The translations under genes and the position numbers were made by a program. The notes beneath the pieces are model-generated. The model worked only from the letters and a program-made list of their open reading frames with translations, had not been told where the DNA came from and made no database searches. DNA of 43,130 nt from Actinomycetes bacterium (GTDB lineage: Bacteria; Actinomycetota; Acidimicrobiia; Acidimicrobiales; RAAP-2): positions 1 through 43,130 of the forward strand of contig JAJXXA010000004.1 in assembly GCA_021781335.1 (NCBI GenBank), written 5' to 3'. Each line of letters starts with the position of its first letter. Within the stretch, counting starts at the first letter, position 1. Shown here piece after piece: positions 1 through 43,130 of this stretch.

Positions 1-431
1 TGCGTTGGCCTGGGCCCGACGGGTTCTACCTGAGTGACGAGCGGGCGTCGATCGACGTCGATCGCGTGCACCGCTGGCTGAGTGAAGAGAGCTACTGGGC
101 GAAGGGGCGAACGCTCGACGTCGTCGCAAGGTCCCTCGAGGGGTCGCTCGTGATCAGTCTGTTCAGCCCCGAGGATGTCCAAGTCGGGATCGCTCGATGG
201 GTGAGTGACGGCGCCACCTTCGCGTGGTTGAGCGACGTCTTTCTCGACTCGTCGTATCGAGGTCGCGGTCTCGGACGGGTCCTCATCGCCACCGCCCTCG
301 CCCACCCGTACGTCCAGGGCCTGCAGCGTCGGCTGCTCGCGACGAGCGACGCACACGAGCTCTACCGTAGTTTTGGCTTCCGGGAACTCAGCGAGCCATC
401 TCGCTGGATGGAGCTTCGCTCGACTACTTGA
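1..431 (+). CDS. GNAT-family N-acetyltransferase (5' end outside window)
   Basis: The open frame runs from base 3 without an in-frame stop before it, reading PDGFYLSDERASIDVDRVHR and then LSEESYWAKGR. This is the usual beginning of a small GNAT family, so the true start lies upstream of the window and the GTG at 66 is probably internal. The acetyl-CoA binding signature RGRGLG lies in the SSYRGRGLGRVLI segment, followed by the LYRSFGF motif near the C terminus that is typical of the fold. GNAT enzymes move an acetyl group from acetyl-CoA to an amine; the substrate cannot be told here. The 3' end overlaps the convergent SulP gene by 8 bases. Confidence 0.85.
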   Translation, partial: RWPGPDGFYLSDERASIDVDRVHRWLSEESYWAKGRTLDVVARSLEGSLVISLFSPEDVQVGIARWVSDGATFAWLSDVFLDSSYRGRGLGRVLIATALAHPYVQGLQRRLLATSDAHELYRSFGFRELSEPSRWMELRSTT

Positions 432-2121
432 GTGACTGCGCGGCGGCGTCGACGCTGTCGTACAACTCCATGTGGCGAAGCGTCTTTTCGCCCGCTCTGT
501 GAAGTTTCTCCTTCAGCGCGGTATTGGCCCTCGCGAGCGAGATCGAGATGTGGTCCGCGCTGAGGTCGTTGACCACTTCGTCGAGCACCCCGAGCGCGGT
601 GTAATCAATGTCCGAAATCGCCACGGCGTCGAGGATCACGTGTTTGGTGTCGGGGTACTTCTTCAACATCGCGTGCAGTTCACGACGAAAGACATTGGCG
701 TTGGCAAAGAAGAGGTCCTGGTCGAACAGGACAGCGAGGATGTGGTCCACGCGCTCGACGGCGTGGGCGTCGTAGGGCTCCCAACTCGTTGAGCCACGAC
801 GCCGGCCCATCTCGACCATGCGCGGTCGCGCGGAACGCCACGTCTGTTCCAAGATCGCGAGGCCGACCGCCAGGGCCAGACCCATCTCGACGCCGAGAAA
901 GACAACACCCAGACCCGCGAGAACGGCCAATGCGAACTCCGGGCGACTGCAATGAAGGATCTGTCTCATTTGAGCAACCTTGATCAGTCGTCCCGCGACG
1001 AACAACAGCACACCGGCGAGCGCGCTGAGCGGGATGTCGCGCGCAAAGGTCGCGAGTGGTGAGAGCGCGAGCGCGCCGATCGCCGCGGTGAAACCGACCA
1101 TCTTGGTGCGCCCACCAGCGAGACGCGAGATGGTCGTGCGGGCCGGGCTCGCGTCGACCGCGAACGACCCGAGTAGGCCGGTCGCGACGTTCGCGAGCCC
1201 AATGCCCACGAAGTCTCGGCTGAGGTCGTCGGCGACACCGATCTCGTCAGCCGACGTGCGCGAGGACGCCGCGCTTTGACTCATGATGACGACCACCAAC
1301 GTCAGCGAGGTGGTGATCATGACGCTCCATTGGTGCGCGCTGAAGAGTCGCAGTCGCCACGTCGGAAGTCCCACCACGACGGTGCCGAGATCTTGCACGC
1401 CGTGCGCGCTCAATGAGAAGAGTCCAACGAACAGCGAACTCACGAGGACGGCCGCGAGGGCCCAAGGGAGTCGCGGGTTCACCCTCTCACCCAAGAGCAT
1501 GACCGCGAGTGTCCCCAGGCCAATCACCAGTGTCCAACCACACGTCGCGTGCAGATTATGGCCAAGTGACGTGAGTCGTTGGATGATCGAATCACCACCC
1601 GACGAAACGCCGAAGATCCGAGGAAGCTGGTGGACAATGATGATGACACCGATGCCCCCCAAAAAACCGACCACGATCGGCGCGGACAAGAAGTCGGCCA
1701 ACCAGCCCAGTCGCAAGAGTCCAATGACGCTCAAGATCACGCCCGTGATGAGTGCGGTGCCGGCGACCAGTGCGTAGTACTGCGACGACGCCGGGAGCGA
1801 AATACTCACGAGCGCCACCGCGAACAACGGCGCAATCGTCGAGTCCGCACCCACCGAGAGAATCGGATTCGAACCGACGAACGAGAACACCAGAGTGGCG
1901 GCAATGAAGGCAATCATCCCGGTGAACGCCGGAACGCCAGCGAGTTGGGCGGTCGCTAACTGCTCAGGGATCGCAATGGCGAGCAGCGTAACGCCGGCGA
2001 GTAACTGGCCCGGAAGATTGACACGCGTGAGACCGAGGAAGGTCTGGCCGAGGCCGTGGGAGACATCACGAAGTCCGATCGGGGTTCGCTCGACCTCGTG
2101 CTTCTTATTGTCGTGGCCCAT
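424..2121 (-). CDS. SulP-family anion transporter with STAS domain
   Basis: A 565-residue inner-membrane protein. About 430 residues of hydrophobic segments (PFTGMIAF-type helices, QLPRIFGV) are followed by a C-terminal STAS domain from about residue 445 to the end, with the segment AISDIDYTALGVLDE at the nucleotide-binding/phosphorylation-like loop. SulP proteins carry sulfate, bicarbonate or other anions, usually with H+ or Na+. The substrate is not visible in the sequence; bicarbonate/sulfate are the family norms. The gene starts 32 bases after the PIG-L stop on the same strand, so it may be the last gene of a helicase-PIG-L-SulP transcript. Start: ATG at 2121. Confidence 0.9.
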   Translation of the reverse strand: MGHDNKKHEVERTPIGLRDVSHGLGQTFLGLTRVNLPGQLLAGVTLLAIAIPEQLATAQLAGVPAFTGMIAFIAATLVFSFVGSNPILSVGADSTIAPLFAVALVSISLPASSQYYALVAGTALITGVILSVIGLLRLGWLADFLSAPIVVGFLGGIGVIIIVHQLPRIFGVSSGGDSIIQRLTSLGHNLHATCGWTLVIGLGTLAVMLLGERVNPRLPWALAAVLVSSLFVGLFSLSAHGVQDLGTVVVGLPTWRLRLFSAHQWSVMITTSLTLVVVIMSQSAASSRTSADEIGVADDLSRDFVGIGLANVATGLLGSFAVDASPARTTISRLAGGRTKMVGFTAAIGALALSPLATFARDIPLSALAGVLLFVAGRLIKVAQMRQILHCSRPEFALAVLAGLGVVFLGVEMGLALAVGLAILEQTWRSARPRMVEMGRRRGSTSWEPYDAHAVERVDHILAVLFDQDLFFANANVFRRELHAMLKKYPDTKHVILDAVAISDIDYTALGVLDEVVNDLSADHISISLARANTALKEKLHRAGEKTLRHMELYDSVDAAAQSLK

Positions 2122-2153
2122 AGCGACACACTACGACGCACCATTTGATGGAC

Positions 2154-2897
2154 TCAGCTCGTGGAGACGACCCGGAATCCTTCGGCGAGGCGGCCCTTGG
2201 CGAGCCCCGCATTCTTCGCAGTCGTGCGGGCCCACGCCTTGAGCATCGGTTCGAGGTCTTCGCGGTCACCGACCTGACTCTCGTGCTTGGTCAACGCGGC
2301 GAGTTTCTGGCTGAACCGCTTCGTGATGTCGACGACCATCGTTGGTTGCTGGCTCGAGAGCCACACCACCTTCACCGTGTGTGGCAGGTAGCCCTCAGCC
2401 AGCAATTCGGGAAACGCATGAGGATTTCGCGCGTCGGGGTAAACCGCACGCATCGTCGCCTCACCGGCGGCGAGATGGTCGGGGTGACTCGCGTAGATCC
2501 GCTCCCAGTTCCTCTCGGGACTTTGGGTGATGACCAGGTCGGGCTTTTGTACGCGGATCACCCGCGAGATCTCACGACGAAGGTCGAGCGTCGGCTCAAC
2601 CTGTCCGTCTGGCCAGCGAAGAAACGTGAGTTTGGTGACCCCGACCTCGGCGGCGGCGGCCGTCTGCTCTGCTTCACGCAGCGCCGCACGCTCGGCTTTG
2701 GAGAGCGTGGACCCGTCGCCACCCGCATCACCCGAGGTCACGAGGCAGTACGCCACGTCGACACCGTGTGAGGTGAGGGTCGCGATGGTGCCCGCTGAAC
2801 CGAAATCGATGTCGTCGGGGTGCGCGACGACGACGAGCGCACGCTGAATCGCGTCGTCGTACTTAAAGACTGGCAATGACACTTTCGAACGACTCAC
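2154..2897 (-). CDS. PIG-L/LmbE-family zinc deacetylase
   Basis: 247 residues. The N-terminal VVAHPDDIDFGSAGTIA carries the AHPDD zinc/catalytic motif of the PIG-L (LmbE) family, and SHPDHLAAGE provides the downstream HPDH zinc ligand. Family members remove acetyl groups from N-acetylglucosaminyl compounds; in actinobacteria MshB and Mca (mycothiol synthesis and detoxification) belong here. I cannot assign it to either from sequence alone, and at 247 residues it is shorter than MshB or Mca. The GTG start overlaps the helicase stop in a GTGA quartet (2894-2897), implying translational coupling. Confidence 0.85.
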   Translation of the reverse strand: MSRSKVSLPVFKYDDAIQRALVVVAHPDDIDFGSAGTIATLTSHGVDVAYCLVTSGDAGGDGSTLSKAERAALREAEQTAAAAEVGVTKLTFLRWPDGQVEPTLDLRREISRVIRVQKPDLVITQSPERNWERIYASHPDHLAAGEATMRAVYPDARNPHAFPELLAEGYLPHTVKVVWLSSQQPTMVVDITKRFSQKLAALTKHESQVGDREDLEPMLKAWARTTAKNAGLAKGRLAEGFRVVSTS

Positions 2898-4144
2898 AGT
2901 GTTGAACTCTCCAAAGTCGGGTCCCAGTTCGCGAGGTCTTTCAGGCGCGGATCATTAGAGAAGACTTCAACGATGGGGCGCTTCAGCGCGAGGCGTCGCA
3001 TGATGATCTCGGCCTCGATGGTCTGATTCCACAAGAGCAGCGAGACAACAACCCCGGTCGAGCCCGCGCGTGCGGTTCGACCTGATCGATGCAGGTACGC
3101 CTTGTGGTCTTCGGGCGGGTCGAAGTGCATCACGCAGTCCACGCCGTCGATGTGCAGTCCCCGCGCCGCGACATCGGTCGCCACCAGTACCGCGAGTTTG
3201 TCCGCCCCGAAGTCGGCCAGTGCCTTCTCGCGCTGGCTCTGACGAAGATCGCCATGGATCGCCGCCGCGTCGACGCCTTCTTTCTGCAGTTGCTCCACCA
3301 GCCGGTCCGCCCCGCGCTTGGTGCGACAGAAGATGATCGTCTTGTCAAAGGATTTGCAGATGGTCGCTGCGACCTTGATGCGGTCCATCTGGTGGACGGT
3401 CAAGAAGTGGTGCACCATCAGTGACACGGTCTGGGTGTCGCTCGCGACCTCGTGGAACACCGGATTGGTGAGGTAGCGCTTTACCAAGCGGTCAACTGCA
3501 CCGTCAAGGGTCGCAGAGAACAACAATGTCTGGTGCGGGTGCTCGGCAATGCGACGAAGTACCCATTCGACCTGGGGCATAAAGCCCATGTCGGCCATGC
3601 GGTCGGCCTCGTCGAGGACGAGCACGTCGAGGTTCTCGACGTTGAGCTCACCCCGGTCGCCGAGGTCGATCAGTCGACCCGGCGTTGCGATGATGATGTC
3701 ACAGCCCTTACGAAGCGATTTCACTTGGCGCTCGATGTCGGCGCCACCGTACACGGCGTTGACGTGAAGACCCAACGCCTTGCCGAGCGGCTCGAGAACC
3801 TCGTGCACCTGCACCGCCAACTCGCGAGTCGGCAGCAACACGAGACCGCGCGGACGAGCGGGCCCGGGTTGGTCACTGTTAAATGACGTGCCGGCGGCGA
3901 TGCGCTGGAGCATCGGGAGGCCGAAGCCGAGCGTCTTGCCCGATCCGGTCTTCGCCTTGCCGCAGATGTCGCGTCCCGCCAGGGCGTCCGCAATCGTCAT
4001 GGCCTGTATGGGAAACGCTGTGGTTATCCCTTGCTTCTCAAGGACCGCGCACAATTCTGCTTGGACGCCAAGTCCCACGAAGGTCTTATTGGTGGCATAG
4101 GAGTCCTGTGACGACGTCACGGACTCGGGGCTTTCACTACTCAC
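2894..4144 (-). CDS. DEAD-box ATP-dependent RNA helicase
   Basis: 416 residues with the full DEAD-box motif set in order: Q-motif region (FPIQAMTIADAL), motif I AKTGSGKT, Ia PTRELAVQV, Ib TPGRLIDL, II VLDEADRM, III LFSATL, IV/V IIFCRTKRGAD and DVAARGLHIDGVD, VI HRSGRTARAG. It unwinds RNA duplexes using ATP, in ribosome assembly, mRNA decay or cold adaptation. The C terminus ends soon after motif VI and lacks the basic or RGG tail of DeaD/CsdA-type proteins, so it is a minimal RhlE-like form. The start is GTG at 4144. It is first gene of a minus-strand group with PIG-L and SulP. Confidence 0.95.
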   Translation of the reverse strand: MSSESPESVTSSQDSYATNKTFVGLGVQAELCAVLEKQGITTAFPIQAMTIADALAGRDICGKAKTGSGKTLGFGLPMLQRIAAGTSFNSDQPGPARPRGLVLLPTRELAVQVHEVLEPLGKALGLHVNAVYGGADIERQVKSLRKGCDIIIATPGRLIDLGDRGELNVENLDVLVLDEADRMADMGFMPQVEWVLRRIAEHPHQTLLFSATLDGAVDRLVKRYLTNPVFHEVASDTQTVSLMVHHFLTVHQMDRIKVAATICKSFDKTIIFCRTKRGADRLVEQLQKEGVDAAAIHGDLRQSQREKALADFGADKLAVLVATDVAARGLHIDGVDCVMHFDPPEDHKAYLHRSGRTARAGSTGVVVSLLLWNQTIEAEIIMRRLALKRPIVEVFSNDPRLKDLANWDPTLESSTL

Positions 4145-4220
4145 GAGACAACGGTCCTTTTTCGGTTGGACCCGGAACCGGCGTTCGAAAGTGTGGGCCC
4201 AAGCTCAACTCACGGAGCTT

Positions 4221-4241
4221 CTCTCGTAGTCTACGTGAGAG
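4221..4241 (+). promoter_or_regulatory. Imperfect inverted repeat upstream of bcp
   Basis: CTCTCGTAG (4221-4229), one central T, then CTACG-T-GAGAG (4231-4241): nine-base arms with a single bulged T. It lies 32 bases before the bcp ATG and contains TAGTCT, a possible TANNNT -10 box. It could be an operator for a redox regulator, or a 5' hairpin. This is sequence pattern only. Confidence 0.3.
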
Positions 4242-4273
4242 TATTCACCTCGAAACATTTGTGAAGGAGCATC

Positions 4274-4744
4274 ATGGCACGACTCGAAGTTGGCGCGAAG
4301 GCGCCCGGATTCACTCTCTTGAACCAAGACGGCGTCAAGGTCTCGTTGAAAGACTTCGCGGGTGAGCGCGTTGTCCTCTATTTCTATCCCGCTGACGACA
4401 CGCCAGGTTGCACGAAAGAAGCGTGTCAGTTCAACGATGAACTCAGTCATTTCAAGAACTTCGGCGTCAAGGTGCTCGGCGTCTCACCAGACGGTGCGAG
4501 CAAGCACGTCGCGTTTCGTGAGAAGTACGGTCTCGGTTTCGAACTGCTCAGCGACCCCGACAAGAAGGTCATGGAGAAGTACGGTGCCTACGGGGAGAAG
4601 ATGATGTACGGCAAGAAGGTCCTCGGCGTCATACGCTCGACGTTCCTCATCGGTGCGAACGGAAAGATCGAGCGAGCGTGGTACGCGGTACGTGCAGATG
4701 GTCACGCCGCGAAGGTCCTCGCGACCCTCGTCGACCACGCGTAG
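4274..4744 (+). CDS. bcp: Peroxiredoxin, Bcp/PrxQ type (thiol peroxidase)
   Basis: 156 residues, the usual Bcp length. DDTPGCTKEACQFND holds the peroxidatic Cys46 and, five residues later, Cys51 in the position of the resolving cysteine of atypical two-cysteine Bcp enzymes. FYPADDTPGCT is the family signature. It reduces H2O2 and organic hydroperoxides in the cytoplasm with electrons from thioredoxin-like donors. The ATG at 4274 follows a GAAGGAG ribosome binding site (about 4262-4268). The gene diverges from the helicase, with a 129-bp shared upstream region that holds an inverted repeat. Confidence 0.95.
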   Translation: MARLEVGAKAPGFTLLNQDGVKVSLKDFAGERVVLYFYPADDTPGCTKEACQFNDELSHFKNFGVKVLGVSPDGASKHVAFREKYGLGFELLSDPDKKVMEKYGAYGEKMMYGKKVLGVIRSTFLIGANGKIERAWYAVRADGHAAKVLATLVDHA

Positions 4745-4788
4745 AACTCTGAGGTGCGTGACTTGATCAGCGGACTCGACTCGTCTCT

Positions 4789-5178
4789 CTAGATACGGAC
4801 CGAACCGTCACTGAGCAATTCCCATCCTGGATTGTGCGCGACTTCCCACACGTGACCATCGAGGTCACTGAACGCGCCCGAATAGCCTCCCCAGTCGGCG
4901 CGAGCACCTGGACGCACGATGGTGGCGCCCGCGTGTCGTGCCTCAAGAAGAACGGCCTCGACCTCTTCGGGTGATCGAACGTTGTACGCCAGCTCTACTC
5001 CGCCCGCGGCGTGTCCCCCGAGCGATGCCCAGAGTGCAAATACCATCGCACCTGCCTGGAAGAAGCACACGTCGTCGTCGGGTTGCTGGGCGCCGCTCCA
5101 ACCCAGTGCTTCATAGAAGCCACGCGCCTTTGCCAGATCCGACACGCCGAGCGTAATGAGGCTTATGCGTTGGTCCAT
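4789..5178 (-). CDS. VOC-family (glyoxalase/bleomycin-resistance fold) protein
   Basis: 129 residues from the ATG at 5178; a TTG at 5187 is an alternative start. The sequence begins MDQRISLITLGVSDLAKARG, with FYEALGW following, the standard first beta-alpha-beta of VOC proteins. It ends its fold with GAFSDLDGHVWEVAHNP, where the conserved Glu of the metal site occurs in WEVAHNP. Members include glyoxalases, dioxygenases and antibiotic-binding proteins; the substrate is unknown. It is convergent with bcp, separated by 44 bases without a clear terminator. Confidence 0.8.
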   Translation of the reverse strand: MDQRISLITLGVSDLAKARGFYEALGWSGAQQPDDDVCFFQAGAMVFALWASLGGHAAGGVELAYNVRSPEEVEAVLLEARHAGATIVRPGARADWGGYSGAFSDLDGHVWEVAHNPGWELLSDGSVRI

Positions 5179-5306
5179 GAGACTCAAACTATTTCATTGG
5201 ACACCAGCACTCAACAGATCTAGAAGGATCGCTGCGGGGCCGTTCGCAACTCACGCCAGCCCACAAAACCCCGATTAGGCCCACGTCGACACTGGCAGAA
5301 CCAAGT

Positions 5307-5340
5307 TTGGCGTGTTATAGTTATTATGTCATTATAAAGA
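5307..5340 (+). promoter_or_regulatory. Promoter/operator region of the aminotransferase-kinase-NagB unit
   Basis: An AT-rich block in otherwise GC-rich DNA. TTGGCG (5307-5312) and CATTAT (5330-5335) with 17 bases between them are possible -35/-10 boxes. Over them lies an interrupted palindrome 5315-5337 with arms TTATAGTTA and TGTCATTATAA (TTATA-x-T-x-A on each side). The 3' part GTCATTATAAAGA (5328-5340) recurs with one mismatch at 18299-18311, in front of the transporter/D-amino-acid genes. This is a candidate site for the GntR/UTRA regulator encoded at 8915-9697. Confidence 0.45.
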
Positions 5341-5352
5341 CTTAGGGGAAAC

Positions 5353-6711
5353 ATGACCAGCGAGTTCATTCATCCAGAGCGCTACGCCAAGTCCAGCGAA
5401 CTCTACGAAAAGGCGCTCAAAGTCATTCCAGGCGGCGTAAACAGCACCGCACGCGCCGCGTTCTCAGGATGGGAGCCGCATCCGATCTTCGTCGAAAGCG
5501 GCGAAGGCTCACACCTGACTGATGTCGACGGCAACACGTACATTGACTACCTCCTCGGGCTTGGGCCAATGCTTCTCGGCCATCGCCCCGCGTCGGTGAC
5601 GCGTGCGGTCGTCGAGCGAATCGAGAGTGCGGGAACCGTCTTTGCACTTCCAAGCGAACCCGAAATCGAATTGGCGCAGGGTATTGCCGACGTGATTCCG
5701 AGCGTAGACACCCTTCGAATTGTCAACAGTGGGACCGAGGGTGTTCTCTACAGTCTGCGACTCGCACGCGCATTCACTGGACGCAAGAAAATCATACGAT
5801 TCGAAGGTCAGTACCACGGATTTTCCGACGCGATCTATTGGTCCAAGCATCCAGACCTTGCACTCGCGGGTACTGATGAGCGACCTATAGCCCTGCCTCA
5901 AGGTCCGGGCGTTCCATCAGAGATGGGCGAATCGCTGATCATCGCGCAGTGGAACGATCTGGCGATGATCGAGCGCATCTTCGAGGAGAACCCCAACGAC
6001 ATCGCGGCAGTGATCACCGAACCCATCATGTGTAACACCGGTTGTATCTTGCCTCGCGACGGGTACCTCGAGGGCCTGCGCGAGATCACGACCCGCTACG
6101 GCGCACTTCTCATCTTTGACGAAGTCATCACTGGCTTTCGCATCGCACTCGGCGGAGCTCAACAGGCCCTTGGCGTGACGCCAGACCTGACCATCATGGC
6201 CAAGGGTCTCGGCGGAGGATTTCCCGTCGCGGCCCTCGGTGGACGACGCGACATCATGGATCTCGCGAGTGACGGACGTGTCTCCATTGCTGGAACGTAT
6301 TCTGGCAATACCATCGCCGTCGCCTCGGCCCTCGCGTCGCTGCGCTATCTCAAAGAAGAAGCGTCCTACGAGGACCTCTACCGACGATCAGACCAACTGA
6401 GAGAGGGCTTAGAGGGACTTATGCGTGACAAGTCGATCGAGGGATCGGTCGTCGGTATGGGCCCCGTGTATCAAGTGTGGTTCTCCGAGAGCGAGATCGC
6501 CAACTACCGTGACGCCGCTCGTCACGCCCGCGCCGACCTCTTTCGAATCTGGTGGGAAGAGATGCTCGACCGTGGTGTGCTGTTCCACCCGGGGCATCTT
6601 GAAAACCTGTTCCTCTCCTTCGCACACTCCGACGCCGACATCGACGCGACACTCGAGCGCGCCGACGCGAGTCTCGATGCCCTCCTCGTTCGTCGCAGTA
6701 CCAAGTCGTAA
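5353..6711 (+). CDS. Class-III PLP aminotransferase, glutamate-1-semialdehyde 2,1-aminomutase-like
   Basis: 452 residues of a fold-type-I, class-III aminotransferase. VIPGGVNSTARA near the N terminus, NSGTEGVLYSLRLARAFTGR (PLP phosphate region), IFDEVITGFRIALGGAQ and MAKGLGGGFPVAALGG with Lys284 as Schiff-base lysine all resemble HemL (GSAM). Next door are a sugar kinase and NagB rather than haem genes, so a catabolic transaminase or aminomutase acting on an amino sugar or amino aldehyde is likelier than tetrapyrrole synthesis; that is inference. The start is the ATG after AGGGGAA (5344-5350). It is first gene of a three-gene plus-strand unit and is followed after 21 bases by the kinase. Confidence 0.85.
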   Translation: MTSEFIHPERYAKSSELYEKALKVIPGGVNSTARAAFSGWEPHPIFVESGEGSHLTDVDGNTYIDYLLGLGPMLLGHRPASVTRAVVERIESAGTVFALPSEPEIELAQGIADVIPSVDTLRIVNSGTEGVLYSLRLARAFTGRKKIIRFEGQYHGFSDAIYWSKHPDLALAGTDERPIALPQGPGVPSEMGESLIIAQWNDLAMIERIFEENPNDIAAVITEPIMCNTGCILPRDGYLEGLREITTRYGALLIFDEVITGFRIALGGAQQALGVTPDLTIMAKGLGGGFPVAALGGRRDIMDLASDGRVSIAGTYSGNTIAVASALASLRYLKEEASYEDLYRRSDQLREGLEGLMRDKSIEGSVVGMGPVYQVWFSESEIANYRDAARHARADLFRIWWEEMLDRGVLFHPGHLENLFLSFAHSDADIDATLERADASLDALLVRRSTKS

Positions 6712-6732
6712 CGTCGAACCTACATTGAGATA

Positions 6733-8214
6733 GTGAGCAAGCCCATGCGCATCCTCGCCATCGACCTGGGAACGTCTCGCGTCAAAGTCGGTGTCGTTGA
6801 CGAGAACCTCGTCACTCGAGCCAGCTCCTCGCGTCAGTACCCGACTTTGACGAGCGACCCGGGTATGGCCGAGCAACGATCCCAGGACTGGTTGGGCGCC
6901 ATCAGCGCCGCAACGAAATCGGTACTCGAGACGGTCGATCCATTACGTATCGACGCAGTGGTCATGACCGCGCAGATGCCCACACTGGTCGCGCTGGACG
7001 AAGCGGGCAAAGTTATCGGCAACGCGGTCACGTGGCAGGACTCTCGTGCGGACTCCCTCGTCCTCTCGCACCTTGATCACCACGCGCGCGAACGCGTGCG
7101 CGTGTTGGCGGGCACCCCCATCGACGGCCGCTACATCATTCCCATGCACCTTCGACGCGGCGCTGAGCGCACGTATCGGCCAGCGACGCTCCTCTCGGCG
7201 AAGGACTACCTGTACTACGTACTCACATCCCACCTGGTCACCGATCCCTCAACTGCGTCGGGATTTGGAAACTTCGACATCACCGCAACGTCGTGGAGTG
7301 ATGAGCTAACGGGCCACTGGGGGATTGAGACGGATCTCTTGCCGCGTATCGTCGACCCGCATCACGCGGCGCCCTTGAGTCAAACCGGTGCAGCCTTGCT
7401 CGAAGGCGTGGCGCCCGGGACGCCGGTGGTGCTGGGTGCCGCCGACTCGGTGTGCGCGCACCATTTCATCACGACACTCTTCAACGACTCGGCGTCGGTG
7501 ATCGACGGTTCTTCAACGGTCATCATGGCCACGGTGCCGAGCGCGACGTCGGTCATCGGAGAACTCCTCGTTACACCACTCGTCGATCCTTCAACCTGCG
7601 GCGCCGAGATGGACCTGCTGTCGACGGGCTCGTCCATTGGATGGCTCGCGAGATTGCTCGCAGTGTCGCCTGAGGACCTTGAAGAACTGGCCATCACCAA
7701 TCCACGTCGTGTCGAGAATGAAGTGCTCTTCCTCCCCTACCTCGCTCGAGGCGAACAGGGTGTCATCTGGAGGTCGGACCTTGCGGGTTCGATCGATCGA
7801 CTCTCACTCGACGCCTCACGCGCAGATATCTCTCTCGCGCTCTTCGAAGGTATCGCCATCGAAACAATGCGCTGTATCGAAGTGCTGCAACACTCGCAGC
7901 CCCTCAAACGCGTGGTGTGCGTAAGTTCTCCTCGCAGCCGCCACCTCGGCGCGTCACTGCTCGACGCTCTGTTGGACATCCCGGTGCTCGCGCTCGCCCA
8001 ACAGAGCCCTTCGCTGCTCGGTGCAGCGCTCATCGGGCTCGAGTCCCTTGGCGACGGTTCGACGATTAGGAATCTCGAACCCCAGTCTCTCCTGGCTGAG
8101 GTTCCGCGATTCGAGACGACCTACCGCGACGCACTCGTGCGAAAGGCGCACGAATATCTGAAGATCGCCGCGCACGCGAGCGACCCACAACCCACACGGA
8201 GCACTCACGAATGA
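6733..8214 (+). CDS. FGGY-family carbohydrate kinase
   Basis: 493 residues with a GTG start (a Met at residue 5 is an alternative). The ATPase-fold phosphate-1 motif AIDLGTSRVKVG is at residues 9-20, the WQDSRA sugar-binding loop at 101-106, and the catalytic base Asp238 in GAADSVCA. LPYLARGEQGVIW corresponds to the GERTPHWD loop of xylulokinases but is diverged. FGGY kinases phosphorylate ketoses, polyols or sugar acids with ATP; the substrate cannot be read from the sequence. The altered loop and the NagB partner suggest an unusual, perhaps amino-substituted, sugar. The stop overlaps the nagB-like start as ATGA (8211-8214). Confidence 0.85.
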   Translation: MSKPMRILAIDLGTSRVKVGVVDENLVTRASSSRQYPTLTSDPGMAEQRSQDWLGAISAATKSVLETVDPLRIDAVVMTAQMPTLVALDEAGKVIGNAVTWQDSRADSLVLSHLDHHARERVRVLAGTPIDGRYIIPMHLRRGAERTYRPATLLSAKDYLYYVLTSHLVTDPSTASGFGNFDITATSWSDELTGHWGIETDLLPRIVDPHHAAPLSQTGAALLEGVAPGTPVVLGAADSVCAHHFITTLFNDSASVIDGSSTVIMATVPSATSVIGELLVTPLVDPSTCGAEMDLLSTGSSIGWLARLLAVSPEDLEELAITNPRRVENEVLFLPYLARGEQGVIWRSDLAGSIDRLSLDASRADISLALFEGIAIETMRCIEVLQHSQPLKRVVCVSSPRSRHLGASLLDALLDIPVLALAQQSPSLLGAALIGLESLGDGSTIRNLEPQSLLAEVPRFETTYRDALVRKAHEYLKIAAHASDPQPTRSTHE

Positions 8215-8918
8215 AACTCATCACCACTGATGGTCCCGAGGAGTTCGCCGCTGTCGCTGCGCACTATCTCATGCGCAAGGTGGATGAGAAGCCTGATCTC
8301 ACCTTGACCCTGCCCACCGGCAGCACGCCTGTCGGCCTCTACCGAGACCTTCGTGACGCGAGGCGGATGGGAGACTTCTCGCTCGATCACGCCACGGTCT
8401 TCATGTTGGACGAGTATCGGGACCTGCCTTCATATCCCGAAGGCAGCTTCATCGAATTTCTGCAAAACAACCTGGCTGAGGTCATCTTCAATGATTCAAC
8501 CACCGTCGTCACGATCGATCCCGAGGCGCCGCCGCATGCCTACGACCGTGCGCTCGATGAGGCACACGGACTCGATCTGGCGGTCATTGGCGTCGGACGA
8601 AACGGACACGTTGGCTTCAACGAACCCGGAGACGACTTCAGCGCACGCACCCACGTCGTCACATTGCACCAAGACACTCTGGACGCGAACTTCGCAGTCG
8701 TTTCAAGAAGTGACCGACCGACTCAAGCAATCACCATTGGAATGCCTGACCTTCGACACGCGCGCTCAGTCCTCATGCTCGTGTCGGGCAGCGAGAAGCG
8801 CGCCGTTGCCGATCTTCTCGCTGCGGGCATTATCGATGATCGCTTCCCCGCTACTCATCTTTTGGACCACGACGATCTCACCATCGTGATGGCGAGTGAA
8901 CTGCTGCGCAAGAGTTAG
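8211..8918 (+). CDS. Glucosamine-6-phosphate deaminase/isomerase family protein (NagB-like)
   Basis: 235 residues, slightly short for NagB. Motifs: LPTGSTPVGLY (phosphate loop, residues 34-44), FMLDEYRDL with Asp67/Glu68, GVGRNGHVGFNEPG with Asn131, His133 and Glu138, and GSEKRAVA with Lys196. The catalytic His and Glu are kept, and Asn in place of E. coli Asp141 is usual in Gram-positive NagB. The family converts glucosamine-6-phosphate to fructose-6-phosphate and ammonia; relatives act on other amino-sugar phosphates. No nagA is adjacent, so the phosphorylated substrate probably comes from the overlapping kinase gene. The stop overlaps the convergent gntR stop in TTAG (8915-8918). Confidence 0.85.
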   Translation: MKLITTDGPEEFAAVAAHYLMRKVDEKPDLTLTLPTGSTPVGLYRDLRDARRMGDFSLDHATVFMLDEYRDLPSYPEGSFIEFLQNNLAEVIFNDSTTVVTIDPEAPPHAYDRALDEAHGLDLAVIGVGRNGHVGFNEPGDDFSARTHVVTLHQDTLDANFAVVSRSDRPTQAITIGMPDLRHARSVLMLVSGSEKRAVADLLAAGIIDDRFPATHLLDHDDLTIVMASELLRKS

Positions 8919-9697
8919 TTGGACATGTTCGTGATGTCAACGGGATCAGCCGTTGGCGTCGAACGCAGTCGGAACGCAAACATGTGGGGTACGAAGACCA
9001 TCTCGAAACTGTCAAAAGCCGTACCGCTCGCCGTGATTGATACGCCCGTCACCTCAATGACGAAATTGTCATCGCCCAGACCGAGGTCGGCGGCTTCAGC
9101 GGGGGTCGCCCGGCGAGCCACGAGGGTCTGTTCCTCGAGCGACTCAGTGAGACCATAGAACTTCGAGAGCACTTCGTACAACGATTCCGTTGAAGGCGAG
9201 AAGAGCGTATCCAAGTCGGGTGCGAGAATTCGCGGAACAAACGCCACCTCTCGAACCGCGGGTACCTCATTGAATCTTCGCAGTCGCGTGATCTTCCAGA
9301 TTCCGGTGCCAATCGGGATTGAAAGCTTCTTCGCGTGCTCCGCGTCAGCCTTCTCCTCCTCAAGTGAGATGAGAGTCGTCGCCAACTGAATACCCTGCAG
9401 GGCGAGGGTCTGCTTGAGACCACCGATGATGGTCGATTCAGTTTGGATTCGGTTGGATCGAATGAAGGTACCTCGACCTTGAATGCGTTGCAGCGCGCCC
9501 GCCGCAACGAGTTCGGACATGGCTCGACGCACCGTCATCAGACTGACCCCGGCCATCGCGGCGATTTCTATCTCGGAAGGCAGACGGTCGCCTGGGACCA
9601 GGTTGTTATCCGCAATATATTTGCGGATGAATTCAATGGTGTTCTCGTAGAGAGTGATCCGAAGCTCCTTTGGAGTTGCCGTCACCGGCCCCAACAC
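8915..9697 (-). CDS. GntR-family transcriptional regulator, HutC/UTRA type
   Basis: 260 residues. A winged helix-turn-helix occupies about residues 14-77 (RLPSEIEIAAMAGVSLMTVR, then GRGTFI at the wing). A UTRA effector domain follows from about residue 95 to 240 (ITRLRRFNEVPAVREVAFVP). Regulators of this type bind small metabolites such as phosphorylated amino sugars (NagR/DasR) or histidine intermediates and usually repress the adjacent catabolic genes. It is the last gene of the long transporter unit, 10 bases after the serine hydrolase stop, and is convergent with nagB. It is the natural candidate to act at the AT-rich motifs at 5315-5340 and 18299-18322. Confidence 0.9.
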   Translation of the reverse strand: MLGPVTATPKELRITLYENTIEFIRKYIADNNLVPGDRLPSEIEIAAMAGVSLMTVRRAMSELVAAGALQRIQGRGTFIRSNRIQTESTIIGGLKQTLALQGIQLATTLISLEEEKADAEHAKKLSIPIGTGIWKITRLRRFNEVPAVREVAFVPRILAPDLDTLFSPSTESLYEVLSKFYGLTESLEEQTLVARRATPAEAADLGLGDDNFVIEVTGVSITASGTAFDSFEMVFVPHMFAFRLRSTPTADPVDITNMSN

Positions 9698-9707
9698 GTT
9701 ATGTCAT

Positions 9708-11426
9708 TCAATCACTAAAGGCACGCGAATAGTGACAGCCGTCACGAACCACGCTGATGACCTCGCCGTCTCGAACGTGATTGATTCGAAGGCGTTCGGG
9801 GAGCCACTCTTCGCTACCAATGCGATACTCCCCCCACGCGACTTCAACTAAGACCTCCTCCTCCCCCGGTGCCTCTACTCCGCCCGGGGCGACGAGCAGC
9901 AGTGCACCACCACGTTCGAGGATTCGAAATTCGGGAAACCAGGGAGAGAAGCTGCGATAGCGGCCGACCAGAGGATGCACTGCACCCGTCTTGGAGGGAA
10001 CGGTTCCACCCCCATGGACGTTGCGGTACGTCGTCGCTCCATAGGTGAAGCCGCGCTCCTCACCATGGAAGTACCAGTCAAGATGAAAAGTGCGCAGTCC
10101 CGGGTTGTCTGTGACGTAGCGTCCCCCGATGAGTCGAAAGAGGCGCCCAGTCTCGTCGCCATATCGAATGCGCATCTCGTCTCCCTCGAGGAAGACATCG
10201 AGTTCGGTCTCGTCGTCGCCAACGTAGTGCCCCGGGACGGCTCCATCAACCGGGTCGGCGCCTGCGCGTACGGTCAGATCGAAGGAGAGCCCATCAAGCG
10301 AGTCGCGCCCGTTCAAACGTCGCAGAACATCGTCGTGCACGATACGCGCGAGCAGATGAGATGCCAACGTATCGCCGTTGGCGTTGGTCAAAACAACCAC
10401 ACCGATGCGAGCCGTACAGTCAACAAGCATGAAGGTCGAGTACCCCACCATGCCCCCACCGTGGCTTACGCACAGATGTCCGTCAATGCGTTCAACATTG
10501 ATGCCCATTGCGTAGCGGCTCTCTTGCACTTGCGACACGCCCTGATGCACGTAGGTCGGTTCGCCAGTCGGTGCAAGGTCGCTCGTCATACGCTCAAAGA
10601 GAGCGGGGGATAGGACGGGTTTGGCTTCAGCGTCCATGACGGGATCGCCGCCACTGGCGCCGAGTAGAGCCTGGACGAGAGCGGTCATGTCAGCGCTAGT
10701 AGCCGCGATATTGCCGCTGGCCGAGTCAATTTCGAAGAATGCCGATGGACTAAGCGCATCACCGGGCGCCCAGGGATGATCGGGTCGGGTGGGCCAGTAT
10801 CCCGTTGCGAGCGAGGACTTATCGGCTTGGGTCACCTGAGCGAGCGCATTACTCATACCGAGCGGCCCGAGCCACTGCTTTTGCACGAAATCAGCGAGAC
10901 GTTGACCGCTACGCGCACGGACCATCTCACCGAGGATCAGGTATCCGAGGTTGGAATAGTGAAAGTTGGGCGACGTCGCGGTTGAGGACGCACACTCTCG
11001 CGAATTCCAGATCTCTCCAGCGTCATCGGGGAGCGTGTCGGCCCCCACGCTCATGCCCGACGTATGGTTCAACAAACGCGCAACGCTGACCGCCAGATTT
11101 TCATCGCTGAGCGCGAGCCAAGGCAATACGTCCGCAATCGTGTCGTGAAGCTGAAGGCGACCATCGTCGATCAGTCGATTAACCGCAAGGGCGGTAAAGA
11201 ACTTGCTGATCGAGCCAATCTCAAAACGCAACGACGACGACATCGCGATTCCACGCTCAACATCAGCAAAGCCAAAGCTCCGCTCGCCGAGCAGTCCCTC
11301 ACGATCAATGACGCTGACAACACCACCCGGGACGGGAAAGAACTTCGTGGCCTCGTCGAAGAGGTACGAGAGCGACGTGAGCGACGCACCAGCTACCTCG
11401 ATACGCCGCGCACGCGTTGCACTCAT
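9708..11426 (-). CDS. Serine hydrolase, beta-lactamase class C/DD-peptidase fold, with C-terminal beta domains
   Basis: 572 residues. The penicillin-recognising catalytic set is complete: Ser72-x-x-Lys75 in GSISK, Tyr157-Ser-Asn159 in HYSNLGY, and His322-Gly-Gly in SHGGGMVGYS. After about residue 385 come two beta-rich repeats (GHYVGDDETELDVF and GRYRSFSPWFPEFRI). Similar extensions occur in D-aminopeptidases and other non-lactamase members. There is no export signal, so it should act in the cytoplasm on imported substrate, plausibly releasing D-amino acids or cleaving an amide or ester. The ATG overlaps the M20 stop (ATGA, 11423-11426). Confidence 0.85.
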   Translation of the reverse strand: MSATRARRIEVAGASLTSLSYLFDEATKFFPVPGGVVSVIDREGLLGERSFGFADVERGIAMSSSLRFEIGSISKFFTALAVNRLIDDGRLQLHDTIADVLPWLALSDENLAVSVARLLNHTSGMSVGADTLPDDAGEIWNSRECASSTATSPNFHYSNLGYLILGEMVRARSGQRLADFVQKQWLGPLGMSNALAQVTQADKSSLATGYWPTRPDHPWAPGDALSPSAFFEIDSASGNIAATSADMTALVQALLGASGGDPVMDAEAKPVLSPALFERMTSDLAPTGEPTYVHQGVSQVQESRYAMGINVERIDGHLCVSHGGGMVGYSTFMLVDCTARIGVVVLTNANGDTLASHLLARIVHDDVLRRLNGRDSLDGLSFDLTVRAGADPVDGAVPGHYVGDDETELDVFLEGDEMRIRYGDETGRLFRLIGGRYVTDNPGLRTFHLDWYFHGEERGFTYGATTYRNVHGGGTVPSKTGAVHPLVGRYRSFSPWFPEFRILERGGALLLVAPGGVEAPGEEEVLVEVAWGEYRIGSEEWLPERLRINHVRDGEVISVVRDGCHYSRAFSD

Positions 11427-12601
11427 GAGAGAATCTCGACAATCGTGTCGACCAGGATGTCAACGCTCGTCACCGCTTCGGGAATTGAGATCCATTCGTT
11501 AGGGCTGTGAAAGTTGCCGCCAAGGGGACCGAACATGACCGTGGGCGTCCCCGCCGCCTGCATGAGCGCCGCGTCAGTCCACGCATTGAGACCGACCGCA
11601 TCGATGTCACTCCCCATATTTTTCAAGGTGGCACTTCGCAGACTTTCGAGCAGCGCCTCATGACCATTGGCCAAAAATGGTTCTCGATCGAGTCGAACCT
11701 TCACTTCACCACTCAGCCCAGGCATCTCGGCGACGACCGTGGCGATAATTGCTTCAATTTCACGCACGCGATCTGCCAATGTCTCTCCCGGTTGGGTGCC
11801 AATCTCGATGCCCAAGACGGCTTGGCTGGGGTAGGTGGCGTAGTCAGTGCCCCCGCGCACGGTACCGGTGTGAAACACCGTGCGGCCGTTACGAGGTTCC
11901 GGAACACCAGCAAAGTGCTCGAGGTCCCACGCGTGCAAGCGACTGAGCACCTCGGCCAGTCCAACGATCGCGTCAACGCCCTGGTCGGGAGTTGATCCGT
12001 GCGCTGCACGACCACCGATCACGATATCGAGCCACCCGAACCCTTGATGCTCGACGATCATCTTGGGCAGTGCGTCGGCTTCAAGCACGATGGCCAGATC
12101 CGGCTTCATCGTACGAACGAGATGCTCTGTGCCGATCGATATGCCTTCTTCGTCCGCGACGCATGCGACGATCAGGTCACCGCGTAGTTGCACGCCCGAC
12201 GTAGCGATTCGTCGTAGCGCCAGAAGTGCGATGGCACAACATCCCTTGTCGTCAGCGGCTCCAAGACCATAGAGACGATCGCCTTCAAGTCGTGGCACGA
12301 GTGCTTCATCGGGCCATCCGGCATATCCAACCGTGTCGGCGTGGGCATTCAGACACAAGCTTGGACCTTCGCCTGATCCGTGAAGCGTCGCGATGAAGTT
12401 CTGACGTCCTGGTGCAATCTCTTGAATCTCGACTTGTACAGCGAGGTCCGCCACCCACTGCGTGAAGTACTGCACGACCTCAGCCTCGCCGGCCCCTCCC
12501 TCGACGAGCCAAGGTGTGACCGAGTCGATACGAACCAGGTCGCTGATCAAATCAATGACATCCTGGGCTGCGGTAGGGGCTGCGGTGCGGTTGGTACTCA
12601 T
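11423..12601 (-). CDS. M20-family metallohydrolase (ArgE/DapE-type deacylase/peptidase)
   Basis: 392 residues. Di-metal site motifs are all present: NAHADT (His88, Asp90), GLGAADDKG (bridging Asp117), VADEEG (Glu151 catalytic base, Glu152), VLEAD, and FHSPNEW near the C terminus. M20 enzymes hydrolyse N-acyl amino acids (ArgE), N-succinyl-diaminopimelate (DapE) or dipeptides. Location between the peptide-transporter ATPases and the serine hydrolase indicates processing of the imported compound rather than biosynthesis. Its start overlaps the upstream OppF stop by one base (TAATG). No signal peptide is visible, so it is cytoplasmic. Confidence 0.88.
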   Translation of the reverse strand: MSTNRTAAPTAAQDVIDLISDLVRIDSVTPWLVEGGAGEAEVVQYFTQWVADLAVQVEIQEIAPGRQNFIATLHGSGEGPSLCLNAHADTVGYAGWPDEALVPRLEGDRLYGLGAADDKGCCAIALLALRRIATSGVQLRGDLIVACVADEEGISIGTEHLVRTMKPDLAIVLEADALPKMIVEHQGFGWLDIVIGGRAAHGSTPDQGVDAIVGLAEVLSRLHAWDLEHFAGVPEPRNGRTVFHTGTVRGGTDYATYPSQAVLGIEIGTQPGETLADRVREIEAIIATVVAEMPGLSGEVKVRLDREPFLANGHEALLESLRSATLKNMGSDIDAVGLNAWTDAALMQAAGTPTVMFGPLGGNFHSPNEWISIPEAVTSVDILVDTIVEILS

Positions 12602-13665
12602 TATGACTCCTCTGATGAGAAATGGCAGGCCGCTTCGTGCGGGCTGAGGGCTGACGTGTCTTCATTAGTCGTGGTTCTTGGGCGAATGACGTGAAGCTGA
12701 GGGTCTACGCTTCGACACTGCTCAGGCTTACCCAGTTCGATGTAGCGAGGGCACCGGGGGTGGAAGCGACACCCTTCGGGAACGTTCGAGGCCGACGGCG
12801 TCTCACCGGGCAAGGCTTCGATCAATTCACCATCGGGTCCCACATCATCACCGCTCGACACGCTGAGAAGTGCCGCGGTATAGGGATGCGCGGGCCGCTC
12901 CACCAAACGCGTCGCTGGTCCAATCTCCACGATTCGCCCGAGATACACCACCGCAATCCGATCCGCCACCACCCAGGCAACTGCAAGATCGTGGGTGATG
13001 AACAGGTACGACGTTCCCAGTTGATCTCTGAGGTCCATCATTAATCGAAGGATTCCCGCGCGCGCCGAGACATCGAGCATGGACACTGGTTCGTCCGCGA
13101 TCACCAATTCTGGGCGCATGACCATCGCAGACGCGATTGCAACCCGTTGACGTTGACCCCCAGACAATTCGTGCGGGTAACTCTGTGCAAGGCGTTCTGG
13201 CGGGCGTAAATGCGCAAGCTCGAGCGCATCCATGACCATCGAACGACGTTCTTCAGGTGTGGCGCCCAACTTGTGAATGACGAGGGGCTCGGCCACGGTG
13301 TCAAACACCGTTTGACGCGAATTCAGTGAACCGAACGGGTCTTGGAAGATCATCTGGATCCGTCGACGGGCCTGGCGAAGCGCTCCACCTCGGAGTGTGG
13401 CTAGGTTCTCCCCTCCCGAGATGATGCGACCCGAGGTTGGCTCGAGCAATCGCATCACCGCCAGTGCGATCGTCGATTTTCCGCATCCCGACTCGCCCAC
13501 CAAGGCCAGGATCTCACCTTGCTCGATATCGAACGACACACCGTCTACCGCTCTCACCGCTCTAGCGCGACGCCCCTTACCTCGGCCAGCGAAACGCACT
13601 ACGAGGTCGCGCACCTCAAGGACTCGTGCGCGCGTGGTTTCAGACTGCTCAGCAGTAACGCTCAT
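12601..13665 (-). CDS. Oligopeptide/dipeptide ABC transporter ATPase (OppF/DppF type)
   Basis: Starts at ATG 13665, which overlaps the oppD-type stop in ATGA (13662-13665); a start at 13692 inside the upstream gene is less likely. The 354-residue ATPase has Walker A LVGESGCGKST, ABC signature ELSGGQRQR, Walker B LVIADEPVSMLDV, and the C-terminal oligopeptide-transporter extension with GCRFHPRCP...C cysteines. ADEPVSMLDV replaces the usual ADEPVSALDV. It powers the permease pair encoded downstream in map order. Confidence 0.93.
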   Translation of the reverse strand: MSVTAEQSETTRARVLEVRDLVVRFAGRGKGRRARAVRAVDGVSFDIEQGEILALVGESGCGKSTIALAVMRLLEPTSGRIISGGENLATLRGGALRQARRRIQMIFQDPFGSLNSRQTVFDTVAEPLVIHKLGATPEERRSMVMDALELAHLRPPERLAQSYPHELSGGQRQRVAIASAMVMRPELVIADEPVSMLDVSARAGILRLMMDLRDQLGTSYLFITHDLAVAWVVADRIAVVYLGRIVEIGPATRLVERPAHPYTAALLSVSSGDDVGPDGELIEALPGETPSASNVPEGCRFHPRCPRYIELGKPEQCRSVDPQLHVIRPRTTTNEDTSALSPHEAACHFSSEES

Positions 13666-14648
13666 GCTCCCACTTTCTTCAAGAGATGGCACGACGCGGT
13701 GTGACCCTCTGAAATCGTCACGGTTGGTGGAACGATCTCGCGACAGACCGACATCGCCGAGGGGCAGCGATCTGCAAAACGACAGCCAGTGATCGGCTTG
13801 GAGAGATCCGGCGGGTGTCCCGCCAGTCCCGGGGCCAACACTCGCTCACCGCGCAGGTCCGGGTGCGCGCCTATGAGAGCCTGCGTGTAAGGATGCGCTG
13901 CCAGTGCTGACTCGCCACGTCGACCGAGCACTTGCTCGGTCGTACCAGTTTCCACTACCACCCCCGCGTACATAACGACGATTCGATCGCACACTCGCTT
14001 GATTGCGGAGAGATCGTGCGAGATCATCAGAACACTCAGATCCTCGGATCTACGAAGTGAACTCAGCAACGCCAAGATCTGGGCTTGGCTGATGACATCA
14101 AGTGCGGTTGTTGGTTCGTCGGCGATCAACAATGAGGGTCGGCACGCGAGTGCCATGGCAATCATCGCGCGCTGACGCATGCCGCCAGAGAACTCGTGCG
14201 GATAGCTTTTCGCGCGTGCGGGGGCGATACCCACAAGATCCAACAGTTCGAGTACGCGCTGGCTCGACTCCTCCTTAGCGGCGTGAGAGTCGTGGGCAGA
14301 AATTGCTTCAAGGATTTGTCGATCGACTCGCTGAACGGGATTGAGCGCGTTCATCGCGCCTTGGAAAACAAAGGCGACCGCAGTCCAGCGCAACCGATTG
14401 AGTTGCGCCTCATTCATACCCACAAGCTCGTGATCCGCCAATTTGATCGAGCCACTCGAGATCGTCGCATTACCCGGTAGGAGCATTGGTACCGAGAGAC
14501 CAAGCGACGTCTTGCCGCAGCCAGACTCACCGACCACACCCAACGCTTCACCCGCTTCGATACGAAGACTCACGTGATCAACAGCTCGAAGCGAGCCCGT
14601 GCCGACTCGATAATCGACGCTGAGATTGTCAATCTCCAAGAGACTCAT
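13662..14648 (-). CDS. Oligopeptide/dipeptide ABC transporter ATPase (OppD/DppD type)
   Basis: 328 residues: Walker A GVVGESGCGKTS, signature EFSGGMRQR, Walker B LLIADEPTTALDV, H-loop MISHDLSAIKR, and C-terminal GCRFADRCPSAMSVC typical of OppD. GMRQR instead of GQRQR in the signature is normal for OppD. It pairs with the downstream OppF-like subunit. The ATG start overlaps the OppC-like stop as ATGA (14645-14648). Confidence 0.94.
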   Translation of the reverse strand: MSLLEIDNLSVDYRVGTGSLRAVDHVSLRIEAGEALGVVGESGCGKTSLGLSVPMLLPGNATISSGSIKLADHELVGMNEAQLNRLRWTAVAFVFQGAMNALNPVQRVDRQILEAISAHDSHAAKEESSQRVLELLDLVGIAPARAKSYPHEFSGGMRQRAMIAMALACRPSLLIADEPTTALDVISQAQILALLSSLRRSEDLSVLMISHDLSAIKRVCDRIVVMYAGVVVETGTTEQVLGRRGESALAAHPYTQALIGAHPDLRGERVLAPGLAGHPPDLSKPITGCRFADRCPSAMSVCREIVPPTVTISEGHTASCHLLKKVGA

Positions 14649-15562
14649 TCTTCACCTCGAAGCAACGGGTTGAGCACGCGGTCCAGACTGTGACCCACCA
14701 GCGAGAACGCCAAGACCATCACGACGATTCCCACACCTGGTGTCATGACGTACCACCACGCACCTTGACTCATGGCGCCCGAGTTGAAGGCGTTGTGTAA
14801 CGTCGTACCCCACGACACCTGCACGGGATCGCCCAAGCCAAGGAACGCAAGCGCTGCTTGGGCGAGGACTGCACCTGAGAGCACGAGAGCCAAATTCGCG
14901 AAGATGAGTGGCGCCACGTTCGGCAAGATGTGCTTTCGCATGATACGAAGGTCACCTGCTCCGAGAGAACGCACGCGTTGGACGAGGGGTCGTTCGCGAA
15001 GAGAGAGCACCTGGGACCTGATTATGCGCGCCGTCTGGGGCCAACTCGTGAGTCCAATAACGAGACTCGTCACAAAGATGCTCTGACCAAAGAGAGCTGC
15101 GAGAACAATGATCAGGGGCAAGGTGGGCAGCACGAGAAAGAAATCGGTGATGCGCATCAGAACCGTGTCACGCCAACCGGCGTAGTAACCCGAGATCAGA
15201 CCGAGGCCCGCGCCGAGCACGATCGCAATGAGCGTTGCGGACAAGCCTACGTACAGCGATATCCGCCCACCAACGAGAAATTGGCGAAAGACGTCCTGGC
15301 CCAACTCGGTGGTTCCCATCCAGTGGGCTCGCGAAGGTGCTTGGAGGATTGAGGCTGCTGAGGTTCCAAAGGACTGGGAGTCGAAGGGAAAGATGATCGG
15401 GCCGATCATGATGACCACCAACACGATGGCCAGCATTATCAGTCCCGAACGCCCCATTGGATCGTGCCACAGACTCTTCCAGATCCCGCGACGGGGTCGC
15501 GACACAACGTGATCAAACTGATCAGGAGGAAGAGCATCCATGGCGTCGTCGAGTTCACTCAC
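14645..15562 (-). CDS. Peptide ABC transporter permease (OppC/DppC type)
   Basis: 305 residues. A cytoplasmic N-terminal stretch is followed by the first helix (GLIMLAIVLVVIMIGPIIF), the large loop with HWMGTTELGQDVF characteristic of OppC/DppC, and the EAA coupling loop around SLGAGDLRIMRKHILPN. Five or six transmembrane helices are likely. The start is GTG, overlapping the OppB stop in GTGA (15559-15562). Confidence 0.93.
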   Translation of the reverse strand: MSELDDAMDALPPDQFDHVVSRPRRGIWKSLWHDPMGRSGLIMLAIVLVVIMIGPIIFPFDSQSFGTSAASILQAPSRAHWMGTTELGQDVFRQFLVGGRISLYVGLSATLIAIVLGAGLGLISGYYAGWRDTVLMRITDFFLVLPTLPLIIVLAALFGQSIFVTSLVIGLTSWPQTARIIRSQVLSLRERPLVQRVRSLGAGDLRIMRKHILPNVAPLIFANLALVLSGAVLAQAALAFLGLGDPVQVSWGTTLHNAFNSGAMSQGAWWYVMTPGVGIVVMVLAFSLVGHSLDRVLNPLLRGEE

Positions 15563-16527
15563 GTCCGGCGCACCCTTGGATCAAGGACTTGGTACAAGAG
15601 GTCGCTGATGAAGTTGGTCGCGATCACCGCAATGGCGAAGAGCAGGAAACAACCTTCGAGCACCGGATAGTCACGCTGGACCACCGAGTTGTAGATGAGC
15701 AGACCCATGCCCGGCCAAGAGAAAACCGTCTCAACCTGAATGGCGCCACCGAGGATCATGCCGACATAGAGCGCCGTCGCGGTGACAATGGGCAACATAG
15801 CGTTACGAAGTGCGTGTCGCCAGACAATGGTGCGGCGTTGTAGTCCTTTGGCTCGAGCGGTCAGCATGTAATCCTCGACCATGACATCGACCAGCGTATT
15901 TCGAGAAATCAGAGAGAACTCAGCGGCGTTGACGAAGGTCAGCGTCAGTGCTGGCAGGATGAGGTGGCGCCCGACGTCAACAATGTGACCCCACGTGCCC
16001 GTTACGAGACCTGGCGTCACCAAACCAGAGATCGGAAGGACGTGGGTCCATACACCGCAGATAAAGATCAGAATCATGCCAGTAAAGAAGTCGGGCATGC
16101 TCCAAAGAGCAAGGCTCGTTACGGTGATCGAAGCATCCGTGAGAGAGTGCGCGCGAGACGCCGCCATGACGCCGAGCCACACTCCTACCAAAATCGTCAC
16201 GAGTGTGGCCGTGCCAACGAGCAGGAGCGTGTTGCCTATGGCGCCCCCGAGCACGGTAGTCACCGGCTTTCGATAGACGTAGGAGAAGCCCAAGTCGCCA
16301 TGCACCATGTTTCTCAGATAGATGAAGTACTGGGCTAGCAACGGATGATTAAGTCCGAAGAGTTTGATCAGTTGCGCTCGCGCGGCGGGGTCGTAGTGTC
16401 CCGAGCGCGCAAGTAGCTGGATGGGGCTGCCGGGCAGCACATGAAACAACAGGAAGTTGAATGACACAGTGACGTACAGGGTCACGACGAGTGTGGCCAG
16501 TTTCCTGGTGAGGTACCGCGCGCTCAT
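15559..16527 (-). CDS. Peptide ABC transporter permease (OppB/DppB type)
   Basis: 322 residues with the OppB N-terminal layout (YLTRKLATLVVTLYVTVSF and FHVLPGSP), LRNMVHGDLGFSYVYRKPV, and the EAA loop ARAKGLQRRTIVWRHALRN. It forms the membrane channel with the OppC-like protein. It begins 40 bases after the solute-binding-protein stop; no terminator-like hairpin is seen in this gap, so it is probably cotranscribed. Confidence 0.94.
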   Translation of the reverse strand: MSARYLTRKLATLVVTLYVTVSFNFLLFHVLPGSPIQLLARSGHYDPAARAQLIKLFGLNHPLLAQYFIYLRNMVHGDLGFSYVYRKPVTTVLGGAIGNTLLLVGTATLVTILVGVWLGVMAASRAHSLTDASITVTSLALWSMPDFFTGMILIFICGVWTHVLPISGLVTPGLVTGTWGHIVDVGRHLILPALTLTFVNAAEFSLISRNTLVDVMVEDYMLTARAKGLQRRTIVWRHALRNAMLPIVTATALYVGMILGGAIQVETVFSWPGMGLLIYNSVVQRDYPVLEGCFLLFAIAVIATNFISDLLYQVLDPRVRRT

Positions 16528-16567
16528 GCTATAAATCGTTGCCTACGGGACCTGGACACGTCGCAAT

Positions 16568-18235
16568 CTATCTCGGTGTGATCTTCAGATAGTTGTCACG
16601 GGTGAAGTTGTACACCATTCCGCCGCGAGTGGGCACCCAACCCTTCCATGTGTCAGTTCGATACGCCTGTAGCTTGCTCTGGTACCACATCACGAGATAA
16701 GCGGCATCTTCGTAGAAGAGTTTTTGGATGTCGTGCACCAGCGGTACGCGCTGGGCGGGATTAGGAGTCGTTGCCTGCTTGTTATACAGCGCGTCGTATG
16801 TGCGGTTGGAATAGAACACGTCATTGTTGTTGCCGATCTGGTTGGTCAGCGGCACGCTCAAGAGATAGTCGGGGTCGGGCGTCCCCGAATCCCAGCCCCA
16901 GATGAAGATGTCCCAATTGGGATTGCTGTTATAGACAATGTTGCCTAACGTCGTTCCGTCGAGAGTCTCGAGGGTAAGTTTTATGCCCACTGCCTCGGCG
17001 AATTTGACAAACATCTGCCCCGCCAGGACGTCTTCATCGGTGGTCGCGATTGCGATCAAACGAAAACTCAATGGTTTGCCATGCTTGTCTTGTCGAATGC
17101 CGTTCGGGCCGACATGATACCCAGCCGCGTCGAGGATCCTCTTCGCTTTGGCGGGGTTGTTGTTGATCTGCTGAGAACTCGGAATCTTCTCCTGCCATTT
17201 GCCAAACGAGGGAGGGAGCTGCACGCTGCCAGGAATGCCGTGTCCCGCGAGCGCCAATTCAACGAGTTGGGAACGATCAAGTGAATACCCCAATGCTTGA
17301 CGGATGGTCTGATCGAGAAGGAGCGGGTTCCCACCTGATTTTGGATTCTTCGAGACATTGATCCCAATGTGATGAAAAGAGAACGACTCCATCTCAACTG
17401 GTTTCACATTCGCCTTACCCTTTAGGCCGTTCCAAAGAACGGGCGGCACCTCGGTGAGGATGTCGAGTTGTCCTGACGCGAGACTCTGCACCATGACATC
17501 GCTGTTCTCGAACTGGGTCCAAATGATGCTCTTCGCCGCTGGTCGAGCTCCCCACCACCCAGGATTCCGGTCGACCTGCACGTACTGACCACTCACCCAC
17601 TTCTTGAACTTGTACGGACCGGTACCAATCGGATTGGGATTGTTGTAACTCAGGATCTTCGACGGCGTCATAGCTCCCCAGATGTGTGCGGGCACGATCG
17701 GAATCGCGAGTGCGGGGTCGAAGGCCTGGGGCAATTTATAGTTCACAGTCACCTTGTTGGCATTGACAATCACCACCGAGTCAAAATCCGCGAGACTCCA
17801 CGCAGCTTGGCCGAGATTGTGCTTTGCCATGATCTCAAAGGTGTACTTGACATCATTGGCACTAAAAGGGGTGCCGTCATGCCACTTAACTCCAGGGCGC
17901 AACTGGTAGGTGAAGGACTTCCCGTCGGCACTCACCGACGAGTGGGCGGCGAGCGACGGCTCTGGGTTCAGTTGAATGTCATATTCAAGCAAGGTGTCGT
18001 AGATCAGCCAGAGGATTTCATTAGACGCAGTGGTTGTGAACGTGAAGGGGTTCATGACGTCTGGCGGTGTCGTCCAGCCGACTCGAAGCGTCGAATTTTG
18101 TGCAGCAGTGGCTCCCGCGGGCGTCGATTCGACGACTCCCGCCATACCAATCGCCCCAGCGGAAGCCGCTCCCAGAGCGAAAAATTTCCTTCTCGTCAGG
18201 AATTGTGCAGCCTCATCAACGTCGTTTTCCTTCAT
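16568..18235 (-). CDS. ABC transporter substrate-binding protein, family 5 (OppA/DppA), Tat-exported
   Basis: 555 residues. The N terminus carries a twin-arginine signal TRRKFFALG (residues 14-22), a hydrophobic stretch and an Ala-rich end near ATAAQ; no lipobox cysteine follows. The mature part has the SBP_bac_5 signatures (LRPGVKWHDGTPFSANDVKY; GTGPYKFKKW; RQALGYSLDR). It captures peptides or peptide-like ligands outside the membrane for the OppBCDF-like importer. A strong GAGGGGGAG ribosome binding site precedes the ATG, and a TATAAT box lies upstream at 18302-18307 (minus strand). First gene of the long catabolic operon. Confidence 0.92.
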   Translation of the reverse strand: MKENDVDEAAQFLTRRKFFALGAASAGAIGMAGVVESTPAGATAAQNSTLRVGWTTPPDVMNPFTFTTTASNEILWLIYDTLLEYDIQLNPEPSLAAHSSVSADGKSFTYQLRPGVKWHDGTPFSANDVKYTFEIMAKHNLGQAAWSLADFDSVVIVNANKVTVNYKLPQAFDPALAIPIVPAHIWGAMTPSKILSYNNPNPIGTGPYKFKKWVSGQYVQVDRNPGWWGARPAAKSIIWTQFENSDVMVQSLASGQLDILTEVPPVLWNGLKGKANVKPVEMESFSFHHIGINVSKNPKSGGNPLLLDQTIRQALGYSLDRSQLVELALAGHGIPGSVQLPPSFGKWQEKIPSSQQINNNPAKAKRILDAAGYHVGPNGIRQDKHGKPLSFRLIAIATTDEDVLAGQMFVKFAEAVGIKLTLETLDGTTLGNIVYNSNPNWDIFIWGWDSGTPDPDYLLSVPLTNQIGNNNDVFYSNRTYDALYNKQATTPNPAQRVPLVHDIQKLFYEDAAYLVMWYQSKLQAYRTDTWKGWVPTRGGMVYNFTRDNYLKITPR

Positions 18236-18298
18236 TGTTGCTCCCCCTCGGAAACTAGATGATCACGTAAAAACCCAGAACCCATCACAACTCAGTAA

Positions 18299-18330
18299 GA
18301 CATTATAAAGATAGTATCTTTACACGTAAT
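18299..18330. promoter_or_regulatory. Divergent promoter/operator: perfect inverted repeat with TATAAT box
   Basis: TAAAGATA-G-TATCTTTA at 18306-18322 is a perfect 8-base-arm palindrome. On the minus strand a consensus TATAAT occupies 18307-18302, with a weak -35 candidate (TTACGT, 18329-18324), so the repeat fills the spacer of the transporter promoter. GACATTATAAAGA (18299-18311) matches the motif at 5328-5340 in 12 of 13 bases. The element also lies upstream of the D-threonine-aldolase-like gene on the plus strand. A repressor bound here could control both directions. Confidence 0.55.
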
Positions 18331-18440
18331 ATGCGTCAAGTACTTCTGTACTTTTCTAAGAACAGAGGGCGCCAAGGCGATATTCGCACAAGATTATGGC
18401 GACACGCACGCGGTGCGGGAAGCGAGGAGGAATTATCGGC

Positions 18441-19535
18441 ATGCAGGTGTTCGATGTCGACACCCCCGCACTGGTCATAGATCTGGACCGAGTGGAGGAC
18501 AACATTACGTCAATGTCCGCACGTGCGCGTGCGGGGGGCGTACGGCTGCGACCACATACAAAGACCCACAAGATGCCCGACATCGCGCGTCTCCAAATTG
18601 ACGCCGGCGCCTCCGGAATCACGTGCGCAAAGTTGGGCGAGGCCGAAGTAATGGTCGACGCGGGATTTGACGACATCCTCATCGCATTTCCCATCTATGG
18701 CGACGCGAAGTTAGCTCGACTCCAGGCGCTGAGAAAGAGGGCGCGCATTCAGGTCACACTCGATTCCCTCGAGGTCGCACGAGGTCTCGGCACACTCGGG
18801 GTCGCAAGTGGCGAGCCAGTCGAGGTCTTCGTTGAAGTGGACACAGGACTGCACCGAATGGGTCTCGAACCTGGTGACGCCACCGTAGAACTTGTCGTTC
18901 GTCTGAGTGAAATAGCGGGTATCGAGATTGTCGGATTCTTGACCCACGCAGGTCATGCCTACGGCGTCGAGGATCGAGATCAGCGAGCTGCCCTTGTGAG
19001 TCGCGAGGTGGGCGATCTTCTGTCGACAAGGCACCGCCTCAGTGAACTCGGCATCTGGGTGCGCGAGATCAGTGTGGGTTCCACGCCCACGGTGGTGCAA
19101 GAAGCGCAGCAAAGAGGTGTGACCGAGGTCCGACCAGGTACGTACGTGTTCAATGACACCACAATGATCCGCCACGGAGTTGCCACCCAGTCCACGTGTG
19201 CTGCCCACGTGATCGCTACGGTCGTGAGCCGACCTCGACCCGATCGGTTTGTTGTCGACGCAGGTACCAAGTGCCTGACTTCCGACGGTGCCGATCAGCC
19301 GGGGTGGATTCAGTTTGCAGGTCGCGAAGAGTTGACGATGGAGTTCATGAACGAGGAGCATGGTGTTGGACGAATCGATGTCTCGCGGGGTTCTTCTCTT
19401 TCCATTGGTGACAAGGTGCTCATGATTCCAAGCCACGTTTGTCCAGTAGTCAACCTTTTTGATTACGCCATCAGCACGCGCGGTGAACGTGTGGTCGGCC
19501 AGCTGGAAGTCGCTGGCCGCGGCAAGGTGCGCTGA
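18441..19535 (+). CDS. D-threonine aldolase/D-serine dehydratase-family PLP enzyme (fold type III)
   Basis: Start chosen at ATG 18441, ten bases after AGGAGG (18425-18430), giving 364 residues; the upstream ATG at 18396 lacks a site. RPHTKTHKMP holds PLP Lys41, GLHRMG and SVGSTPT are phosphate/substrate loops, and SHVCPVVNLFD near the end has His332-x-Cys334. In this family an HxC metal pair is found in D-serine and D-hydroxyaspartate dehydratases, whereas D-threonine aldolases have HxD. So a metal-dependent D-hydroxyamino-acid dehydratase yielding a 2-oxo acid and ammonia is favoured, with aldolase second. It diverges from the peptide-transporter operon across the shared operator. Confidence 0.85.
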   Translation: MQVFDVDTPALVIDLDRVEDNITSMSARARAGGVRLRPHTKTHKMPDIARLQIDAGASGITCAKLGEAEVMVDAGFDDILIAFPIYGDAKLARLQALRKRARIQVTLDSLEVARGLGTLGVASGEPVEVFVEVDTGLHRMGLEPGDATVELVVRLSEIAGIEIVGFLTHAGHAYGVEDRDQRAALVSREVGDLLSTRHRLSELGIWVREISVGSTPTVVQEAQQRGVTEVRPGTYVFNDTTMIRHGVATQSTCAAHVIATVVSRPRPDRFVVDAGTKCLTSDGADQPGWIQFAGREELTMEFMNEEHGVGRIDVSRGSSLSIGDKVLMIPSHVCPVVNLFDYAISTRGERVVGQLEVAGRGKVR

Positions 19536-19615
19536 CGGCGCACCACGGACTTCACTGGAAACGCAATGATTCTGTACCACCAACAGTGCGCACGCACGAC
19601 GATTAGGGAGCATCG

Positions 19616-20920
19616 ATGACAATGAGTCAACACGACCAAGCAACCGCGGATCTGCTCAGTCTTTTCGCACCTGGGGCAACGCTTGACAACGAGGAACTCG
19701 TGATCGGGGGCTGTCGTGCGAGTGAGTTGGCCGCCAGCGTCGGCACACCGGCCCTGATCATCGACGAGAGCGCACTTCGCGCACGAGCACGCCACTATCG
19801 AGACGGATTAGCGAGTCGCTGGCCTAATTCACAAGTGATGTGGGCGTCCAAGTCGCTCCCCTGCACCGCGCTCTATCGGGTCATGCACGAAGAGGGACTC
19901 GGCATCGACGTCGCGGGCGGAGGCGAGTTGGTCATGGCCCTCAGCGCGGGGGCCGACCCGAGCAACTTCGTACTGCACGGCAACGCCAAGACGGAGCGCG
20001 AACTCGAGATGGCGATCGCGGCTGGAGTGGGCACCATTGTCATCGACAACTTCGACGACATTGATCGACTCGAGCGCATGGTGCCAGACGTTCAGGCCGT
20101 ACTCGTGCGCGTGATGCCCAACGTCGACGCCGCTACTCACGACGCCATCTCAACAGGACACTCGAACTCGAAGTTCGGCCTGTCACTCGACGATGCGAAA
20201 CGGGCGATCGAGCGACTCGGTGCGAGTGATCGGCTACGCCTCGACGGCCTTCACGTCCACGTGGGATCCCAGATTCTCGATACCAAACCATTCACCCGTG
20301 CCGTTGAGGCGATTGCTGGTCTAGGTGAATTTCGTGTCTACGATCTCGGCGGGGGCCTCGGGGCTCGCTACACCTGCGACATGCAGGTACCCCCCATCGA
20401 GGAGTACCTCGACGCACTGGTCACCGCGGCGCACGAACACCTCCCGTCGAGTGCACGAATCTTGATCGAGCCGGGTCGCTCCATGGTGGCCGAAACCGCC
20501 ATGACGCTCTATTCGGTCGTCACCGTGAAACACGGTCCGACTCGGTCGTTCGTCGCGGTCGACGGCGGCATGGGTGACAACCTCGAAGTCTCCCTCTACG
20601 GCCAAGCGTTCGACGCGACCGTCGCCAACCGGGTGGGCCGCGGTGAGCTCTTCTCGCTCGTTGGTCGCCACTGTGAGTCGGGTGATCAACTCATTGAATC
20701 GGTGGCCCTTCGTGAGCCGCGCGTGGGCGATCTCATCGCCGTGCCAGTGACCGGGGCGTACTGCATGACAATGGCGAACAACTACAACGGCGCGCTTCGT
20801 CCACCGATCGTCATGGTGAACAACGGCGAGGCGCACGTGGTGCAGCGCCGAGAGACCTACGACGACCTCGTCGGTCGTGACGTCGCGTGGCCGGGAGCTC
20901 GTCGGCGTTCGAGCGATTAG
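19616..20920 (+). CDS. lysA: Diaminopimelate decarboxylase
   Basis: 434 residues, fold-type-III PLP decarboxylase. WASKSLPC holds the PLP lysine; HGNAKTEREL, HVHVGSQI, GGGLGARY, EPGRSMVAE, DGGMGDN, CESGD and YNGALRPP follow in the order of DAP decarboxylases. CESGD and the YN..RPP segment form the active site with the partner subunit. It converts meso-diaminopimelate to L-lysine and CO2. The ATG follows AGGGAG (19605-19610). It lies 80 bases after the D-amino-acid enzyme gene, so it may be cotranscribed or simply be the housekeeping lysA. The stop overlaps the DedA stop in TTAG (20917-20920). Confidence 0.9.
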   Translation: MTMSQHDQATADLLSLFAPGATLDNEELVIGGCRASELAASVGTPALIIDESALRARARHYRDGLASRWPNSQVMWASKSLPCTALYRVMHEEGLGIDVAGGGELVMALSAGADPSNFVLHGNAKTERELEMAIAAGVGTIVIDNFDDIDRLERMVPDVQAVLVRVMPNVDAATHDAISTGHSNSKFGLSLDDAKRAIERLGASDRLRLDGLHVHVGSQILDTKPFTRAVEAIAGLGEFRVYDLGGGLGARYTCDMQVPPIEEYLDALVTAAHEHLPSSARILIEPGRSMVAETAMTLYSVVTVKHGPTRSFVAVDGGMGDNLEVSLYGQAFDATVANRVGRGELFSLVGRHCESGDQLIESVALREPRVGDLIAVPVTGAYCMTMANNYNGALRPPIVMVNNGEAHVVQRRETYDDLVGRDVAWPGARRRSSD

Positions 20921-21525
20921 CCCGCGTTGTGGCGACGCACCGTGCGAATGCGGTGCCAGAGGCCCCACGCGAGCAACAGGACTATGACGACGATTGTGGG
21001 CGTCTGCGCGTAGTGGAAGTCCTTAGAGACACGGTCCCAATTCGAACCCGCCGCGTAGCCGAGCCCCGTCAGCAACGACACCCACGCGAGTGATCCAATG
21101 ACGGTCAGGACCATGAAGCGGCCGCGCTTCATCTCCGCGATGCCCGCCGGCACCGAGATGGCACTACGCACAACGGGCAACACTCGACCGATCAACACCG
21201 AGATGGCCCCGTACTTCTCGAACCAACGCTCGGCGGCGTCGAGGTCCTTGTGGGTGAGCAGTATCCACTTCCCCCAGCGATCGACGATGGTTCGACCGAG
21301 AGTACGGCCCACCTCGTAGGCAATCACCGAACCAATGAGCGAGCCGATCGTACCGATGACGATCACGCCCCACACCGAGAACTGCGCGTGACCGGTGACC
21401 GCTGTGGTGCACAGGGCTCCCGCGAAGCCGAAAGTCACCTCCGACGGCAGTGGTGCACAGGCCGATTCGACGATGGCCAACATGATGAGAGCGAAATAGC
21501 CGTAGTTCTGTATGAATGACTGCAT
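20917..21525 (-). CDS. DedA-family (SNARE-associated/VTT) membrane protein
   Basis: 202 residues from ATG 21525, giving the family-like beginning MQSFIQNYGYFALIMLAIVE; a GTG at 21564 would add 13 residues but has no ribosome binding site. Motifs: ESACAPLPSEVTFGFAG, the conserved glycine-rich GTIGSLIGSVIAYEVGRTLGR written across two helices, and RVLPVVRSAISVPAG with the conserved arginines. DedA proteins are inner-membrane lipid or ion transporters; several recycle undecaprenyl phosphate. Function here is by family only. Confidence 0.9.
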   Translation of the reverse strand: MQSFIQNYGYFALIMLAIVESACAPLPSEVTFGFAGALCTTAVTGHAQFSVWGVIVIGTIGSLIGSVIAYEVGRTLGRTIVDRWGKWILLTHKDLDAAERWFEKYGAISVLIGRVLPVVRSAISVPAGIAEMKRGRFMVLTVIGSLAWVSLLTGLGYAAGSNWDRVSKDFHYAQTPTIVVIVLLLAWGLWHRIRTVRRHNAG

Positions 21526-21718
21526 CCCCCCATTCTGACCGATGCGAGGGATCGTGCGCGTCACTCAACGAAGTCATGGCCAACACGACATTGACGACGC
21601 CAAAGTGGTCGTCGAGATCCTCGTTCCCTTGTCACCTCACATCGGCGGATTCAACGTCGATGACCGGACTATCGGCGTCGTAGCGGGCGCCGCCGCGAGG
21701 GGCTGTGTGGCCCGCGCA

Positions 21719-23041
21719 CTATCGAGGTCGAAACTTCTCCAAGTCGGCACCCACCGACCTCAGCACGGTCTCGTCGAGCTCAGCGGTTGCCGCGAACTCT
21801 GGCCAGGCGCCAACCGCCTCGATGACCTCATGGACGATTGACCTGTAGCCCGGCACCTCTTGACGGTCGCCCACGATGTAGAGGTCATTGAGGGTGATCG
21901 CCTCGGTCTTGGCGTTGACGCGAAGGTTGTGACGACTCGTCCACTCGCTGTTGGCCCGATACGCGTGGGTGATGTCAAAGGCGGGTGCCAATTCCCACGG
22001 GCCCTCACGTCTTCGCATGAACGCGAAGTTCTTCGTGTGATCGTCGCGGTTCACCGCGGCGACGTTAAAGACCATGCGCCGATACGCCTGTTCCAGGCTC
22101 GAGAGCCCGAGCCCCAGTTGCTTGAGCGAACTCAGATACTGGTCGTAGCTGTGCACCCCGACGAGTCGCTGGTCAAGGTGCGCCAATGCCGCTAGTGAGA
22201 GGACGTGGATGCGACCTCCGTCACTCTCTCGATCGAAACGGCGCGTCATGAAATGTCGTCGCGGTCCCTCTGCGAGCAAGTAACAAGGTGCCATGTCGAC
22301 ACCCGCGGCACTCGCCATCAGGCTGTAGGCGTACTCAATACGTCCGTAGGGTGCGCTCTCACCGAGTCCGTCACCGTGGCCGTCCATGCCGGTAGCGCTC
22401 ACGCCATCGAGCTTGATGATCCAGTGTTCAAAACCCGCCCCAAGTGGCCCAAAGGCCGACGCGAGTTGGTACGTCACGGGATTGAACGCGATCACGGCCT
22501 TGGCCCGCGCGCCGCCGGCGCTGGAACCCACGTGGATGAGTTGCTGGATCGCCGAGTGGGCGCCGGAGTCGTCGGCCAACTCGCCGCGCACCGTGAGACG
22601 CGCGGCGCGTACGAGGTCGGCCAACGCGATCGCTGATGGAGCCTCTCGAGCAGCGTCATCGGCGGGTGGGCGAAACTCGAGCGCGCCCATAGCCCGGTCT
22701 GCCGCGTAGGCCAAGCGGTCGAGGGGTGTGATGTTCTCGAGCGAGACGCCGTGCTCGGCCATCCAGGCATTCACCAGGGCGTTACCAAAAGCGTCCGGCA
22801 GACTGTCGGCGAGCAGTGGGACCAACCCGTGAAAGGCGTCTGGGGCGAGCTCGGGCCATTGGCCGAGTTCGTAGGGCGCCTCACGAAGGGGCATCGTGAG
22901 TGGGGAGAGTTCGACACCGCTCGAAATCCAATCAGGAGTGAAGGCGAAGACGTATCGACCGCTTCTCGGGTCAGGTGCCACGACACCGACGCGAGTGCCC
23001 CACGCCCAGACCTCGACGTAGGCGAGTTGACGGTAGCTCAC
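21719..23041 (-). CDS. hipA: HipA-family toxin kinase of a type II toxin-antitoxin pair
   Basis: 440 residues, the same length as E. coli HipA. SSAGGARAKA (173-182) is the Gly/Ser-rich loop carrying the autophosphorylated serine in HipA; IIKLDG holds Lys210 of the ATP site; NRDDHTKN (331-338) is the catalytic loop and APAFDITHA (Asp356) the metal-binding DFD-like motif. HipA phosphorylates glutamyl-tRNA synthetase or other aminoacyl-tRNA synthetases and halts growth. All kinase residues appear intact, so it should be active. The GTG start overlaps the hipB stop in GTGA (23038-23041). Confidence 0.92.
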   Translation of the reverse strand: MSYRQLAYVEVWAWGTRVGVVAPDPRSGRYVFAFTPDWISSGVELSPLTMPLREAPYELGQWPELAPDAFHGLVPLLADSLPDAFGNALVNAWMAEHGVSLENITPLDRLAYAADRAMGALEFRPPADDAAREAPSAIALADLVRAARLTVRGELADDSGAHSAIQQLIHVGSSAGGARAKAVIAFNPVTYQLASAFGPLGAGFEHWIIKLDGVSATGMDGHGDGLGESAPYGRIEYAYSLMASAAGVDMAPCYLLAEGPRRHFMTRRFDRESDGGRIHVLSLAALAHLDQRLVGVHSYDQYLSSLKQLGLGLSSLEQAYRRMVFNVAAVNRDDHTKNFAFMRRREGPWELAPAFDITHAYRANSEWTSRHNLRVNAKTEAITLNDLYIVGDRQEVPGYRSIVHEVIEAVGAWPEFAATAELDETVLRSVGADLEKFRPR

Positions 23042-23352
23042 CGCTGCTGCGAGTGTCGTACCCGGCGCGACACCCGGCGCGAGTCGCTCGCGGATGTCGC
23101 GAGCAGGTCGAGCGGATTAAAGACCTGTTCTGTCGGCGCGAGCGCCTTCAGCCACTCGTCGTGTCCGAGAACGTGCACCACCCTCACGAGGGTGGTCGTA
23201 TTCGATCCGCGTCCGGTCTCTAAATTCTTTAGCGCCCCCACCGACACGTTGGCGCGACTGGCGAGTTCGACTTGGGTGAGGCGGTGGTCAATTCGTAGCG
23301 CACGAACACTTTCACCGAGCACGGCCTCGAGGTCCTCAAATTGAGTGGTCAT
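23038..23352 (-). CDS. hipB: HipB-type antitoxin, XRE helix-turn-helix
   Basis: Start placed at ATG 23352, six bases after GGAGG, giving 104 residues; a longer frame to 23400 has no such site. RIDHRLTQVELASRANVSVG is an XRE helix-turn-helix at about residues 19-38, followed by LETGRGSNTTTLVRV. A C-terminal Arg-rich tail (DSRRVSRRVRHSQQR) is exposed and may be the part that contacts HipA or is degraded. It neutralises HipA and represses its own promoter, presumably at the AT-rich repeats just upstream. Confidence 0.88.
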   Translation of the reverse strand: MTTQFEDLEAVLGESVRALRIDHRLTQVELASRANVSVGALKNLETGRGSNTTTLVRVVHVLGHDEWLKALAPTEQVFNPLDLLATSASDSRRVSRRVRHSQQR

Positions 23353-23364
23353 GGAAACCTCCAT

Positions 23365-23423
23365 AGAACCATAATAATGACTATCGAGGAAACATGACAC
23401 TCAACTCTTAGAACTATATAGTT
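23365..23423 (-). promoter_or_regulatory. hipBA operator/promoter region
   Basis: AACTATATAGTT at 23412-23423 is a perfect 12-base palindrome. AGAACTATA (23410-23418) is repeated as AGAACCATA at 23365-23373, closer to hipB. The whole stretch from about 23365 to 23510 is markedly AT-rich compared with the flanking genes. This is the expected place for HipB autoregulation; binding itself is inferred. Confidence 0.5.
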
Positions 23424-23514
23424 ATATTTACAACTTTTAACTTCATAAAATAGCGTAAAGTCTATAAAAACATCTATACAGATTTCGAAATATCGACGCG
23501 ACCCTTGCGACGAA

Positions 23515-24300
23515 CTACTTCTGGTGCACTGAGCACCAGTAGGTCGTGCGACCACCAATCGTGGCGCTTCGCATCTCGCCACCGTCCAGGGGGCAATGTC
23601 CACCCGGAAAGCGCCCTTCCATATGGTCGCCCAGATGCGAGCCACCGCGACGCTGCAGTGACCGCATTGTCTGGGTGAACGCCTTAAAGAGGCGGTTGCG
23701 GTCGTCGATGGTGAGTTGCGCCGTTGGTGTACGAGGATCGATACCCGCGCGATAGAGCATCTCATCGCCGAGGAGGTTGCCCACCCCGGCGATCACCGAT
23801 TGGTCGAGGAGCCGTGCCTTGATCGCGGGCCCCTCACCGCGCGCGATGTGCAGCGCCTTCGCGAATTCACTTCGTGTGATGCTCAACGCGTCATAGCCCA
23901 GTTCATCGAGGTCAGGGTCCAGTTCGCAGCGCGCCAAGCGACGAGGGTCATGAAGGACGAGCTTTCGTCCATCGTCGAACTCGAGACCCGCGCGGATCCA
24001 TTCCGATTTGTACGTGTGCGGCCCGTAGAACAAGCCGTCGATTGCGGCGTCGTCGTCGATCAACAACACGCCGGTCATGCCAAATCGCATCGCGAGGGTG
24101 ACTCCGCTCGTCTCGAGTACGAGGAGCTTCCCGCGCCGTGAGGTGCCGGTCAGCGTGAGGCCCTTCACGGCTCTCGCCCACGCCGCCGGCGATGAGAGCT
24201 TCTTCGCCGCGTACGCGTCAGCCCACCCGCGCACAATCGTCGCACCCACTACGCGACTGGCGAGTTGTCGATACGTTTCAACTTCAAGTACTTCGGGCAC
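23515..24300 (-). CDS. Formamidopyrimidine-DNA glycosylase/endonuclease VIII-family protein
   Basis: 261 residues beginning MPEVLEVETYR, which retains the catalytic Pro2 and Glu3 of the Fpg/Nei family although the usual PELPEVET is altered. The H2TH region is seen at IKARLLDQSVIAGVGNLLGDEML. The C-terminal zinc finger is unusual: Cys236-x2-Asp239-x16-Cys256-x2-His259 in place of four cysteines, within CPLDGG and YWCSVHQK. The family excises oxidised bases and cuts the strand. Which lesion it prefers is not evident. It is the gene upstream of hipBA, separated by an AT-rich gap of 162 bases. Confidence 0.87.
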   Translation of the reverse strand: MPEVLEVETYRQLASRVVGATIVRGWADAYAAKKLSSPAAWARAVKGLTLTGTSRRGKLLVLETSGVTLAMRFGMTGVLLIDDDAAIDGLFYGPHTYKSEWIRAGLEFDDGRKLVLHDPRRLARCELDPDLDELGYDALSITRSEFAKALHIARGEGPAIKARLLDQSVIAGVGNLLGDEMLYRAGIDPRTPTAQLTIDDRNRLFKAFTQTMRSLQRRGGSHLGDHMEGRFPGGHCPLDGGEMRSATIGGRTTYWCSVHQK

Positions 24301-24353
24301 GCGCTCAGCGTATCGCCGCGCCCCAAAAATTACATTCTTACTAAGGTTGCTCT

Positions 24354-25478
24354 ATGGCGCTAGAGAAACCGCAATGGAAAGAGTTGTTCAGCGAGGTCGT
24401 CACGTCGGGCCTGTGTACGGGCTGTGCCGCGTGCGTGGTGGCGTGTCCGCACGACGTCCTTGAGTATGAGAGCGACAACGGTGTCTACAAGCCCTGGCAT
24501 CTCGATATCGACGGCGGACGCGAGGACTGCACGCACGGCATCAAGGGCTGCACGATGTGCACCCGCGCGTGCCCGCGCTTTCGTAACTGGGAGGGTGAGA
24601 TCGATACGCACCGTTTCGCACGCGAACGCACCGATGAAGAGGTCTACGGCATTGGTGACGTGCTGCTCGCGCGCTCGAACGACGCATCGATCGTCGAGAA
24701 CGGCCAAGACGGTGGTTTCGTGTCAAGTCTGCTCATCTATGCACTGGAGAACGACGTCATCGACGCCGCGCTCGTGAGCGGCCTCGAAGGCGACGGGTCG
24801 ACCTGGCGTGCGCAACCGCGCGTCGCACGTACCCGTGACGAAATCCTCGAGACCGCGAAGTCGCGCTACACGTACAGTGCGAACCTGCTCGCCTACCCCG
24901 AGGCGGTCGAAAGTGGCGCCGAGCGCATTGCCCTGGTCGGCATGGGCTGCATGGCGTCGGCGCCGGGCGCGATGCAGACGCGAAAGGCTGGAAAGATCGC
25001 ACGACGCCTCAGTCTCACCATTGGTCTGCTCTGCTCGAAGACTTTCGACGATTCGATCTTCGAAGAGCTCTTTGAGAAGCAGTACGCCATCAAGCGAAGC
25101 GACATCAAGAAGATGAACATCAAGGGCGTCTTTCAGATCTGGACCCACGACGGTGGGTTCCACGAGATTCCGCTCAAAGAAGCGCACGCGTACACGCGAG
25201 AGGGCTGCGTGCACTGCCCCGACTTTGCCGCGGAGCACGCGGACATCTCAACGGGTGGCATCGGCGCGTTCGGCGATTGGACGCTCGTCATCGTGCGCAC
25301 CGAGCTCGGACGAACGTTACTGAGCGCGATGAAAGAACAGAACCTCATCGAGACCCGGCCCGGTGACGACGACCCGGGCGCGGTTGCGTTGTTGCACAAG
25401 CTCGCCCAAGTATCGAGAAAACGCTGGCCCGAAGACCAACATCCAGGGCCTCGCCGCATCCCCGTGCGCTCGGCCTAG
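24354..25478 (+). CDS. Coenzyme F420 hydrogenase/dehydrogenase beta-subunit family protein (FrhB-like)
   Basis: 374 residues. Two Cys clusters at the N terminus: Cys21-x2-Cys24-x2-Cys27-x3-Cys31 (a [4Fe-4S] ferredoxin motif) and Cys59, Cys66, Cys69, Cys73. They are followed by the FrhB core, with NGQDGGFVSSLLIYALE (FAD/F420 side), ETAKSRYTYSAN, LVGMGCMASAPGA and REGCVHCPDFAAEHADIS. FrhB proteins hold FAD plus iron-sulfur clusters and exchange hydride with F420. In actinobacteria such stand-alone copies often reduce small organic substrates. No partner subunit is adjacent. ATG follows AAGG; the gene diverges from the glycosylase by 53 bases. Confidence 0.88.
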   Translation: MALEKPQWKELFSEVVTSGLCTGCAACVVACPHDVLEYESDNGVYKPWHLDIDGGREDCTHGIKGCTMCTRACPRFRNWEGEIDTHRFARERTDEEVYGIGDVLLARSNDASIVENGQDGGFVSSLLIYALENDVIDAALVSGLEGDGSTWRAQPRVARTRDEILETAKSRYTYSANLLAYPEAVESGAERIALVGMGCMASAPGAMQTRKAGKIARRLSLTIGLLCSKTFDDSIFEELFEKQYAIKRSDIKKMNIKGVFQIWTHDGGFHEIPLKEAHAYTREGCVHCPDFAAEHADISTGGIGAFGDWTLVIVRTELGRTLLSAMKEQNLIETRPGDDDPGAVALLHKLAQVSRKRWPEDQHPGPRRIPVRSA

Positions 25479-25489
25479 GTCGACGGTCC

Positions 25490-26128
25490 GTGGCGACAAC
25501 ACCGACTTTCACCACGATCCTCCTGGTGCGTCACGGCGCCACGGCGACGACGGGCAGCGTGCTCCCGGGTCGAGCTCGTGGACTGCACCTCGCCGAAAAC
25601 GGCGAGGCCCAGGCCGAACAGGTCGCTCAACGCCTCACGCAGCTCTCACGAGCACCGAGCGCGCTCTACGTCTCGCCCCTCGAACGTACGAGAGAGACGG
25701 CGCGACCGATCGCCAGCGCGCTCGGCCTGCGAGCCGTCGCCGAGAAGGGTCTGCTCGAGTGTGACTTCGGTGACTGGACGGGCAAGAAGCTGGCCCAGTT
25801 GCGGCGCAAACCCGAATGGCGCGCCGTCCAGCACTCCCCGAGTACCTTCCGTTTCCCCGAGGGAGAATCGTTTTCCGAGATGCAGGCACGAATCTGGAGC
25901 ACGCTCGAACGCCTCGCGAAATTGCACCGCAACAAGACGATCGTCGTCGTCAGCCACGCCGACCCGATCAAGGCGGCGGTCACCCACGCCCAGGGCGTGC
26001 CCCTCGACCTCTTCCAACGCACCGTTATCTCGCCGTGCTCGGTCAGCGCCATTGTGCTCACCAACGCTGCACCAGTGGTGCTGTGCGTGAACAACACCGG
26101 ATCCCTAAAGGAGCTTGCACCATCATGA
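25490..26128 (+). CDS. Histidine phosphatase-superfamily protein, MSMEG_4193-type phosphomutase
   Basis: 212 residues from GTG 25490. LLVRHGATA gives the phosphohistidine (RHG) motif, SPLERTRETARPIA the second Arg, LLECDFGDWTGKKL the conserved acidic motif and SHADPIKAAV the second catalytic His. This subfamily is the first gene of a three-gene actinobacterial cluster (Rv2135c type in Mycobacterium, near mshC). Its physiological substrate is not known to me. The stop overlaps the DUF3090 start in ATGA (26125-26128). Confidence 0.9.
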   Translation: MATTPTFTTILLVRHGATATTGSVLPGRARGLHLAENGEAQAEQVAQRLTQLSRAPSALYVSPLERTRETARPIASALGLRAVAEKGLLECDFGDWTGKKLAQLRRKPEWRAVQHSPSTFRFPEGESFSEMQARIWSTLERLAKLHRNKTIVVVSHADPIKAAVTHAQGVPLDLFQRTVISPCSVSAIVLTNAAPVVLCVNNTGSLKELAPS

Positions 26129-26604
26129 ATTACGTCTTTGACGCCCCCGACAAGGTCATGGTGGGCGTGCGCGGCGAAGTGGGCAACCGCCTCTTCCTCC
26201 TCCAGGCCCGCCAGGGTCGCCGCCTCGTCATTGTCAAGTGCGAGAAGATCCAGCTCAGTGCGCTCGCCGAGTGGCTGGCGCAGGTGATCAGTGAGCTCGG
26301 TCGACCCGGTCACCTGCCTGACGACTTTGCGCTCGAGCCCGAATACGAAGCGGACTTCGTGGTGGGCGATATCGCCATCGCCCTCGATGAAGAGAACGAG
26401 ACCATCGAGGTGTCTCTCGAATCAGTAGACGAGGACGACAACCTCGACATCACGCTCAGCAAAGAGCTGGCCGGCGGACTCGCCATCGCGATAACCCGAC
26501 TCGTCGAGGCGGGACGTCCCCCGTGCCCGCTCTGTGGAGGGCCACTCGATCCCAAGGGCCACGACTGTCCGCGCACCAACGGACATCGTCCGCCACTTCG
26601 CTGA
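26125..26604 (+). CDS. DUF3090-family protein
   Basis: 159 residues from ATG 26125, preceded by AAAGGAG. MNYVFDAPDKVMVGVRGEVG and the C-terminal CPLCGGPLDPKGHDCPRTNG (Cys-x2-Cys ... Cys, a possible zinc knuckle) are the DUF3090 hallmarks. It always seems to accompany the phosphomutase and SCO1664-family genes in actinobacteria. Function unknown; the knuckle suggests metal binding. Four bases separate its stop from the next ATG. Confidence 0.92.
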   Translation: MNYVFDAPDKVMVGVRGEVGNRLFLLQARQGRRLVIVKCEKIQLSALAEWLAQVISELGRPGHLPDDFALEPEYEADFVVGDIAIALDEENETIEVSLESVDEDDNLDITLSKELAGGLAIAITRLVEAGRPPCPLCGGPLDPKGHDCPRTNGHRPPLR

Positions 26605-26608
26605 CGAA

Positions 26609-27316
26609 ATGACGCGTGACGAACAACGAGAGCTGCTGGGCCGGGGTTCGCTCGAAGTTCTCGGACGCGTCGCGGGTTCCTCCAACCAGGCACTGCTCAT
26701 TGAAGTGACCCTCGATGGCGTGAGCGCCTACGCCTGCTACAAGGCCGAGGCGGGTGAACGTCCATTGTGGGACTTTCCTGATGGACTGTGGCGACGAGAG
26801 GTCGCGGCCTACGAACTCGACGTCGCACTAGGCACCGATCTCGTCCCAACGACCGTGGCGCGCGAGGACGCACCGTTCGGTATTGGCTCGTTGCAGTGGT
26901 GGGTTGACGACAACCAAGAAGACCACTACTTCACCTTGCGTGAGCGCGCGGAGTTGAACGAGTGGTTCGCCACACTGGCCGCCTTTGACGTCGTGGCGAA
27001 CAATGCGGACCGCAAGGCCGGTCACGTGCTCTTTGACGGCACACGCTGTTGGGCCATCGACAACGGACTGTGCTTTCACGAAGAGGACAAACTGCGCACC
27101 GTGATCTGGGAATACGCCGGGCTCGCCGTTGCGCCGGCGCTGCTTGAGCGCATCGACCGTTTCGCGCGTGGCGACGTCGGGGAGCTCGGTCGGTACCTCA
27201 ACGTGCACGAATTGGCGTCAGCGCAGATGCGCGCCCACAATCTCGTCGAGAGTGCGAATTACCCGATTCCTGACGAGGACCGCGAGTGGCCGCCCTATCC
27301 CTGGCCGCTGATCTAG
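26609..27316 (+). CDS. SCO1664-family protein (PI3/PI4-kinase-like fold)
   Basis: Start taken at ATG 26609, four bases after the DUF3090 stop, giving 235 residues; the longer frame from 26534 lies inside the DUF3090 gene. Visible motifs: ALLIEVTLDGVSAYACYKAE (nucleotide-binding strand with lysine), LWRREVAAYELD, VANNADRKAGHVLFD (catalytic-loop-like D-x-K) and CWAIDNGLCFH (metal DN motif). It thus looks like a kinase-related ATP-binding protein. Role unknown, in the same operon as the two upstream genes. Its stop overlaps the convergent MFS gene in CTAG (27313-27316). Confidence 0.88.
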   Translation: MTRDEQRELLGRGSLEVLGRVAGSSNQALLIEVTLDGVSAYACYKAEAGERPLWDFPDGLWRREVAAYELDVALGTDLVPTTVAREDAPFGIGSLQWWVDDNQEDHYFTLRERAELNEWFATLAAFDVVANNADRKAGHVLFDGTRCWAIDNGLCFHEEDKLRTVIWEYAGLAVAPALLERIDRFARGDVGELGRYLNVHELASAQMRAHNLVESANYPIPDEDREWPPYPWPLI

Positions 27317-28776
27317 ATCAACGGGACTAGATCGCCTTCGAGTTCGGGCACACCCGACTCGAGCATGAAGAATGTGAGCACCGCTCCCGCGCCAAAGAAC
27401 CCCGCGGCCCACCAGAACGCCACGTGATAGCCGTGCAGAGTCGCGTGGGTCTCACTCAGCGTGTTCAGATGCGACGCCGTCACCGAGCGCACCGCGCGCG
27501 CGGCGACTGAGACCGCGATGGTGTTGAGTAGCGCCGTCCCGACCGATCCACCGACTTGCTGGGTGGTGTTGACCAGCGCGGAGGCCGCGCCCGCGTCACG
27601 GTGCTTGATCGCCGAGGTCGCGCTCGCGATTGCGGGAGCGAAGATGAGCCCGAGACCGAGACCCGTGACGACGAGACCCGGTAGGACGCTACCGAAGTAG
27701 TTCGAATCCGCGGGCAACTTCGTGAACAAGATCATGCCCATCATCGAGAGCACCATCCCGACGGGTACGAGCGGGCGGGGACCGACCTTGGCGAGGAGTC
27801 GCGCACTCGCCACACCCGCCGAAAGCGCGATCGCTCCGACCAGAGGCAAGAACGCGACACCCGTGCGCATCGGCGAGAACCCCATGGTGACCTGCAGGTA
27901 GTAGGCGAGAAAGAGCGAGATGCCAAAGATGCCGATGCTCGTGATGAACAGGGCTACGAGAGAACCCGCGCGGGTGCGATTGAGCACGAGTCGTAGCGGC
28001 AACAACGGGTGCTTCGAGCGTTGCTCCCACCTCACGAACACCACGAGCAGGAGTCCACCCCCTAGGAGGCTGCCCCAGGTCATCGGGTTCGACCAACTGG
28101 TGATCACCGCGTGGCTGAAACCGTAGACGACGAGGAACAGACCCCCGCTGGCGACCACGATGCCGGGCACGTCGAGGCGAGTGTGATGGTGGCTGTGTCC
28201 ACCGCTCACGAAGAGCACGACCCCAACGAGCGCCAGCGCTGCGAAGAACAGGTTGATAAAGAGACACCAACGCCACGAGGCCCACTGGGTGAGCGCCCCA
28301 CCGAGCAGGAGCCCGATGGCGGCACCCGACGCTCCGACGGCGCCGAAGATGGCGAACGCCTTGGCGCGCTCCTTCGGTTCTCGAAACGTCACCGTCAATG
28401 CGGCGAGCGCGGCGGGGGCGAGCAACGCCCCGAACATGCCTTGCACCGCGCGCGCGACGACCAAGGTCGTGAAATTGTTCGCCGCCCCGCCGACCGCTGA
28501 CGCCACGGCGAAACCAGCGAGGCCAACGACGAGTGCGTTGCGACGTCCCCAGAGGTCGCTCAGGCGTCCCCCGAGCAGCAACAACGATCCAAAGGCCAAG
28601 GCGTAGGCGGTGATGAGCCACTGACGGTTCGCCGTGGAGAAGTTGAGGTCGATCTGGGCTCGAGGCAGCGCAATGTTGATCACCGTCGCGTCAAGGGCCA
28701 CCATCAGCTGAGCGACGCTCAACACCGCCAGCGTCCACCATCGACGGGCGCGTGGGGAGATCAAGGTGGTGGGCAT
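27313..28776 (-). CDS. MFS drug/metabolite exporter, DHA2 (EmrB/QacA) family
   Basis: 487 residues with about 14 hydrophobic helices. MVALDATVINIALPRAQIDL is the DHA2 start motif (antiporter-type D and N), WLITAYALAFGSLLLLGGRL and SDLWGRRNALVVG are MFS motif A, and ASGAAIGLLLGG is motif C of exporters. A His-rich loop (GGHSHHHTR) lies in the middle, between helices 6 and 7 or so. It expels drugs or metabolites by proton antiport. It lies 96 bases downstream of etfA on the same strand. Confidence 0.93.
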   Translation of the reverse strand: MPTTLISPRARRWWTLAVLSVAQLMVALDATVINIALPRAQIDLNFSTANRQWLITAYALAFGSLLLLGGRLSDLWGRRNALVVGLAGFAVASAVGGAANNFTTLVVARAVQGMFGALLAPAALAALTVTFREPKERAKAFAIFGAVGASGAAIGLLLGGALTQWASWRWCLFINLFFAALALVGVVLFVSGGHSHHHTRLDVPGIVVASGGLFLVVYGFSHAVITSWSNPMTWGSLLGGGLLLVVFVRWEQRSKHPLLPLRLVLNRTRAGSLVALFITSIGIFGISLFLAYYLQVTMGFSPMRTGVAFLPLVGAIALSAGVASARLLAKVGPRPLVPVGMVLSMMGMILFTKLPADSNYFGSVLPGLVVTGLGLGLIFAPAIASATSAIKHRDAGAASALVNTTQQVGGSVGTALLNTIAVSVAARAVRSVTASHLNTLSETHATLHGYHVAFWWAAGFFGAGAVLTFFMLESGVPELEGDLVPLI

Positions 28777-28872
28777 AACGTTTCTCCCAGCCTAAGGAAT
28801 CGGGCCATGTCTGGGGCGCATTACCAACGAATCACCAGTCATAGACCGGGAATTCGTTGAAACCTGGCGTCG

Positions 28873-29838
28873 TTAGGCTCGGTTCTTGAGAGCCTCGATC
28901 AGTGCGGGCAAGACCTTGTGGACGTCGCCCACGATGCCGAAGTCCGCGATCTGAAAGATCGGCGCGTCGGCGTCTTTGTTGATCGCGACGATGTTCTTGG
29001 ACCCCTTCATACCCACCATGTGCTGGGTCGCGCCCGAGATCCCACACGCGATGTAGACCGTGGGCTTTACGGTCTTACCGGTTTGGCCGACTTGGTACGA
29101 GTACGGGACCCATCCGGCATCAACGATGGCGCGGCTCGCGCCCGGTGCGCCGTTCAAGAGTCTCGCGGTCTCTTCGATCATTGCGTACTTCTCGGCCTCG
29201 CCGAGTCCGCGTCCACCCGACACCACGACGGCGGCATCTTCGAGTTTGGGACCGGTGCGCTCTTCGACGTGCGAGTTGGCAATACGCGCGCTGCCCGTGC
29301 CCGCGGTGTCACCGACCGGCGCCGACACGACTGTCGCGGGCGCCCCGCCCGCAGATTCGCCGGCGAAGGACTTGGCCCGCACCACGATGAGTCCGGGACC
29401 CTCGCCGGTGAAGCGCGCCTTGACGGTTTGGGTGCCACCGAAGACGGGGTGCTCGGTCACGAGCCCGCCCTCGTCGAGCAGACCGGTCACGTTGGTGAGG
29501 ACCGGTCGGTCCAAGCGTGCCGAGAGTCGACCAGCGATGTCACGCCCGTCGTAACTGGTTGGGATGAGTATCGCGTCGGGCGCACCCACGCTCTGCACCA
29601 ACGTGGCGATCGCCGAGGCGACGGGCACGCCCGGCAAGGAGCCGTCGAGGGCACCGACGTCGTAGAGGGTCGTCGCGCCGTACTCTCCGGCCTGAGCGGC
29701 GAACGAAGCACCATTGCCCCACGTGATCGCCGACACGTTAGATGCGAGAGTCCGGGCGTGACTGAGCAATTCGAGTGAAGTGGTCGTGAGCGTGCCGTTG
29801 GCGGGCTCGACAACGACCCAGAGTGAGGTGACTGACAT
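28873..29838 (-). CDS. etfA: Electron transfer flavoprotein alpha subunit
   Basis: 321 residues. Begins [20 protein letters not shown]; the C-terminal FAD domain holds [69 protein letters not shown] and [17 protein letters not shown], all classic ETF-alpha signatures. ETF takes electrons from acyl-CoA dehydrogenases and other flavin dehydrogenases and passes them to the quinone pool. It begins nine bases after etfB and forms an operon with it. Confidence 0.97.
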
Positions 29839-29847
29839 TGGTATCTC

Positions 29848-30621
29848 CTAAAGAACTTTGATGGACTCGAGGAACGCGACGATCTTCTCGGCGCCGTCTC
29901 CTTCATCGACGTACTTCTCACCCGCTTGGCGCGACTCGGCGGCCACTACCTCAGTGATCTCCTGGCGCGCGCCAGCCTGACCGATCGCTCCCTCAAGACC
30001 GAGATCAGCCACACTCAGCACTTCGACCGGCTTGTTCTTCGCCGCCATGATGCCCTTGAACGACGCGTAGCGCGGCTCGACGACACCGGCGGTGACCGTG
30101 ACGAGGGCGGGAAGTGGCGAGGTGACCTCGTCGTATCCCGCCTCGGTCTGGCGATCGACTTTGAGCGAACCACCCTCGACGACGACGGACTTGGCGAAGG
30201 TCACTGACGGCAACCCGAGGAGTTCGGCGAGCTGCACGGGCGTGGTGCCCGTGTAGCCGTCAGAGGACTCGGTCGCGCACAAGATGAGGTCGGGCATGTC
30301 ACGAGAAATGACCGCGGCCAAGACCTTGGCGGTGCCGAGTGAGTCGGTGCCTCGAAGGCTGTCGTCACTCACGATGACGGCCTTGGCCGCACCCATGGCG
30401 AGCGCGTTGCGCAGGCCCGCCACGTCTGACGCCGAGCCCATGGAGACAACGGTGACCTCACCACTACCCGCCTTGTCGACGAGCTGCAGGGCCATCTCGA
30501 CACCGTAGGTGTCGGCTTCGTCCAGGATTAACTTGCCCGAACGATCCAGGTTGTGCGAGGCGTCAAACGACTGCGGCGCGGCTGGATCGGGGATTTGCTT
30601 TACACACACGACAACGTTCAT
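29848..30621 (-). CDS. etfB: Electron transfer flavoprotein beta subunit
   Basis: 257 residues with VVCVKQIPDP at the start, the VEMALQLVDKAGSGEVTVVS nucleotide-fold region, ILCATESSDGYTGTTPVQLAE, and VTVTAGVVEPRYASFKGIMAAK, which is the ETF-beta signature. It binds AMP and docks dehydrogenases. An AAGGGG ribosome binding site precedes the ATG, and an interrupted palindrome lies about 20 bases further upstream. Confidence 0.97.
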   Translation of the reverse strand: MNVVVCVKQIPDPAAPQSFDASHNLDRSGKLILDEADTYGVEMALQLVDKAGSGEVTVVSMGSASDVAGLRNALAMGAAKAVIVSDDSLRGTDSLGTAKVLAAVISRDMPDLILCATESSDGYTGTTPVQLAELLGLPSVTFAKSVVVEGGSLKVDRQTEAGYDEVTSPLPALVTVTAGVVEPRYASFKGIMAAKNKPVEVLSVADLGLEGAIGQAGARQEITEVVAAESRQAGEKYVDEGDGAEKIVAFLESIKVL

Positions 30622-30640
30622 ACCCCTTAATCTAGGGCAT

Positions 30641-30652
30641 TACTGACCAGTA
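30641..30652. promoter_or_regulatory. Interrupted palindrome in front of etfBA
   Basis: TACTG-AC-CAGTA: five-base arms around a two-base centre, 19 bases upstream of the etfB start in the 46-bp gap after the glycerophosphodiesterase gene. TetR-type regulators of fatty-acid and acyl-CoA metabolism often use sites of this size and symmetry, and ETF serves acyl-CoA dehydrogenases. Weak evidence, pattern only. Confidence 0.3.
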
Positions 30653-30667
30653 GATAAATCCGCGCCG

Positions 30668-31348
30668 TCAGCGCACCAAGCTGAGCGCCAGGGCCGGGTC
30701 GTCAGTGATGATGCTCGAGACGCCGAGTTCAGCCATTGCCGTTATATCGCTGGCGTTATTCACCGTCCATACGTTCACGTCGACCCCGAGTTCGCGGGCC
30801 TTCTCCATGACCGCAGGGGTCACGAGCGAAAAATGCGGGTGTACCGCAGTGAGGCCGAGCACGTAGGCCTGGGTGAGCGCACTGAGGATCTCCACGTCCC
30901 ACAACAGCCACCCGACTGCGATATCTGGGTTCAAGGTGCGAACGAGCGCGCACGTGGCCTCGTCGAAACACGACACGATCACTGCGTCTGTCCACTTCGA
31001 ATCGTGAAGGAACTTCAACACCTGACGCGCGAAGTCACCAGACGCGTCATAGGTCGGCTCTGTGGGGTCATTGATGTTCTTTATCTCGACATTGACCCGC
31101 ACGCCGCGACACGCCTGCATGACGGTACTCAAGTCCTCGACCGTCTCGGCGAGTTCCGCGCGACGAGAAGTGGCGATCACCCTGCCCTCGACCGTCGGAT
31201 CGTGGTGCACGACCAGGTGTTCATCAAGTGTGCGCCGCACGTCGAGTTCGACCCCGTTCACCCCGAGCGCTTTGGCTGCGAGGAACGCGGCGGTCGTGTT
31301 CTCGCGCTCCACCAGGTGTAGGCCACGATGGGCGTAGACATCGATCAC
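30668..31348 (-). CDS. Glycerophosphodiester phosphodiesterase family protein
   Basis: 226 residues, GTG start. YAHRGLHLVERENTTAAF carries the His-Arg of the active site with N and T of the ENT loop, GVELDVRRTLDEHLVVHHDP the Glu, Asp and second His, and VEIKN the metal-binding Glu; VNVWTVNN near the end matches the family TIM-barrel end. It hydrolyses glycerophosphodiesters to glycerol-3-phosphate and an alcohol. No signal peptide, so it should be cytoplasmic. It diverges from whiB1. Confidence 0.92.
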   Translation of the reverse strand: MIDVYAHRGLHLVERENTTAAFLAAKALGVNGVELDVRRTLDEHLVVHHDPTVEGRVIATSRRAELAETVEDLSTVMQACRGVRVNVEIKNINDPTEPTYDASGDFARQVLKFLHDSKWTDAVIVSCFDEATCALVRTLNPDIAVGWLLWDVEILSALTQAYVLGLTAVHPHFSLVTPAVMEKARELGVDVNVWTVNNASDITAMAELGVSSIITDDPALALSLVR

Positions 31349-31383
31349 GCGTGCCAGTCTCTCAGGTCGGGTGCCTAGAGGGG

Positions 31384-31430
31384 CGTCAGGTTAAAAAACC
31401 CTAAGAAATCCTTGTTTTTTAACACTGACG
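31384..31430. repeat. Long interrupted inverted repeat between GDPD gene and whiB1
   Basis: CGTCAGGTTAAAAAAC (31384-31399) pairs with GTTTTTTAACACTGACG (31414-31430) with a single extra A at 31424, leaving a 14-base loop. No T-run follows on either side that would make it a usual terminator. The right arm overlies the proposed whiB1 promoter, so an operator or a 5' RNA hairpin is more likely. Confidence 0.7.
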
Positions 31431-31440
31431 TAACTAAAAT
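31412..31440 (+). promoter_or_regulatory. Probable whiB1 promoter
   Basis: TTGTTT (31412-31417), 17 bases, TAAAAT (31435-31440). This is the only well-spaced pair in the gap. It lies 63 bases before the whiB1 ATG, which has an AAAGGAA ribosome binding site (about 31491-31497). The inverted-repeat right arm fills the -35/spacer. Confidence 0.45.
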
Positions 31441-31503
31441 CTCTTACCCCGCCGCAAATGCTTTCCGGGTAAAGCTGCGCGGAATTACCTAAAGGAATCA
31501 TTC

Positions 31504-31800
31504 ATGTCGTTGATCTGGAACCGAACCCACGCCTGGGACGATGCCGACTGGCGCTCTGACGCAGCGTGCCGCGATACCGAGCCCGAATTGTTCTTCCCCG
31601 TAGGCACTACGGGCATGGCTACGGACCAGATCGAGTCCGCCAAGCGGGTCTGTGACCACTGCGAGGCCCAAAAAGCTTGTCTCGAGTTCGCACTGGCAAC
31701 CAATCAGGAGTCTGGCGTCTGGGGTGGTACGGCCGAGGACGAGCGACGCAAACTGCGAAAGCAGTGGCTGGCGGCACGTCGCCGCTCTGCCGCGAGCTAG
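31504..31800 (+). CDS. whiB1: WhiB-family iron-sulfur transcriptional regulator (WhiB1-like)
   Basis: 98 residues. The four cluster cysteines are Cys22 (AACRD), Cys50 and Cys53 (VCDHC) and Cys59 (ACLEF). GVWGGT (71-76) is the beta-turn, followed by a basic tail ERRKLRKQWLAARRR that contacts DNA. WhiB proteins bind a [4Fe-4S] cluster, partner with the principal sigma factor and respond to NO and O2. The neighbour is a PdtaS-like kinase in convergent orientation, as Rv3219 (whiB1) and Rv3220c (pdtaS) in M. tuberculosis, which supports the WhiB1 assignment. Stop overlaps the kinase stop in CTAG (31797-31800). Confidence 0.93.
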   Translation: MSLIWNRTHAWDDADWRSDAACRDTEPELFFPVGTTGMATDQIESAKRVCDHCEAQKACLEFALATNQESGVWGGTAEDERRKLRKQWLAARRRSAAS

Positions 31801-33284
31801 TCGCGCTCGTTCGTCGGCACCACGACGCGCACGAGCGTCCCTCCGCCCTCGGCGTAGGGCATTGACTGCATCGAGATCGTCCCATTGAGTTGCGTGCGAA
31901 CGAGGTCTCGCACGATCGACAGCCCCAGGCTCGTCGGTACCTCCAGTGAAAAATCCGGTCCAAGACCTCGACCGTTGTCGCGGATCTCGGCAATGGCGAA
32001 ACCGTCCTCTTGGAACAGGTTCAGCGTTACCACACCCACGTGCTCGTTGAGTGAACCTCCGAAACCGACAAACGCGTGCTCGACGGCGTTGGTGAGCAAC
32101 TCGGCGAGTGCCACCGCCAACGGTGTCGCGAGGTCGGTCGAAAGGACGCCGAGTTCCCCGTTCACGACGATCTCCACCGGATGCAGTGCCAGCACCGTAT
32201 CTTCGACCAACAACACCAGCGAGCGCACAATCTCGTCAAAGACCACTTCTTCACCGGGTTCTCGCGACAGCACCTCGTGCACGACCGCGATTGAGCGCAC
32301 GCGACGCTCGGCTTCTTGGAGCGCCACGCGCGTCTCGATCTCGTCGCTTCGCCGCGCCTGAAGGCGCAACAATGAAGAGATCGTCTGAAGGTTGTTCTTT
32401 ACACGGTGGTGCACCTCTCGAACCGCAGCCTCTCGGTTCAAGACCACCCGGTTGAGCTGGCGAAGGTCCGACACGTCACGCACCAACACGACGACACCGG
32501 TGACCACCCCGTGATCGAAGAGCGGGACGCAGTGAAAGAGGATCGCGACGTCCTGGCCTCGATCGACCTCTTCCATCGCGGGAATCCCGAACTCGAGCGA
32601 GCGCTCCACGACGCGCACGCGAAGTCCCATCGCGCGAAGCGTACGTCCCTCGGCCGAGGCGTAGATGCCCAGTCGGTGCAGGGCGTTGGTGGCGTTGGGC
32701 GTCGCGAACTCGACTTCGCCCAGCCCGTCGAGCAGGATGATGCCGTCGCCCACGCGAGGCATACCCGGACCGGCGACGTCATCCTCGCGGTACGGGAAGG
32801 TCGCGTCGCCCACCATTGAACAGAGTCGCTCGAAGATCGAGAGGTACGCCTGTTCATAGAGTGACGCGGGGCCCCTCAGCGGGCCTTGCAAGCGCACCAT
32901 GACGGCCACGATCTTGCCGTCAAAGCGCACCGGCACGCACCACACCGGCACCGAATCACCCACGTTCTCGACCGAGACCTCGCCAATGACCCTCGTGCCA
33001 CTGTCGAAGACCAATCGAACGAGGGGCCAGGCATCTGCGGTCTGGGTGGTGCCGACGAGGTCGTCATTCAAGAGCGTGGAGCGATTGTTCGGGCGCATCT
33101 GGCCCAGTACGACGAAATTCGATGGTCCGCGATTACTGGGCTCGTCGACCCTCGCCATCAACAAGAGGTCCGAGAACGACAGGTCCGCGAGAAGCGACCA
33201 CGCCGCCGTGAGGCGCAAGAGGTGGTCGACCGTGGCGTCGGTGAGATTCGTTCGTAACGCGGCGAGCTCGGCGAGCGTCGCCAC
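31797..33284 (-). CDS. pdtaS: Sensor histidine kinase, PdtaS-like (GAF, PAS, HisKA_2, HATPase)
   Basis: 495 residues. Residues 1-160 form a GAF-like domain, about 175-275 a PAS domain (GIILLDGLGEVEFATPNATN, CVPLFDHGVVTGVVVLVRDV). The HisKA_2 phosphoacceptor EVHHRVKNNLQTISSLL has His292/293, and the C-terminal ATPase has LLTNAVEHAF, IRDNGRGLG and SLGLSIV. PdtaS kinases phosphorylate PdtaR, an ANTAR RNA-binding antiterminator; pdtaR is not in the window. No membrane segment is seen, so it is cytosolic. GTG start overlaps the upstream PHP stop by one base (TAGTG, 33286-33282). Confidence 0.93.
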   Translation of the reverse strand: MATLAELAALRTNLTDATVDHLLRLTAAWSLLADLSFSDLLLMARVDEPSNRGPSNFVVLGQMRPNNRSTLLNDDLVGTTQTADAWPLVRLVFDSGTRVIGEVSVENVGDSVPVWCVPVRFDGKIVAVMVRLQGPLRGPASLYEQAYLSIFERLCSMVGDATFPYREDDVAGPGMPRVGDGIILLDGLGEVEFATPNATNALHRLGIYASAEGRTLRAMGLRVRVVERSLEFGIPAMEEVDRGQDVAILFHCVPLFDHGVVTGVVVLVRDVSDLRQLNRVVLNREAAVREVHHRVKNNLQTISSLLRLQARRSDEIETRVALQEAERRVRSIAVVHEVLSREPGEEVVFDEIVRSLVLLVEDTVLALHPVEIVVNGELGVLSTDLATPLAVALAELLTNAVEHAFVGFGGSLNEHVGVVTLNLFQEDGFAIAEIRDNGRGLGPDFSLEVPTSLGLSIVRDLVRTQLNGTISMQSMPYAEGGGTLVRVVVPTNERD

Positions 33285-34159
33285 TAGTTGGCTCGCAGTG
33301 GGACCATCTGGCGCTGGCGCTTGGTGTAGGACGCGAGCTCGTTCACGCCGCGCGCTTCGAGGAGTTGGGCGAGGTCCCCGGCACGTTCACCGACCCGCTC
33401 GAGGCCATGGGCGTCGCTCGCGGTCGTGAAGGTGACCCCCTTGGCAACCAATTTGTCGAGGAAGCCCTGAGCCGGATACTGCTCGCCAACGGGCTTGACC
33501 CAACCCGCAGACGAGCACTCCACCGACACCTGTGCCGCCGCTGCGGCACTGGCCATCCGCTCCCAATGCTCATCAGGATGTGACGCGAAGAATCCGGCCA
33601 CTTTGATCAAGTCGGGGTGCGCGAGCACGTCCACCGCGTGCGACGCCGCGAGTTCCTCGAGGGCGGTTGCGTAACTCGACCAACACTGGTCGACGTCACG
33701 TACCTGCCACTGGTGCATCTGGACTGGGTTGTCGATGTCGTCGAATTGCCATGTGTCGAGCCAGTGCACCGATCCAATGAGCACGTCAAAGGGGTACTGG
33801 GCGAGCAGCGCCGAGACGTCGTCCATCTGGCCGGGGTAGTAGTCGACCTCAAGTCCGATCTTGACGGGCAAGCCCTGGTCCTTGGCGGCCTGGGCCAACG
33901 TGATGTAGTCCTCGAGCGAGTTTCGTGCGTGAAAATCGAAATACTCGACCATCGCCGGTGTGGTCGGTTCGTGACCCCACTTCTGCCAGAACGGCCCAAC
34001 TGTCGACATCACGTCGACGAAGCGGTTGGAGTGCTCGGTGAGGGCGAGTTCGTTGACCCCGTTGGCCCGGGCCTCTTCGCAGTACTTCGCAATCTGGTCG
34101 AGTTCGTACCACACCGATGATTCGGAATGCGGCCAGAGATGAAGGTGGTAGTCGATCAC
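33284..34159 (-). CDS. PHP-domain phosphoesterase (histidinol-phosphatase HisK/HisJ type)
   Basis: Start taken at GTG 34159, giving 291 residues beginning VIDYHLHLWPH; a longer frame to 34255 would overlap the DUF3107 gene. Metal-binding PHP motifs occur in order: DYHLHL, LTEHSNRF, GLEVDYYPG, IGSVHWLD, VLAHPDLIK and TTASDAHGLE. Such proteins dephosphorylate histidinol phosphate or other small phosphates. No other his genes are here, so specificity is open. It is coupled to pdtaS by overlap and starts ten bases after DUF3107. Confidence 0.87.
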   Translation of the reverse strand: MIDYHLHLWPHSESSVWYELDQIAKYCEEARANGVNELALTEHSNRFVDVMSTVGPFWQKWGHEPTTPAMVEYFDFHARNSLEDYITLAQAAKDQGLPVKIGLEVDYYPGQMDDVSALLAQYPFDVLIGSVHWLDTWQFDDIDNPVQMHQWQVRDVDQCWSSYATALEELAASHAVDVLAHPDLIKVAGFFASHPDEHWERMASAAAAAQVSVECSSAGWVKPVGEQYPAQGFLDKLVAKGVTFTTASDAHGLERVGERAGDLAQLLEARGVNELASYTKRQRQMVPLRAN

Positions 34160-34169
34160 GGCTGAAGTC

Positions 34170-34403
34170 CTAAGCGTTACCGAAACCGACGACGCGCTCG
34201 CTCGCGGACTTGGCGAACTCCACGTAGGCAATGCGTTGTGCGGGCACCCCGACACGACGGCCCTTGCGGTCCGTCAACCACAGGACCTTGTCGCTCTCAA
34301 GCGCGGCCTCGACGTCTCGCTTGATCTGATCATGATCAGCGTCGTCGGGCAACTCCACGTCGAGTTCCTTCATTGACTGCACGATGCCAATACGAATATC
34401 CAT
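34170..34403 (-). CDS. DUF3107-family small protein
   Basis: 77 residues from ATG 34403, preceded by GAGGAG. MDIRIGIVQSMKELDVELPD and the end VGVPAQRIAYVEFAKSASER are the DUF3107 core, a short actinobacterial ATP-binding-annotated protein with no known role. It heads the DUF3107-PHP-pdtaS unit. A longer in-frame extension to 34766 is Arg-rich shadow of the opposite gene and is discounted. Confidence 0.88.
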   Translation of the reverse strand: MDIRIGIVQSMKELDVELPDDADHDQIKRDVEAALESDKVLWLTDRKGRRVGVPAQRIAYVEFAKSASERVVGFGNA

Positions 34404-34453
34404 AACGACTCCTCTGCCACTGTGGCGACTGTCCCATGTTACGGGCCTGAGGC

Positions 34454-35620
34454 ATGATGAATGGCGTGAGTAGTGAGATCGCCTCGGAACGCAACCGCCG
34501 CTGGGCCGCGACGATGCAGGGTCACGACGCCGGCGCCGAGGATGTGGTGGTCGCGCATCGAGATTCGCGTGCGACACTAGACGTCGCCGACTCTTCTTCG
34601 ATAACGTCAGGCACCCGCGCACAGCGCGAGGCCCAACTCGACGAGTTCCTCGCCCCCGGTGCCACGCGTTCGAGTGGCGCCGGTCACCGCCTGCGCGACG
34701 AGGAGCCTGATGAGTTTCGTACCTGCTTCGAGCGTGACCGGGACCGGATCTTGCATTCGTCGTCATTTCGTCGCCTGGCCGGCAAGACCCAGGTCTTCGT
34801 GTTCCCCGAGGACCACATGCGCACCCGTCTCACCCACGCCCTCGAAGTCGCCCAAGTGGCGACGGGCATCGCGCGCGCGGTCGGTCTCAACGTCGCGCTC
34901 ACCGAAGCCATCGCTCTCGGACATGACTGCGGTCACGGGCCCGGTGGACACGCCAGTGAAGAGGCCCTCGACCCCTACCTGGATGGTGGATTCGACCATG
35001 CGACGTGGGGTGCGGACGTCTCGTTGGCGCCGCTCAATCTCTGCGAAGAGACCCTCGACGGGATCAGAAACCACTCATGGTCACGACCCGCTCCAATGAC
35101 CCCAGAAGGCGAAGTCGTGAGCTGGGCTGACCGGATCGCCTACGTCTGTCACGATTTCGAAGATGCGGTCTCCGCGGGCATCGTCGAGATGGGTGACCTC
35201 GATCCGCTCGTACGCGATCGATGTGGCGAGCGACGCGGACAACAACTCGGCGCGTTCATCAGCGCCATGATCCGAACCATCCACTCGACTGGCGTCATCG
35301 GCATGGACGCCCGCCACGCCGAAGCCCTCGCCGCCTTTCGCTCGTTCAATTACCAGTCGATCTACCTACGCGGAGCGTCACGTCAACAGGCATCTGCGGT
35401 GGTGACGATGCTGCGTGCGCTCGTTGAGTACTTCGCGAAGCACCCTATGACGATTCCCGACCTGAAAGAGGCCGGCGAGCATGTCGAGCGAGCGACACCT
35501 GAATCACTCAGGGCGTCGGTGGCCTACGTGGCCGGTATGACTGACCGTTTCGCGTGCCGCAGCGCTGTGACGTTGCTCGACTGGCCAGAAGATCAACTGC
35601 CGAGCGGTATCGACCGGTAG
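34454..35620 (+). CDS. dgt: Deoxyguanosinetriphosphate triphosphohydrolase-like protein (HD domain)
   Basis: 388 residues. SSSFRRLAGKTQVF and RTRLTHALEVAQVA are the dNTPase N-terminal signatures; HDCGHGPGGHASEE holds the HD pair, and SWADRIAYVCHDFED the final metal Asp. It cleaves dGTP or other dNTPs to the nucleoside and triphosphate, affecting dNTP balance. About 85 poorly conserved, mostly polar residues precede the domain. ATG 34454 is used; ATG 34457 and GTG 34463 are alternatives. It diverges from DUF3107 with 50 bases between. Confidence 0.92.
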   Translation: MMNGVSSEIASERNRRWAATMQGHDAGAEDVVVAHRDSRATLDVADSSSITSGTRAQREAQLDEFLAPGATRSSGAGHRLRDEEPDEFRTCFERDRDRILHSSSFRRLAGKTQVFVFPEDHMRTRLTHALEVAQVATGIARAVGLNVALTEAIALGHDCGHGPGGHASEEALDPYLDGGFDHATWGADVSLAPLNLCEETLDGIRNHSWSRPAPMTPEGEVVSWADRIAYVCHDFEDAVSAGIVEMGDLDPLVRDRCGERRGQQLGAFISAMIRTIHSTGVIGMDARHAEALAAFRSFNYQSIYLRGASRQQASAVVTMLRALVEYFAKHPMTIPDLKEAGEHVERATPESLRASVAYVAGMTDRFACRSAVTLLDWPEDQLPSGIDR

Positions 35621-35630
35621 TTCGGTCGCT

Positions 35631-35662
35631 CGCGACTCACGGGGTCGCGGCTAGCTCTTTTT
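35631..35662 (+). terminator. Weak intrinsic terminator after dgt
   Basis: CGCGAC (35631-35636) and GTCGCG (35644-35649) form a six-base GC stem with a seven-base loop, followed after eight bases by TTTTT (35658-35662), inside the 3' end of the convergent gene. The distance between stem and T-run makes it a poor fit. Confidence 0.35.
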
Positions 35663-36352
35663 GGTCGAACAGCCATTCGTCCCTTCGCCACAAGAACCAG
35701 TGACGTGAAATGAGAAGGGATGATAGGCCACCATTGGTTTCCCGATGTCGATCTGAATGTTGCCTTGTTTGAGCAGCGGCGTCGAGCGGGGATTACCGCT
35801 CAGCTTCTTGCCGTTTTCGAACACCACCACTGCCCCTCTGGCTGGTCCAACTTGAAAAGAGCTCAGTGGCTGACCCCAGATATCGAAGAACTGTCCGAGG
35901 GTGAAGTTTCCTCGCGCCGGTGATTCGACGTGGATGATCCCGTCGGCGGCGTGCGTGTGCAGCCAGTAGAGGCAGTCATAGAGTCCGACGTCGTAGAACG
36001 TGCCACTGGCGTATTTCTCTACGAGTGCTGGTCGGGTGATCCCTATTCCAGCTGGCAAGCGTTCCAATCGACCATCGACGTAGAGAGAGACGTGCGTGTG
36101 GATGTGGTACTTCACCTTCTCCTTCGCGAGCGTGGCGCACGCGATGCCATCTACAGGCGCGCCCGATTTCGTCGAAGACGCGGGAGCGAGGTTGGCAACG
36201 TGTGGAACACGAACGCCCTCTGGACCGGTCGAGGAAGCTGACGCACCTGAGGGCGTCGACCCGATGATGCCACCCGCGAGCACGAGCATCGTGAGCACTG
36301 CGCGAGAGACGTACGAATGAAGAGAACCGCTGTGTCGAGCCCGATTGTCCAT
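35651..36352 (-). CDS. Secreted His-rich protein of unknown function, copper-module neighbour
   Basis: Start set at ATG 36352 (AGGACG in front), giving 233 residues; an earlier ATG at 36430 has no site. After MDNRARHSGSLHSYV a hydrophobic stretch AVLTMLVLAGGIIGS ending near GASASS forms a signal peptide. The mature protein has two His clusters: YHIHTHVSLYVDG and CLYWLHTHAADGIIHVESP, plus LGQFFDIWGQPL and a Cys-containing tail CGEGTNGC. I do not know an assigned function. The family is found in other bacteria as a hypothetical. Three His motifs in an exported protein beside a CsoR/cupredoxin unit suggest metal binding. Confidence 0.8.
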   Translation of the reverse strand: MDNRARHSGSLHSYVSRAVLTMLVLAGGIIGSTPSGASASSTGPEGVRVPHVANLAPASSTKSGAPVDGIACATLAKEKVKYHIHTHVSLYVDGRLERLPAGIGITRPALVEKYASGTFYDVGLYDCLYWLHTHAADGIIHVESPARGNFTLGQFFDIWGQPLSSFQVGPARGAVVVFENGKKLSGNPRSTPLLKQGNIQIDIGKPMVAYHPFSFHVTGSCGEGTNGCSTKKS

Positions 36353-36505
36353 CGTCCTGCTTCCTCTCGTAGGCCTGAGCGCCTGACGTAAAAATCTAGG
36401 CACTTCGAACACGGACCCTAATGGTGACATCTCGTCAAAGGTACTTGCCCCTCCACCCAGCTAATAGTGACCTAAGTCCCGTCTCTTGAGGCGTCAGATC
36501 TCACG

Positions 36506-36540
36506 AATATCTCTATACTCCCTAGGGGTATAGAGATATT
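36506..36540. promoter_or_regulatory. 35-bp near-perfect palindrome, probable CsoR operator
   Basis: Thirteen-base arms starting AATATCTCTATAC (36506-36518) and ending GTATAGAGATATT (36528-36540), around TCCCTAGGG with a single mismatched pair (T36519 against G36527). The core TATAC...CCCTAGGGGTATA resembles the pseudo-palindromic GC-centred operators of CsoR repressors. It lies 21 bases upstream of the SHOCT gene and contains TATACT (36514-36519). CsoR, encoded two genes downstream, is the likely binder. Confidence 0.75.
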
Positions 36541-36561
36541 CACGACGCGAGGAGAGATGCA

Positions 36562-36819
36562 ATGGGCTACAACTGGGATTACCAAGGAATGGGCGGCGGC
36601 TGGTGGGTCCTGATGATGATCGGAATGATCGTCTTCTGGTCGATCCTGGTCTTTGGCATCGTTGCCCTCGTCCGTCACAACCACTCGACGCCCACTACCG
36701 TTGTGCACCCCGACGGCAGTGACAAGGCCGTTGCCATCCTGCGCGAACGTCTCGCTCGAGGGGAGATCACTCCAGAGGAGTTCACGACGCTGCTCTCGAC
36801 GCTGCGCGATCGGCCATGA
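36562..36819 (+). CDS. Small membrane protein with SHOCT domain
   Basis: 85 residues. One transmembrane helix (WWVLMMIGMIVFWSILVFGI, about 14-34) followed by a C-terminal SHOCT domain (ILRERLARGEITPEEFTTLL, about 59-78). GAGGAG precedes the ATG. SHOCT segments occur at the C termini of many short bacterial membrane proteins, frequently in metal or stress operons, as oligomerisation units. The role here is unknown. First gene of the CsoR operon; ATGA overlap with the cupredoxin gene (36816-36819). Confidence 0.88.
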   Translation: MGYNWDYQGMGGGWWVLMMIGMIVFWSILVFGIVALVRHNHSTPTTVVHPDGSDKAVAILRERLARGEITPEEFTTLLSTLRDRP

Positions 36820-37364
36820 CCAGGTCCACCGCAAGGCTCTCGGTGATCATCGGATCGATCGGTCTGCTGAGTCTGCTCACCATCGCTGGTGTCGGCTTCA
36901 CCCAGGGCCACATCGGCGACGAGCGTGCACAGTCGCTGACATCGTGTGGCCCAACCCAGCCGTCCGGCACGGTAGTCCACGTCACCCTCTCGGATCGGGG
37001 CAACGTGATGATGGGCGCCAGCACCCTGATGATGGTGTCGCTCTACGCATCGCCCAGCACCGTACCAAGCGGCAATGTCACGTTCGTCGCAACGAACGTC
37101 GGTGGGCTCACCCACGAGTTCCTCGTCTTACCGGCACCGCGCGACGGTGTTGGCACCCGCGCCACCGGCGTCAACGGCAAGATCAATGAGTCGACGAGTC
37201 TGGGCGAAGCGTCCACTTCGTGTGGTCGTGGAGCAGGATCGGGCATCTCACCTGGGACAACGAGTTGGGTCACGCTGCATCTTTCACCAGGTAACTACGA
37301 ATTACTGTGCGATGAGCCGTGGCACTACGCCAATGGCATGTATCAGGGATTCACCGTCCAATAA
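36816..37364 (+). CDS. Membrane-anchored type-I (blue) copper protein, cupredoxin fold
   Basis: 182 residues. An N-terminal hydrophobic helix (about 9-27) serves as anchor or signal. The copper ligands are visible: His100 in THEFLVL and Cys165-x4-His170-x4-Met175 in LLCDEPWHYANGMYQG, the C-x4-H-x4-M arrangement of plastocyanin-like and sulfocyanin-type domains. Two further Cys (44, 136) may form a disulfide. It should bind one copper on the outside of the membrane, for electron transfer or copper buffering. Overlaps its neighbours' control region and lies under the CsoR palindrome. Confidence 0.88.
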   Translation: MTRSTARLSVIIGSIGLLSLLTIAGVGFTQGHIGDERAQSLTSCGPTQPSGTVVHVTLSDRGNVMMGASTLMMVSLYASPSTVPSGNVTFVATNVGGLTHEFLVLPAPRDGVGTRATGVNGKINESTSLGEASTSCGRGAGSGISPGTTSWVTLHLSPGNYELLCDEPWHYANGMYQGFTVQ

Positions 37365-37398
37365 TCGAACCCAGTACGACAAGGAGAGTGTCCACACC

Positions 37399-37686
37399 AT
37401 GGCACAACCGGGCTACAGCGACGACAAAGCCGCAGTCTTGGCACGAATGAAGCGCATCGAGGGTCAGGTCCGTGGCGTGCACGGCATGATCGAAGATGAC
37501 CGCTACTGCATTGACGTCCTCCAGCAGATCTCGGCGGTGAACCGCGCGCTGGAGGGCGTCGCGCTGCGCCTGCTCGACGAGCACCTTCGACACTGCGTCG
37601 TGAACGCAGTCAAGGCCGGGGGTGTCGAGAAGGAGACGAAGCTGCGCGAAGCCTCCGAGGCCATCGCCAGGTTGGTGAAGTCATGA
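37399..37686 (+). CDS. csoR: CsoR-family copper-sensing repressor
   Basis: 95 residues from ATG 37399 with AAGGAGAG in front. The sensing ligands are Cys37 (RYCIDV), His62 and Cys66 (EHLRHCVV), matching Cys36-His61-Cys65 of M. tuberculosis CsoR, with the Tyr before the first Cys. The N-terminal MKRIEGQVRGVHGMI is the family signature. Cu(I) binding releases it from DNA. The cognate operator is likely the palindrome at 36506-36540, giving autoregulation. Stop overlaps the permease start in ATGA (37683-37686). Confidence 0.93.
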   Translation: MAQPGYSDDKAAVLARMKRIEGQVRGVHGMIEDDRYCIDVLQQISAVNRALEGVALRLLDEHLRHCVVNAVKAGGVEKETKLREASEAIARLVKS

Positions 37687-39449
37687 TGTTGCTTGCATCG
37701 ATCACGCCCGTGTTCGTCGAACTCGGGCGCGGTCTTCGCGAGGGGTTCTTCATGTTCTGGGAGACCCTGTGGGCGCTGGTCCTGGGCTTCACCCTCTCGG
37801 GTGCGGTGCAGGCCTTTGTCTCCAAAGACCAGATGCGCGCCAAGTTCGGCGACCACCGGCCCGCGGCGGTGGCGCGCGCCTCGGGGTACGGCATGGTCTC
37901 GTCGAGTTGTTCCTACGCGGCGTCGGCCATGTCAAAGTCGCTCTTCGCCAAGGGCGCTGACTTCACGTCGTCGATGATCTTCATGTTCGCCTCGACCAAT
38001 CTCGTGGTGGAACTCGGCGTCGTCATGCTGGTGCTGCTCGGTTGGCAGTTCGCCGCAGCCGAGTTCGTCGGTGGGCCGATCATGATCGCCCTCCTCGCCG
38101 TCGCCGGGGGCTTCGTCTTTGCGGGGCCAGTGCTCCAGCGGGCATTGTCGCGCGTTCGCGGTGAAGAGACCGGCGGGCACGACCATCACGCGATGACGGG
38201 CGTCACCACCGAACGGCAAGATGAATTGGGGACCCAGCCGCTCGCCCAGAAACTTCGTTCCGCCGCCGCGTGGTCTGACGCGTCGAACTATGCGGTCGCC
38301 GACGTCACGATGCTGCGGCGAGAACTCGTTATTGGCTACGTGGCCGCGGGCCTCATTGCGACCGTTGTCCCCACGTGGCTCTGGAACGATCTGTTCGTCC
38401 ACGGTCACGGGTTCTGGACCGATCTGGAGAACGCCTTGGTCGGGCCGATCATCGCCGTGGTGAGTTGGGTCTGTTCCATTGGCAACGTGCCGCTGGCTGC
38501 GGCGCTGTGGTCCGGCGGCATCTCTTTTGGCGGTGTGATCGCCTTCATCTTCGCGGACCTGATCTCCATGCCCTTGATCCTCATCTATCGAAAGCTGTAC
38601 GGCGGGCGACTCACGCTGCGCATGGTTGGGTTGTTCTACATCATCATGGCGATTGCGGGGCTCGTGACCCAGTGGATCTTCGCGGCGCTCGGTGCCATCC
38701 CTTCACGACGAACCTTCAACATCACCGCCGCACACTTCCAATGGAACTACACGACGTACCTGAACTTCGTCTTCATCGTCGTGGCGATCGGCGTATGGTG
38801 GCTCGCACGACACCGCGAGCGTTTCGGCGGAGGGGTCGGATACGCCATCGATCCGGTCTGTGGAATGCAAGTTCGAACGAACGATGCGCCGGCCCACTCC
38901 ACCTACGACGGACACCAGTACTACTTCTGCGCTGATCGGTGTCGAGAGAAGTTCGAAGAGGACCCTGAGCGCTACATAAAGGGTCCCCAGGAAGCTATGG
39001 CGCCGATGAGTACGCACGAGACGGCTGGTGACGACGCGATCTTCGTCGATCCAGTCTGTGGGATGAGCGTGGACCCCGCGACGGCCGCCGCCCATCGATC
39101 ATTCGACGGACGTGACGTGTACTTTTGCAATGTGGGCTGCGCCGAACGCTTCGACGAGGACCCCGAGCGGTTCCTCGCGCTCGCAGCGGTGCCCGAGGGC
39201 ATGGCCAAGCCCGCCCAGGAACCTCAGCCGTCCTTTGTCGATCCGGTCTGTGGGATGAGCGTGGACCCCGCGACGGCCGCCGCGGTGCGTTCGTTCAAGG
39301 GTCGAAACATCTTCTTTTGCAACGTGGGGTGCGCCGAACGCTTCGACGAAGACCCCGAGCGGTTCCTCGCGCCCGCAGCGGTGCCCGAGGGCATGGCGAA
39401 ACCCACCGTGCAGGTCACGATGGGCAAGAAGCCCACGACGCCACGTTGA
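37683..39449 (+). CDS. ArsP/DUF318-type permease fused to three YHS metal-binding domains
   Basis: 588 residues. Residues 1 to about 385 are an eight- to ten-helix permease of the DUF318/ArsP family (WETLWALVLGFTLSGAVQAF; SGYGMVSSSCSYAASAMSKS; SWVCSIGNVPLAAALWSGGI), with a His-rich cytoplasmic loop (GGHDHHAM). Three YHS domains follow, beginning DPVCGM at residues 390, 456 and 520, each with a second Cys pair (YFCADRC, YFCNVGC, FFCNVGC). YHS domains bind soft or divalent metals and are common in copper and mercury transport. Export of copper or a copper-related substrate is inferred from the CsoR operon. No P-type ATPase is present. Confidence 0.85.
   Translation: MMLLASITPVFVELGRGLREGFFMFWETLWALVLGFTLSGAVQAFVSKDQMRAKFGDHRPAAVARASGYGMVSSSCSYAASAMSKSLFAKGADFTSSMIFMFASTNLVVELGVVMLVLLGWQFAAAEFVGGPIMIALLAVAGGFVFAGPVLQRALSRVRGEETGGHDHHAMTGVTTERQDELGTQPLAQKLRSAAAWSDASNYAVADVTMLRRELVIGYVAAGLIATVVPTWLWNDLFVHGHGFWTDLENALVGPIIAVVSWVCSIGNVPLAAALWSGGISFGGVIAFIFADLISMPLILIYRKLYGGRLTLRMVGLFYIIMAIAGLVTQWIFAALGAIPSRRTFNITAAHFQWNYTTYLNFVFIVVAIGVWWLARHRERFGGGVGYAIDPVCGMQVRTNDAPAHSTYDGHQYYFCADRCREKFEEDPERYIKGPQEAMAPMSTHETAGDDAIFVDPVCGMSVDPATAAAHRSFDGRDVYFCNVGCAERFDEDPERFLALAAVPEGMAKPAQEPQPSFVDPVCGMSVDPATAAAVRSFKGRNIFFCNVGCAERFDEDPERFLAPAAVPEGMAKPTVQVTMGKKPTTPR
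39048..39404 (+). repeat. Tandem 192-bp duplication encoding YHS domains 2 and 3
   Basis: Two copies begin at 39048 and 39240, 192 bases (64 codons) apart. Long identical tracts are seen around TGTGGGATGAGCGTGGACCC, around GAGCGGTTCCTCGCG and GCGGTGCCCGAGGGCATGGC, in contrast with YHS domain 1 (38850 onwards), which is much more diverged. A recent in-frame duplication within the permease gene. Confidence 0.85.
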
Positions 39450-39456
39450 ACCAGCG

Positions 39457-40302
39457 TCAGGGTTTGGTCGCCCGATCCAGGTTGATGCCGGGCGCTGGTC
39501 CGCCCAACATCCACGCAACGCGTTGCTCAGTTGTTCGCACCGCCGCGTGCTCATGGGTCAAGATCCAAAACGTGTTGGTACGCACCGCGTGTTCGACCGC
39601 GTGGGCGACCTCGGTGACGTCGATGCCGTTGTTGACGGCGGTGGCGGCGAACTCGGCCACCGCCCTCGCCGCGGGATCCTCGTTGTAACTCACTAGTTCA
39701 TCGGGCATGTTTCGCTGCGACTCGTGGATGCGCGTGCGCACGAAACCGGGGCACAGCGCCGAGACACCGACGTTCTTGCCACTGAGGGCGAGTTCGTGAA
39801 AAAGGCACTCCGAGATGCCGACCACGGCGAACTTGCTCGCGCAGTACGCCCCCATGCCCGGCACTCCGCCGAGACCGGCGAGCGAGCCCGTGTTGATCAC
39901 GTGACCTTCGTTTTGAGCAAGAAAGACCGGCATGAACGCATTGATGCCATTGATGACACCATCGACGTTCACACCCATGACCCAGTCCCAGACCTTCTTC
40001 GGTGTACCAATCGCGGGTCCCGCGGCGACGCCCGCATTGTTGAAGACGATGTGTGCTGTACCGAATTCGCTGATCGCCTTGTCACGCAGTGCAAAGACGT
40101 CCGATTCGCGGCTCACGTCGCTAACGACCCCGACGACCTGAGCCCCCTCTGCGCGCAAGGTATCAACGGCTTCACGCAGCGGCTCCTTCTCGATGTCGCC
40201 CAAGACGAGCTTGACACCCGATGCTGCGAACTGTCGAGCGGTGGCGAAACCAATGCCGCTGGCCCCTCCCGTGATGACCGCAGTCTTACCCTCTAGTTCC
40301 AC
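39457..40302 (-). CDS. Short-chain dehydrogenase/reductase
   Basis: 281 residues of a classical SDR. TGGASGIGFATA is the Rossmann glycine motif, GDIEKEP (Asp after beta-2) suggests NAD(H), NNAGVA follows, then Ser in NTGSLAG and Tyr-x3-Lys in YCASK form the catalytic set, with CPGFVRTRI after it. The C-terminal segment after about residue 215 is an extension (NGIDVTEVAHAVEHAVRT) seen in short-chain reductases of lipid or xenobiotic metabolism. Substrate unknown. It is convergent with the YHS permease, seven bases apart. Confidence 0.93.
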   Translation of the reverse strand: MELEGKTAVITGGASGIGFATARQFAASGVKLVLGDIEKEPLREAVDTLRAEGAQVVGVVSDVSRESDVFALRDKAISEFGTAHIVFNNAGVAAGPAIGTPKKVWDWVMGVNVDGVINGINAFMPVFLAQNEGHVINTGSLAGLGGVPGMGAYCASKFAVVGISECLFHELALSGKNVGVSALCPGFVRTRIHESQRNMPDELVSYNEDPAARAVAEFAATAVNNGIDVTEVAHAVEHAVRTNTFWILTHEHAAVRTTEQRVAWMLGGPAPGINLDRATKP

Positions 40303-40320
40303 CTGTGCCCCCTACGTGAT

Positions 40321-41433
40321 CTAAACCAGCCTGAGTTCTTGACGATAGACCCGCGCGGGGCCCTGCGCGGCCACGTTCGCGGCCAGCGCCACGAACGCGA
40401 GCGCGGCGTCGCTCTCGGGATGGGCAACCACCACCGGCTCGCCGATGTCACCGCCACTTCGAAGCGCCATCTCGAGTGGGATCTGACCGAGCAGCGCCAC
40501 ACCCAACTCGGCCGCCAACTTCTCACCGCCGCCCGAGCCGAAGATCTCGTAACGCTTGGCGTCGTCACCGGTGAACCAGCTCATGTTCTCGATCACGCCT
40601 CGCACCGCGAGTTTGAGCTTTCGCGCCGCGTACGCCGATCGTTGCGCGACGCGCTGGGCCGCTGCTTGGGGCGTTGTGACCACGTACATCTCAATGCGTG
40701 GCAAGACCTCTGAGAGCGTCAGCGCCACGTCACCGGTGCCCGGTGGCATGTCGATCAGAAGGAAGTCCGGCTCATCCCACCAGGCTTCGGTCACCAGTTG
40801 CTCAATGGCCTTGTGCAGCATCGGACCGCGCCAGATGACCGGCTGCTCATCGGGAACGAAATATCCCATCGAGACGCAGCGGATACCGTGCGCGAGTGTG
40901 GGTATCACCGTGTCACCGAGCACGATCGGGTCGTTCAGCGCCCCGAGCATCTTGGGCAAGGAGAAGCCGTAGACGTCGGCGTCGAGCACTCCCACCTGGT
41001 AGCCCGCTCGCGCGAGTGAAATGGCGAGGTTAACGGTCACCGAGGACTTACCCACGCCCCCCTTGCCCGAAGAGATCCCGAGGATGCGGGTCTTTGAGAG
41101 TTTGGCCATGAATCGAGGTTGGGCGTCGCCGTGGTCGTGATGACCCGGTCCGGGATCACTCGCCATCGCGCCGCGCAGGAAGTTTCTTAGTTCGAGGCGC
41201 TGTTCGTCGTTCATCGTGCGCACGCTCACGTTCGCCCCCGGGGCACGCTCAAGGACCTCGGCTTCGAGGAGAGCCAGATTTGGCCATGCGGTCACCGGCA
41301 GGACCAATTCAACCCTGACCTGTCCGTCGACCTCGCTCACCTCACCGAGGAAGCCAAGTTGTTCCAGCGTGCGTACCAACTGGGGTTCGACGATATTGGC
41401 GAGGTCACTGCGTAATTGGGGCTCAATGCTCAT
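40321..41433 (-). CDS. mrp: Mrp/ApbC/NBP35-family P-loop ATPase, iron-sulfur carrier
   Basis: 370 residues from ATG 41433 (AAGGAA in front); a longer upstream frame runs into the divergent gene. An N-terminal MIP18/DUF59 domain (to about residue 90) precedes the ATPase: GKGGVGKSS (deviant Walker A), DADVYGFSLPKMLG and DMPPGTGDVALT. The usual Cys-x2-Cys of Mrp/NBP35 proteins, expected after ENMSWF, is replaced by TGDDAK. Such proteins load or transfer iron-sulfur clusters. It diverges from a SufR-like regulator, which fits a role in cluster assembly. Confidence 0.92.
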   Translation of the reverse strand: MSIEPQLRSDLANIVEPQLVRTLEQLGFLGEVSEVDGQVRVELVLPVTAWPNLALLEAEVLERAPGANVSVRTMNDEQRLELRNFLRGAMASDPGPGHHDHGDAQPRFMAKLSKTRILGISSGKGGVGKSSVTVNLAISLARAGYQVGVLDADVYGFSLPKMLGALNDPIVLGDTVIPTLAHGIRCVSMGYFVPDEQPVIWRGPMLHKAIEQLVTEAWWDEPDFLLIDMPPGTGDVALTLSEVLPRIEMYVVTTPQAAAQRVAQRSAYAARKLKLAVRGVIENMSWFTGDDAKRYEIFGSGGGEKLAAELGVALLGQIPLEMALRSGGDIGEPVVVAHPESDAALAFVALAANVAAQGPARVYRQELRLV

Positions 41434-41502
41434 AGGGATTCCTTCGCTGCGATTCTTCGAGGTTACCGTCGCACGAAGGCCATTCACTCCTAGAATTCCA
41501 AC

Positions 41503-42216
41503 GTGACCATAACGACGGGTGAAAACGGACTGGATCCGGCCCTCTTCAGCGCGACGGTGACGAGCCTCGCGCACTCGTTCGGTGACAACACCCGACGCAA
41601 GATCTACTTCTACTTGCGTGACAATCCCGGTGCGACCGCGAGCGAGTTGAGCCAGCACTGCGCCGTACACGCGAATGTCGTGCGCCACCACCTGGAGCGG
41701 CTCACCGAGGGTGGCTACGTCACCTTCGATAACGTGCGAAAGACCACCGTTGGTCGACCCGCGAAGGGGTACCGTGTGGTCGACGAGACCGTCGTCATGG
41801 ACGGCTCGCTTCGTCGCGACGCACTCCTGGTCGCACTGTTGGAGATGGCGCTCGACCGGCTCGGACCCGAGGCCTCCGAGGAGATGGCCCACGATGTCGG
41901 CGTCCAGTACGGACGCACCTTGGGCGCCGCGGTCTCACCCACTGACTCGAATCGAACCGTCAAGAACGCCATGTCGGCGATTGCGGGTCTGCTCACCGCG
42001 CACGGCTTTGATGCACGCGCCGAAGAAGATGACACGGGCCAGTCAGTGGTTTCCGAGAACTGCCCCTTCGGCAGTGCCGCCACCCACCATCCCGTACTGT
42101 GCGCCGTTGACCGCGGACTCATTGCGGGGATGCTCGAAGGCCTCGGCGCCCAAAAGTCCCCCATCACGCTCACCTCGCGAGCGCGCGGGGACGCCACCTG
42201 TCGCGTTACCGCTTAG
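41503..42216 (+). CDS. SufR-like winged-helix regulator with probable Fe-S cluster
   Basis: 237 residues from GTG 41503. DNTRRKIYFYLRDNPGATAS and HANVVRHHLERLTEGGYV form an ArsR-like winged helix; VGRPAKGYR is the wing. The C-terminal domain ends with Cys-x12-Cys-x32-Cys (ENCPFGSAATHHPVLC and DATCRVT), matching part of the cysteine set used for the cluster in SufR of cyanobacteria and mycobacteria. SufR represses suf genes when cluster-loaded. Here it is divergent from mrp, with 69 bases between, so it may regulate iron-sulfur assembly locally. Confidence 0.87.
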   Translation: MTITTGENGLDPALFSATVTSLAHSFGDNTRRKIYFYLRDNPGATASELSQHCAVHANVVRHHLERLTEGGYVTFDNVRKTTVGRPAKGYRVVDETVVMDGSLRRDALLVALLEMALDRLGPEASEEMAHDVGVQYGRTLGAAVSPTDSNRTVKNAMSAIAGLLTAHGFDARAEEDDTGQSVVSENCPFGSAATHHPVLCAVDRGLIAGMLEGLGAQKSPITLTSRARGDATCRVTA

Positions 42217-42324
42217 GTACGAGCGTAATTTCGCCAACGAGCGTTTGCTACGCGGCTCCCGCTTCGAGTGCTGTCACACGACTCGCACGACTCATTGTCA
42301 GGCTCAGTACGCACCTCAACCCAC

Positions 42325-43059
42325 CTAGTGGTAGACGATGCCCAATCGTTTGAGGAACGGCGCCGCGATCGCCAACTGACCCGCAGACGGTTTGAGTGCG
42401 AGGAACTCTTCGAACTGACGCTTGGCGACTGCCTGGTTGCCCGGTGTCGAGTCGGCGACGATGGCGTAGTAGAGACGAGGGGCCGCCAGGCGCGGGGCGA
42501 GCACGATCGCGCGTTGCAGGTCGCTGACGCCGATCTTCATGATGGTCAGATTCTGGTCCGAGCTTCCCGCTGAGAATTCCAACCATCCGGCCTGGGTCAG
42601 CGCCGAGACGTTCTTTGCGTCGATTGCGAGCACGGCGTGATAAGCGCTCAATGCCGCCACCACATTGCCGTTGGCGACGTCAGCCTCGGCCTCACTCAGG
42701 TATTGCTGGACCTTTTGCTGGTTGCTCAAGGCAATCGAACCGGTGATTGAATTGCCGGCTTGGCGCGTGGAGAAGGTGGACCAGAGAAACACACCGAGCG
42801 CCCCCGCGAGACACACCAGGCCAATGACCAAAAGGCGTCGTCGTCGTCTGCGTCCGGTGCGCGCCACGTCGGGAGCGGGTACGTGCGCACCCAACGCGTC
42901 GAGCTCGCGTCGGGCCCGATCGATGCCCTCGCGTTCTCGCACCTGGATCTGTTCGAGCTCATGGAACGAGAGCTCGCCCGCGACGTATTCCTTGTGGGCG
43001 TCAGCCAGCGACGCCTCTCGAAGCCCGATCTCGTCGATCAGTTGATCTCGTCGCCTCAT
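42325..43059 (-). CDS. CcmI-like protein: cytoplasmic helix, one TM segment, TPR-like domain
   Basis: 244 residues from ATG 43059; an earlier in-frame start at 43128 lies inside the upstream gene. MRRRDQLIDEIGLREASLAD and HKEYVAGELSFHELEQIQ resemble the N-terminal helices of CcmI-type cytochrome c maturation proteins. A basic run (RTGRRRRRR) precedes one transmembrane helix (LLVIGLVCLAGALGVFLWST), and the rest contains TPR-like helices (GNVVAALSAYHAVLAIDAKN). It may chaperone apocytochrome. The start overlaps the upstream stop in ATGA (43056-43059). Confidence 0.75.
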   Translation of the reverse strand: MRRRDQLIDEIGLREASLADAHKEYVAGELSFHELEQIQVREREGIDRARRELDALGAHVPAPDVARTGRRRRRRLLVIGLVCLAGALGVFLWSTFSTRQAGNSITGSIALSNQQKVQQYLSEAEADVANGNVVAALSAYHAVLAIDAKNVSALTQAGWLEFSAGSSDQNLTIMKIGVSDLQRAIVLAPRLAAPRLYYAIVADSTPGNQAVAKRQFEEFLALKPSAGQLAIAAPFLKRLGIVYH

Positions 43060-43130
43060 CGGCGCCGCCTCGCGAGGCGAACTCCAATGACCGCGACCAC
43101 GACGAGCACGAGCAGCGGCGCGAGCCACAA
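43056..43130 (-). CDS. C-terminal end of a CcmH-like protein (5' part outside window)
   Basis: Read from base 43130 on the minus strand: LWLAPLLVLVVVAVIGVRLA, then RRRR and stop (TGA, 43058-43056). A single C-terminal transmembrane helix with a basic tail is the usual end of CcmH/CycL, the apocytochrome c thiol reductase, which commonly precedes CcmI-like genes. Only 24 residues are visible, so this rests mostly on the neighbour. Confidence 0.55.
   Translation of the reverse strand: MWLAPLLVLVVVAVIGVRLARRRR

Follow-up and report, generated by a model that had tools for sequence, protein, structure and literature searches.

The window analyzed here, a stretch of 43,130 nucleotides, contains a 17-bp perfect palindrome within the 205-bp gap between a leftward gene for a solute-binding protein and a rightward D-serine dehydratase-like gene. 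What is this palindrome for, and which protein, if any, reads it? An earlier note had reported the repeat and proposed that it serves direct repression of the transporter genes. The repeat itself was borne out: TAAAGATA-G-TATCTTTA, in full TAAAGATAGTATCTTTA, matches the window letters exactly at positions 18306-18322. We argue below that it is probably part of a compound operator that covers the transporter operon's core promoter and predicted start and is read by the operon's own GntR/HutC repressor.

The palindrome and the transporter promoter

The first gene after the palindrome promoter (16568-18235, minus strand) encodes a peptide-type solute-binding protein (SBP_bac_5). It is followed on the same strand by genes for two permeases and two ATPases of a peptide ABC transporter (DppB, C, D, F type; 12601-16527), a β-lactamase-family hydrolase and an M20 peptidase (9708-12601), and a GntR/UTRA regulator of the HutC type (8915-9697). 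All of these genes share a strand, and the spacing between neighbors runs from -31 to +40 bp, so the operon beginning at the palindrome probably ends with the regulator gene. The plus-strand genes that converge on it (5353-8918) encode a HemL-like aminotransferase (AT), a kinase of the FGGY type, and a NagB-like deaminase/isomerase. The AT gene (5353-6711) is not the same as the HemL-like gene carried on contig C61, with which it shares 40% identity, and its place beside the kinase and NagB-like genes suggests a role in amino-sugar or amino-acid catabolism rather than heme synthesis. The divergent plus-strand gene, which resembles D-serine dehydratase and 3-hydroxy-D-aspartate aldolase, occupies 18441-19535; the start given mechanically to its open reading frame (18396) is probably wrong, and orthologous sequences and a GGAGG, both read by eye, favor 18441. 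The window also contains, at 21719-23041, a reading frame that looks HipA-like.

A strict palindrome search of the window and the genome revealed no regulon. No second copy of TAAAGATAGTATCTTTA with up to three mismatches occurs in the rest of the window, and 0 of 100 shuffles yielded one. In the whole 2.02-Mb genome, the sole other match (C7:9673) carries three mismatches.

The earlier note had named TATAAT as the consensus -10 element of the transporter promoter and had placed the palindrome between this hexamer and its -35 position. TATAAT is indeed present on the minus strand (18307-18302), but the sequence at its -35 position (18325-18330) is ATTACG, which is poor. A better and conserved alternative, scored with unsourced hexamer frequencies, is TTGACG (18339-18334) followed after 17 nucleotides by TACTAT (18316-18311), also on the minus strand. 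The pattern TTGAC(A/G/T)-N17-TACT(A/G)T occurs in 9 of 11 orthologous transporter promoters and is absent from those of genomes G158 and G129. When we aligned 10 orthologous upstream regions (G129 was removed beforehand), the main conserved block consisted of the -35 element, the -10 element, and then a TATA(A/T)TG stretch. As this is the conserved promoter, the -10 element is probably TACTAT, and TATAAT probably lies at the start site, which the usual spacing would put near 18304. The -10 element of G158 and G129 may instead be TATAAT. The palindrome does overlap the predicted core promoter, as had been claimed, but the conserved -10 hexamer lies within it.

Another inverted repeat, AAGTACttctGTACTT (AAGTAC-ttct-GTACTT, 18338-18353), overlaps the -35 region. 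We rejected this candidate, as the nearest relatives do not preserve it.

A 14-bp element at two promoters

At the predicted start of the transporter operon is a 14-bp element, GACATTATAAAGAT (18299-18312, plus strand), that includes the TATAAT hexamer and that we predict to be a repressor operator. Its center lies 9 bp from that of the palindrome, and half of the palindrome is common to both. The region can be read as three half-sites of the type GTC(A/T)TTA: H1 (GACATTA, 18299-18305), H2 (TAAAGAT, 18306-18312) and, after the triplet AGT, H3 (ATCTTTA, 18316-18322). H1 and H2 make up the 14-bp element, and H2 and H3 make up the palindrome. Under either assignment of the -10 hexamer, the element falls in the predicted core promoter; measured against the predicted TTGACG-N17-TACTAT, the site would lie within the span from -35 to about +20 of an active promoter by which we define an operator of this kind.

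A second predicted operator, GTCATTATAAAGAC (5328-5341, plus strand), lies upstream of the AT operon. Inspection by eye revealed two further features beside it: a possible accessory half-site, GTTATTAT (5320-5327, plus strand), which forms a direct repeat 8 bp from GTCATTAT, and a likely -10 element of the AT operon, TATAGT (5316-5321, plus strand), which is of the TA-A-T type in 9 of 10 orthologs. The sites at 5328-5341 and 18299-18312 have CATTATAAAGA in common, and words of at least 11 bp were shared in 29 of 3000 paired draws. CATTATAAAGAY has exactly two copies in the genome, at the transporter and AT promoters; as this sequence was drawn from those two sites, the informative result is that it occurs nowhere else. 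We judged a match to CATTATAAAGAY with one mismatch (C111:2785), which lies in an apparently unrelated frame near the end of the stretch examined, to be due to chance. A direct repeat with an 11-bp period, GACATTAT-AAA-GATAGTAT, of an OmpR/PhoB-like kind, was considered and dropped, as its second copy is missing at the AT promoters.

By itself, the 14-mer is not specific. With up to two mismatches, an idealized 14-mer matched 87 of 172 family genomes, while its reversed control matched 33 of 172 (table count), and most of the genomes matched by the 14-mer lack this operon. GTCATGATGATGAC is one of the matches listed at this tolerance.

We examined the element in relatives that carry the two operons. 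The transporter gene was detected in 12 of the 172 family genomes (E ≤1e-60); G131, truncated at a contig end, was excluded from every transporter-promoter count, leaving 11. Close AT orthologs (E ≤1e-150) occur in 11 of the 172 genomes, and all 11 (10 plus G125) have the element upstream. Using a 14-bp position weight matrix trained on 10 AT-promoter sites, with empirical p values from 300 draws per region, we found that the best match was the corresponding element in all 11 transporter upstream regions (p 0.003-0.020). For the AT regions, the result was also 11 of 11 (p 0.003-0.017); this set consisted of 10 regions scored with their own clade left out and the region of the distant L050, and G125 was not part of it. 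Because resemblance to the transporter site played a part in choosing the AT sites, and because the genomes share ancestry, this cross-prediction is not wholly independent. In two of the five clades, the transporter promoter has the same central triplet as the AT promoter (aaa/aaa and aag/aag); in the other three, the triplets differ.

The matrix also identified sites at 7 of 7 upstream regions of an amino-acid permease gene (p 0.003-0.007). Four of these regions (G158, G141, G129, and L050) are divergent from AT and use the same site, while the sites of G137, G139, and G108 are independent of the AT region. Six of the 12 genomes have orthologs of this permease with at least 79% identity, and the others have only 33-35% paralogs or nothing; the seventh region is that of L050. 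In the relatives' predicted regulon the permease gene is either divergent from AT or has its own operator, and the window genome has only a 35% paralog. Apparent membership of the permease in the predicted regulon was also noted for L065, L066, and L068, as for L050.

A degenerate pattern built on the AT and transporter sites was searched for in the 12 genomes. Nineteen of its 22 rows fell at transporter, AT, or permease promoters, the permease sites of G137, G139, and G108 being new finds; a reversed-pattern control gave 4 matches. The three rows elsewhere (G000:C48, G137:C73, and G158:C48) were judged to be chance or coding matches.

The symmetry of the palindrome is distributed differently from the element. 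At the window's transporter promoter, 8 of 8 pairs of the 17-mer are symmetric versus 4 of 7 pairs of the 14-mer, the values seen in four genomes in all (G000, G115, G149, and G108). The 17-mer has 6-7 of 8 symmetric pairs in G075, G139, G137, and G118 (14-mer, 3/7), 3 of 8 in both G141 (14-mer, 5/7) and G158 (14-mer, 6/7), and 0 of 8 in G129 (14-mer, 3/7). Because the element is kept in 11 of 11 promoters while the symmetry decays to 3/8 or 0/8, the 14-bp element appears to be general and the perfect palindrome a lineage-specific elaboration. The claim that the 17-bp dyad is a regulatory site holds insofar as it overlaps a predicted regulator site shared by two promoters, but the dyad as such is kept only in close relatives. 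The third half, H3, would be either an accessory half-site or the -10 element itself.

One explanation is that the overlap between an AT-rich promoter and an operator gave rise to the perfect symmetry by chance, and that the promoter and the 14-mer are the functional parts. We regard this as possible, if rather unlikely; it is compatible with the compound operator that we favor, and the two are not exclusive. A 17-bp perfect repeat is not rare for 43 kb, as the window contains three perfect inverted repeats (arms of at least 8, spacer of 0-1), where 20 first-order Markov draws averaged 1.65. For the intergenic region 18236-18440 alone, however, such a repeat arose in just 15 of 3000 Markov draws. 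Similarly, although the right arm erodes with distance among the relatives, the palindrome is identical in four genomes despite partly diverged flanks.

It is doubtful that the 17-bp palindrome is itself the operator, whether of this GntR protein or of another regulator, with the 14-bp element secondary. The loss of symmetry in G141, G158, and G129 argues against this possibility, as do the failure to see the right arm by eye at AT or permease promoters and the lack of a further close copy in the genome. What the proposal would explain is the full symmetry in the four genomes with partly diverged flanks and the near-full symmetry in four more, eight genomes in which the 14-mer is poorly symmetric (3-4 of 7 pairs).

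The divergent gene

Control of the plus-strand D-amino-acid gene from the palindrome site, a possibility raised in the earlier note, is plausible. In FadR- or HutC-type divergons, a single site usually controls both operons (PMC4494728, in excerpt). Our promoter search found no convincing candidate for a plus-strand promoter of this gene. In three genomes of clade B (G139, G137, and G118), only 72-75 bp separate the core from the start of the divergent gene; because of this short distance, a shared control region is likely in these genomes, and a bidirectional -10 element (TAGTAT/TACTAT) is possible.

That the palindrome is simply a symmetric bidirectional promoter for the transporter operon and the D-amino-acid gene, owing its symmetry to this role without any regulator, seems improbable: a plus-strand TAGTAT (18312-18317) does overlap the minus-strand TACTAT, the predicted starts are about 20 bp apart, near the 18 bp given as the commonest spacing at bidirectional promoters (PMC12825309, in excerpt), and in the three clade B genomes no later plus-strand -10 among the six listed scores better, but the plus-strand hexamer lacks a -35 element in all eight genomes that have TAGTAT (by the unsourced hexamer frequencies), other plus-strand candidates are equal or better, such as TAATAT at 18327-18332 in the window, and the shared element at 5328-5341 is left unexplained. 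Our locus resembles the shared -10 promoters of that excerpt in having overlapping, symmetric -10-like hexamers between divergent genes; it differs in the lack of a plus-strand -35 element and in the extra element shared with a distant promoter.

The GntR/UTRA protein as candidate reader

Returning to the compound operator, we consider the GntR/HutC protein encoded at 8915-9697 the likeliest reader of both predicted operators. It has an N-terminal GntR helix-turn-helix domain (66.9 bits; Pfam cut-off, 27) and a C-terminal UTRA domain (78.6 bits; cut-off, 23.8). The genome encodes three GntR domains above the Pfam cut-off, including this one, and one below it. Orthologs of the regulator are present in 9 of the 12 genomes with the transporter gene. 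None was found in G129, G131, or G139, whose absences are uncertain since these genomes are in 140-210 contigs and the gene could fall at contig ends. In a sample of 395 genomes of the class, the regulator was detected in two, both of this genus (E ≤1e-45). A search of genome contigs yielded 10 regulator loci, of which eight are 63-97% identical, one is 56% identical, and one is only 32% identical over the helix-turn-helix. In the 56%-identical relative, the regulator gene lies beside an apparent AT operon, as judged from frame length and reading, and the element lies between AT and a permease-like frame.

The closest solved relatives by sequence are NagR (YvoA) of Bacillus subtilis (E 3e-22) and DasR of Streptomyces (E 8e-17), whose operators are the dre sites. 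The regulator here resembles these systems in having a NagB-like gene as its neighbor and in being the final gene of a transporter operon. Arg38 and Arg48 are the residues with which NagR reads its operator, contacting G (PMC4333415, in excerpt). In the protein studied here, by contrast, they align with I43 (I, V, N, or Q in orthologs) and with L53, which is invariant; none of the 9 aligned sequences has either arginine. HutC operators normally contain GT-N4-AC, with the consensus NyGTMTAKACNy (PMC4494728, in excerpt); by eye, this canonical core is absent from GACATTATAAAGAT and GTCATTATAAAGAC. Since both G-reading arginines are replaced, a non-canonical operator, unlike GT-N4-AC, would be expected. 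What ties the protein to the sites is position, co-occurrence, and this arginine argument.

The excerpted source describes an exception within the HutC subfamily, the SdhR operator TCTTATGTCTTATATAAGACATAAGA (PMC4494728). Compared as operators only, SdhR's site and ours share an AT-rich nested symmetry and repeated (G)TC-TTAT half-sites (cf. GTCATTATGTCATTATGTAGACATAATG at the G108 permease promoter), and they differ in repeat period, which by eye is 7 there versus 8 here. Weaker neighboring half-sites are also reported for GntR-family operators in the same excerpt. Our literature searches returned nothing bacterial by title for the motif words, nothing relevant among the matches listed for GntR sites in this lineage, and, for SdhR, nothing that we recognized beyond the excerpted PMC4494728.

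If the compound operator functions as we propose, the unit read by the regulator would most likely be the 14-bp near-palindrome of the type GTCATTATAATGAC, and the mirroring of its right half, TAAAGAT, by ATCTTTA (a third half-site or a -10-linked sequence) would have produced the 17-bp palindrome. The GntR/HutC protein would bind at 18299-18312 and 5328-5341 and block RNA polymerase at both promoters until a metabolite releases it; an amino-sugar phosphate and a peptide or D-amino-acid product are candidates. The outcome would be negative autoregulation together with control of the neighboring AT operon. Direct repression would then be the likeliest role of the site, in agreement with the earlier note and with the sharing of the element by two promoters, but the -10 hexamer and the recognized unit named there are probably off.

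A more specific version, which we hold only tentatively and short of even expectation, is that a HutC repressor without both guanine-reading arginines and without the canonical GT-N4-AC operator reads GTCATTAT-type half-sites that have been rearranged between promoters. These would occur as a 14-bp inverted pair, as 8-bp direct repeats, and as the outward-facing pair that forms the 17-bp palindrome, with one half-site doubling as a -10 element.

The proposed arrangement of repressor and operator is ordinary in kind, with a recognition sequence that is somewhat unusual. An isolated palindrome is thereby linked to a candidate regulator, to a predicted regulon of two operons (three in relatives), and to a recognition code open to testing; the relatives of this lineage named here are all metagenome-assembled genomes. 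The missing arginines and the new half-site would make this a clean case for a specificity shift in the GntR family.

Among the contigs that encode the regulator, JABBNY010000041.1 (L042) is labeled Acidobacteria, while the relatives are labeled actinobacterial. Its regulator is 97% identical to that of the window, and both L042 and G115:C109 are 16290 long; the Acidobacteria label looks wrong.
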